Source of the DNA: an uncultured Alphaproteobacteria bacterium
GTDB lineage: Bacteria; Pseudomonadota; Alphaproteobacteria; CAAHEQ01; UBA3637
Reading direction: 5' to 3'
Length of the DNA: 39,045 bases
Assembly (NCBI GenBank): GCA_944392785.1
Contig: CALXXW010000025.1
Coordinates: forward strand, 107,264 to 146,308
Under the pieces are notes generated by a model. That model ran no database searches, had not been told where the DNA came from, and was given only the letters and a program-made list of their open reading frames with translations. The position numbers and the translations under genes are program-made. This document shows, in pieces, positions 1 through 39,045 of this stretch (the stretch's first letter is position 1; every line of letters starts with the position of its first letter).

Positions 1-71
1 TCAGCCGTATCCAATTGCGGAAGCTGGCTAATGAAGGCCAAATTCCGGGTATGGTTAAGTCTAGCTGGTAA
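1..71 (+). CDS. rpsN: 30S ribosomal protein S14, 3' end only
   Basis: The gene enters from the left edge; the readable frame begins at base 3 and stops with TAA at 69-71. The 22 visible residues end in [11 protein letters not shown], the conserved C-terminus of bacterial S14, a small-subunit head protein. It is followed after 19 bases by rpsH, the normal order in the spc operon. Only the tail is visible, so the zinc or non-zinc form cannot be told. Confidence 0.93.
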
Positions 72-90
72 TTCAAGGAGGGAAGACACT

Positions 91-489
91 ATGTCTATGA
101 CAGATCCTTTGGGCGATATGCTCACCCGCATTCGTAATGGTGGCATGGCTCAGAAAAGTTCCGTGACCGTTCCTGCTTCTAATTTACGTATGAATGTTTT
201 GGAAGTGTTGAAACGAGAAGGTTATATTCGTGGCTATGAAAAAGTCGATGTCCGTCCGGGCGTGGCTGAAATCAAAGTCGAATTGAAGTATTTTGAGAAC
301 AAACCGGTTATAACAGAAATTCAACGAGTTTCTACACCGGGTCGTCGTGTATACTCAAAAGTGAAAGATTTGCCGAAATTTTACAATGGGTTAGGCATCT
401 ACATTTTATCAACGCCGTCGGGTGTTATGTCCGACAACGAAGCACGTCAAGCCAATTTGGGCGGCGAAGTTTTGTGCAAAGTGTTCTAG
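91..489 (+). CDS. rpsH: 30S ribosomal protein S8
   Basis: 132 residues, the usual length for S8, which binds the 16S rRNA central domain and in many bacteria represses the spc operon. It begins [17 protein letters not shown], and the C-terminal part contains [13 protein letters not shown] and ends GGEVLCKVF, both typical of the family. The start at 91 is chosen because AAGGAGGG lies at 76-82. The open frame extends upstream to an ATG at 31, but that lies inside rpsN. The second ATG at 97 is also possible. Next gene rplF starts 9 bases after the stop. Confidence 0.96.
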
Positions 490-498
490 GAGGGTAGT

Positions 499-1032
499 AT
501 GTCAAGAATCGGTAAACATCCTGTTAAAATGGCTGAGGGCGTTTCTGCAACAATCACAGCAGACGAAATCATCATTAAGGGTAAATTAGGTGAACTGAAA
601 ACACACATTCCGCATGGTGTTGTCGTGACAGTGGAAAACAATGAAGTCATTGTTCGTCCGCAATTGAATGATCAGATGCATCGCGCTTTGTGGGGTACTG
701 TTCGGGCCAATGTTTATAATATGGTCAAGGGCGTATCCGAAGGTTTTACACGTAAGTTGGAACTGATTGGTGTCGGATATAAGGCTCAAGTTCAAGGACA
801 AACATTGAAATTGTCTTTGGGCTACAGCCATGATATCGATTATGTTCTGCCGGCCGGAGTGAAAGCTGTTTGTGCAGCCCCGACCAGCATCGAACTGAGC
901 AGTATTGACAAACAGCTTGTGGGTCAAGTTGCTTCTGAAATTCGTTCTTATCGTTCACCAGAACCGTACAAAGGCAAAGGAGTCAAATATGTCGAAGAGA
1001 CTGTTTTGCGTAAAGTCGGTAAGAAGAAATAA
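499..1032 (+). CDS. rplF: 50S ribosomal protein L6
   Basis: 177 residues, full length. It starts [15 protein letters not shown] and has the conserved C-terminal signature [14 protein letters not shown] near residues 151-164, ending [10 protein letters not shown]6 binds 23S rRNA near the sarcin-ricin loop. An AGGAGGG ribosome binding site overlaps the end of rpsH. Co-transcribed in the spc operon between rpsH and rplR. Reverse-strand open frames inside this gene are shadows. Confidence 0.97.
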
Positions 1033-1043
1033 GGGAATATAAT

Positions 1044-1397
1044 ATGACAAAGACAAATAATACGTTTGAACGTCGTAAGGCTCGAGTTCGCTATGCATTA
1101 AAAACGAAAGCGGCCGATCGTTTGCGTTTGTCCATTTATCGTTCGGAAAAGAACATTTATGCTCAAATTATCGATGATAAAGCAGGTAAAACGCTGGTTA
1201 GCGCGTCTTCAAAAGACAAAGAAATTACGGTCAAGGGGTCGACAGTTGCCGCAGCAACAGCCGTCGGTCAATTGATCGCAGAACGGGCTTTAAAAGCAGG
1301 AATAAAAGAAGTCGTTTTTGACCGTGGAGGCTATATTTATCACGGCCGTGTCAAAGCGATAGCTGAGGCTGCTCGTGAAGCTGGATTATCATTCTAG
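1044..1397 (+). CDS. rplR: 50S ribosomal protein L18
   Basis: 117 residues, the normal L18 length. The protein binds 5S rRNA and helps dock it on the large subunit. Recognisable stretches are [20 protein letters not shown] in the N-terminal half and the C-terminal [20 protein letters not shown], which is diagnostic. It starts 11 bases after rplF and ends 9 bases before rpsE, consistent with one mRNA. Nothing unusual. Confidence 0.97.
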
Positions 1398-1406
1398 GAG
1401 GAAAAA

Positions 1407-2006
1407 ATGGCTGAATTAGAAAAAGAAGTTCAAGAAAAGAAACGCCGTCCTCGTAAAGAACGTGACGAAGCTCGCGTTGAAAAAGTGGCCGATGAATTTA
1501 CAGACCGTGTTGTGCATGTGAATCGTGTTTCTAAAACAGTGAAGGGCGGTAAGCGCTTTGCCTTTGCGGCTCTGGTTGTTGTGGGAGATCAAAAAGGTCG
1601 TATCGGCTTTGCACATGCTAAAGCTAAGGAAGTTCCTGATGCTATTAAAAAGGCAACAGAACAAGCGCGCCGTAAGTTAATCCGTATCCCTCTGAGAGAA
1701 GGACGGACTCTTCATCATGATGTCGTCGGACATTATGGCGCGGGTAAGGTGACATTGCGAACAGCTCCTGCCGGTACGGGTATCATTGCCGGAGGTCCGA
1801 TGCGTGCCATTTTTGAAACAATGGGGATTCAGGATATTGTTGCCAAGTGCACAGGTTCATCCAACCCTCATAACATGCTTCGTGCCACGTTTGACGCGTT
1901 GACAACACTGTGTTCTCCTCGGAGCATCGCAGCAAAACGCGGTAAAAAGGTCGGCGATATTGTCGCTCGTCGGGATGGCGAAGTGGCTACTAAAGACGCT
2001 GAATAA
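1407..2006 (+). CDS. rpsE: 30S ribosomal protein S5
   Basis: 199 residues. The N-terminal S5 domain contains [20 protein letters not shown] and the [13 protein letters not shown] segment. The C-terminal domain contains [15 protein letters not shown] and [17 protein letters not shown]5 takes part in decoding fidelity. An AGGAGG site overlaps the end of rplR. The charged first 30 residues are a common alphaproteobacterial extension. The gene is followed directly by rplO; rpmD (L30), which normally sits here, is absent. Confidence 0.97.
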
Positions 2007-2017
2007 GGAGTCAAATC

Positions 2018-2554
2018 ATGAAATTAAATGAAATTCGTGACAATCAAGGTGCTCGTCGTCAATCCATGCGGGTTGCACGAGGAGTCGGTTCGGGAAAAGG
2101 ACGCACGGGTGGACGTGGCTTCAAAGGTCAAAAGTCCAGAACTGGTGTATCCATTAACGGTTTTGAAGGCGGACAGATGTCTGTCTACCGTCGCTTACCG
2201 AAGCGTGGGTTCAATAATATTTTCCGCTTAACTTTTGCAGAAATCAATTTGGGAACTATCCAGAAAGCTCTTGACGCTAAGGCGTTGGATGCCAGTCAGG
2301 AAATCAACGGGATTTCTTTAATGGAAGCCGGATTGATTAAATCTATGAAAGACGGCATTCGCTTGTTGGGTAAAGGTGACCTATCGGCTAAAATAACGAT
2401 CCGTGTTGCTGGGGCGTCAGCTTCTGCCATCGCGGCGGTTGAAAAAGCCGGCGGACAGGTAATTGTTGAGCCTAAAAAAGAAACTGTTTTGGAAAAAGGG
2501 GTAAAAACCTCTAAAAAGGAAAAAACAGTTAAAAAGAGTAAAAAAGCGTTATAA
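2018..2554 (+). CDS. rplO: 50S ribosomal protein L15
   Basis: 178 residues. It begins [14 protein letters not shown], followed by the Gly/Arg-rich [20 protein letters not shown] stretch and the conserved [17 protein letters not shown]. The core ends near residue 148; the last 30 residues are a lysine-rich tail not present in the shortest family members. It starts only 11 bases after rpsE, with AAGGAG upstream, leaving no room for rpmD. Followed by secY, as in most bacteria. Confidence 0.96.
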
Positions 2555-2574
2555 GAAAAAAGGGAGAGTAAACA

Positions 2575-3912
2575 ATGGCTTCATTATCAGATAGAATGGT
2601 ATCTCAGATGGACTTTTCTGCTTTTTCAAAAGCAAAAGACCTTCACAAGCGACTGTTGTTTACTCTCTTTGCGCTGATTATTTTTCGGTTGGGGACATAT
2701 GTCCCCTTTCCGGGTATTAATCCGACGGTTTTGGCAGACTTTTTTGCCCAAAATAATAACGGATTACTCGGGATGTTTAACGCCTTTACGGGGGGCGCTC
2801 TTTCCCGTATGTCAATTTTTGCATTAAATATCATGCCCTATATTTCTGCCTCGATTATTGTGCAGTTGGGCGCCAGCGTTTTGCCCTCTCTGGCTGCTTT
2901 GAAAAAAGAAGGAGAGTCAGGGTATCGCAAGATGAATCAGTATACACGTTATTTGACGGTTTTAATTACGGTTGTGCAAGCCTTTTTTATGGCTCGCGCT
3001 TTGGAAAGCGGTGGTGCCGTTATTATGTCTTCACACACTATGTTTGAATTATCGACGGTGGTATCATTGCTTGGGGGGACTATGTTCGTTGTTTGGCTGG
3101 GGGAGCAAATTACGGCTCGCGGTATTGGCAATGGAACCTCGCTGATTATCATGGTCGGGATTGTGGCGGGCATGCCTTCGGCTTTGTTGCGTATTTTTGA
3201 AGAAAGTCGGACAGGTGTTTTATCTTTTGGAATGTTGCTATTTTTGTTGGCAATGGTCGTCGCGATTGTTTATATTGTCGTTTTGTTTGAGCGTGCTCAA
3301 CGTCGTATTACCATTCAGTATCCCAAACGTCAGATGGGGGCTCGTGCCATGCAAGGCGTCAACTCATACTTGCCGTTGAAAATTAACCCCACTGGTGTGA
3401 TGCCGCCGATTTTTGCCAGTGCTTTGTTGGCTATTCCGGTGGCAATCGTCCAGTTTTCCTCTCAGAATAGTGATTCGGATTGGATCAATAAAGCAGCTTT
3501 GTTATTAACACCGGGGCAATGGGTTTATATGGCCGTTTTTGCGTTGTTAATTATTTTCTTTACATTTTTCTATGCCGGATTGCAGCCGCAGTCTAATCCC
3601 AAGGAAATAGCCGATAATTTGAAAAAACAAGGTGGTTTCGTTGCCGGTATTCGTCCCGGAGAAAATACAGCTAAGTACTTGGATTTTGTGATTACCCGCT
3701 TGACAGTTTTAGGGGCGATTTATTTGACGGTCTTATGTATTTTGCCCGAATTCCTGATTGCCACTTTGCAGGTTCCGTTCTTTTTGGGGGGGACAACCCT
3801 GTTGATTGTTGTGTCCGTTATTATGGAAACCGTCAGTCAAATACAATCACATATGATTGCACATCAATATGAATCCTTGATTAAAAAAGCCAAATTAAAG
3901 GGGAGATTATAA
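2575..3912 (+). CDS. secY: Preprotein translocase subunit SecY
   Basis: 445 residues with about ten membrane segments; the central channel subunit of the Sec translocon in the inner membrane. Family marks are FRLGTYVPFPGINP near residue 40, GIGNGTSLIIMVGI near 185 and GFVAGIRPGENTAKYLD near 360. AAGGGAGAG precedes the ATG. The stop overlaps the adk start (TAATG), indicating translational coupling. The secY-adk pair is a conserved arrangement. Confidence 0.97.
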   Translation: MASLSDRMVSQMDFSAFSKAKDLHKRLLFTLFALIIFRLGTYVPFPGINPTVLADFFAQNNNGLLGMFNAFTGGALSRMSIFALNIMPYISASIIVQLGASVLPSLAALKKEGESGYRKMNQYTRYLTVLITVVQAFFMARALESGGAVIMSSHTMFELSTVVSLLGGTMFVVWLGEQITARGIGNGTSLIIMVGIVAGMPSALLRIFEESRTGVLSFGMLLFLLAMVVAIVYIVVLFERAQRRITIQYPKRQMGARAMQGVNSYLPLKINPTGVMPPIFASALLAIPVAIVQFSSQNSDSDWINKAALLLTPGQWVYMAVFALLIIFFTFFYAGLQPQSNPKEIADNLKKQGGFVAGIRPGENTAKYLDFVITRLTVLGAIYLTVLCILPEFLIATLQVPFFLGGTTLLIVVSVIMETVSQIQSHMIAHQYESLIKKAKLKGRL

Positions 3913-4598
3913 TGGCCGAAGAACATCAACAATACCGTCGGATTATTTTGATGGGACCGCCGGGGAGCGGTAAGGGAACGCAGGGAGCAATTTTATCACA
4001 GAAATTGGGCCTTCATACGTATTCAGCAGGAGAGTTATTACGTGAGGCGACGCAGTCCGGCTCACGAGAAGGATTGGCTATTAAGAAAATTATAGACAAG
4101 GGTAATCTTGTTCCGGCAAAGTATATTGTCAATCGGATAAAAGCTAAATTGATGGAGCCGGAAAACTTGAAAGGATATATTTTAGACGGTTTTCCGCGCA
4201 CCTTACAACAGGCAAAAGTTTTTGAGCGGTTGCAGCACAAGTCTTTTTTTAAGCAGAATCATTTGCAAGTAGACTTGGTGTTGTTGCTGCAGGTTCCGGA
4301 TGAGTATGTGTTAGAGCGTATTTTAGGACGCTCGTCTTGTGCGACATGCGGAACGCTTTATCATGAAAAGTTTAAACCCACCAAAGTTTTCGGTGTATGC
4401 GATGTTTGTGGTGGTAAAGAATTTACAAAGCGGGCGGACGATACCTATGAAACGGTAGTATCTAGACTTCGCAATTACCGCTCTGTAACGGCTCCGGTTA
4501 TACCTTACTACGAAGAAAAGGGGCTCTTAGTGTGCGTTGATGGGACGGGACCCATTGACGTTGTCAGTGAAAAGATAAGAAAAATAGTAGGATATTAA
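3912..4598 (+). CDS. adk: Adenylate kinase
   Basis: 228 residues; cytoplasmic enzyme converting ATP + AMP to 2 ADP. The P-loop is GPPGSGKGTQ near residue 15; the AMP-binding part includes YSAGELLRE and LDGFPRTLQQA; the LID contains R-ADDTYETVVSRL. The LID carries two Cys pairs (CATC and CDVC), the zinc-binding long-type LID arrangement. The start overlaps the secY stop by one base. The protein is slightly longer than E. coli Adk, with an acidic N-terminal extension before the P-loop strand. Confidence 0.96.
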   Translation: MAEEHQQYRRIILMGPPGSGKGTQGAILSQKLGLHTYSAGELLREATQSGSREGLAIKKIIDKGNLVPAKYIVNRIKAKLMEPENLKGYILDGFPRTLQQAKVFERLQHKSFFKQNHLQVDLVLLLQVPDEYVLERILGRSSCATCGTLYHEKFKPTKVFGVCDVCGGKEFTKRADDTYETVVSRLRNYRSVTAPVIPYYEEKGLLVCVDGTGPIDVVSEKIRKIVGY

Positions 4599-4606
4599 CT
4601 TTGGAC

Positions 4607-4635
4607 TTGACACAAGGCGAAAAATAACGTATAAT
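4607..4635 (+). promoter_or_regulatory. Consensus sigma-70-type promoter for rpsM operon
   Basis: TTGACA at 4607-4612 and TATAAT at 4630-4635 are both perfect consensus hexamers, separated by 17 bases. It lies just after adk and about 70 bases before rpsM, so rpsM-rpsK-rpoA-rplQ can be transcribed independently of the upstream spc genes. This is the best promoter match in the window. Confidence 0.9.
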
Positions 4636-4653
4636 TCCCGCTCGTTGAAGTGT

Positions 4654-4669
4654 CTTGTTGCAAAACAAG
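4654..4669 (+). promoter_or_regulatory. Small hairpin in rpsM leader
   Basis: CTTGTT pairs with AACAAG around a GCAA tetraloop, in the untranslated leader between the promoter and rpsM. In E. coli the rpsM leader is the S4 repression site, but this hairpin is too small to claim the same structure. It may only help mRNA stability. Confidence 0.35.
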
Positions 4670-4708
4670 TTTGATTTTATTGTTTTTTAAAATAATGGAG
4701 AAAGTACC

Positions 4709-5086
4709 TTGGCACGTATTGCTGGTGTAAACATTCCGACATCTAAATTGGTTGTTATTGGCTTAACATACATTTACGGTATCGGTCGGAAAAAAGCAGA
4801 AGAAATTTGTTCGACAGTAGGTATTCCCGCCAATAAACGCGTGAATGAACTGACGGATGATGAAGTTTTAAAAATTCGCGAACTGATAGATAGTAAGTAT
4901 CACGTTGAAGGTGATTTACGTCGAGAAGTTTCCTTAAACATTAAGCATTTGATGGATTTGGGCTGCTATCGCGGTCTGCGTCATCGCAAAGGCTTACCGG
5001 TTCATGGTCAACGGACACATACAAATGCCCGTACCCGTAAAGGAAAAGCCATCGCGATTGCAGGTAAGAAAAAGGTCACGAAATAG
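4709..5086 (+). CDS. rpsM: 30S ribosomal protein S13
   Basis: 125 residues, full length; contacts tRNA and the large subunit. It begins [10 protein letters not shown], contains the helix-hairpin-helix region [15 protein letters not shown], and ends with [20 protein letters not shown] followed by a basic tail. The start codon is TTG at 4709; no in-frame ATG matches the conserved N-terminus, and a GGAG sits 9 bases upstream. First gene after the consensus promoter at 4607. Confidence 0.96.
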
Positions 5087-5108
5087 GTCATAAGGAAGGA
5101 TTTTACGA

Positions 5109-5501
5109 ATGGCAGAAAATAAAACAGTTCGCACGAAAAATCGTGATAAAAAGAATATCTCTATGGGCGTGGCTCATGTGAGCTCGACATTTAACAACAC
5201 ATTGGTGACAATTACGGATAGCCAAGGAAATGCAATTGCATGGTCTTCGGCCGGTTTAAAAGGGTTTAAAGGATCTCGTAAGTCAACGCCGTATGCCGCA
5301 CAAGTGGCGGCAGATGATGCGGCACGTAAAGCCATGGAGCATGGCTTGAAATCCATTGATGTTTTAGTCGTCGGTCCGGGATCCGGACGAGAGTCGGTGA
5401 TTCGTGCTTTTCAAGCAGCCGGTCTTGTCGTGACATCCATTAAGGATATTACAGCAACACCACACAATGGTTGCCGTGCGCGTAAACGCCGCAGAGTCTA
5501 A
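5109..5501 (+). CDS. rpsK: 30S ribosomal protein S11
   Basis: 130 residues, full length; platform protein of the 30S subunit. Conserved stretches are [38 protein letters not shown] and the C-terminal [26 protein letters not shown] lies upstream. A strong hairpin follows the stop and separates it from rpoA. Confidence 0.97.
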
Positions 5502-5508
5502 TTGATAA

Positions 5509-5545
5509 AAAGTCAGAAATCCAAACCTGGTAGATTTCTGACTTT
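5509..5545 (+). terminator. Hairpin between rpsK and rpoA, possible attenuator
   Basis: A perfect 13-bp stem (AAAGTCAGAAATC at 5509-5521 with GATTTCTGACTTT at 5533-5545) encloses an 11-base loop. It begins 8 bases after the rpsK stop. The run after the stem is GTTCAAC rather than a clean T tract, so termination would be partial. A partial terminator or mRNA-processing site adjusting rpoA relative to the ribosomal genes is the likeliest role. Confidence 0.6.
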
Positions 5546-5577
5546 GTTCAACACTTAATTTATGGGGGATCCTCATC

Positions 5578-6597
5578 ATGATGATACAAAAAAATTGGCA
5601 AGAGTTAATTAAACCGGATAAATGCTCGGATGAGCAGATTGTGCCCGGGTTTAAGGCAACCATGGTTGTTGAACCTTTGGAACGAGGCTTTGGAACGACC
5701 CTCGGGAATGCTTTGCGCCGCGTGCTTTTGTCTTCTTTACAGGGCGGTGCTGTGACGGCTATTAAAATTGCCGGCGTTTTGCATGAGTTCTCATCAATTC
5801 CCGGTGTTCGTGAAGATGTGCCGGAAATCATTTTAAATATCAAATCACTGGCTTTACGCGTAGATGCCGAAGGTCCGCAACGTATTTACTTGAATGCCAT
5901 GGGGCCCGGTGTTGTGACAGCCGCTCAAATCGTGACAAATCACACAGTTGAAATTTTGAATCCGGATTTGGTTATCTGCACCTTGGATAAGGATGCCAGC
6001 ATCGATATCGAAATGATCGTCAACACGGGTAAGGGATATGTGACAGCGGCTCAAAATCGTCCGGAAGACTGTCCGATCGGGTTGATTCCGATTGATTCCA
6101 TTTATTCACCTGTGAAATCCGTTGTGTATAAAACGGTTAATGCGCGTGTGGGACAGCAAACAGACTATGACAAGTTGTATTTGACGGTTGAAACAAACGG
6201 TGTTGTGACGCCGGAGGATGCTGTGGCGTTGGCCGCTCGTATTTTACAGGAGCAGTTAAAGACCTTTATTAACTTTGAAGAGCCGGAAGAAGCAACATTA
6301 GAAGATAAAATCGCCGACTTACCGTTTAATAAGAATTTATTGTTAAAGGTAGACGAGCTCGAGCTATCGGTTCGTTCGGCTAACTGCTTGAAGAATGATA
6401 ACATCATTTATATCGGTGACCTGGTTCAAAAGACAGAATCCGAAATGTTGCGGACACCTAATTTTGGACGTAAGTCACTTAACGAAATCAAGGAACTGTT
6501 GGCACAGATGGATCTGCATTTGGGTATGCAGGTTGAAGGCTGGCCTCCAGAAGACTTGGAAGCCTTGTCTGCTACAGTGGATATTGAAAATTCATAA
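5578..6597 (+). CDS. rpoA: DNA-directed RNA polymerase alpha subunit
   Basis: 339 residues. The N-terminal assembly domain contains [23 protein letters not shown]-type sequence, [19 protein letters not shown] and [13 protein letters not shown]. The C-terminal DNA/activator-binding domain contains [12 protein letters not shown] and the [17 protein letters not shown] segment. Two adjacent ATGs (5578, 5581) are possible; most relatives start MIQKNWQ, matching the second. GGGGGA precedes both at a usable distance. Co-transcribed with rpsK and rplQ. Confidence 0.97.
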
Positions 6598-6644
6598 AGG
6601 CGAAAGGTTAAAATCGCCGGAATCTCTCCGGCGTCCGGCCTTTA
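6595..6644 (+). promoter_or_regulatory. Nested inverted repeats between rpoA and rplQ
   Basis: An inner stem CGCCGGA / TCCGGCG (6615-6621 with 6627-6633) lies inside an outer pair TAAAGGC / GCCTTTA (6595-6601 with 6638-6644). No T run follows, so it is not a standard terminator. It may protect or process the rpoA-rplQ mRNA. Confidence 0.45.
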
Positions 6645-6725
6645 CATTACCAAACCGGTGTGGATGGTCGGCAACTCTATCGACTTTGCGCGTTCAAGGT
6701 CAAGCATAAAAGAAAGGAAAGAAAA

Positions 6726-7232
6726 ATGCGTCACGGTTTTAAAAAAAGAACACTCAACAAGAAAATAGCTCATCGTCGCTCTATGTTTGCCAATATGGCG
6801 ACTTCGCTTATTAAACATGAACAAATCAAAACAACACTTCCCAAAGCTAAGGAACTACGTCCTATTTTTGAAAAATTAGTGACCAAGGGGAAAGAGGGCA
6901 CTTTACATGCACGCCGTCAGATCCTTGCTTTCCTGCGGGATGAAGCTATGACAGAAAAAATGATTTCTGTTTTGGCGCCACGTTATAAGGAGCGTCACGG
7001 TGGTTATGTGCGTGTTCTAAAGGCGGGTTTCCGCTTTGGCGATTGTGCTCCAATGGCTATTGTTGAACTGGTTGATCGCGATGTGACCGCTAAAGGAAAG
7101 GATTCGGCTCAGGCTTCTCAAACAGAGGCTGTCGAAGATGCGGCTCCGAAAGCGAAAAAGGAAAAAGCAACATCTGCAGAAAAGCCAGTTAAGAAAACAC
7201 GTGCTAAAAAGGCTGAAACACCAGCCGAGTAA
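6726..7232 (+). CDS. rplQ: 50S ribosomal protein L17
   Basis: 168 residues. It begins [20 protein letters not shown], the standard L17 start, and contains [20 protein letters not shown]. The core ends near residue 120 with the ELVDR strand. The last 48 residues are an Ala/Lys/Glu-rich low-complexity tail, common in alphaproteobacterial L17. The start at 6726 follows AAAGGAAAG; the open frame continues to 6660 but that part is not L17. Last gene of the operon, followed by a terminator. Confidence 0.96.
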
Positions 7233-7253
7233 AATACACGGTGTCTTTATTGA

Positions 7254-7283
7254 AAAGAGGTTGGATAAGCAACCTCTTTTTTT
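7254..7283 (+). terminator. Intrinsic terminator of the rplQ operon
   Basis: AAAGAGGTT at 7254-7262 pairs with AACCTCTTT at 7271-7279 around an 8-base loop and runs into a T tract to 7283. It ends the large ribosomal operon 22 bases after rplQ. Confidence 0.92.
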
Positions 7284-7386
7284 GTACCTGTTCTCAAGGT
7301 ATGTTGTTTGTATATCTGCTCAAGATGGATTGTTAGATATGTGTGTGTGGGGGGGTAAAGGGTTGTTTGCACCCTCAACAAGAGAG

Positions 7387-7415
7387 TTGCATTTGAAAAT
7401 AAAACATGGTATGAA
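7387..7415 (+). promoter_or_regulatory. Likely promoter for the GT2 gene
   Basis: TTGCAT at 7387-7392 and TATGAA at 7410-7415 with a 17-base spacer, 30 bases before the gene starting at 7446. The rest of 7284-7445 shows no gene; a reading frame spanning it (7138-7449) lacks a plausible start and is taken as noise. Confidence 0.55.
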
Positions 7416-7445
7416 AAGACAAGTCGATTTTTACGGGAGTATCGA

Positions 7446-8627
7446 ATGAAAAAAGTGTATCAGTTTTGGTTTTGGTTGAGCGTATCGGTCGGAGTGTTTT
7501 ATGTATCGAGTCATTTGATAAAGCATTTTTTTTATCATCCGATGGTTTCGGTTGTTATGCCGACGTATAACCGAGCCAATGCCTCGTTAAGTTATGCGAT
7601 TGACTCGATTCTCAATCAAACGTTTGATAATTTTGAACTGATTATTATTGACGATGGTTCCACGGATAAGACGCCGGAGCTTGTCAAGCGGTATCAGAAA
7701 AAAGACAAACGTATTGTCCTGTTAAGAAATGAAAAGAATCAAGGTATCATAGACAGTTTAAATCGAGGACTTGATGTTGCCAAAGGTAAATATATTGCCC
7801 GGATGGATGATGATGATGTCTCATTGCCGGAGCGTTTGGAGCGTCAGGTCGCCGTTATGGAGGCTCATCCGGAAATTACGGTTCTGGGTACCAGTATCAC
7901 GGGCCGAGATTCCTTGGTTAGGCTGCCCCCTAAAGAGGCGACCCCCCGTCTGATAGATCCGGAGGAAGTAGAAATCAATACGTATTTTTCTTCAGGATTG
8001 GCTCATCCTAGCATTATGATACGCAAAAGTTTTCTGGATGAATTCAATCTTCGTTATGATAAGGCATATCTGTATGCAGAAGATTGTGGTTTGTATAAAG
8101 ATATTCTGAATCATGGCGGACGTCTGAGCACGTTGCAAGAACCATTACTTCGATTTGGTTTTATTCAAAAGTTGAATAAGCCGGATAAATATGCATCAAC
8201 ACAGTATGAAACATTTAAGAAAATTCAGCGTGAGAAAATCCAGCCTCTTTTAACCCCTGATGAATCTTTATTGGGCCACTCACAGAGCACCCTCAAGAAG
8301 TGTACCTTGATGAAGCAGTTGGCGACAGCGAATCGAGACAAGCATATTTTATCTCAGGAAAAGCTGGAAGAAATGATTGCGAAACAATGTCCGCAAGACA
8401 TGGAAAGTGCTATTTGGGTTAAACATCCTTACTGGAGCGATTTTGTGGAGATAATCGGTGAGAAACGCTTACGCCGTGCGCAGGATGAAGCTTCCCTTAT
8501 CGGACAGAAAGGAAAGGAAATAACGGTGAAGTGGGATAAATGGGATACGGAGATTTATCGAAAAATAGATGATAAAACTTGGGAATATGTCCGAGATCAG
8601 GATGGGCATGTTAAAACAAAGAAATAA
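7446..8627 (+). CDS. Family 2 glycosyltransferase with C-terminal KWD module
   Basis: 393 residues. A hydrophobic segment (about 8-25) precedes a GT-A domain: SVVMPTYNRAN at 35-45, IIIDDGSTD at 66-74 and an acidic DDDD metal site at 121-124, then LAHPSIMIR and a later AEDCGLYKD acidic pair. It should move a sugar from a nucleotide donor; the acceptor is unknown. After residue 320 there is a separate module, HxxW at 327-330 and KWDKW at 362-366, which recurs in the proteins at 12438 and 32627. The N-terminal anchor leaves topology unclear, since the GT domain should face the cytoplasm. It stands alone between two terminators with its own promoter and GGGAG site. Confidence 0.85.
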   Translation: MKKVYQFWFWLSVSVGVFYVSSHLIKHFFYHPMVSVVMPTYNRANASLSYAIDSILNQTFDNFELIIIDDGSTDKTPELVKRYQKKDKRIVLLRNEKNQGIIDSLNRGLDVAKGKYIARMDDDDVSLPERLERQVAVMEAHPEITVLGTSITGRDSLVRLPPKEATPRLIDPEEVEINTYFSSGLAHPSIMIRKSFLDEFNLRYDKAYLYAEDCGLYKDILNHGGRLSTLQEPLLRFGFIQKLNKPDKYASTQYETFKKIQREKIQPLLTPDESLLGHSQSTLKKCTLMKQLATANRDKHILSQEKLEEMIAKQCPQDMESAIWVKHPYWSDFVEIIGEKRLRRAQDEASLIGQKGKEITVKWDKWDTEIYRKIDDKTWEYVRDQDGHVKTKK

Positions 8628-8630
8628 ATA

Positions 8631-8659
8631 AAAGGGCTTCTTTAACAGAGGCCCTTTTT
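8631..8659. terminator. Bidirectional terminator between GT2 gene and priA
   Basis: AAAGGGC at 8631-8637 pairs with GCCCTTT at 8651-8657. A-rich and T-rich flanks on both sides allow it to serve both convergent genes; it overlaps the priA stop codon by two bases. Confidence 0.85.
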
Positions 8660-10625
8660 AAAAAAAGCTGTAAGGATCAATATCTATTCGAATAGTGACA
8701 CCGGTCGGTGGAGAGATTTGCTGCATCCAATGAGATAACATATTTTGTAATTTAAAATTTTTGGGTGCTTTGACCAGCAAACGAAAGCGATATTTTCCCC
8801 GTAATACCGCCAAAGGAGCTGCTACCGGTCCCAAAATATCTACCCCGATAATGACAGGAGCTTTCTGGGCTAACAGTAAGGCTGTTTTATAGGTGCGATG
8901 TTGATCCTTGCCGCTGATGATAATAGCAGCTAAGCGCCCAAACGGAGGCATGTTTAACAGGGCTCGTGCATTGGCTTCTTCCTGCATAAAAGTTTCACGA
9001 TTATTGTTTTTTAAGGCTTGAATAATCAAGTTTTCGGGAGAATAAGACTGTAAAAATGCACGTCCCGGTTTTGTCTCACGACCGGCACGTCCCATGACTT
9101 GGTGTAGCAGTTGAAAGGTTCGTTCTCCGGCTCGTAGATCACCGCCGGCCAATCCCATATCCGCGTCAATGATGCCCACCAACGTTAGGTTGGCAAAGTT
9201 GTGTCCTTTTGCCAGTATTTGAGTGCCTATCAAGATATCAATCGCTCCCTGTGACATATCATCCAAGAGATTTTGGAACAGTTTGGGTGTGGTCAGCATA
9301 TCTGAATCCATGGTTCGAATATGGGCTGTAGGAAATAAATGGGTTATTTCTTCCTCAATGCGCTCAACTCCCGGTCCGCAAGAGATGAGGCTGTCTGTTT
9401 CTTGGCATGACGGGCAAACCGTTGGTCGTGGCTGTGTATAACCGCAGTGGTGACATTGTAGGTAGCCGGCTCGCCGATGCTCAACCAACCAAGCGCTGCA
9501 ATGAGGGCATTGTAAACGTTCACCGCAAGCGCGACAAAGCACCAGCGGTGCATATCCTCGACGATTGATGAAAAGAAGAGTTTGTTCTTTTCTCTCCAAA
9601 GTCGCCTTGATTTCACGGGCCAGTTGTGCCGAGATAAAGCGTATATCGGGATTTGACGGTTTATGTTGTTGACACATATTGATAATCTGAATATCCGGTA
9701 AACGAGCTCCGTGGAATCGTTCCGGTAGTCGAACATGATGATAGCGGCCGTGAACGGCATTGATATAGCTTTCAAGTGAGGGGGTCGCAGAGGCTAATAT
9801 AATCAGAGAGTTTGCCATTTTTGCCCGTACAATAGCCATGTCGCGTGCTTGATAAAGGACACCATCCTCTTGTTTGAAAGAGGCATCATGTTCCTCGTCC
9901 ACGATGATCAGTTGAAGGTGTTGAAAGGGTAAAAACAAGGCCGAACGTGCGCCGACAACAACCTTGGCTTCACCTGTTTGTACAGCTTGCCATGTGTCGC
10001 GGCGTTGTTTGGTAGTCAGGGCTGAATGCCACAAGGCGGGTTGTGTCCCGAATCGCTTTTCAAATCGTCTTAACCATTCGGTTGTCAAGGTAATTTCCGG
10101 CAAAAGAACCAGTATTTGTCCTTTTTCGCATAGTGCTTTGGCAATGGTTTCAAAATATACTTCTGTTTTCCCGGAACCGGTGACACCATCCAGTAAAGCC
10201 ACATGAAAGCAGGCATCCATGTATCCGCAAAGTTCCCGAACAGCGCCTTGTTGTGCTGTGGAAAAAGACACCGTCTGATGCTGGGGATTCGGTGGGAAAA
10301 AGGTAAGGGGTTTGGCACTTTTTTTGTTTAAATCGGCAATTAACGCCATTTTTAAAACAGCCCCCAAAGGAGAAAGTGTGTAGTTGGCTACCCAGTTAAT
10401 AAAATCAATACTTTCTGTCGGCAAAGGCGGAATGGGCAGAGTAAAATCAATGGGTTTACATTTCTCATCGGGATAGTGCTTGTCCGGTTTTTGATTCCAC
10501 ACGACACCGATTTGATGCCGGCGTCCGAAGGGGGCTTGAACAAAGGTGCCTGCCGGTAAAAGCTCTTCTGCGACATAGTCATAGCATCCCAACGGGCTTG
10601 GAAACAAAATCGATAAGCGATACAT
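8658..10625 (-). CDS. priA: Primosomal replication restart helicase PriA
   Basis: 655 residues, somewhat shorter than E. coli PriA. It restarts replication at stalled forks. The N-terminal DNA-binding part starts MYRLSILFPSPLGCYDYVAE. The helicase has Walker A GVTGSGKTEVY near 147 and the DEEH box in IIVDEEHDASFKQEDG. A cysteine-rich zinc region holds eight Cys in CxxC pairs (CRAC, CPHC, CHHC, CPSC). Later motifs include LIGTQILAKGHNF and GRAGR. Divergent from xerC with a 42-base gap, a pairing I recall from other alphaproteobacteria. Confidence 0.95.
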   Translation of the reverse strand: MYRLSILFPSPLGCYDYVAEELLPAGTFVQAPFGRRHQIGVVWNQKPDKHYPDEKCKPIDFTLPIPPLPTESIDFINWVANYTLSPLGAVLKMALIADLNKKSAKPLTFFPPNPQHQTVSFSTAQQGAVRELCGYMDACFHVALLDGVTGSGKTEVYFETIAKALCEKGQILVLLPEITLTTEWLRRFEKRFGTQPALWHSALTTKQRRDTWQAVQTGEAKVVVGARSALFLPFQHLQLIIVDEEHDASFKQEDGVLYQARDMAIVRAKMANSLIILASATPSLESYINAVHGRYHHVRLPERFHGARLPDIQIINMCQQHKPSNPDIRFISAQLAREIKATLERKEQTLLFINRRGYAPLVLCRACGERLQCPHCSAWLVEHRRAGYLQCHHCGYTQPRPTVCPSCQETDSLISCGPGVERIEEEITHLFPTAHIRTMDSDMLTTPKLFQNLLDDMSQGAIDILIGTQILAKGHNFANLTLVGIIDADMGLAGGDLRAGERTFQLLHQVMGRAGRETKPGRAFLQSYSPENLIIQALKNNNRETFMQEEANARALLNMPPFGRLAAIIISGKDQHRTYKTALLLAQKAPVIIGVDILGPVAAPLAVLRGKYRFRLLVKAPKNFKLQNMLSHWMQQISPPTGVTIRIDIDPYSFF

Positions 10626-10630
10626 TTTTG

Positions 10631-10660
10631 TTGAAATTCCTTATATTTTGGGTATAGAAT
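10631..10660 (+). promoter_or_regulatory. Promoter for xerC, leaderless-type spacing
   Basis: TTGAAA at 10631-10636 and TAGAAT at 10655-10660 (18-base spacer; TATAGA at 10653 gives 16). The -10 ends 7 bases before the xerC ATG and there is no ribosome binding site, so the transcript would begin at or almost at the start codon. Confidence 0.55.
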
Positions 10661-10667
10661 ACATAAA

Positions 10668-11621
10668 ATGATGACGGAATACAAGTCTCTTTCTGAAACA
10701 TGTGAGATAAAACTGCAACACCAAATCGCCGCTTGGCAAGATTTTTTGTTATCTGAGCGACGACTTTCCCCCTTATCAGCCGAGTCGTACTTAAGGGATT
10801 TGATGGAGTTTATGACCTTTTTGATGGATCATAAGGGGTCTAAAATAACCTTATCGATGCTTCAAAAATTAAGCGTGTCCGATTTTCGGGGATTTTTGGT
10901 TTGGCGGGCAGAATTAACCGCTGCTCGTTCCAGTTTATCACGAGCTCTCTCGGCGATTCGTAATTTTTTCAGATTTTTGTCATATATCGGGGTTTTGGAA
11001 AATCAAGCTATTATGGCCATTCGATCGGCTCGTCCGCGTCGAACCTTACCCAAACCCCTCAGTGAAACAGATGCGCAACGGTTTTTGTCTGCCGTGTCTC
11101 AGGTGGTCGAGGATAGCTGGCAAGTGCAACGTGACAGAGCCTTATATTTATTGTTATACGGTTGCGGACTGCGTATTGCAGAGGCTCTATCATTGAATGT
11201 TCAAGATGTGCCGATAACACGTGATATTTTAGTGATTACCGGAAAAGGGAACAAACAGCGGTTAGTTCCTCTTTTACCGATTGTACATCGTGCTTTAAAG
11301 CGCTATTTGAAAATCCATCCGGATCCACGAGCTGGGGCGCCGTTATTTGTTGGGGTCCGCGGTGATCGCTTAAACGCCGGAGTCGTTCAACGAAATGTGC
11401 GCGCAATTCGGGGCTTTTTAGGTCTTCCACCGACAGTGACCCCTCATGCGTTAAGACATAGTTTTGCAACACATTTATTAGCGCATGGCGGAGATTTAAG
11501 AACTGTCCAAGAACTGTTGGGACATGCCTCTCTATCCGCGACTCAACGCTATACTGAGCTTACCAAAGAGCAATTAATGACTGTCTATGATCACACGCAT
11601 CCCCGACAGATAAACTCTTAG
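10668..11621 (+). CDS. xerC: Tyrosine recombinase XerC-type
   Basis: 317 residues. An N-terminal SAM-like core-binding domain (about 15-110) includes LSPLSAESYLRDLMEFM. The catalytic domain shows all tyrosine recombinase residues: Arg in YGCGLRIAEAL, Lys in GKGNKQRLVPL, HxxR in TPHALRHSFATHLL, His in LGHASLSATQRY, and the nucleophile Tyr in QRYTEL. XerC acts with XerD at dif to resolve chromosome dimers. Its place next to priA favours XerC over XerD, but the two are hard to separate by eye. Two ATGs (10668, 10671) are possible. Confidence 0.92.
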   Translation: MMTEYKSLSETCEIKLQHQIAAWQDFLLSERRLSPLSAESYLRDLMEFMTFLMDHKGSKITLSMLQKLSVSDFRGFLVWRAELTAARSSLSRALSAIRNFFRFLSYIGVLENQAIMAIRSARPRRTLPKPLSETDAQRFLSAVSQVVEDSWQVQRDRALYLLLYGCGLRIAEALSLNVQDVPITRDILVITGKGNKQRLVPLLPIVHRALKRYLKIHPDPRAGAPLFVGVRGDRLNAGVVQRNVRAIRGFLGLPPTVTPHALRHSFATHLLAHGGDLRTVQELLGHASLSATQRYTELTKEQLMTVYDHTHPRQINS

Positions 11622-11635
11622 AACAAGCCGGAGGG

Positions 11636-11664
11636 TTGACGGTTTTAAAATTCTATGGTAAAAT
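11636..11664 (+). promoter_or_regulatory. Promoter for the lipoprotein-like gene
   Basis: TTGACG at 11636-11641 and TAAAAT at 11659-11664 with 17 bases between. It sits over the upstream ATG at 11655, which supports the downstream start at 11694. Confidence 0.8.
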
Positions 11665-11693
11665 CAAAAGATAGATACAAGGAGGGCAGGGAT

Positions 11694-12317
11694 ATGTCAG
11701 AACGTTCTAAAAAAACACGAGGCAGTATACGCAATACTTTAAGAGCGGCTGCGTTGGCCGGTGGTGCGGCGATTATCGGTGCAACCTCAACGGGATGTGC
11801 CAGCGTCATGAACGCCGGTTCTCAGATCACAACAAACTTAGTCCATGCAGAACGTAATCGACGTAATCACGGACGGGATTTATTCTCTGTAGTCGGGGAT
11901 TTGGTGACCAGGCCTTTTGCCGAGGATAATGTGATGATTGAACCGGCGGCTCAAGATATCTATAACAGCATCAAGAATGAGCGGGCGACCATTGCGCAGA
12001 TACAAGCTCAAAACGGGATAAAAGATGCGGATGTCAACACCTATTTGTTGGCGGTTCGAACCTCTAAAGAGGCTGCGGATTATCAAGAGTTGGTTCGTGC
12101 ACGCCGACAACTGTTGGCTATGGAGCGGGCACAGCCGATGTTGCGTGACATTCGTACCGCGGCGGAGATCGGGTTAGCCGAACGTCATGTTATTCTTAAC
12201 CAGTTGCCGGCTTCTGATCGTCAACGGGTTTTAAAACAAGTAGATGAGCTATCGGCGGCCGAACAACAAAAAAAGGTGGCTATGGCGAGCCGTAAAGGAC
12301 AACTGGACCGCGCTTGA
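11694..12317 (+). CDS. Probable lipoprotein of unknown function
   Basis: 207 residues, not recognised. A basic N-terminus (RSKKTRGSIR) leads to an Ala/Gly-rich hydrophobic stretch ending STGCASV, which could be a lipobox with Cys near residue 34, although Ser at -3 is atypical. The remainder is charged and mostly helical, with a long Arg/Glu/Gln-rich region after residue 80 that may form coiled coil. The start at 11694 is preferred to 11655 because AAGGAGGG lies at 11679-11686 and the upstream ATG falls inside the promoter. It stands alone between xerC and the next promoter. Confidence 0.75.
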   Translation: MSERSKKTRGSIRNTLRAAALAGGAAIIGATSTGCASVMNAGSQITTNLVHAERNRRNHGRDLFSVVGDLVTRPFAEDNVMIEPAAQDIYNSIKNERATIAQIQAQNGIKDADVNTYLLAVRTSKEAADYQELVRARRQLLAMERAQPMLRDIRTAAEIGLAERHVILNQLPASDRQRVLKQVDELSAAEQQKKVAMASRKGQLDRA

Positions 12318-12373
12318 GCTGACAGGAAAAATGAAAAAAGAAGAGAGGGTGGCAGAAAAACTGTTTTTTTTTG

Positions 12374-12402
12374 TTGACATCCGCTTGAAAAGAGGCTATA
12401 CC
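12374..12402 (+). promoter_or_regulatory. Promoter for the KWD/hydrolase/DraG operon
   Basis: TTGACA at 12374-12379 (consensus) and TATACC at 12397-12402, 17 bases apart. It lies 35 bases before the ATG at 12438, with AAAGGGAG between. A T run just upstream may help end the preceding transcript. Confidence 0.75.
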
Positions 12403-12437
12403 CAAAAACGGTTCATCATTTAAAAGGGAGTTTTTAT

Positions 12438-12764
12438 ATGTTGTCTTTATTTAAAAATCCAAAGTTTTACTTTGTTGTCTTATTGATTTTGGTTATTGTG
12501 ACGGGTGTAGCGTTGTTTTGGGTTGAACGCCAAAATGAGGCGAAATTGGCTGAAGTTGCCGCTATTGAAGAGATTGTCTTTGAGCATCCGCAATGGTCAA
12601 GCGATATGATTTTAGAGGGTGATAATCGTATTTATCGTGCGAATTCACCGGGAGAGCAAGCAACCATTATTGAAAGAACGCCGACTTCTTTTACGATCAA
12701 GTGGGATCGTTGGGGAACGGAAACGTTCGAAAAACAGGAGAATGGTCATTATAAGAAAAAATAA
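12438..12764 (+). CDS. Small one-TM protein carrying the KWD module
   Basis: 108 residues, no known family. Residues 10-30 form a single membrane segment (FYFVVLLILVIVTGVALFWV) behind a short basic N-terminus, suggesting the C-terminal part is periplasmic. Almost all the rest is the module also found at the ends of the proteins at 7446 and 32627: HxxW at 50-53, RIYR, ATII, then KWDRW at 88-92, TETF, and a final lysine cluster. Here the module stands alone on an anchor. The end overlaps the start of the hydrolase gene by 23 bases. Confidence 0.8.
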   Translation: MLSLFKNPKFYFVVLLILVIVTGVALFWVERQNEAKLAEVAAIEEIVFEHPQWSSDMILEGDNRIYRANSPGEQATIIERTPTSFTIKWDRWGTETFEKQENGHYKKK

Positions 12765-13557
12765 TATCGCTCCGCAAGTCTATTTAGAGACAGCCACACA
12801 CGAATCCTTGTGCGTGGCTGTTTCGTGTTTTGCTCCGGATACGGTTCAGACGCCGACTGTTTTATTAACGCATGGGTTGGCAGGGTTTGTAGAGGAAGAT
12901 TTTTTAAAAGCTGTACGACAGGCATACCTGGAAAGCGGATGGCGTGTTGTTTCTTATGATGCGCGCTATGGCTTTGGTCGGGGCGAGGGACCCTTGGAAA
13001 AAGCGTGTTTGACTCATTTTATCGAGGATATGGCAACAGTGATTCAATGGGTTTCCCAACAATCTTTTTATAGGGGACGATATGCTTTATGTGCACACTC
13101 TTTGGGAGCAGGGGCAGCGTTATTCCACGCCATACAAAGGCCAACAGCGGTTGAGCATCTGGTACTTCTTGCTCCCGTTTATAATGGGGAAAAGTTGTTG
13201 GCCTCTTATCGTCAATATAAACCGGCATGGCTTACTGCTTGGCAAGAAAGCGGACGATTGTCTCGGTCACATCCGACGGATTCGACGCGTCATGGGTTTA
13301 TCAGTTGGGCTCATATGGAAGATGCTTGTCGTTATCGGTTGGAGGAACGGGCTTTTGTTGTCAGAGCTCCGACATTGATGATATATGGTGATCGGGATAT
13401 TTCCTCAACGGGTGCGATGAATGAGGCTTTATATCGGTGTTTTACATGTCCGTGTCGGATGGTGTCTTTTGCCGGTTGTCGCCATACGTTTCAAGGGTAT
13501 GAACAAAAGCTGGCAATAGAATTGAGAACATTCCTTGAAGACAGGAAAGGTGGTTAA
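12742..13557 (+). CDS. Alpha/beta hydrolase
   Basis: 271 residues. The fold shows LLTHGLAGF (oxyanion region), the nucleophile elbow AHSLGAG, an acid in MIYGDRDIS and the histidine in GCRHTFQGYE, so the catalytic triad appears complete. Substrate unknown; the size and DARYGFGRGEG stretch resemble small serine esterases/acyl hydrolases. The start at 12742 is chosen as the first ATG downstream of an AGGAG and near the preceding stop; spacing to AGGAG is very short, so initiation is probably coupled to the overlapping upstream gene. The frame is open further upstream to 12619, which I reject. No signal peptide. Confidence 0.82.
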   Translation: MVIIRKNNIAPQVYLETATHESLCVAVSCFAPDTVQTPTVLLTHGLAGFVEEDFLKAVRQAYLESGWRVVSYDARYGFGRGEGPLEKACLTHFIEDMATVIQWVSQQSFYRGRYALCAHSLGAGAALFHAIQRPTAVEHLVLLAPVYNGEKLLASYRQYKPAWLTAWQESGRLSRSHPTDSTRHGFISWAHMEDACRYRLEERAFVVRAPTLMIYGDRDISSTGAMNEALYRCFTCPCRMVSFAGCRHTFQGYEQKLAIELRTFLEDRKGG

Positions 13558-13558
13558 T

Positions 13559-14386
13559 ATGTTGGGTGCTGTGATTGGGGATATCATTGGATCGACCTAT
13601 GAATTTAATAATGTCAAAACGACACGTTTTCCGTTGTGGACCAGCTTATCTCGTCCGACGGATGATACAGTTTGTACGTTAGCGGTAGCGGATGCTTTGT
13701 TGACGGGTGCGGATTTTGCCGAGCGTTTAAAGTATTGGGTACGATTATATCCGTTTGTCGGTTATGGGAAAAAATTTTTAGAATGGGCTTTGTCCGATGA
13801 GCAGAAAGGCGGATACAGTTGGGGAAATGGAGCTATTATGCGGTTGTCTCCGGTCGGGTTTTTGTTTCCTGACTTTAAAGCTGCCTTATCTTGTGGCACA
13901 GCTTTGACGCGCGTGACGCATAATCATCCGATGAGCTTGACGGCAACGGCTGCATATTTAAAGGCCATGATGTTGCTTAGACAACGGACGCCCCCAAAAG
14001 ATATTAAACATATTATTGAAAAAACATATGGTTATTCATTAAGCCGTTCTGTGGACGAGATACGTCAAAATTATCATGCCTTTTACGTTCGGTGTGAACG
14101 AACCGTTCCCGAGGCTATGACTTGTGCTTTGGAGGCAACTTCCTTTGAAGAAGCCATACGTCTTGCCGTCTCTTTAGGGGGAGATAGTGACACATTGGCA
14201 TGTATGGCCGGTGCTTTGGCCGAATGGCGGTTTGGTATCCCAACCGATATGAAGAAGCGTGCTCTGAGTATGCTAGATGCGCGTATGCAGCATGTGTTAA
14301 AACGGCTGTATGCGGCCCCTTGTTTGATACAAAAAATCGATGCCGTCTCTCCTTTGAAACAAGGCATCGATTTTCAGCGTATTTAG
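13559..14386 (+). CDS. ADP-ribosylglycohydrolase (DraG) family protein
   Basis: 275 residues. The family removes ADP-ribose from proteins or small molecules using two magnesium ions. Here GAVIGDIIGSTYEFNN opens the protein, PTDDT follows near residue 38, and SLGGDSDTLACMAGALA near 200 provides the second metal-ligand cluster; both acidic clusters look intact. Substrate cannot be deduced. The ATG at 13559 follows the hydrolase stop by one base and has AGGAAAGG upstream; a TTG further upstream is rejected. The last 18 codons contain a strong inverted repeat that is probably a terminator. Confidence 0.88.
   Translation: MLGAVIGDIIGSTYEFNNVKTTRFPLWTSLSRPTDDTVCTLAVADALLTGADFAERLKYWVRLYPFVGYGKKFLEWALSDEQKGGYSWGNGAIMRLSPVGFLFPDFKAALSCGTALTRVTHNHPMSLTATAAYLKAMMLLRQRTPPKDIKHIIEKTYGYSLSRSVDEIRQNYHAFYVRCERTVPEAMTCALEATSFEEAIRLAVSLGGDSDTLACMAGALAEWRFGIPTDMKKRALSMLDARMQHVLKRLYAAPCLIQKIDAVSPLKQGIDFQRI
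14333..14374. terminator. Terminator hairpin inside the 3' end of the DraG-family gene
   Basis: A perfect 12-bp inverted repeat, AAAATCGATGCC at 14333-14344 and GGCATCGATTTT at 14363-14374, with an 18-base loop. On the minus strand it ends in six T residues and lies just past the stop of the convergent gene at 14393, so it most likely ends that transcript. It may act more weakly on the plus strand. Confidence 0.75.
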
Positions 14387-14392
14387 GAATGA

Positions 14393-15403
14393 TTAACGCT
14401 CTTTAGATTTGTCCATCAAACGTTTATCAAGAGTCACTCGACGCCAGCGAGAAATGTTGTCCGCCGCCAAGCGCATAACGCTTAATGTGGGAGCTGTTTT
14501 ATAGAAGCTTACCATTTTCCCACCATGGCTCCAAATGGACGCTAATATCTCAAAAGCGGTGTTGAGGGTTTGAATTTTCGGTTGAGGAATATCTGTTGCT
14601 CTTGCCACACGTTCGGCACTTTCTTCAATCATTGTTTTGTTGAAACGACGTCCTCGTTTTAACTCATATTGCATTAAGCATCCCCATTTTATAGCAACCT
14701 CTAAAGCTAATTTATTGGGCCCTTCTAGTTTTTCTTGCAGATTGTTGAAAAACTCTTGATGGCCGGTAGCATCAAATGTTTCGGTTGCAATCTGTTCTTT
14801 AGTTAGAGCATTTTCCGCCTGACGCTGTTTATCCCAGAGGTTGGCTAATTTAAGAGCTTGCTTATAGGCAGGGCTTTTACGATACTCATATGACAAGTGA
14901 TACAGTTTTTCCCATAGCTCTAAAGCTTCCTCTTGACGCAATCCTTCATAGAAAAAGAAAGGTATTCCGCGGATGACGGAAAATTGCGTTGTATGCATGT
15001 GGTTTGCCCAGTAGCTGATGTTTTGGATGGGTTGTCGAACAGCTCCGCTGCGTGTGGGGCAAGTTCCTAATCTTACCAAATAATGATTCGGGAATAATTT
15101 AAAATGCTGTTTAGCGTTTGCACTCATTTGTTGGTATTCCTCTGTCCGTTTATAAGCTTTCAAGACCAAAGCAGCCGTATCTTGATATAGTTTTTTTAGA
15201 GTATCCAAGCTCATCCCGCAAAAAACAGGTAAAGCAGCCTCTGGGCCGATCATTAAGACTATACCTTTCTTAAAGGTTGCTTGCTCTAACGCTGTTTTCA
15301 ATACCTGATCAACATGCTCTGTCGGTTTCGGTATATAAAGATCGATTGAACCAGCACGATTTAATTCTTCTTCAAATTCTTTGGGCATACTTTCTATGAA
15401 CAT
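14393..15403 (-). CDS. Unrecognised soluble protein
   Basis: 336 residues, no family recognised. No signal peptide or membrane segment. Composition is helical, rich in Lys, Glu, Leu and Ala, with aromatic-rich patches such as FPNHYLVRLGTCPTRSG, IPFFFYEGLRQEEA and IKWGCLMQYELKRGRRF. The start at 15403 follows AAAGGAGAAAGT; an ATG nine codons upstream at 15430 is less likely. A TTGACA/TACAAT promoter lies just upstream. Convergent with the DraG-family gene, sharing a terminator hairpin. Confidence 0.8.
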   Translation of the reverse strand: MFIESMPKEFEEELNRAGSIDLYIPKPTEHVDQVLKTALEQATFKKGIVLMIGPEAALPVFCGMSLDTLKKLYQDTAALVLKAYKRTEEYQQMSANAKQHFKLFPNHYLVRLGTCPTRSGAVRQPIQNISYWANHMHTTQFSVIRGIPFFFYEGLRQEEALELWEKLYHLSYEYRKSPAYKQALKLANLWDKQRQAENALTKEQIATETFDATGHQEFFNNLQEKLEGPNKLALEVAIKWGCLMQYELKRGRRFNKTMIEESAERVARATDIPQPKIQTLNTAFEILASIWSHGGKMVSFYKTAPTLSVMRLAADNISRWRRVTLDKRLMDKSKER

Positions 15404-15441
15404 ACTTTCTCCTTTGTTGTTATATGACATATGATGCTTTT

Positions 15442-15469
15442 ATTGTACCATACTTTTTCAAGCTGTCAA
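15442..15469 (-). promoter_or_regulatory. Minus-strand promoter for the 14393-15403 gene
   Basis: Read on the minus strand: TTGACA (15469-15464), 16 bases, TACAAT (15447-15442). The -10 is preceded by TATGG, also seen at the dCMP deaminase promoter (TATGGTACAAT in both). Confidence 0.75.
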
Positions 15470-15523
15470 ACGCTTCTATGTAACCCATTGTTTTTGGTCT
15501 ATTTTTTTTGATTTTTTTAATTC

Positions 15524-15552
15524 TTGACTTTTGAAAAAAAATAGGATAGAAT
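15524..15552 (+). promoter_or_regulatory. Promoter for the glycyl-tRNA synthetase gene
   Basis: TTGACT at 15524-15529 and TAGAAT at 15547-15552 with a 17-base spacer, about 40 bases before the start codon. The upstream flank is rich in A and T runs, like an UP element. Confidence 0.75.
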
Positions 15553-15593
15553 GCTCTCCCAAAAAGGAACAATGGTAAAAAAGGAGTATAAGT

Positions 15594-16961
15594 ATGCCCG
15601 CAACAACAATGGACCCGTTGGTGTCTTTATGCAAACGTCGTGGTTTTATCTTTCAAAGTGCAGATATTTATGGCGGATTACAGGGGGTTTATGATTTTGG
15701 ACCGTTAGGGGTAGAGTTGAAAAATAACTTAAAAGCCGCCTGGTGGCGCTCTATGGTCTATGAACGGGATGATGTCGAGGGGTTGGATGCCTCTATTTTA
15801 ACACATCGTCGCGTGTTATACTACAGTGGGCATGAACAAACATTTACCGATCCGTTGACGGATTGTAAGCGGTGTAAGAACCGATTTCGGGCTGATCATA
15901 TCAAAGATGGGAAATGCCCTGAATGCGGTAGCACGGAATTGACCGAGCCACGTATGTTCAACTTGATGTTTAAAACAACGGTTGGGCCGATTGAAGGTGG
16001 TGAGAATTATGCTTATTTACGTCCGGAAACGGCTCAAGCTATTTTTACGCAATTTAAAAACGTTGTTGATTCAACGGCCAGAAAAGCGCCGTTTGGTATT
16101 GCTCAGATTGGTAAAAGCTTTCGAAATGAAATCACGCCGCGCAATTTTATTTTTCGCGTTCGTGAGTTTGAGCAGATGGAATTAGAGTTTTTTGTCAAAC
16201 CGGGAACGGACTTAGAGTGGTTGGAGACATGGAAAAATAACCGCTTGAAGTGGTGGGAAGATCAAGGCCTTGATTTAAATAAAATGCATGTTTTAACGGT
16301 ACCCAAGGAAGAGTTGGCTCACTACTCTAAAGCAACTTATGACTTAGAATATCAATTCCCTCATGGGATGGAAGAGTTAGAGGGTATTGCCGATCGTCAA
16401 GATTATGATTTAGGAAACCATACCCGCTATCAAAAGGATTTAGATATCCAAGCTCACGTCCATGAAAATAAAGATTCAGAGGCTAAATTGGCTCTATTTG
16501 ATGATGAAACGAAAAAGTGGTATGTTCCTTTCGTTGTAGAACCCTCGGCTGGCGTAGAGCGCGGTGTTTTGGCCGTTTTGACGGAGGCTTATACCGAGGA
16601 GCCATTACCAAATGGAGAAACCCGAACGGTCTTAAAGCTCAAAAAGCATTTGGCGCCTGTCAAAGTGGCGGTTATCCCCTTAAAGCGGAATAATTCGGAA
16701 ATCATGAAAATGGCTCATGACATAAAGGCTATGTTATTAAAGACCGGAATTGGTCGTGTTATGTTAGAGGACTCAGGTAATATCGGTAAAGCTTATCGTC
16801 GTCATGATGAAATTGGAACACCGATTTGTGTGACGGTTGACTTTGATAGTATTGAAAAGCAGCCAGCGACCGTTACAATCCGTAATCGAGATACGATGGC
16901 TCAGGAACGCATAGAGGTCGCTCAATTAGCTGATTACTTAAAAAATTTCTTCTTAAAATAA
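15594..16961 (+). CDS. glyQS: Glycyl-tRNA synthetase, single-chain homodimeric type
   Basis: 455 residues; charges tRNA-Gly with glycine. Class II catalytic core: [20 protein letters not shown] (residues about 13-32), motif 2 [20 protein letters not shown] near 180-200, and motif 3 in [15 protein letters not shown] near 315. A zinc-type insert has CKRC and CPEC. The C-terminal anticodon-binding domain contains [10 protein letters not shown] and [18 protein letters not shown]. This is the single-chain form found in archaea, eukaryotes and some bacteria; most alphaproteobacteria use the separate GlyQ/GlyS subunits, so transfer is possible. AAGGAG precedes the ATG. Confidence 0.95.
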
Positions 16962-16963
16962 CT

Positions 16964-16992
16964 AAAAAGAGTCCGATAAGGACTCTTTTTTT
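16964..16992 (+). terminator. Terminator after glyQS
   Basis: AAAGAGTCC (16966-16974) pairs with GGACTCTTT (16980-16988) across a 5-base loop, followed by T residues to 16992. It begins a few bases after the stop codon. Confidence 0.93.
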
Positions 16993-17050
16993 CTTTTTTT
17001 TATGCTTTTTTATGCTATAGTTACTTGGTTATTCTAGAAGGAGAAAGTTT

Positions 17051-17788
17051 ATGAAAATAGAAATAAAAGAAAAAGCTAAACGATTAATTGCCATGTCTCA
17101 ACATAATTTTTCAAATCGCATTTTAAGTGAGACATGTCATTTTGAGGATCTCGCAAAGAATCCGGATCATTGGCATTATATTACAGATAACTATGATAGT
17201 ATTATGGATGAGTTAAAAAAGGCTCCCAATCGGGCTAGCTCGGCCTTAGCTACACTGGCAACATCCGGTTGTTTTAAATCTTCTGAATTCTATAACATGG
17301 TTGAAGAGGCAAAAAAAGCTTCTCCGGAAGAGCTGAAAGAGTTTTTAGAACTACGCGAAAAACATGTCGGTGGCGGATTACGTATGATTGACTATATGAG
17401 TTTTCCTCTTGTTGTCAGGATGACCAAGAATATTCCCTCTGCCGAAAAAATCAATTTGATTATGACAAAACCGGAACTCCTATCAGATAAGATATATATG
17501 TACCCTGCCCTCATGGAGTTAACCTCTGACGAACGAAAAACTTTAATGGAAAAAGCGACTCAAGATCAAAAGAAGCATCTGGAAGATGTAATTAAACGGG
17601 CAGATAATCCGATGGAGATCGCTCATTATACAACATCCAATATGTCCGGCGGGTATATTTGGTTGGTTTGTGTTGAAGCACAATCACGTTATGGTGAGAT
17701 TAAAAAAGCCCGAGAAACACAACCCCAAAAAATAATTCAACAAAAAACGGTTAAGATAAAAGATTATAATGATCATCAACGCTCATAA
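17051..17788 (+). CDS. Unrecognised protein
   Basis: 245 residues; no family recognised. No signal peptide; largely helical and charged, with short motifs AHYTTSNMSGGYIWLV and LREKHVGGGLRMIDYM. The last 25 residues are Lys/Gln-rich. GAAGGAGAAAGTTT precedes the ATG, very like the leader of the other unknown gene at 15403. TATAGT at 17016-17021 could be the -10 of its promoter, with no convincing -35. A terminator follows at once. Confidence 0.78.
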   Translation: MKIEIKEKAKRLIAMSQHNFSNRILSETCHFEDLAKNPDHWHYITDNYDSIMDELKKAPNRASSALATLATSGCFKSSEFYNMVEEAKKASPEELKEFLELREKHVGGGLRMIDYMSFPLVVRMTKNIPSAEKINLIMTKPELLSDKIYMYPALMELTSDERKTLMEKATQDQKKHLEDVIKRADNPMEIAHYTTSNMSGGYIWLVCVEAQSRYGEIKKARETQPQKIIQQKTVKIKDYNDHQRS

Positions 17789-17820
17789 AAAAACAGAAAC
17801 TGGTTGCAGCTGTTTTTTTT
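17788..17820 (+). terminator. Terminator after the 17051 gene
   Basis: AAAAAACAG at 17788-17796 pairs with CTGTTTTTT at 17810-17818, ending in a long T run. It overlaps the stop codon by one base. Confidence 0.8.
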
Positions 17821-17830
17821 GTTGCTTGTT

Positions 17831-17901
17831 TTCTGGGAGGGAGACGGAAGGCTAGAGATATCTCTTAGGTTTCATTAGCCGCCGACTTCTCTTTCCCAGA
17901 A
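17831..17901 (+). other. Long imperfect hairpin, possible structured RNA
   Basis: A 14-pair arm (17831-17844 with 17888-17901) is complementary except for two G-U wobbles. Inside it GGCTA (17850-17854) pairs with TAGCC (17876-17880) and CGG (17845-17847) can pair with CCG (17882-17884). The apical loop holds a small self-complementary GAGATATCTC. The wobbles fit only a plus-strand RNA. It lies in the 231-base gap between two convergent genes and no promoter was seen. The remainder of the gap (17902-18019) shows nothing. Confidence 0.4.
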
Positions 17902-18019
17902 TGCTTTTTAAAGGTTTTGATAGGTTTGTTTCTCAGCTTTTTTGCAAGCTATGTGCCGTCAAATGCTCAACTCTTTCTTTGGGGGAGGCAAATACTCATA
18001 GAGAGCTGGTGATTGTCGC

Positions 18020-18520
18020 TTATTGAATACCTGTTTGCAGGTCCGGGCTTTGGGTGGGATAGGTCAGGACTTCTTCGTTAATGAATCGAAGTGTTATCCC
18101 TGCTTGAGCTAAAATTTCTTCCGATTCGCTCCCGCTATGATATTTAAACTCCGCAATAATATGTTTGATGCCGGCTGCAATTAACAACATACAGCATGTC
18201 CGGCAAGGTGTCATTTTAACGTAAATTGTTGCCCCGTCCAAAGAAATACCCCGCTTGGCCGCTTGACAAATGGCATTTTGCTCTGCGTGGATTGTTCGTA
18301 CACAATGATCATGCAGGGTGCCGTCTGCCTCGTAAGAGGGGCGAATGAGATGGCCGACATCATCGCAATGAGGCAATCCCGACGGACTTCCTACATAGCC
18401 CGAACATAGAATCTGATTGTCTTTAACGATGACACACGCGCATTGGCCACGATCACAGGTTGCTCGCTTTTGTAAAGCATGCATGACCTCTAAAAAATAC
18501 ATATCCCACGTTGGTCGCAT
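18020..18520 (-). CDS. dCMP deaminase family protein
   Basis: 166 residues; a zinc-dependent cytidylate deaminase-like enzyme, most likely converting dCMP to dUMP for thymidylate supply. The zinc site is HAEQNAI near residue 98 (His ligand plus the proton-shuttling Glu) and PCRTCC near 124 (two Cys ligands). RATCDRGQCACVIVKDNQ and LCSGYVGSPSGLPHCDD match dCMP deaminase/ComEB proteins. AAAGGGGATTTT lies before the ATG. Own promoter; divergent from rpsU. Substrate choice between dCMP and a related nucleotide is inferred from the family. Confidence 0.9.
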   Translation of the reverse strand: MRPTWDMYFLEVMHALQKRATCDRGQCACVIVKDNQILCSGYVGSPSGLPHCDDVGHLIRPSYEADGTLHDHCVRTIHAEQNAICQAAKRGISLDGATIYVKMTPCRTCCMLLIAAGIKHIIAEFKYHSGSESEEILAQAGITLRFINEEVLTYPTQSPDLQTGIQ

Positions 18521-18566
18521 AAAATCCCCTTTTTAAACAAATGATACCTCGGAAAGTGTCCGTGAC

Positions 18567-18595
18567 ATTGTACCATATGGTATGCCGTGGGGCAA
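18567..18595 (-). promoter_or_regulatory. Minus-strand promoter of the dCMP deaminase gene with overlapping palindrome
   Basis: On the minus strand, TTGCCC (18595-18590), 17 bases, TACAAT (18572-18567). The perfect 12-base palindrome TACCATATGGTA at 18571-18582 overlaps the upstream edge of the -10, a place where a dimeric regulator could act. Whether the palindrome is functional is not shown. Confidence 0.6.
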
Positions 18596-18617
18596 ATGTT
18601 TTTTTTCAAAAAAATGC

Positions 18618-18646
18618 TTGCGTTTAACTGAAATATAGATTATAAT
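18618..18646 (+). promoter_or_regulatory. Promoter for rpsU
   Basis: TTGCGT at 18618-18623 and consensus TATAAT at 18641-18646, 17 bases apart. The predicted transcript start near 18653 leaves a leader of about 40 bases before the coding region. Confidence 0.82.
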
Positions 18647-18691
18647 AGCACCACTTTTAAACAATTTAACGCTCGAAAGGAGGGGAGTCCC

Positions 18692-18898
18692 ATAGTTACG
18701 ATCGTCGTTCATGATAATAACGTTGAACAAGCTTTGCGTGTGCTGAAAAAGAAGATGCAACGGGAGGGTAGCTTTCGTGAGATGAAAATGCGCCGTTATT
18801 TCGAAAAACCATCTGAAAAAAAATTGCGCAAAAAGACAGAAGCTGTTCGTCGTGCACGTAAGATGCAAAGAAAGCGTTTCTATTCTGAAGGTTATTAA
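18692..18898 (+). CDS. rpsU: 30S ribosomal protein S21, apparent ATA start codon
   Basis: 68 residues. The sequence [20 protein letters not shown], then FEKPSEKK and [12 protein letters not shown], is unmistakable S21. No ATG, GTG or TTG exists in frame between the upstream stop at 18629 and the conserved N-terminus. The codon at the right place is ATA at 18692-18694, 8 bases after a full AAAGGAGG ribosome binding site (18676-18683). The first internal ATG would remove about 21 conserved residues. A sequencing error or an alternative unusual start cannot be excluded. Promoter and terminator flank it as a single-gene unit. Confidence 0.88.
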
Positions 18899-18913
18899 TT
18901 CGAATGGATAAAG

Positions 18914-18947
18914 AACTCTCCGCTTTGGCTAAGGCGGGGAGTTTTTT
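18914..18947 (+). terminator. Terminator after rpsU
   Basis: AACTCTCCGC (18914-18923) pairs with GCGGGGAGTT (18934-18943 region) with one G-U pair, followed by TTTTTT. The following stretch to about 19140 contains no gene that I can support. Confidence 0.88.
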
Positions 18948-19143
18948 CATACATCCACGTTAGAAGATAAGGATGCTTCTTGATAATTTTATCTTAAGTG
19001 TTTCTTCTTGAGGGAAGAGATTAACCGTATGAAAGGGTAAAACTGAGGCTCTTCAACAAGGATCAACAGCCAAAGGGAGGACAAAGATAAAGTTTATGTG
19101 GGGGATTTTCTGCTTTTTTAAGCCGTTTTTTGCCGGTTTTTTC

Positions 19144-19172
19144 TTGCAATTCCTTTTAAGAGGGGTTATAAT
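19144..19172 (+). promoter_or_regulatory. Promoter for infA
   Basis: TTGCAA at 19144-19149 and TATAAT at 19167-19172 with a 17-base spacer, 34 bases before the infA ATG. Its position argues against the longer open frame that begins at 19096. Confidence 0.82.
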
Positions 19173-19206
19173 ACCCTCGTTTATTCAACCGTTATGGGAG
19201 TTTTTA

Positions 19207-19428
19207 ATGGCAAAAGAAGAAGTATTGCAATTTACAGGCACCGTCACAGAGGCGTTGCCGAACGCAACCTTCCGTGTCAAATTAGAAAATGGACATGAAA
19301 TTTTAGCTCATACCTCCGGTAAAATGCGCAAATTCCGTATTCGTGTCATGGTCGGGGATAAGGTAGAAATTGAAATGACGCCATATGATTTGACAAAAGG
19401 GCGTATTGCATTCAGATACAAGGCTTAG
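19207..19428 (+). CDS. infA: Translation initiation factor IF-1
   Basis: 73 residues, the standard IF-1 length; an S1-fold protein binding the 30S A site during initiation. [19 protein letters not shown], then [20 protein letters not shown] and the C-terminal [12 protein letters not shown] are diagnostic. The ATG at 19207 follows GGGAG at 19197-19200; the frame continues upstream to 19096 with a hydrophobic stretch that overlaps the promoter and is not part of IF-1. Confidence 0.97.
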
Positions 19429-19500
19429 TAAAGGCATTGGCCGCTAGGACAGCTGCCTGATTATTGGTCTTATCTTCATCAGCATGTTTAGGAGGATTTC

Positions 19501-20613
19501 ATGTCAGTCTGGTTGTTTTGTTTGTTGATGATAGCGACGGTAGCACTGTCGTTTTTTGGCGTTCTTCTATCGGTTCGCTTTGTCCTGAAGGGACAGGTGT
19601 CCGTGACGTATATGTCGGCGGTTAATGCGGCCGTTTTAGGTGCGATCAGTTTATTGGGATTGGGAACATTGGGATTCTTAACGGAAACACCGATAGCGGA
19701 TGCTTTACTTGTCTGGGTATTGGGTCTGGCGGCTCTGATGATTTCGGATAAGATGAACTCTCCCTTGCAGTTTCTACCCTTTTTAGGGGCTTGTATGGTA
19801 TCGTGTTTTTTGTTGTCCGGTTTTTCTTTTTGGTCGGTGACGGCGGCGTTTTTTTGGGTCGGTTTTATAGGACTGATGCGTACCTGTGATACAGCACCGG
19901 GCTTGGGAATTTTCCTACCACTCGCTTGGACTTTTGGGCTATGGGTTATGTCCCAGGCTTCTTTCTTGCCCGAGATTTTGCAATCCTTCAGCCTGCTTTT
20001 TTTCGGAGCTTTGTTGGCCATCTATCAGGTTAATAAAATTTTATTGGGTGCCCCGCGCTTGCTGCCAAAGGCCTCTGTATTGACGGGGTATTTTTACGGA
20101 CTTTTTTTCGCTTTAATGTGGTCTAATCAAGCCTTTATGCCTGTTTTGGGAAATACGATTTACCCCCTGTTTGAAATAGTGTTGTCGGTATTTTTATGCT
20201 GGTATCACCACCAACCCGTTGTGGTGGACGGCTCGACCTTTCTGATTACAAAAAGTCTGGCTAAAGCTACTCGTCCTCAAGCCGTGTGGCGTGTGTTGTT
20301 TGTAAGAGTCGTTTTGCTGATTTGTTTGGGTATTTTCGCTACGACTTTTGAAGCAAGGCAACTTTTTGTCTTTTTATTCGGGATGATGATTATTCTGGTT
20401 GAAACCTATCAACGGCTGATGCATTGGGGAGAGCCAAAAGTCGGATATAAGGCGTTGTGGAAAGACCTTAAAGGCGGTATTGTGAACTTGACTTCTCAGG
20501 TTCATGACCTATCTGAAAAAGTAAGGGAAAAACGTGAAGAAAAGCAGACTCAAATAGGGATAGCGTCTTCGTCTCAGGTAAAACAAAAAGCACGGAAAAA
20601 AACACATTCATGA
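19501..20613 (+). CDS. Polytopic membrane protein, possible inactive WecA/MraY-like (GT4) relative
   Basis: 370 residues with around ten membrane segments and a charged, coiled-coil-prone tail after residue 320. The order of segments resembles polyprenyl-phosphate sugar-1-phosphate transferases: a short loop at 81-90 where the DD motif should be ([10 protein letters not shown]), [16 protein letters not shown] at 121-136 in place of NxxDGxDGLA, [18 protein letters not shown] at 179-196 in place of the IFMGDxGSxxxG motif, and [11 protein letters not shown] at 252-262 in place of the His loop. Nearly all catalytic acids are replaced. The likeness is by eye only. AGGAGG precedes the ATG, and the stop overlaps uvrB by four bases. 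Confidence 0.6.
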
Positions 20614-22625
20614 TACCGTTGTATGAAAAGCCCCATCTGACCGGTGATGCCGGGTTTCGTCTACGCGCCGATTATCAGCCGGCAGGAGATCAGCCGCAAG
20701 CTATAGCCGAATTGGTTGCCGGGTTAAGGGCCGAGCGTCGAAATCAGGTTTTATTGGGAATTACGGGTTCCGGTAAAACGTTTACGATGGCGCATATTAT
20801 TCAGGAAATGCAGCGTCCGGCGTTGATTTTAGCTCATAATAAAACGTTGGCGGCTCAACTATACGCTGAAATGAAAACATTTTTTCCGGATAATGCCGTG
20901 GAATATTTTGTATCATATTATGACTATTATCAACCGGAAGCCTATATTCCTAAGACAGATACGTTTATAGAAAAGGATTCGGCGATTAATGAACAAATAG
21001 ATCGCTTGCGCCACTCGGCAACACGGCATATTTTAGAAAGACGAGATGTCATTATTGTTTCATCCGTATCATGCATTTATGGTATTGGGGATGCTGAAAG
21101 CTATTCATCGATGGCCTTCACATTACGTTCAGGTGATTCGATTGAGATAACCGATATTTCTCGCAAGTTAGTAGAGCTGCAATATCAAAGGAATGATATT
21201 GCTTTTGAGCGGGGAAGCTTTCGTCAAAACGGAGATGTGTTAGATATTTTTCCCTCCCACTATGAGGATTTAGCTTGGCGAATTACATTTTTTGGAGATG
21301 AGATTGAAAGCATTTCGGAATTTGATCCTTTAACGGGGCGTAAAAAAATGACTTTATCCGAGATTACCGTTTTCCCGGCCAGCCATTATGTGACCCCTCG
21401 GCCGGCTCTCTCTCAAGCCATGCGCACCATTCGAAGTGAGCTGAAAGAGCGGCTGGCTTTTTTTAATGAAAAGGGACAACTGCTAGAAGCGCAGCGCCTT
21501 GGTTCACGCACGCGTTATGATTTGGAGATGATGGAGGCAACGGGTTCTTGTAAAGGTATTGAAAACTATTCGCGTCATCTGACCGGCCGTCGTCCCGGAG
21601 AAGCACCGCCAACCCTTTTTGAGTATTTGCCGCAAGATGCTTTGTTGTTTGTGGATGAAAGTCACGTGACCATTCCGCAATTAGGGGCGATGTTTCGTGG
21701 TGATCGGGCGCGCAAAGAGACCTTATCGGAATATGGTTTTCGGTTGCCCAGCTGTCTGGATAATCGTCCTTTAAAGTTTGAAGAATGGGATACCATGCGC
21801 CCCAAGACGATTTTTGTTTCGGCGACCCCCGGTCCGTGGGAGCTGGAACAGGCAAAAGGCGTTTTCACAGAACAAATCATTCGTCCCACCGGTCTATTAG
21901 ATCCGGAATGTTTTATTCGACCGACTTGTCATCAGGTAGAGGATTTAATGGCCGAGTGTGCTCAGGTTGCCAAACTTGGTCAGCGCGTTCTTGTCACGAC
22001 ATTGACAAAGAAAATGGCCGAGCAGTTGACGGAATTCTTAAATGAAAATGGGGTCAAGGCTCGTTATATGCACTCAGATATTGATACCTTAGAACGCATT
22101 CAAATTATCCGTGATTTACGTTTGGGAACATTTGATGTGTTGGTGGGTATTAACTTGTTGCGAGAGGGGTTGGATATTCCCGAGGTGGCTTTGGTGGCCA
22201 TTTTGGATGCTGATAAAGAAGGGTTTTTACGCTCTGCAACTTCGCTGATACAGACAATCGGTCGGGCGGCGCGTCATGTGAACGGTCGTGTTATTTTATA
22301 CGCAGATCAAATGACAAAATCCATGGAGATAGCCGTCGGCGAAACGCAACGGCGCCGAGCGAAACAAATGGCTTTTAATGAGCAGCACCATATTACCCCC
22401 AAAGGTATCCAGAAAGCAATTCCGGATCTGATTAAAGATTTCGGTGATTTGACGGGTATATCAACGCCGGAAAAGAAAGTAGAAAGCCGGGAAGATATTC
22501 CGAACTTGATTGCCAACCTACGCCAACAAATGCTGAAAGAAGCGGAGGCTTTAAACTTTGAGGAGGCGACGCGTTTGCGGGATCGCATACGGGCCTTGGA
22601 GGCGGAAGAGCTGGCCGAAGCCTGA
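20610..22625 (+). CDS. uvrB: UvrABC excinuclease subunit B
   Basis: 671 residues, full length. UvrB verifies damage and loads UvrC in nucleotide excision repair. Walker A is [15 protein letters not shown] near 47; the damage-probing beta-hairpin contains [12 protein letters not shown] near 110; Walker B-type [13 protein letters not shown] near 347; helicase motif [20 protein letters not shown] and [11 protein letters not shown] follow; the C-terminal UVR domain is [20 protein letters not shown]. The ATGA overlap with the upstream membrane protein gene indicates translational coupling, although no functional link is known. Confidence 0.97.
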
Positions 22626-23077
22626 TTATTGTATCACTGGCTACTGTTTGCCGGAATAGATGTGTTGCTGGGATGCTTGAGATTTTCCTGCGCCATCCGG
22701 CTCTGTTGATTTGAGTTTTTTCTGATGATTCCTGCATTTATCCGTCATCGGGGTAAGAGAAGCTGTCTCTTGTTAAGAGAGGAGCTGTGGTATTGCCAAG
22801 GTATCGTTTTGGATGTTGTCCATGATATTGTATCGGTATTTGGGGGATTTTCTTGTTGAACGAGGTTATTTAACCCCCAAAACATTCTATGAACTCTCTC
22901 TGAAGTATGGGATGGGCGAGGGAATAAATGGCGCGCTTTGACGTCCTGGGCCCCTCAGTTCTGTTGAATTTCTATGTTTTTAACAATTTCCCGTCACCAG
23001 TTGAATTCATGAACCAACGCTTGTTTCTGTCGTTTGATAAACGATTCTTGAGGAGTTCTTACCGGTTGTTCGGATAC
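22626..23077. other. 452-base spacer between uvrB and rpmE terminator; no gene seen
   Basis: No supported coding region; a 62-codon frame at 22928-23116 has no family likeness and runs into the rpmE terminator. Two hairpins are visible: TCTCTT/AAGAGA (22766-22771 with 22775-22780) extended by flanking AGCT pairs, and TTTGGGGG/CCCCCAAA (22839-22846 with 22874-22881). Neither has a T run. The stretch may be degraded sequence. Confidence 0.6.
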
Positions 23078-23114
23078 AAAAAAAGCCGTCAGGTGTTGTG
23101 CCGGACGACTTTTT
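23078..23114 (-). terminator. Terminator of rpmE
   Basis: On the minus strand AAAAAGTCGTC pairs with GACGGCTTTTT (one G-U pair) around a 15-base region and ends in a T run. It lies 13 bases past the rpmE stop. Confidence 0.87.
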
Positions 23115-23127
23115 GAAACGAGTTAAA

Positions 23128-23349
23128 TTATTTCTTACGGAAAGCAGCGAATTTATCGTTAAATTTTGCCAATTTTCCGCCTGTATCGATTAAACGATAC
23201 ACCCCGGTCCAAGCCGGATGAGAAGTCGGATCAATATCTAAACGGATTGTATCCCCGGCCTTTCCCAACGTAGAGCGAGTTTTAAATTCTTTTCCATCTG
23301 TCATCACAACAGTGATTTCATGATAGTCCGGATGAATGTTTTCTTTCAT
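23128..23349 (-). CDS. rpmE: 50S ribosomal protein L31
   Basis: 73 residues. [39 protein letters not shown] and FNDKFAAF are the L31 signature. It lacks the CxxC zinc ligands, so it is the zinc-independent form common in alphaproteobacteria. The start at 23349 follows GGAGAAAACC; an upstream in-frame ATG at 23394 lies close to the promoter and is rejected. Single-gene unit with its own promoter and terminator. Confidence 0.95.
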
Positions 23350-23382
23350 TGGTTTTCTCCATTTCAAACGATTGAGGTGTTC

Positions 23383-23411
23383 TTTATACACCATTTTTAA
23401 AGAAAAAGCAA
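23383..23411 (-). promoter_or_regulatory. Minus-strand promoter of rpmE
   Basis: TTGCTT (23411-23406), 17 bases, TATAAA (23388-23383) on the minus strand, giving a leader of about 27 bases before the rpmE start. Confidence 0.72.
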
Positions 23412-23419
23412 GTCCTTTT

Positions 23420-23905
23420 TTAATAAATTTCTAAAACTTCCAGCGTGTTGTCATTCTGGTCGTATACGGCTGCTCCGTCCACGATTTGTGTTGTTATACG
23501 AACTTCCGGAGCATAGCCTTGAAAAAATTGTGTTGCATCCGTTAGACGAGCAAAGGATTTGCCGCGGATACGTGAAATACCGATTAATTTTAATCCTTGA
23601 ACGGTTTTATTTTGCAGACGTGAGACAACCCCGGTTAACAGCTGTCGTTGTTCCTCGTTTAATTTCAGCTCTTCGTCATCATACCGTAAAATCGTGCGTC
23701 GTTCGGCTTGTTTAGGGATTTGAGCCGCTGGGCGAATGGTTGTGTTTGATGGTTGAGAAGTCACGCGTTGCATTGGAGATTCTTCTGTCCCCCCGACAAA
23801 AAGTGCCGGAGAAAATAAAGGGATACGACGGTTTTGAGCCCATCCCGTTCCCGCCATGATCATCATGGATCCGATTAACAACCCGCGCAACAATAGATAT
23901 TTCAT
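23420..23905 (-). CDS. Secreted protein of unknown function
   Basis: 161 residues, not recognised. A clear signal peptide: basic start MKYLLLRG, hydrophobic core, and a likely cleavage after GTGWA before QNRR. The mature part has a Pro/Thr-rich low-complexity region (about 40-70), then a charged domain with [20 protein letters not shown] and a C-terminal strand-rich part. Probably periplasmic. The start lies one base past the suhB stop on the same strand, so it is the last gene of that operon. Confidence 0.78.
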
Positions 23906-23906
23906 A

Positions 23907-24794
23907 TTACTTCCCCCGTACTTTTTTTGTTATGGCTTCCTTTAAAAGAGTGTTAGAGGCTACTAAAGTTTGATGATTGACAATAGCCATTAAATTCGTG
24001 TTGTTGTCCATATCTGAGATATAACCACCGGCCTCTTTAATCAGTAGATAGCCGGTTGCTATATCCCATAATTTGAATTGTGCCGAAATATAGGCATCAT
24101 ACTGACCGGCTGCAACACCTGCCAACCCGAGAGTTGTGCTGCCGTTAAAGCGAACCGACGCGATTTGTCCCGAGATATTTTCAATCATTTGACGATTTTT
24201 CTTATTGCTAAAGCCGTTGGAACAAACCAAGGCATAGGCCAATTTATTGCGGCCCGAGACTCTGAGTCTTGTATTGCCGGTTGGCGTCATAACAAAAGCT
24301 CCTTTTCCCTTTTCGGCATAATATAGCTCGTTTGTAATCGGGTTAAAGATAACTCCGGCCGTGATTTCATCTTTATCCATCAGAGCGACCGAAATGGAAA
24401 AGGTAGGTAAAGCATGTAGGAAATTGGTGGTTCCGTCTATCGGATCAATAACCCAATGAAGTGTGCAGCCGTTTTTGGGAGCCAAACAGCCGCACTCCTC
24501 TGATAAAACTCCATAGTCCGGTCGATCTGCCAAGAGCTCATTAATCAGCGTTTTTTCAGCAAACGTATCGGCATTGGACACAAAATCACCGGGGCCTTTC
24601 AACGACACTTGAAGGCTGGAAATTTCCCCGAAATCGCGGACCATGCTGCGTCCGGCTTTGCGCACGGCTCGTACCATCAGGTTCAAATGGGGTGACAAGC
24701 TGGCAATCATTTTTTCTTCACGTGTTTCCGGACGCTGGCGTTTTGTGTTTTGACGAGGCGTAATAGTACGCTTTTCGACCGTGACAGTTTTCAT
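23907..24794 (-). CDS. suhB: Inositol-1-monophosphatase family protein (SuhB)
   Basis: 295 residues. Metal-dependent phosphatase motifs are intact: SEECG near residue 98, WVIDPIDGTTNFLHALPTFS near 114-133 and LWDIATGYLLIKEAGG near 243. Substrates in the family are inositol-1-phosphate and related sugar phosphates; E. coli SuhB also joins the NusB/NusE antitermination complex. The first 28 residues are basic and absent from most relatives; an internal Met at 29 is an alternative start. GGAAAAGGAAAA precedes the first ATG. It lies downstream of nusB behind a promoter and terminator-like hairpin. Confidence 0.92.
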   Translation of the reverse strand: MKTVTVEKRTITPRQNTKRQRPETREEKMIASLSPHLNLMVRAVRKAGRSMVRDFGEISSLQVSLKGPGDFVSNADTFAEKTLINELLADRPDYGVLSEECGCLAPKNGCTLHWVIDPIDGTTNFLHALPTFSISVALMDKDEITAGVIFNPITNELYYAEKGKGAFVMTPTGNTRLRVSGRNKLAYALVCSNGFSNKKNRQMIENISGQIASVRFNGSTTLGLAGVAAGQYDAYISAQFKLWDIATGYLLIKEAGGYISDMDNNTNLMAIVNHQTLVASNTLLKEAITKKVRGK

Positions 24795-24943
24795 TGTTTT
24801 TTCCTTTTCCTAAAATAAAATAGGCCTTTGATATCCAAAAGATACAAAGGCTTTGACAGATAAGAGAAGTATGTAAAATCAACACGGCTATTACAATTTT
24901 TAATAGCCTTTAACGCGAAACGAGATATCGTTTGCTGTGCCAT
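24791..24943 (-). CDS. Candidate 50-residue small protein before suhB
   Basis: A short open frame beginning MAQQTISRFALKAIKNC, rich in aromatic and basic residues, ending overlapped with the suhB ATG (ATGA). AAAAAGGAAGTGAAT precedes its start and a promoter lies about 45 bases upstream. Against it: no recognisable family, and a terminator-like hairpin falls inside the frame at 24812-24854. It may be a leader peptide, a real small protein, or noise in a regulatory leader. Confidence 0.35.
   Translation of the reverse strand: MAQQTISRFALKAIKNCNSRVDFTYFSYLSKPLYLLDIKGLFYFRKRKKQ
24812..24854 (-). terminator. Terminator or attenuator hairpin upstream of suhB
   Basis: On the minus strand GCCTTTGTATC (24851-24841) pairs with GATATCAAAGGC (24835-24824) with one bulged base, followed by CTATTTTATTTT. 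It lies only about 20 bases before the suhB start, which suits control of read-through into suhB. Confidence 0.6.
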
Positions 24944-24987
24944 ATTCACTTCCTTTTTCAAAACGAACTGTTTTTAATTCTTTTCTT

Positions 24988-25016
24988 AATATATCAAAAA
25001 AAAAATGACCTTTCAA
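24988..25016 (-). promoter_or_regulatory. Minus-strand promoter upstream of suhB
   Basis: TTGAAA (25016-25011), 17 bases, TATATT (24993-24988), in the nusB-suhB gap. Predicted start near 24981 gives a suhB leader of nearly 190 bases containing the small frame and hairpin described here. Confidence 0.65.
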
Positions 25017-25068
25017 GCAAAAAAACATTTTTTCCAGACTTTTTGAAGGATATGGGCTTTTTTTAAGG

Positions 25069-25545
25069 TTAGCCTCGTAGAATTTTGCCGAAGCGATCCA
25101 ATAAAGCATTGGTGATTTTGGTTTCAGCGCCGTCAAAGAAAGCTCGCGTTATATCGACGTACTCATTAATAATAATCGGTGCATCCAAGTCAGGGTTGGC
25201 ATAAAATTCGGCTATGCCGGCACGTAAAATCGCACGTAAAGTTGGCTCAATATCGTTAAAATGGATGTTTTCGGATAATGATGAACGAATGGCGTTATCA
25301 ATTTCTTCTGCCTGTTCAGCATACGCTTTGACAATATGCGTAAAAAGCTCGGCATCTGCTGCCGGTAATTCAATGCTTTCCTCACGCGCATCGTGATCGA
25401 CCAAGACTTGTCCGCCCATTTCTCCCAAGAGCACTCGGCTGGTGATTTTATCCCAGCTTTCATCGGAAAAGTCATGAGCATAAATAGCTTGGACAGCCAG
25501 CAACCGAGCGTTTGTAAATTTAAGTTTAGTGTTTTTTTCGATCAT
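25069..25545 (-). CDS. nusB: Transcription antitermination factor NusB
   Basis: 158 residues; binds boxA RNA with NusE/S10 during rRNA transcription. The N-terminal helix ARLLAVQAIYAHDFS and the C-terminal part AIINEYVDITRAFF-like sequence followed by AETKITNALLDRFGKILR are characteristic. Its start lies inside the nrdR end (20-base overlap), so the two are co-translated. In many alphaproteobacteria the riboflavin genes lie between nrdR and nusB; here they are missing. Confidence 0.93.
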   Translation of the reverse strand: MIEKNTKLKFTNARLLAVQAIYAHDFSDESWDKITSRVLLGEMGGQVLVDHDAREESIELPAADAELFTHIVKAYAEQAEEIDNAIRSSLSENIHFNDIEPTLRAILRAGIAEFYANPDLDAPIIINEYVDITRAFFDGAETKITNALLDRFGKILRG

Positions 25546-25996
25546 TTTTCCTCGTTAATTTTGCAACGAACTCTTCAAAATCTTCTGTTTTTGTAAAATT
25601 TTTATAGACAGAAGCATACCGTACATAAGCAACTTTGTCAAGAGAAAGAAGTGACTCCATTACCAATTCTCCGATATCTGAAGATCGGATTTCGGGCTCC
25701 GAACGAGACTCTAATTCATGAACAATAGAGTTGGTCAGCTGTTCGATTTTACTATGAGCAATATCCCGTTTTCCGACAGCCAATAAAATAGATTGATATA
25801 ACTTCTCTCGTTCGAAAGGAACCCGCACATTATTCTTCTTGATGACGATCAGGTCTCTGAGTTGAACGTGTTCAAAAGTTGTGAAGCGTGCGCCACATTT
25901 CAAACAACTACGCCGTCTTCGAATGCTTGTTCCATCGTCGCTGACACGTGTGTCTTTGACCTGAGTTGCCGGATGGCCACAGAAAGGGCAATGCAT
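25526..25996 (-). CDS. nrdR: Transcriptional repressor NrdR
   Basis: 156 residues. An N-terminal zinc ribbon (CPFC near residue 3 and CLKC near 31) is followed by an ATP-cone domain (VIKKNNVRVPFEREKLYQSI, then VAYVRYASVYKNF). NrdR represses ribonucleotide reductase genes by sensing dATP/ATP. It sits between glyA and nusB on one transcript, its usual neighbourhood. The start follows AAAGGAGG directly. Confidence 0.96.
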   Translation of the reverse strand: MHCPFCGHPATQVKDTRVSDDGTSIRRRRSCLKCGARFTTFEHVQLRDLIVIKKNNVRVPFEREKLYQSILLAVGKRDIAHSKIEQLTNSIVHELESRSEPEIRSSDIGELVMESLLSLDKVAYVRYASVYKNFTKTEDFEEFVAKLTRKNDRKKH

Positions 25997-26006
25997 GTTT
26001 CCTCCT

Positions 26007-27293
26007 TTAACTGTAAATGGGAAACCGCCGACACAATTCTAAGGATTGTTGACGAATTTCCTGTTCTATCAGGGTTTGTTTTTCGGAATTCAGAGGCAGA
26101 CTTTCCAGAATATCCGCAATCATTGAACCGATTTGATGGAATTCCGTCTCCGAAAAGCCACGTGTTGTCCCGGCCGGTGTTCCCAGACGCAATCCCGAGG
26201 TAATGGATGGTTTTTCCGGATCATTCGGTACGGCATTTTTATTGCAAATAATGTTGGCTCGAGCCAAAGCATCGGCAGCAGCGCTACCGGTTTGTTTGAT
26301 GGGGCGTAAATCCAACAGCAGTAAATGCGTATCCGTTCCTTCGGAGACAAGAGTGAGGCCTCGTTTCCCTAATGTGTCGGCCAAAGCTTGAGCATTGTGA
26401 ATAACTTGGGTTGCATAGGCTCTGAAAGCCGGAGAGAGCGCTTCTCCCAAAGCTACGGCTTTTCCGGCGATGATATGCATCAGTGGTCCACCCTGCAGAC
26501 CTGGAAACACGGCCGAATTCACTTTTTTAGCTATATCCGGATTGTTGGTTAAAATCATACCGCCTCTGGGACCACGCAAAGTTTTGTGTGTTGTGGTTGT
26601 GACGACATCCGCATACAGCAAAGGATTCGGATACACACCGCCGGCAACCAGGCCGGCCACATGAGCCATATCGACCATTAACATGGCTCCCACTTTATCG
26701 GCAATGCTGCGAAAGCGTTGGAAATCAATTGTCCGAGGGTATGCCGAACCACCGGCGATAATCAACTGTGGTTTTTCTTTTATCGCCAATGTTTCGACTT
26801 GATCATAATCAATTAACCCCGTATCGGCATTGACACCGTAGGACAGGCTGCGGTAGTATTTCCCGGAGGCGGAAACCGATGCGCCATGTGTTAAATGTCC
26901 TCCGGCATCCAGACTCATGCCTAAAATGAGGTCATTGGGTTTTAGTAAAGCCAGATAAACGGCTTGATTTGCCTGAGAACCGGAGTGGGGTTGAACGTTA
27001 ACAAAAGAGGCGCCGAACAGGCGTTTGGCTCGGTCTATGGCCAACTGTTCCATTTCATCGACATGTTCGCAACCATGGTAATAGCGTTTACCGGGATATC
27101 CTTCGGCATACTTGTTGGTTAAAACAGAGCCCATGGCTTCAATAACGGCTTGAGAAACGATATTTTCACTGGCAATCAGCTCCACATGTTCCTGTTGTCG
27201 CCATAGCTCTCGCGTTATGATTTGCGCCACTTCGGGATCTTGAGCAGATAAAGAGGCATTAAAAAAAAGAGTTAAATCAGAGGTAAAAGTCAT
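26007..27293 (-). CDS. glyA: Serine hydroxymethyltransferase
   Basis: 428 residues. A PLP enzyme that interconverts serine and glycine while charging tetrahydrofolate with one carbon. The PLP lysine is in [16 protein letters not shown] near residue 235; other marks are [31 protein letters not shown] and [15 protein letters not shown]. The start overlaps the rpiB stop by four bases (ATGA). Full length, nothing missing. Confidence 0.97.
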
Positions 27294-27739
27294 CCGGGCA
27301 TCCTTTCTAATTTGGCGACACGTGCTGTGTGTCGTCCCCCTTCAAAGGGAGTTGTTAAAAAAACATCCAAGCATTGGGTAGCTGTTGTTATATCTGTCAT
27401 TCGGCCCCCCAGAATAAGGACATTCGCATTATTATGTCGTCGAGCCAGTTCCGCCATCTTTGGGGAATAGACCAAGGCTCCGCGGATGAAAGGATAACGA
27501 TTGACAGCTATGCTCATTCCGATACCGCTGCCGCAAATTAAGACCCCGTATTGTCCTGCTTGTTCGGCTATTCCTCTGGCCAACAAAGCGGCTTGATCGG
27601 GATAATCTGAGGGTGTTTGTGGGTCATCCGTGCCATAGTCGATGGGGGTAAACCCTTGGCTTTTCAGATAGGCAACAAGCCCCTCTTTTAAGGGACACCC
27701 GGCATGATCTGCGGCAATCAAAATCTTTTTATCTTGCAT
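27290..27739 (-). CDS. rpiB: Ribose-5-phosphate isomerase B
   Basis: 149 residues; interconverts ribose-5-phosphate and ribulose-5-phosphate. [17 protein letters not shown] at the N-terminus and [19 protein letters not shown] near 67-85, with the catalytic Cys, are family marks; [14 protein letters not shown] follows. The start at 27739 has AGGAAAAG upstream; the frame continues to 27871 across the divergent ruvX start and that part is rejected. First gene of rpiB-glyA-nrdR-nusB. Confidence 0.95.
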
Positions 27740-27762
27740 TTTCCGCTCTTTTCCTTTACACT
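27734..27762 (+). promoter_or_regulatory. Promoter for ruvX, leaderless-type spacing
   Basis: TTGCAT at 27734-27739 and TACACT at 27757-27762, 17 bases apart. The -10 ends 8 bases before the ruvX ATG, and no ribosome binding site is visible, so the message would begin within about two bases of the start codon. The -35 overlaps the rpiB start codon. Confidence 0.55.
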
Positions 27763-27770
27763 TAACAGCT

Positions 27771-28298
27771 ATGACAGACACGCATTCTAGACGAAACGAA
27801 ATAAAAACACAAGAGCTTTTATGGGACGAGTTTAAAAAAAATCTTCCCAAAGGACGTCCGATGATAGGCATCGATTATGGGATGAAACGGATTGGGGTGG
27901 CGCTTTCGGATGCTGCGCAACAGGCTGCTTATCCTTTTAAGATGATTGTCCGTTTGAAAGAGTTGGACGATATCGTGTCCAGTCGAGAGGTCGGGGCCTT
28001 TGTTGTCGGTTTACCTTTGCAGACAGATGGTCAAGAGGGGATGATTGCGCATTCTGTTCGCTTATTTGTTGCGCGATTGATTGAAAAATATGGTTTGCCG
28101 GTTTTTTTGATGGATGAACGCTATACATCTCGGCAGGCGGAATATCGCTTGCGCCGTATGTATATGTCGGATAAAAAGTTGCTGAGGCGTTTGGATGCTG
28201 AAGCGGCTGCCGTGATTTTACAAAAAGCACTGGATAGATTGGCTCTTGACAAAAAAACGGAGAGTGATAAAATTTGTTCTATGGAAGATAAGTTTTAA
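27771..28298 (+). CDS. ruvX: YqgF/RuvX-family putative Holliday junction resolvase
   Basis: 175 residues. RNase H-like fold: IGIDYGMKRIGVALSD near 32-47 with the first catalytic Asp, VGLPLQTDGQEG near 79, the second acid in FLMDERYTSRQAE near 112, and LDAEAAAVILQKAL near 146. The family includes factors for pre-16S rRNA 5'-end maturation; the resolvase name is historical. The first 28 residues are a charged extension beyond the usual start. Divergent from rpiB. Confidence 0.92.
   Translation: MTDTHSRRNEIKTQELLWDEFKKNLPKGRPMIGIDYGMKRIGVALSDAAQQAAYPFKMIVRLKELDDIVSSREVGAFVVGLPLQTDGQEGMIAHSVRLFVARLIEKYGLPVFLMDERYTSRQAEYRLRRMYMSDKKLLRRLDAEAAAVILQKALDRLALDKKTESDKICSMEDKF
27784..27812 (-). promoter_or_regulatory. 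Minus-strand promoter for rpiB-glyA-nrdR-nusB
   Basis: TTGTGT (27812-27807), 17 bases, TAGAAT (27789-27784) on the minus strand. It lies inside the first codons of ruvX, so the two divergent promoters are interleaved. Confidence 0.5.
28246..28273 (+). promoter_or_regulatory. Promoter inside the end of ruvX for the next gene
   Basis: TTGACA at 28246-28251 (consensus) and TAAAAT at 28268-28273 with 16 bases between, 37 bases before the gene at 28310. Confidence 0.7.
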
Positions 28299-28309
28299 GG
28301 AAATGGAAC

Positions 28310-28876
28310 ATGAATAAAGAACAGCGGAAACGGAAATTGAGATTGCTAAAGCAGCATCAGGCAGAAATTCGTGCCAGACGTGAAGCAGCCATGTTGAAAT
28401 TACCCCCTCACGATAAGGGGGAGTTCATGCATTTGAAACGATATGATCCGGCTCCCGGCACGGAGGCAAGAGACTATTTCATTTTTCGCGATAAGGGTAT
28501 TGTGCCGTCGTATTTGACCTTGAATGAAAGAAGACGTATCAGTCGTCAGTTGTTTTGGGAGGAGTGTTTTTCCAAAGTGCATCACTGCGTGCAACAGGTC
28601 TTTCCACATCTTCATAAAAAAGAAGAGAGCCTATCGCAATATAGTTTTTTGATGCTGGGATCTGTGTATACGCATAAGCATACTCGGTGTTTGGATCATG
28701 TGGCCAAACTTTATTCAACCACCGGTATGTTGCAGATTTTGAAGGTGTCCTATCATGAGGATCAGTTGCCGAACGTTATTCGGATTTTTAGCGAGGGACC
28801 ATGTTTGTCGGTGACGCGCTCCAAATTGAAGGGCTGTTTAAAAAGATTGCAACAGGAGCAACGTCAACGGGAGTAA
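28310..28876 (+). CDS. Unrecognised basic protein
   Basis: 188 residues; no family recognised. The first 30 residues are a strongly basic, helix-prone stretch (KEQRKRKLRLLKQHQAEI). A middle region LTLNERRRISRQLFWEECF and a strand-rich part LMLGSVYTHKHTRCLDHVAK follow, with a basic C-terminal helix. Overall charge suggests contact with nucleic acid or ribosome, which is only a guess. AAGGAAATGG precedes the ATG. It has its own promoter in ruvX and a terminator downstream. Confidence 0.75.
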   Translation: MNKEQRKRKLRLLKQHQAEIRARREAAMLKLPPHDKGEFMHLKRYDPAPGTEARDYFIFRDKGIVPSYLTLNERRRISRQLFWEECFSKVHHCVQQVFPHLHKKEESLSQYSFLMLGSVYTHKHTRCLDHVAKLYSTTGMLQILKVSYHEDQLPNVIRIFSEGPCLSVTRSKLKGCLKRLQQEQRQRE

Positions 28877-28956
28877 TGCGATCCCGAGGCGGGTGATGCT
28901 CTGATGGGTGTCAATCTTTAGATTGATCTTGTCATCTTTTTTCTTCAATGTTGCGT

Positions 28957-28993
28957 CATGGAGGACTTGCCAAAGAGTCCTTCATGATTTTTA
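28957..28993 (+). terminator. Terminator after the 28310 gene
   Basis: CATGGAGGACT (28957-28967) pairs with AGTCCTTCATG (28976-28986) with one G-U pair and an 8-base loop, followed by ATTTTTA. A smaller hairpin TCAATC/GATTGA lies upstream at 28911-28926. Confidence 0.75.
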
Positions 28994-29074
28994 TCAGGAT
29001 GTTTTTTTTGTTGCAATTTGAGATGATTTATACTATCCTGCTTTTAACGATTAACCACGAAAGGGGGAAATGAT

Positions 29075-29521
29075 ATGAAACGACTTTTTTTCAGCCTACT
29101 GTGTCTGGCTATTTGTGTGGGAAGCGGTTGTGCCTCATCGGACAACAAAACGTATGAAGAAATGTATACGGACGGTGACCTGCAATCCACGCCGAATTTT
29201 ACACAATTGCGGGATATTCCCGTTCCCGAACGGGCCACACTTGATTTGAAACGCACCCTATTGTTTGGTTCGGATCCTTTGGTTGGACGGTTGGGATTTG
29301 CGGCGCCTTATGCACAGTCAAGCTTGGTAGACTTTTTTATTCAAGAAATGCCCAAATACGGTTGGACAGAAGTGGCGGTTGTGCGCTCCTCTCAAAGCGT
29401 GATGACTTTTGCAAAAGACATACGGGTTGCTATGATACGTTTGAATCCCGAAACGGACACTCAGTCTGAGATTATGTTTGATATTTCTTTGAATCGTAAA
29501 ATGAAAAGTTTTCAACAATGA
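29075..29521 (+). CDS. Lipoprotein of unknown function
   Basis: 148 residues. A lipoprotein signal peptide MKRLFFSLLCLAICVGSGC ends with Cys at 19, so the mature protein is lipid-anchored, probably to the outer membrane. The mature part contains LRDIPVPERATLDLKRTLLF and IQEMPKYGWTEVAVVRSS, a compact alpha/beta domain. It resembles conserved alphaproteobacterial lipoproteins of unknown role. AAAGGGGG precedes the ATG. Overlaps the next gene by four bases (ATGA). Confidence 0.82.
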   Translation: MKRLFFSLLCLAICVGSGCASSDNKTYEEMYTDGDLQSTPNFTQLRDIPVPERATLDLKRTLLFGSDPLVGRLGFAAPYAQSSLVDFFIQEMPKYGWTEVAVVRSSQSVMTFAKDIRVAMIRLNPETDTQSEIMFDISLNRKMKSFQQ

Positions 29522-30378
29522 TAGAAAAATCAGCATCAAAAGAAGGCCTTGAAGGCCAAATAAATCAGTTGGATGCCGATATATTATCGCACCTTTTGAG
29601 AAGATTTCAATTGATGCGGGAATTAAACAAAAAAAGATGCCTGAAAAAGAAAGAGGCCGCCTATATGCCGGATTATGAGGCGATGATTATCCGTCGCCTT
29701 TTAGGACAGATGGGTAAGGATATGGACACGGTTGCGCTGGTTAAAATTTGGCGTGAAATTATGTCTGCCGGCACTCAAATTTATCGCAAAATGCCGATAG
29801 CCGTTTATACCAAAGAACGGGGCTATGATATGTTGACTTTAGCCAAAGATTATTTTGGTATTGGCGCGCATTATCTTTCTTGTATCTCAACGGCGCAGGC
29901 TATTCAAAAGGTGAGTGTCGATGAAGCCGGTGCTGCCGTTTTGCCGCTTTTTGAACAGGCAGAAGAATCTTGGTGGACATTTTTAGCTTCGTCAGAACAG
30001 GACCACTTGGCCATTGTGGCTAAGCTACCCTTTGTCAAGAGTGATTTCCACTTGAAAAGTAATGAGGCTTTTGTCGTTTCAAAAGTTTCCTCGGAGCCTA
30101 CGGGGCATGATAAGAGTCTATTTGCTATTGAGATGCGTATGCAAACCAGTATGGCTTCGTTGAAGACGATGTTGGAGGAGGTTGGTTTAACGGTTGATAG
30201 TGTTTGGCCGGCATATAATTTATCTCGCGTCTATTTATTTGCGGTTGAGGTTGATGGTTTTATTGCGGCTGACGATGACAGGTTGGTTTTGTTTCATGCT
30301 AAGAACCAACAAAATATCCAATTGTTGCGGCGTATTGGAGGTTATGCAACACAAGAAGTGTTATCATGGGTAGCTTGA
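29518..30378 (+). CDS. Chorismate mutase domain protein with degenerate prephenate dehydratase-like part
   Basis: 286 residues. Residues 10-95 match an AroQ-type chorismate mutase: LEGQINQLDADILSHLLRR, MRELNKKR, then IIRRLLGQ and LVKIWREIMSAG. The mutase converts chorismate to prephenate on the way to Phe and Tyr. From about 97, PIAVYTKERGYDMLTLAKDY and AIQKVSVDEAGAAVLPL loosely follow a prephenate dehydratase domain, but I do not see its TRF catalytic motif. The C-terminal part, MASLKTMLEEVGLTVDSVWP, is ACT-like. Activity of the second half is doubtful. In an operon with a lipoprotein and a VirB8-like protein. Confidence 0.78.
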   Translation: MIEKSASKEGLEGQINQLDADILSHLLRRFQLMRELNKKRCLKKKEAAYMPDYEAMIIRRLLGQMGKDMDTVALVKIWREIMSAGTQIYRKMPIAVYTKERGYDMLTLAKDYFGIGAHYLSCISTAQAIQKVSVDEAGAAVLPLFEQAEESWWTFLASSEQDHLAIVAKLPFVKSDFHLKSNEAFVVSKVSSEPTGHDKSLFAIEMRMQTSMASLKTMLEEVGLTVDSVWPAYNLSRVYLFAVEVDGFIAADDDRLVLFHAKNQQNIQLLRRIGGYATQEVLSWVA

Positions 30379-30389
30379 GGAAAAGGAAA

Positions 30390-31217
30390 ATGGCATTTTG
30401 GACATCGTTCTTTAGAAAAAAAACAGATTCTCCGGATATTTTGGGAGCATATCCTGAAAACATGCAGGTTCGTGCTATCCCCGAGCGTCGTTATCTCAAG
30501 ACATCACGATTGCTGGCTCTTTTTGTGATTTTGAATGTTGCCGTTCTTATAGCTCTTTCCGGATTGTTTGTGTATTATGCCAATCGAGTAGATGTCTCTA
30601 TTGCGGGCGCCAACTCTCTTTATTTGTTTGCCATAGATCATGAGCAAAAAATTTTAAAACCATCTGAGTATTATCGCAAAAACGTTCACTCTTTGCAGCT
30701 TATGACAGAGGCAATCGTACGTGATTATATCATTCAACGACATGCCGTTCTTTGGGATGATGATGAGATGCGGCGACGTTGGAACTCTCCGCAGAGCTTT
30801 GTGCTGAATTATTCGACGCCTCGTTTGTTTAATGATTTCAGAAAAGGGGAGGCTTTACAATTTCTCAACGAGTCCCGTTCCAATAATGTCACCAAAGATG
30901 TTCATTTATATGACTTAAAACTTTTGAAGAATAATTTATGGCATGGGATTTTTGAAGTATTCGATATGCCCATTCCGGATGCTTATCGCGCCATATGTCC
31001 GTGTGACGATAATTCGGAAACGTGTCTGTCGTGTAAGCGTCAACATGCGATCAAGCGGCATCGTTATCAGGTTTATCTTCGGACACGTATGGATTCTGAG
31101 CCGACAAAAGCGAATCCTTTGGGAATCACGATTTATGAATACCATTTATTGTATATGCCGATACATGATGATGAAAAAGTTTGGGATATTCCCAGTTTAT
31201 TACGCCCGGTATTTTAG
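30390..31217 (+). CDS. VirB8-like inner-membrane protein
   Basis: 275 residues. A short basic cytoplasmic part leads to one membrane segment (about 41-63) and a periplasmic domain. The domain has the general VirB8 order: EAIVRDYIIQRHAVLW, a mid-strand KDVHLYDLKLL, and NPLGITIYEYHLLY near 242, close to the NPLGF...Y end of VirB8. It carries an odd Cys cluster at 203, 205, 212 and 215 (CPC...CLSC). No other type IV secretion gene is nearby. The start at 30390 follows GAGGAAAAGGAAA; the ATG at 30366 overlaps the previous gene. Confidence 0.6.
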   Translation: MAFWTSFFRKKTDSPDILGAYPENMQVRAIPERRYLKTSRLLALFVILNVAVLIALSGLFVYYANRVDVSIAGANSLYLFAIDHEQKILKPSEYYRKNVHSLQLMTEAIVRDYIIQRHAVLWDDDEMRRRWNSPQSFVLNYSTPRLFNDFRKGEALQFLNESRSNNVTKDVHLYDLKLLKNNLWHGIFEVFDMPIPDAYRAICPCDDNSETCLSCKRQHAIKRHRYQVYLRTRMDSEPTKANPLGITIYEYHLLYMPIHDDEKVWDIPSLLRPVF

Positions 31218-31256
31218 GGTAAAAACAAGTGTTATCACGGATGATGAAAAAAGGTC

Positions 31257-31285
31257 TTGCTTTTTTAAAAAAAATTGGTTATGTA
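31257..31285 (+). promoter_or_regulatory. Possible promoter for the ferredoxin gene
   Basis: TTGCTT at 31257-31262 and TATGTA at 31280-31285, 17 bases apart, 35 bases before the ferredoxin ATG. Confidence 0.5.
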
Positions 31286-31320
31286 AAAGGACGTTCATCA
31301 AATAAATAAAGGAGAAAAAA

Positions 31321-31557
31321 ATGCCTTCAGTTGTTAATGATTCTTGTGCTTTATGCAAAAGTTGTATAGAAGTTTGTCCCGTCGGCGCTTTTCATGATGC
31401 CGGGACACAGGTTGTTGTCAATCCGGACGAATGTATAGATTGCGGTATTTGTATTTCGGAATGTCCGCGCGGAGCGATCTCTTCATCAGATACGGCGGAT
31501 GAAAAATGGATTCGCTTTAATGCGGAAAAGGCAGCTACTTGTCCGAAAGCTGAGTAA
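31321..31557 (+). CDS. 2[4Fe-4S] ferredoxin
   Basis: 78 residues; a small electron carrier. Two cluster-binding motifs are complete: CALCKSCIEVCP near 10-21 and CIDCGICISECP near 40-51, each CxxCxxCxxxCP. The C-terminal part contains a further Cys in ATCPKAE. Redox partner unknown. AAAGGAGAAAAAA lies before the ATG. It has its own promoter and terminator, so expression is independent of the VirB8-like operon. Confidence 0.93.
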   Translation: MPSVVNDSCALCKSCIEVCPVGAFHDAGTQVVVNPDECIDCGICISECPRGAISSSDTADEKWIRFNAEKAATCPKAE

Positions 31558-31579
31558 ATAAGCGTCAAAGAATAAAATT

Positions 31580-31607
31580 AAAAGAGGGGCTTTGGCCTCT
31601 CTTTTTG
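31580..31607 (+). terminator. Terminator after the ferredoxin gene
   Basis: AAAAGAGG and the CCTCTCTTTTT run pair around a short GC loop (GGCTTTGG), ending in five T residues. It starts 22 bases past the stop codon. Confidence 0.8.
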
Positions 31608-31662
31608 TTTTTGATTTGTTTTTTACTTTACTTTTGGGTTGAAATCATATAAACATAATTTC

Positions 31663-32625
31663 ATGACTCAACATGAACCTAAAAAGCAGTTTAAAGTTGC
31701 TGTTATTGTTCCGGCTTTTAACGAGCAAGCCAACCTGGCACATCTGACGGATGAGCTGGTTTCGATTCTGAAGGCTTATCCGGATTATGAGATTTTGTTC
31801 GTGAATGATGGTTCGACCGATGATACTCTTTCTGTTTTAAAGCAATTACGGCAAAAAAATACGCATATCCATTATGTATCTTTTTCACGGAATTTTGGTC
31901 ATCAATATGCGTTAAAGGCCGGGTTGGATTATGTTGATGGAGATTGTGTTATCTCAATGGATGCAGATTTACAGCATCCGCCCCGGTTGATACCGGCACT
32001 GGTAGACGCCTGGCAAAGCGGAGCCTATGATATCGTTTCCACGCAGAGACGGGAAATTAAAGAAGAAAGCTGGTTTAAAAGGGTGTCGTCTCGTTTATTT
32101 TATCGATTTTTTAACTTCATAACGGGGTTGTCTCTACCTCCGGGAGCAGCCGATTTTCGCCTGTTGGATCGACGGGTGGTTGCAACGTTGAGGGCGTTGC
32201 CCGAGCGGGGGTTGTTTTTGCGAGGAATGATTTCTTGGATTGGCTATCGCCAAAAGATTATTCCTTACACGCCGGCGCCGCGATTTGCCGGAAAAAGCAG
32301 TTATACGTTGAAGCGTATGTTGGCTTTGGCGATTGTCGGTGCGACTTCGTTTAGTTCAAAACCTTTACGATTGGCGGTCTATCTTGGTTTAAGTGTGGCA
32401 TTGTTGGGCTGTTTACTCACGGCTTACGTGCTTTATATGCGATTATGGAACGGCTCTGTGATTTCGGGATGGGCATCGCTGATGTGTGTCGTGTTAATTT
32501 TGGGGGGGGCTCAACTATTTGTCATGGGTATTATCGGGGAGTATATAGGGATGATTTTTGGGGAGGCAAAGCATCGTCCGACCTATATTGTTGCAGAAAC
32601 GAGTTTAGAGCAAAAAAGGAAATAA
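31663..32625 (+). CDS. Polyprenyl-phosphate glycosyltransferase (GtrB/DPM1-like GT2)
   Basis: 320 residues. The GT-A domain has VIVPAFNEQANL at 15-26, EILFVNDGSTDDT near 43-55 and the DXD site SMDADLQHPP near 99-108, then GLSLPPGAADFRLLDRRVV. Two C-terminal membrane segments follow (about 230-250 and 265-290). Such enzymes move a sugar from a nucleotide to undecaprenyl phosphate for use outside the membrane. The ATG at 31663 is preferred over a TTG at 31639. It ends one base before the next gene, which may use its lipid-linked sugar. Confidence 0.88.
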   Translation: MTQHEPKKQFKVAVIVPAFNEQANLAHLTDELVSILKAYPDYEILFVNDGSTDDTLSVLKQLRQKNTHIHYVSFSRNFGHQYALKAGLDYVDGDCVISMDADLQHPPRLIPALVDAWQSGAYDIVSTQRREIKEESWFKRVSSRLFYRFFNFITGLSLPPGAADFRLLDRRVVATLRALPERGLFLRGMISWIGYRQKIIPYTPAPRFAGKSSYTLKRMLALAIVGATSFSSKPLRLAVYLGLSVALLGCLLTAYVLYMRLWNGSVISGWASLMCVVLILGGAQLFVMGIIGEYIGMIFGEAKHRPTYIVAETSLEQKRK

Positions 32626-32626
32626 G

Positions 32627-34621
32627 ATGGTATCAAACATAAGAAAAAAAATCAGGAAATGGGGCATGAAGCTTTATGCAAAATTGCCAAGGGATATGCA
32701 AGAAAATTTGATGCAAGCAACAAACTGGTTGATACCTAAAATGCCTAAGCTTATGGGCTTATGGAATAAAAACGGGGATATTATCGCGACGGTTGGTATA
32801 ACGTTGATAGCCTTTTTTTATTTATTTGGCTGGCAAACATTGGATATTTACAATTTGGGATTGGTGACAAAAGGCGGTGATTTTTCCGTTTCGTATTATG
32901 GCAGTGTGTTGTATCGTATGGATTCATGGCGCTGGCCGATTTTTACCCATTTAAATTTAGCCTATCCTTATGGTATTTCCGTACATGGGACAGACGGAAG
33001 CCCGCTCTTGTCTGTTATCTTTAAAGCGCTACACAGTCTGTTTGGATTAAGTCCCGAAGTCCAGTTTGTTGGTATTTGGATGCTTATTTCCTATGTGCTT
33101 CAGGCTTATGTATCTGTTTTGATTTTTCGGCATGCTTTTAAAAGTAAGTTTTTAATAACCATCGGTGCCTTGTTCTTTGTATCGGCTCCGATTATGATGA
33201 TGCGAGTTTTTGTGCATATTAATTTGATGCCGCATTTTTTATTGCTCTTTGCCATTTTGATGTATTTAAATAATCGTCTGACACGTAAAGAGTGGGTATA
33301 TATGGCTGTTTTAATGACCTTGGGAATTTTAACGTGCCCTTATTTTCTACCGATGCAAGCCGGCTTTTTTGCCTTATTGATATATCGTCAATGGGCGGAT
33401 AAAAAAATTTCCTGGTGGATGATATTCAAAGGCATCAGTGCCTTGGGCCTTGTTTTTTTATTTTGGTATTATATGCTGGGGATGATGTCGACGGAGCAAC
33501 AATTAGCCAGCGGCGGTTGGCGCAGTCTGGGTCTTAATTTGACGGCGTTATTTAATCCGATTTGGAGTAAGTCGCAGGTTTTTAATACATTAACCCCCAA
33601 AGCGGATTTTGATGCAGATAACTATTTTGGCTTAGGTCTTTTAATTTTGTTGGTCATTTTGTTTTTCTCCGTGAAAGATTTGTTTCGTCGAGATAATTTA
33701 CGGCGGCATTGGCCGTTGGCGTTATTGTTAAGCGGCTTTTTCCTTTTTGCGCTATCCAGTCAGGTCAAGTTGGGAACGGCAACGGTTTTGGACTATAAAC
33801 CGGGGGCTCTGATTGATTGGTTAGGGAGTGTCTTTCGATACTCCGGTCGATTTTTTTGGCCTATTTGGTATTTATTAGCATTCTTTTTGTTGAAGACGTG
33901 TGCCAAGCAATTCCCTAAGAAGGCTTATATTTTATTGCCATTACTTTTGGTCGTTCAAATTTGGGATCTTTGGCCGACGTATCAGGCTAAAAAAAGCTTT
34001 GTTGATACGACAAAACCCTATGTTTATCCGTTAAAGTCTCCGGAGTGGAACCGTTTGACCAAGCAGTATAGTAATGCCTTTATCTTTGCTCATAACAAGA
34101 ATTATGCACCGATTTGGAAATGGGCTATTAAAAATCACAAAAACGTCAATTATGGTTTTTTAAATCGTCCTTCCCGAAAGACGCATACGTTAATCAATCG
34201 AGTTCGTGAACAAATACTGTCCGGTTATATCGGGAAAGAGTATAGCGATTATTTCTTTGTGATTGATGAAGATTTGATGAAGCGTATAGATGAGGCGGCT
34301 CGCGTGAATCCGGCCGTAGCCGATTTAAAGAAAAAAATTCAAAAATGGGACGGTATTGATATTTTGGAGTATCATCCCGAATTTGACAATGTGGTCAGAA
34401 ACTTTAAGCGCCGAACTATTCCGACGACGCATAACTATTGGAGTGCTGAATTGGTTCAGGTAAGTCCCTATCGGTTGTATCGTCAACTTGATAACGACAG
34501 AGATTATGCCACCATAGTGCGTATGGATGATGAATATCTTGTGTTAAAATGGGACCGCTATGCTACAGAAGAGTTCAAAAAGGAAGCGGATGGTCGATAT
34601 CACCAAGTGACAAAAAAGTGA
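32627..34621 (+). CDS. Large GT-C-like membrane protein with C-terminal KWD module
   Basis: 664 residues with about ten or more membrane segments between 50 and 460. The first periplasmic loop has KGGDFSVSYYG with an acidic residue, then AYPYGISVHGTDGSPLL, in the style of GT-C transferases that use lipid-linked sugars; it most resembles the DUF6311 type, from memory. A soluble part follows (about 465-600) and then the module shared with the proteins at 7446 and 12438: HxxW at 603-606, YRLYR, ATIVR, KWDRY at 641-645, TEEF. The tail is expected to be periplasmic. Translationally linked to the GT2 before it. Confidence 0.7.
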   Translation: MVSNIRKKIRKWGMKLYAKLPRDMQENLMQATNWLIPKMPKLMGLWNKNGDIIATVGITLIAFFYLFGWQTLDIYNLGLVTKGGDFSVSYYGSVLYRMDSWRWPIFTHLNLAYPYGISVHGTDGSPLLSVIFKALHSLFGLSPEVQFVGIWMLISYVLQAYVSVLIFRHAFKSKFLITIGALFFVSAPIMMMRVFVHINLMPHFLLLFAILMYLNNRLTRKEWVYMAVLMTLGILTCPYFLPMQAGFFALLIYRQWADKKISWWMIFKGISALGLVFLFWYYMLGMMSTEQQLASGGWRSLGLNLTALFNPIWSKSQVFNTLTPKADFDADNYFGLGLLILLVILFFSVKDLFRRDNLRRHWPLALLLSGFFLFALSSQVKLGTATVLDYKPGALIDWLGSVFRYSGRFFWPIWYLLAFFLLKTCAKQFPKKAYILLPLLLVVQIWDLWPTYQAKKSFVDTTKPYVYPLKSPEWNRLTKQYSNAFIFAHNKNYAPIWKWAIKNHKNVNYGFLNRPSRKTHTLINRVREQILSGYIGKEYSDYFFVIDEDLMKRIDEAARVNPAVADLKKKIQKWDGIDILEYHPEFDNVVRNFKRRTIPTTHNYWSAELVQVSPYRLYRQLDNDRDYATIVRMDDEYLVLKWDRYATEEFKKEADGRYHQVTKK

Positions 34622-34662
34622 TAGGATATACGACTTATGACTATCATATAGGGGAGGTTTTG

Positions 34663-35616
34663 ATGCAACATCATATTGTTCCGGCCACACCGGAAAACAT
34701 CGTGCACGCAGCTAAAATTATTCGTGCGGGGGGGCTTGTTGCCATGCCGACAGAGACGGTTTATGGATTAGGGGCTAATGCCTATGATTCTTCGGCGGTG
34801 GCTTCTATTTTTGCCGCCAAGAATCGACCGACATTTAATCCGTTAATTTCTCATATTGCGGATATTGATTTTTTGCCTCAATACGCTGAAACGGATGCTC
34901 GTGTGATGGCGTTGGCCGAGCATTTTTGGCCGGGACCATTGACATTTGTTTTGCGGCGTAAAGATTTATCTCCGGCACTGGATTTAGCATCGGCCGGCCT
35001 TCCAACAGTCAGTGTTCGGATGCCGAATCATCCCGTGGCGTTAAGTTTAATACGTCAGGCAGGAGTGCCTATTGTGGCACCATCAGCCAATCGCTCTCAG
35101 TCCATCAGTCCGACCACAGCTCTTCATGTGTGGGAAAGTTTAGGGCCGCGGGTTGATTTAATCCTAGACGGAGGAGCCTGTAGCGTTGGGGTTGAATCGA
35201 CGATTATTGACGTGACAACGGATAAAATCGTCATGCTGCGTGCTGGAGGAATTCCCTTAGAAACATTAGAATCTTTTTTGGGTGAAACTGTTTTAATTTC
35301 TCAAGGCAATCCGGATTTACCGACTTCACCGGGGCAAATGTTGCGTCATTATGCTCCGGAGCATCCGTTGCGGATACATGCCACTGCACCTATGGAGGAT
35401 GAATTCTATATTGCCTTTGGTCCGACGAAGGAGCGCTTTGAGCTGAACCTAAGCCCCCGCGGAGATTTAACAGAAGCCGCCACCCATTTATTTGATTACC
35501 TCCATAAAGCCGATGCGCAACGAAGCTATCCCAAAATAGCATTGGCCCCTATTCCGGAGGAGGGTTTGGGACGAGCCATCAATGACCGTATACGAAGGGC
35601 CGCGTATCGCCGTTAG
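34663..35616 (+). CDS. tsaC: Threonylcarbamoyl-AMP synthase, Sua5 type
   Basis: 317 residues. It makes threonylcarbamoyl-AMP from threonine, bicarbonate and ATP for the t6A base at tRNA position 37. The YrdC domain (about 10-200) has GGLVAMPTETVYGLGANAYD, AAKNRPTFNPLI, WPGPLTFVLRR, PTVSVRMPNHP and PSANRSQSISPT. A C-terminal Sua5 domain follows a SPGQMLRHYAPEHPLRI linker. The start at 34663 has GGGGAGG upstream; the frame is open to 34549 but that overlaps the preceding gene. Confidence 0.95.
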   Translation: MQHHIVPATPENIVHAAKIIRAGGLVAMPTETVYGLGANAYDSSAVASIFAAKNRPTFNPLISHIADIDFLPQYAETDARVMALAEHFWPGPLTFVLRRKDLSPALDLASAGLPTVSVRMPNHPVALSLIRQAGVPIVAPSANRSQSISPTTALHVWESLGPRVDLILDGGACSVGVESTIIDVTTDKIVMLRAGGIPLETLESFLGETVLISQGNPDLPTSPGQMLRHYAPEHPLRIHATAPMEDEFYIAFGPTKERFELNLSPRGDLTEAATHLFDYLHKADAQRSYPKIALAPIPEEGLGRAINDRIRRAAYRR

Positions 35617-35635
35617 TATTCATGACACATTGAGG

Positions 35636-36631
35636 CTATTGAAGCGGAATCAGGCCGCACAGCGTTCGTTGACCCAAGTCTAACAGGGACACATTCGGCA
35701 ATAGTTTGGCACGACAAGCCACGTGCACCTCGGCATCTTCCGGGAAATAGCGCACCTCTATATCGTCAATATCCGTTGGATCCTCCATGGGGGAGGGTTT
35801 ATGAGCGCTTATCCACTCTGTTTCCCAGCTGCAGCCTTTCCAGAAAATTTTATAAGAGACCTCATAATCTAAGCATGAAGGAGTGGGTATTCCCTCTTTG
35901 GAGTGTTGATTTTTGCCATGGCAAACCAGACCGTAAAGGAGCATTTGCGGACGGGCAAGCTCTTCTTGACGAGCAAAGATTTTTTGCCAATCCGTATCGC
36001 AGACACAGGTGCCGTCTTGACACGTATTGGGGATAGCACAACAAACGTCGCCGCATCTTTCCTCGCCATTATTGCATAGGCACTTTCCATCGACACACGT
36101 CGTGTCAAAAGGACACAGCACGTTATCACAAGGATGTGTAATCAATTCAGATCCTTCCAGTGGTAAAAGGTGCTTTAAGTTATTGACAAAAACGAAAGTC
36201 ATTTGCGTGCGGGAGGTGCAATACCCTCCGCTACCGGCCTCTGCGCCGTTTAAGACGATTTCTTGGGGCCAGTCCCAAGGGGTCGTCAAAATATGTTCAC
36301 AAATGGTTTGAGGGATATTATGGACCGTAATGGTAAAACGGTCATTTTCACCGCGATAGGAGTTATTTGTTGTCACTAAATACTCTGCCCGAATCATGTC
36401 TTCCTGTTGTTTTAAATAGAACTCAGACAAGTCAATATCACGTCCGGCCATACGTTGAGGACTGGCGACCACGGCGCGTTTTTTGATGTTCTGAATAACA
36501 TCCTCTGCCACGGTTTGGTTGAGGTAATCAAAATAGCGAACCCCGCCCCAAATACTGGTTAGAGCAACGCATGCTATTAAGGCCAATGTTTTGAGCATTG
36601 ATGCTCCTCTTTCTGATGAAAAAATGACCAT
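35636..36631 (-). CDS. Pilin-like Cys-rich surface protein
   Basis: 331 residues. The N-terminus ERGASMLKTLALIACVALTS is like a type IV prepilin leader (Gly 9 then a hydrophobic helix), but the residue at +5 is Lys 14 instead of Glu. A pilin-like module follows with FTITVHNIPQTICEHIL (Cys 111) and a second Cys at 138. Residues 168-211 hold eleven cysteines in an EGF-like pattern, including CLC, CC and CVC. The C-terminal third has further Cys. Function unknown; probably exported and disulfide-bonded. AAGGAGACAAA precedes the ATG. Confidence 0.7.
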   Translation of the reverse strand: MVIFSSERGASMLKTLALIACVALTSIWGGVRYFDYLNQTVAEDVIQNIKKRAVVASPQRMAGRDIDLSEFYLKQQEDMIRAEYLVTTNNSYRGENDRFTITVHNIPQTICEHILTTPWDWPQEIVLNGAEAGSGGYCTSRTQMTFVFVNNLKHLLPLEGSELITHPCDNVLCPFDTTCVDGKCLCNNGEERCGDVCCAIPNTCQDGTCVCDTDWQKIFARQEELARPQMLLYGLVCHGKNQHSKEGIPTPSCLDYEVSYKIFWKGCSWETEWISAHKPSPMEDPTDIDDIEVRYFPEDAEVHVACRAKLLPNVSLLDLGQRTLCGLIPLQ

Positions 36632-36660
36632 TTTGTCTCCTTAGAACATGATGTGAGGGC

Positions 36661-36690
36661 AGTATAGCATACGGTAAATGTTAAAATCAA
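36661..36690 (-). promoter_or_regulatory. Minus-strand promoter of the Cys-rich pilin-like gene
   Basis: TTGATT (36690-36685), 18 bases, TATACT (36666-36661) on the minus strand, about 30 bases before the start at 36631. The rest of 36691-36815 has no gene; GACACC/GGTGTC forms a small hairpin past the stop of the GT8 gene. Confidence 0.6.
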
Positions 36691-36815
36691 GAGGGGGCTT
36701 TAACTTTTCTTTGTTTTTCAAAGAGGCCGATAAAAAATAGCTTCATGGCGGAAAGGCTTGGTGAAAATCATTGTGGGATTGGTTGGTATGACACCTCTGT
36801 TTTTAGGGTGTCCGA

Positions 36816-38198
36816 CTAAGGGTGAATTTCCTCTAAAATAAAAGGATAAGCTTTTGTTTTTTTAGCATATTTCCAGAACAAATCATGATATGAAGAAGGG
36901 CTGTTATGAATATCGTGATGACGCCAAGGTTTATCATTGTTGGTATAGTGGAGTAATTTGGGGGGTAAAAGGTGTGGTTGTCCTAAAAGGATGAAAATTT
37001 CGGCATTCCACTCTTCGGAAATATAATGACAGTCATTTGAAAACATAAAGTTTAAAATATCTTGATCAAGATATCGAAAATGTCGCTGATGGGCCAGCTG
37101 AAAAGCTTTTTGTTGAAAATGATTTTGGCGAAGTTTGTCCAGATTCATAAGCAAAACGCCGGCATTAAAGTAAAGAGAGGGATTTTTCATATTCAGAGTT
37201 GTGCGACAGTAGTCTTTCCAATTTTGAGACGTATTTCCGGCATATAGAGGCTGAGGAATGACTCCCAGAGATTTATCTTTTAAGTCTATGTCAAAAAGAA
37301 AGGCCACATCGTCCAGCAAGATTTGATCTGCCTCTAAGTAGAGGGCTTTTTTATATTTTTTCAGAATTTCTGGGATTAAGAAACGATAATACGTGGCTGT
37401 ATTGATGTGTCCGAGGGTGGGTAAATTTTGAATCTTTTCGGTTAAGACAGAGTCGGCGATATCAAGCAGATGGATTTTTATGTTTTTTGTTTCTGACTGT
37501 TGTAGGAGGGATTTGTTTTGTTGAGACAGGTTGTTTCCTAATATAAAAATTTGATAGAGTCGATCGGGATTACTGTGCTCCTCAATGGACCGGATTGTCA
37601 CGGGAAGGAACAGAGCATAATTATCATCCACGGCAAAAGCTATGACCACATCATCCGGTTTTTGATAGGAGGGGTAAGCTTGGCACTGTCCCTGATCAGA
37701 GCAGATACCTTCAAAAGGCGGTTCATTCGGAACATCACAATCCGATACGGTTTGACAAACGGCGGGGGGACCAAAACCATTCCAATCTATGATAATATCG
37801 TTTGTTTCAAGACATGAAGTCATCTCGGTATTATCCAAGTTGTAAAAGTTCAAGACATTTTCAACCCGCATGTTTAACATTTGGTTGCAAACGCGTTGGT
37901 CTATATTGTCGACTTTTACAAAATCTCGCCCCAAAGAGTCACGACGAACGGTCATCGTTTTTTGGGAAACCGGCTGGAATGAAATTGAGGTCCAGTCTAG
38001 GGAAGGTTTTGTTGAGGGGGTTTTCATGTCCATAAAAGCCATTTTTGAATCGTGAATAATGGTATTAGCCATATTTTTATCAATGGCAACGAAGATACCG
38101 ATGATTCCGGCAATGCTTAGCAATCCAACCAAGGCCAGAACGCCCAAAATCTCAACCATACTCCGTTGGGATTCCATACTGATTCGTTTTTTACGCAT
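36816..38198 (-). CDS. Pilin-type N-terminus fused to a family 8 glycosyltransferase
   Basis: 460 residues. QRSMVEILGVLALVGLLSIA at 11-30 is a prepilin-type helix with Glu 16 at the +5 position, but Gln 11 replaces the usual Gly before the cleavage site. Residues 91-150 form a pilin-like module (DFVKVDNIDQRVCNQML, Cys 104 and 129), then a Cys-containing linker. From 182 to about 450 is a GT8 domain: VVIAFAVDDNYALFLPVTIR, LYLEADQILLDD (acidic metal site), FNAGVLLMNLDKLR, LDQDILNFMF and HYTNNDKPW. The anchor would place the transferase outside the cytoplasm, where nucleotide sugars are not expected. Weak GGAAAG site before the ATG. Confidence 0.8.
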   Translation of the reverse strand: MRKKRISMESQRSMVEILGVLALVGLLSIAGIIGIFVAIDKNMANTIIHDSKMAFMDMKTPSTKPSLDWTSISFQPVSQKTMTVRRDSLGRDFVKVDNIDQRVCNQMLNMRVENVLNFYNLDNTEMTSCLETNDIIIDWNGFGPPAVCQTVSDCDVPNEPPFEGICSDQGQCQAYPSYQKPDDVVIAFAVDDNYALFLPVTIRSIEEHSNPDRLYQIFILGNNLSQQNKSLLQQSETKNIKIHLLDIADSVLTEKIQNLPTLGHINTATYYRFLIPEILKKYKKALYLEADQILLDDVAFLFDIDLKDKSLGVIPQPLYAGNTSQNWKDYCRTTLNMKNPSLYFNAGVLLMNLDKLRQNHFQQKAFQLAHQRHFRYLDQDILNFMFSNDCHYISEEWNAEIFILLGQPHLLPPKLLHYTNNDKPWRHHDIHNSPSSYHDLFWKYAKKTKAYPFILEEIHP

Positions 38199-38230
38199 AA
38201 CAAAACACTTTCCGCTGATACTTTTTTCTC

Positions 38231-38259
38231 ATCATGTCTTAAACTGTTTTGAAAGTCAA
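38231..38259 (-). promoter_or_regulatory. Minus-strand promoter of the pilin-GT8 gene
   Basis: TTGACT (38259-38254), 17 bases, CATGAT (38236-38231) on the minus strand, about 33 bases before the start at 38198. Confidence 0.5.
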
Positions 38260-38520
38260 CAGATTTGTGATGCTTAGATTCATTTATTAAACAGAATTCA
38301 TTGCGGTTCCATTTTTAAGGAACGACCAGACCTTAACAATACGGTTTGTCAGAAAAGAGCAGACTATGAAAATTCTATTTAATAATAGTTAATTAAAAGA
38401 TATTAACTTTAATGTTAGCCAATTTGGAAACGGAATCCAAGCAACGGGTTGTTAAGGAAATAGATTATCAATAGATTCTTTTTTTATCAGAGGGGTGGTG
38501 TTTTACTGGGTATTCCAAAC
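38260..38520. other. Spacer with no gene seen
   Basis: No supported coding frame or RNA gene. A small hairpin TTAAGG/CCTTAA lies at 38315-38336. The stretch is very AT-rich and is bounded on the right by a terminator. Confidence 0.6.
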
Positions 38521-38524
38521 AAAA

Positions 38525-38555
38525 AAAACCACTCTCAACAAGTGGTTTTAATTTT
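38525..38555. terminator. Bidirectional terminator-like hairpin
   Basis: AAAACCACT (38525-38533) pairs with AGTGGTTTT (38541-38549) across a 7-base loop. A runs on the left and T runs on the right would let it work on either strand; the minus-strand tail (eight T) is the stronger. No complete gene that it clearly serves is seen next to it. Confidence 0.75.
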
Positions 38556-38587
38556 TGGTACAGCGTGCTTAGCGAATACCGAGCTAA

Positions 38588-38740
38588 GAATTTAGAAGAT
38601 TTCAAAAAGTTGGTATTACAGGTGGAACTGTTGAAATTTTAATTCAGGACGCCAACATCCAAATTAAGTTTTCTCCGCAAGAAATGATGAAAATATATTG
38701 CTTTTATCGTTTGTTTATATATAATAAGAGATTGAATTAG
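38588..38740 (+). pseudogene. Possible coding remnant without start codon
   Basis: An open frame from 38588 to a TAG at 38738 reads protein-like (GGTVEILIQDANIQIKFSPQ in its middle) but begins right after a stop and lacks an early start codon. Just upstream, in another frame, a helical-looking stretch (LSEYRAKNLEDFKKLVLQVE) ends at 38641; a frameshift would join the two. The layout suggests a decayed small gene, but chance is possible; the next gene's promoter lies inside it. Confidence 0.3.
38698..38725 (+). promoter_or_regulatory. Promoter for the gene at 38784
   Basis: TTGCTT at 38698-38703 and consensus TATAAT at 38720-38725 with 16 bases between. It leaves a leader of about 50 bases before the ATG. 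Confidence 0.75.
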
Positions 38741-38783
38741 GGATTTCCCAGAAAAGTTAGTTTAATTTTTAGGAGGTATCACT

Positions 38784-39045
38784 ATGGGCGTATTTAGTTA
38801 TGTTCGTTCTCAGCTTGATCGTCGCCAAATGAATCGGGAATTCAAGGAAAGTTTTGGAAAATTAAAAGAAGGATATGAGGCATTAGATAAGAACCAGCTA
38901 AAGGCGGCTTTGCGGGATATGTATGATGCATTGTTTTGCGTTGGAACCTATGCTAAAAAAAACGGAGAATTAGTCCAAGATTTAACGGTTCCTTCATTAC
39001 CGAGTGACGGTTATTATGTAGATCGTTTTGAAAACCAAATGAATG
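38784..39045 (+). CDS. Unrecognised protein, 3' end outside the window
   Basis: 87 complete codons are visible and the frame is still open at the right edge. It starts MGVFSYVRSQLDRRQMNREF and continues with charged helices (FGKLKEGYEALDKNQLKAAL) and VQDLTVPSLPSDGYYVDRFE. No signal peptide or membrane segment; no family recognised. A full TAGGAGGT ribosome binding site at 38770-38777 and a good promoter indicate a real, probably well-expressed gene. Confidence 0.8.
   Translation, partial: MGVFSYVRSQLDRRQMNREFKESFGKLKEGYEALDKNQLKAALRDMYDALFCVGTYAKKNGELVQDLTVPSLPSDGYYVDRFENQMN

Follow-up and report, generated by a model that had tools for sequence, protein, structure and literature searches.

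KWD, a small domain of predicted all-beta fold found with glycan-building and glycan-sulfating enzymes in gut Alphaproteobacteria and Akkermansia-type Verrucomicrobia

Three proteins encoded in the window, by which we mean the whole 39,045-nucleotide stretch of DNA under analysis, share a tail that we refer to as the KWD domain. The results presented below provide good support for KWD as a real, unnamed domain family of about 60 residues with a clear enzymatic context. According to the predicted models, it folds on its own into an all-beta accessory domain, attached to enzymes for glycan building or sulfation. In the literature that we searched, there was no text on a KWD domain or on periplasmic enzymes of the type described here.

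The KWD domain in the window

The features of the window discussed here are all encoded on the plus strand. The first carrier, P0001 (7446..8627), is a GT2 glycosyltransferase of 393 aa with an N-terminal anchor, helical in our model between residues 2 and 29, and a C-terminal KWD domain (copy 1, residues 322-393, 8409..8624). Its assignment to CAZy family GT2 follows from a PF00535 match (E = 1.2e-39, residues 35-197) with the DDGS, DXD-type and ED motifs, and D70-G71-S72, RMDDDD and AED are all invariant in the alignment of this protein (A7). The second carrier, P0002 (12438..12764), is a 108-aa protein with one TM segment, orthologous to the L067-L070 proteins, in which KWD copy 2 occupies residues 45-108 (12570..12761). 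The neighbours of its gene that are kept across genera (window 12438-16961) encode an ADP-ribosylglycohydrolase, an alpha/beta hydrolase and a class-II tRNA synthetase. The third, P0003 (32627..34621), is a polytopic DUF6311 (GT-C-like) protein of 664 aa (PF19830, E = 3.1e-13) that ends in KWD copy 3 (residues 599-664, 34421..34618). Copy 1 (9.6e-26 in the search of its own genome) and copy 3 (1.5e-28) were scored with an HMM for which both were among the six seeds. Directly upstream of P0003 lies another GT2 (31639..32625; PF00535, 5.9e-36), with neither an anchor ahead of the GT2 domain nor a KWD; it looks like a polyprenyl-phosphate sugar synthase.

The initial annotation had placed an H-x-x-W pattern, with KWD following, from residues 327, 50 and 603 of P0001, P0002 and P0003 respectively, and this is where we find it. 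The spacing from W to KWD is 31 in P0001 and 34 in P0002, as had been given, and 35 in P0003, for which 34 had been reported. The idea that these tails are related was borne out: the three are homologues and represent a single small all-beta domain, with pairwise BLASTP E values of 3e-12, 7e-11 and 1.7e-6. When P0002 was used as the query against the whole 1.12 Mb genome, the search recovered not only the other two tails, at 1.7e-7 and 3.6e-7, but also three further copies, which brings the genome to six. These additional copies belong to two anchored GT2 proteins (contigs C4 and C1) and to an exported arylsulfotransferase (C1) whose KWD domain is N-terminal to the enzyme domain. An HMM built from the three window tails alone, as had been proposed, matched 245 ORFs (158 distinct) in the DNA of relatives, an enriched set because it had been fetched with the six-copy HMM, and none of the same ORFs when these were reversed. 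Since KWD tails are short and lysine-rich, their likeness could be viewed as a chance resemblance or a low-complexity artefact, but this is scarcely credible and is refuted by the pairwise and HMM significance values, the empty reversed decoys and the confident fold. DNA similarity among the three copies is only short and insignificant, which rules out a recent duplication, in agreement with the initial annotation. The view that the tail lacks a named domain also held: a Pfam search with 28 KWD domain copies returned nothing above chance, the tail was unmatched among the 25 best NCBIfam matches listed for the full proteins, and no chain among PDB sequences matched the KWD profile, TarS and RmlT included.

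The AlphaFold2 model of the P0002 domain has seven strands at a pLDDT of 90.6. The expected common fold is seen in the two tails that were folded, those of P0001 and P0002, whose seven strands correspond and follow one another in identical order. The full-length P0001 model has a mean pLDDT of 63.9 and is poor except for the KWD tail and parts of the GT2 domain; for this reason its inter-domain docking was left unread. Comparison of the KWD fold with the PDB (Foldseek, E <= 0.001) gave no match, the best probability among the 50 PDB matches listed being 0.82, for the cathepsin C exclusion domain (TM 0.46), and nothing significant was found among viral proteins. Over 204 KWD copies, the most conserved residues are W (98%), W (approximately 100%), H (96%), E (94%), R (88%) and F (88%).

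Distribution and enzyme partners

Of the 43 genomes sampled from the same family, which are also the entire order sampled, 24 were matched by the six-copy HMM, with 1-15 matches per carrier and a best match outside the window's own genome of 5.5e-25. There were no matches in approximately 380 other Alphaproteobacteria or in 397 other Proteobacteria, samples that overlap in part and together comprise about 780 genomes; this rules out a general alphaproteobacterial domain. A scan of named genomes, which used eight close sequences and was therefore restricted to KWD-x-WGT-type copies, identified as carriers uncultured gut Alphaproteobacteria (from roe deer cecum, sheep rectum and other sources) and one Akkermansiaceae genome. 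Within the order of this last carrier (Akkermansia-type Verrucomicrobia), KWD was present in 29 of the 289 genomes, and a phylum-wide Verrucomicrobial sample gave matches only within members of this order set. A single contaminated contig behind the Akkermansiaceae match is ruled out, since the domain turns up on several contigs and in many related genomes. An origin on a phage or plasmid is likewise ruled out by the lack of any match in the viral contigs, phages and plasmids searched. When alphaproteobacterial and Akkermansiaceae sequences are compared, the KWD-GT6 unit aligns as one piece (36% over 375 aa), a sequence relationship that suggests transfer of the unit between the two phyla. In Verrucomicrobiales with genomes of 5-8 Mb, short exported proteins (L166-L169; 134-205 aa, whole open frame) contain one distant KWD-like domain and no enzyme, and these may represent an older form of KWD.

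In the Alphaproteobacteria, the partners of KWD are GT2, arylsulfotransferase, GT6, GT11, a GT80-type sialyltransferase, one GT8, one polysialyltransferase-like protein and a DUF6311 protein, and there are about 20 short one-TM KWD proteins. Verrucomicrobial copies accompany GT2-like domains with GT6, GT10 with a CTP-transferase (CTP_transf_3), GT31/GT32-like domains with a Gb3-synthase-like domain, GT11 and GT92. There are one to four KWD copies per chain. They are linked to carbohydrate-active enzyme domains, and their place in the chain varies, some lying before and some after the catalytic part. The predicted recurrence at glycosyltransferase C-termini and on short one-TM proteins of related gut Alphaproteobacteria was seen. 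KWD is not confined to C-termini, however: in GT6, GT11 and most arylsulfotransferases it comes before the catalytic domain. In the GT6 proteins it lies between the anchor and the catalytic domain. By eye, GT6 copies (L066:2365-3675, L058:3234-4562 and L077) have NGD or NGT near the position of the bacterial NXN or mammalian DXD motif. The arylsulfotransferase of the window's own genome (L008) is assigned to AssT by PF05935 (7.4e-55), PF17425 (7.9e-15) and a hydrophobic N-terminal signal, and reads signal peptide, KWD, arylsulfotransferase. Three relatives (L062, L063 and L206) have a conserved cluster that comprises an arylsulfotransferase-KWD gene, two GT2-KWD genes, a lipoprotein-like ORF, an ORF that is VirB8-like by eye and a GT-C-like KWD protein. 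Carriers that are not enzymes also occur in Verrucomicrobia (ankyrin-repeat, kinase-like and Lys-rich proteins); the ankyrin-repeat and kinase-like proteins of L172, L174, L175 and L185 have one to several KWD copies toward the C-terminus.

Side of the membrane in Alphaproteobacteria

Several lines of indirect evidence strongly indicate that alphaproteobacterial KWD is on the periplasmic side, where it would often be braced by a cross-strand disulfide. With few exceptions, these copies contain 0, 2 or 4 cysteines; nine have a single cysteine, and most of these are truncated where the match ends. At two neighbouring strand positions, cysteines are present at both in 36 copies, at one in 3 and at neither in 113 (Fisher 2.5e-31). 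The coupling persists in 91 representatives under 50% identity, a set from which relatedness is only partly removed (29 both, 3 single, 59 none; Fisher 2.8e-20). Among Verrucomicrobial copies, none has both strand cysteines and 10 have one. The strongest hydrophobic segment falls within the first 70 residues in 70 of 102 alphaproteobacterial carriers of at least 300 aa, versus none in Verrucomicrobia. In P0001, the pair C286/C315 (8301..8390), spaced by 29 residues and invariant in the A7 alignment, lies in a helical hairpin (modelled helices 282-299 and 304-314) that joins the GT2 and KWD domains. A cysteine pair ahead of KWD is found in all 51 alphaproteobacterial GT2-KWD proteins, 27-30 residues apart and usually 29, and in 32 of these the catalytic domain has no cysteine at all. 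The charges flanking the anchor are biased towards an N-in orientation in 39 of 49 cases and equal in 6, and the GT2 of L042 carries a lipobox.

The window's own genome also encodes a 791-aa arylsulfotransferase-GT2 fusion that lacks KWD (G000:C13, L010:8103-10475, minus strand). The arylsulfotransferase domain (residues 138-474) is followed by GT2 (505-673) and by the same pair of hairpin cysteines, here at 759 and 789, and a single hydrophobic segment is present at the N-terminus, with nothing membrane-like between the two domains. The E. coli arylsulfotransferase ASST is periplasmic and disulfide-dependent (PMC7810732), and GT2 domains of the type found in the fusion are therefore probably periplasmic as well. 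By this analogy, the fusion would be evidence of a decisive kind for a periplasmic GT2.

Overall, this unexpected compartment for KWD glycosyltransferases in one phylum is fairly well supported. Nucleotide sugars are not expected in the bacterial periplasm, and the location appears to be unexplained by standard bacterial biochemistry. In 40 family genomes, searched for a cysteine oxidant and for a supply of the sugar donor, we found neither DsbB or VKOR nor the eukaryote-type nucleotide-sugar transporter PF04142 (Nuc_sug_transp) above the Pfam cut-off, which counts against the periplasmic reading. Slow background oxidation of ASST has been reported when DsbA is missing (PMC7810732). Cys-rich repeat proteins (CYSCD-type) are encoded at L069:8780-10000 (minus strand) and L206:3-992, in genomes with no detectable DsbB/VKOR. 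Taken together, the background oxidation and the Cys-rich proteins mean that an oxidant other than DsbB/VKOR may exist in these genomes.

If instead the anchor were N-out, the GT2-KWD proteins would face the cytoplasm and their cysteine pairs would serve otherwise, for example in metal binding. Such an orientation would solve the donor problem, agrees with the failure to find DsbB and VKOR in the 40 family genomes, and would match the Verrucomicrobial KWD enzymes, which have no N-terminal anchors. However, the N-in charge bias, the lipobox of L042, the signal-peptide KWD copies on arylsulfotransferases and the 791-aa fusion all argue in the opposite direction, and the cysteine coupling is lost exactly in the non-anchored, Verrucomicrobial set. 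We therefore regard a cytoplasmic orientation as quite unlikely, a judgement that concerns the compartment and is separate from those made below on function.

Possible functions and comparison with known systems

Our best guess for the function of KWD, plausible but held tentatively, is a lectin-like module that holds the glycan acceptor. Alphaproteobacterial KWD would be held in the periplasm by an N-terminal helix, a signal peptide or a lipobox, or as part of a polytopic GT-C-like protein, and the GT2, GT6, GT11 and GT80 catalytic domains of the same chains would also be periplasmic, in a Golgi-like layout. KWD may then bind a glycan common to the partner enzymes and keep it near the active site, with up to four copies per chain providing avidity, while the short one-TM protein would present or gather the same glycan at the membrane. 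The partner chemistries share glycan acceptors rather than folds, and KWD may lie before or after the catalytic domain, as a binding module would be expected to. Thus diverse enzyme folds with one kind of substrate, a movable position and tandem copies all fit, and going by the partners only, KWD is suggested to be a carbohydrate-binding module or lectin. Its presence on the ankyrin-repeat, kinase-like and Lys-rich Verrucomicrobial proteins weighs against this, as does the lack of a PDB fold match pointing to a binding site.

The initial annotation had favoured a docking or assembly module, in which KWD domains bind each other or a common scaffold and the one-TM protein serves as the hub. Among the fetched loci, most carrier genomes do show short KWD proteins; the arylsulfotransferase, two GT2 proteins and GT-C-like protein clustered in three relatives all bear KWD; and tandem copies occur. 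Nevertheless, at the thresholds used, G019 and G023 have only a small anchored copy, G018 only a GT-C copy, and G001 and G014 only one two-copy polytopic membrane protein. Genomes with one KWD protein only leave no KWD partner for a pure KWD-to-KWD docking. Moreover, the conserved neighbours of the one-TM gene are not glycan genes, and in Verrucomicrobia several enzymes are already joined in one chain. On balance, docking is the main rival to acceptor holding but seems less likely.

GT2 enzymes of wall-teichoic-acid synthesis have C-terminal modules with a stabilising or oligomerising role, and KWD might do no more than stabilise, space or oligomerise its enzyme in the manner of these modules or of a Golgi stem. 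RmlT and TarS, both GT2 enzymes with C-terminal modules, are among the nearest solved relatives of the P0001 model, KWD occupies the stem position in GT6 proteins, and the best conserved residues (W, W, E, R and F) could belong to the core. This structural role is unlikely, however: some KWD proteins contain no enzyme domain, and the arylsulfotransferase-GT2 fusion encoded in the window's own genome lacks KWD, which indicates that KWD is not needed to fold a GT2 of this type.

Returning to the lectin-like reading and its compartment, we tentatively propose that this lineage of gut Alphaproteobacteria may possess a periplasmic, Golgi-like glycan-finishing line. It would consist of type II or lipid-anchored GT2, GT6, GT11 and sialyltransferases together with arylsulfotransferases, marked and organised by KWD and using donors that reach the periplasm. 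If this is true, bacterial glycosyltransferases of the nucleotide-sugar type are not bound to the cytoplasm, and a route of donor supply should exist. In two phyla, KWD marks enzymes of families that are responsible in animals for blood-group, Lewis-type, sialylated and sulfated glycans, and it thus offers a sequence handle for host-like glycan synthesis in uncultured gut bacteria.

Golgi glycosyltransferases, such as mammalian GT6, have a type II anchor, a stem and a lumenal catalytic domain. The predicted features that the KWD enzymes have in common with them are an N-in anchor, a non-cytoplasmic catalytic domain and disulfides, and the enzyme families overlap, as with GT6 and sialyltransferases. 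They differ in being bacterial, in carrying KWD, in belonging to bacterial-type sequence families and in having no PF04142 transporter above cut-off. Bacterial O-antigen glycosyltransferases, in contrast to the type II enzymes of the Golgi, have been described as having no TM domain (PMC4202792). Bacteroides ovatus GT6a, which resembles the catalytic domain of mammalian GT6 (PMC3961637), shares the PF03414 catalytic domain with the KWD-GT6 proteins, but the latter add a membrane anchor and KWD ahead of it. The bacterial arylsulfate sulfotransferase AssT (3elq) is likewise exported and composed of PF05935 and PF17425, whereas KWD copies are added here and one version is fused to GT2. TarS and RmlT also combine a GT2 catalytic domain with a C-terminal accessory part, but nothing in the PDB matches the fold of KWD itself. 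Finally, KWD resembles carbohydrate-binding modules and lectin domains in being small and all-beta, in its tandem copies and movable position and in its carbohydrate-active partners; no sequence or fold link connects it to any known one, and its lectin role is putative.

Follow-up and report, generated by a model that had tools for sequence, protein, structure and literature searches.

A pilin module joined in frame to a GT8 glycosyltransferase domain in a gut-type alphaproteobacterium: a probable lineage-specific fusion with a recently acquired pilin half

The window analysed here (the whole stretch of DNA, 39,045 nucleotides) carries on its minus strand, at 36816-38198, an unbroken open reading frame of 460 residues that joins a prepilin-type N-terminus, a pilin module, a Cys-rich linker and a GT8 glycosyltransferase domain. 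This gene is known from one MAG of a gut-type alphaproteobacterium. It is probably a real, lineage-specific fusion, in which a transferred pilin half would have replaced the anchor of a GT8 enzyme and the GT8 domain would be held outside the inner membrane. The frame starts with ATG and contains no internal stop and no frameshift. Both domains thus lie in one open frame, as the initial annotation had proposed, and the frameshift that it had named as an alternative source of the pairing can be dismissed. Eight cysteines are found in the protein, at positions 104, 129, 148, 154, 166, 172, 331, and 390. When pilin and GT8 relatives were aligned together, the GT8 N-termini fell wrongly onto the pilin region; the two halves were therefore modelled separately with AlphaFold.

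The N-terminus is composed of a leader (MRKKRISMESQ) and the α1 helix (residues 1-58; 38025-38198, minus strand). It harbors the prepilin-type motif QRSMVE at residues 11-16, with Glu16 at +5, and a hydrophobic core of 19 residues (21-39) within a 44-residue helix (15-58), which bears out the prepilin-type helix described initially. Gln11 stands at -1, as also pointed out at that stage, where a class III signal peptide has Gly. In the alignment, this residue is Gly in the ortholog from genome G016 and Asp in the homologs from G003 and G004. The pilin head with the α1 helix spans about residues 12-143 (37770-38165, minus strand) and contains the two cysteines expected of the pilin-like module, Cys104 and Cys129. 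The model of the pilin half (residues 1-183, mean pLDDT 82.1) displays an N-terminal helix and a β-sheet head. In a VIA-align comparison of this model, the 12 best rows are all pilins or pseudopilins (Z from 7.8 to 4.9), with type IVb pilins of enterotoxigenic E. coli and Vibrio cholerae at the top, followed by unrelated kinases at 3.7. Plain Foldseek on the same model returned chance matches only, none of them significant, and no Pfam pilin model matches the protein, the only matching models being those of GT8-type glycosyltransferases. The Z values would be weak if taken alone, but no other fold interrupts the pilins at the top of the ranking and the N-terminus is of prepilin type, so that a type IVb pilin fold is credible for the modelled half. 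Residues 91-150, to which a pilin fold had first been assigned, are indeed predicted as pilin-like, but this range covers only the second half of the head.

The linker (residues 144-180; 37659-37769, minus strand) bears Cys148, Cys154, Cys166, and Cys172, in agreement with the Cys-bearing linker of the first description. At position 175 the fusion has Tyr, and the aligned relatives have Cys (17 of 17). The GT8 domain, with its GT-A fold, occupies residues 183-460 (36819-37652, minus strand). Pfam Glyco_transf_8 matches residues 186-427 with 137.9 bits (cut-off 24.3), the AlphaFold model has a mean pLDDT of 92.8, and Foldseek relates it to WbbM (E 2e-22) and LgtC (E 2e-20). The domain is full, as had been claimed, with NAGVLLMNL (345-353), LDQD (377-380), and HYTNNDKPW (417-425) all in place. 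At the DXD position, E289-A-D291 (37326-37334, minus strand), the second Asp is invariant in the alignment and the first is replaced by a Glu shared only with the enzyme of genome G021 (locus L042), the closest homolog. The Cys331/Cys390 pair is likewise common only to this homolog. Apart from this Glu, the residues of the LgtC-type site are kept (D191, N193, R272, N345, D378, Q379, H417, and K423), which in LgtC are donor- and acceptor-site positions. Binding of a nucleotide sugar and of a glycan acceptor at this site still looks feasible.

Both parents of the fusion can be identified. The pilin half shares 84% identity with a G016 protein over residues 1-195 (84-89% protein identity range), the C-terminal part of which is a Cys-rich repeat tail. 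At the DNA level, a block at 37657-38599 (37657-38487 and 38522-38599) is 88% identical to the G016 locus L041, and takes in the pilin half and ~0.4 kb upstream, non-coding DNA included. Between the same two genomes, priA and xerC are only ~65% identical and their synonymous sites are saturated, whereas the pilin half shows a dS of 0.37 and a dN/dS of 0.16. This difference indicates that the pilin-half block passed recently between genera by horizontal transfer. Ahead of the pilin gene, the two genomes conserve the stretch at 38522-38599, corresponding to 7975-8052 of L041, which contains a terminator-like hairpin; a short frame within it, LARYS.STLYQKL, could be what is left of the end of a protein. 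No tRNA that could have served as insertion site occurs within the window, and an Rfam search gave no match above the gathering scores.

The nearest GT8 (62% identity) is a standalone enzyme with an N-terminal membrane segment, encoded in G021 (JAFTSJ010000034.1), a roe-deer cecum MAG. The divergence of the GT8 half from this enzyme resembles that of housekeeping genes. The GC content of the GT8 part of the fusion is 0.378, which is 0.055 under that of the window, and the G021 copy, at 0.278, is 0.058 under that of its 20-kb locus L042 (GC 0.336). Owing to these similar offsets, the GT8 domain looks adapted to its host genome. In the simplest history, a GT8 gene already resident in the genome would have had its N-terminal anchor exchanged for an incoming pilin cassette. 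The donated part would comprise the first 180 codons, along with the promoter region, of a modular type IVb pilin linked to a diversity-generating retroelement (DGR).

The two homologies meet at 37650-37657 (minus strand): according to blastn and the alignments, the G016 pilin homology stops at 37657 and the G021 GT8 homology starts at 37650. The second thus begins at most 7 bp from the end of the first, in frame, at the domain border, and with nothing left over. Such a junction argues against an assembly artefact, in which the contig-terminal 1.4 kb would come from a co-sampled G016 relative and have been joined to a GT8 gene. This explanation is quite unlikely, even though the DNA identity of the pilin block is congener-like, the contig ends only ~0.85 kb from the fusion gene, and the fusion was found in no other searched genome. 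A 30-mer across the junction occurs once in the whole genome. A search of this 98%-complete genome turned up no further pilin tail, and nothing closely matching the reverse transcriptase (RT) of the cassette. The homology to G016 stops at 38599, ahead of the contig end. Furthermore, in the absence of the pilin tail, a Cys at 175 would be the one linker Cys lacking a partner; in the fusion it is already a Tyr, which leaves an even number of cysteines (eight) and makes a misjoin less likely. The in-frame junction, Tyr175 and the unique 30-mer therefore point against the assembly join that the initial annotation had considered. The terminal ORF (38784-39044), examined as a marker of contig origin, has no homolog among 40 family genomes.

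In relatives, G016 included, the same pilin module possesses a Cys-rich tail, and both this tail and the accompanying cassette are absent from the fusion. At L041 (8434-12454; G016) and L043 (7643-11740; G013), the pilin homolog is followed by an Avd-like gene, an RT, and a small secreted lectin-like protein. The Avd-like gene scores 44.5 bits with NCBIfam DivGenRetAVD, under the cut-off of 80. The template/variable repeat (TR/VR) mismatches of these two loci fall at template adenines in 7 of 7 and 8 of 8 cases, respectively, and a similar repeat pair at L080 also has all of its mismatches (8/8) at such positions. RT and Avd flank the pilin at L066 and L067 too, and a lectin-like homolog adjoins such a pilin in about a dozen more loci. 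RT, Avd and TR/VR, present at L041 and L043, were not found in the window. The DGR-linked pilins suggest a hypermutable pilus-tip ligand, and their cassettes may be more interesting than the fusion. A second, separate DGR is observed on a small contig (L056, G000:C15:1-5779), with an RT at 2735-3790, a TR near 2367, and a target ORF from 3835 in which all 18 mismatches coincide with adenines of the template.

No second pilin-GT8 fusion was found among 43 family genomes and 385 class genomes, nor in wider collections of genome contigs and viral contigs. The pairing, seen in no other genome searched, is hence not a conserved domain combination. The literature search gave nothing direct, whether on fusions of a pilin with a glycosyltransferase or on DGR-borne pilins. 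The next gene (35636-36631, minus strand) encodes a second pilin-like Cys-rich protein, having a prepilin-like N-terminus with Gly at -1 and Lys at +5; tblastn relates it to the G000 pilins of L003, L004, L006, and L007. The C-termini of the L003 (C10) and L004 (C2) pilins resemble a lectin-type DGR target (WWSANNFCEAL) and differ from each other.

The occurrence in one genome, the Gln at -1, the loss of the DGR partners, and the Lys at +5 of the adjoining pilin-like protein would all be consistent with a recent accident devoid of selected function, expressed or not and heading for decay, and the GT8 fusion may be too young for any selected role. This is nevertheless unlikely, given an intact frame of 460 codons, a GT8 active site with nearly all of its residues, and the removal of the unpaired Cys. 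The low dN/dS also argues against it, although this value may mostly predate the fusion.

The genome possesses a type IVb assembly cluster (PilN-type secretin, TcpQ, PilO, ATPase, and T2SSF) and, away from it, a Peptidase_A24. Prepilins insert with their N-terminus inside and their C-terminus outside. The leader of the fusion contains 5 K/R (net charge +3), as against 2 K/R (net 0) after the helix. Because of this positively charged leader, the GT8 domain and the pilin module should face outside and, given the type IVb machinery, the GT8 domain should be directed towards the periplasm or the surface. The reversed topology, proposed initially, with a cytoplasmic GT8 domain and the pilin helix as a mere anchor, is highly improbable: it is disfavoured by the charge of the leader, by the N-in/C-out insertion of prepilins, by the many Cys of homologous modules, and by a Cys-rich linker of the disulphide type, shared with homologs that are exported. 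In its favor, several standalone GT8 relatives and a GT2 of the window (7446-8627) have N-terminal anchors whose flanking charges are ambiguous as to the membrane side. Glycosyltransferases (GT2, GT8) with a single N-terminal anchor recur in the family, and comprise, besides this GT2, those at L046:6641-7681, L042:9620-10582, L021, L032, and L038.

In the preferred reading of an exported fusion, the pilin part would lodge the protein in the inner membrane, its N-terminus on the inner side and all that follows ~residue 40 on the outer one. Folding of the pilin head, and of the linker with its two disulphides, would take place in the periplasm, and the GT8 domain would be held on the outer side of the inner membrane. 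A Gln at -1 is expected to prevent or slow leader cleavage by the prepilin peptidase. Since the Gly at this position is replaced by Gln, processing and pilus assembly of the fusion are doubtful, and the protein is not classed as a functioning pilin; for the same reason, an uncleaved, inner-membrane-anchored GT8 facing the periplasm would be its likeliest state. Processing has to come before assembly (reviewed in PMC10191384). If processed instead, the protein would be a minor pilin showing the GT8 domain on a type IVb pilus, where its relatives show a lectin-like partner.

The GT8 domain so exposed may transfer sugars or bind glycans; glycosylation of pilins or of surface polymers, suggested initially, would be a possible role. 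Beyond the inner membrane, nucleotide sugars would not be expected, and catalysis by the fusion is doubtful because no donor is known there. An active nucleotide-sugar GT8 outside the inner membrane or on a pilus, using periplasmic or gut-lumen donors and grafted on a horizontally mobile DGR-linked pilin, is unlikely. The same lack of expected donors would suit a GT8 domain serving as a lectin-like carbohydrate-binding display module rather than as an enzyme, a tentative possibility that refines the exported fusion and does not exclude it. Lectin-like partners are found beside the same pilin module in the relatives, and the modular pilins described in the available text of PMC8179133 are mostly ligand-binding, carbohydrates included. 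Conversely, donor-site and catalytic residues are retained, and the Glu of the DXD position is also present in the standalone parent, and so does not reflect decay after export.

In its anatomy, the fusion fits the design of modular type IV pilins, such as PilB and PilC of Streptococcus sanguinis (Raynaud et al. 2021, PMC8179133), in which an N-terminal pilin module is followed by a short linker and a module that is not specific to pili. According to the available text of that study, 264 such architectures were counted, mostly ligand-binding, with some predicted peptidases. Modular pilins are known to add functions to pili, but mainly binding modules have been described, and GT8 is absent from the functions named in that text. 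The fusion further differs by the Gln at -1, and its display on a pilus is a prediction. A glycosyltransferase as pilin module would test Leloir-type sugar transfer beyond the inner membrane.

The class of its pilin fold and the type IVb machinery of its genome bring the fusion close to CofB/CofJ and TcpA-class type IVb pili. CofB is described as the adapter of CofJ, which is secreted (PMC8179133, available text), and the pilin and small secreted lectin-like protein of the relatives resemble this pair; in the fusion, by contrast, the GT8 domain stands in for both the tail and the secreted partner. Fold and catalytic residues are those of the GT8 galactosyltransferases LgtC and WbbM, from which the fusion departs by E-A-D in place of D-x-D, by its Cys331/Cys390 pair, and by a context predicted as exported. 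As in DGR cassettes, the parent pilin (L041, L043) is accompanied by Avd, RT, TR/VR, and a lectin-like target; the window, however, keeps none of these, the cassette having supplied the pilin half only. The fusion captures a module swap shortly after the event, with both parents identified. It also directs attention to the type IVb pilins of these reduced gut bacteria, a family that travels with hypermutation cassettes.
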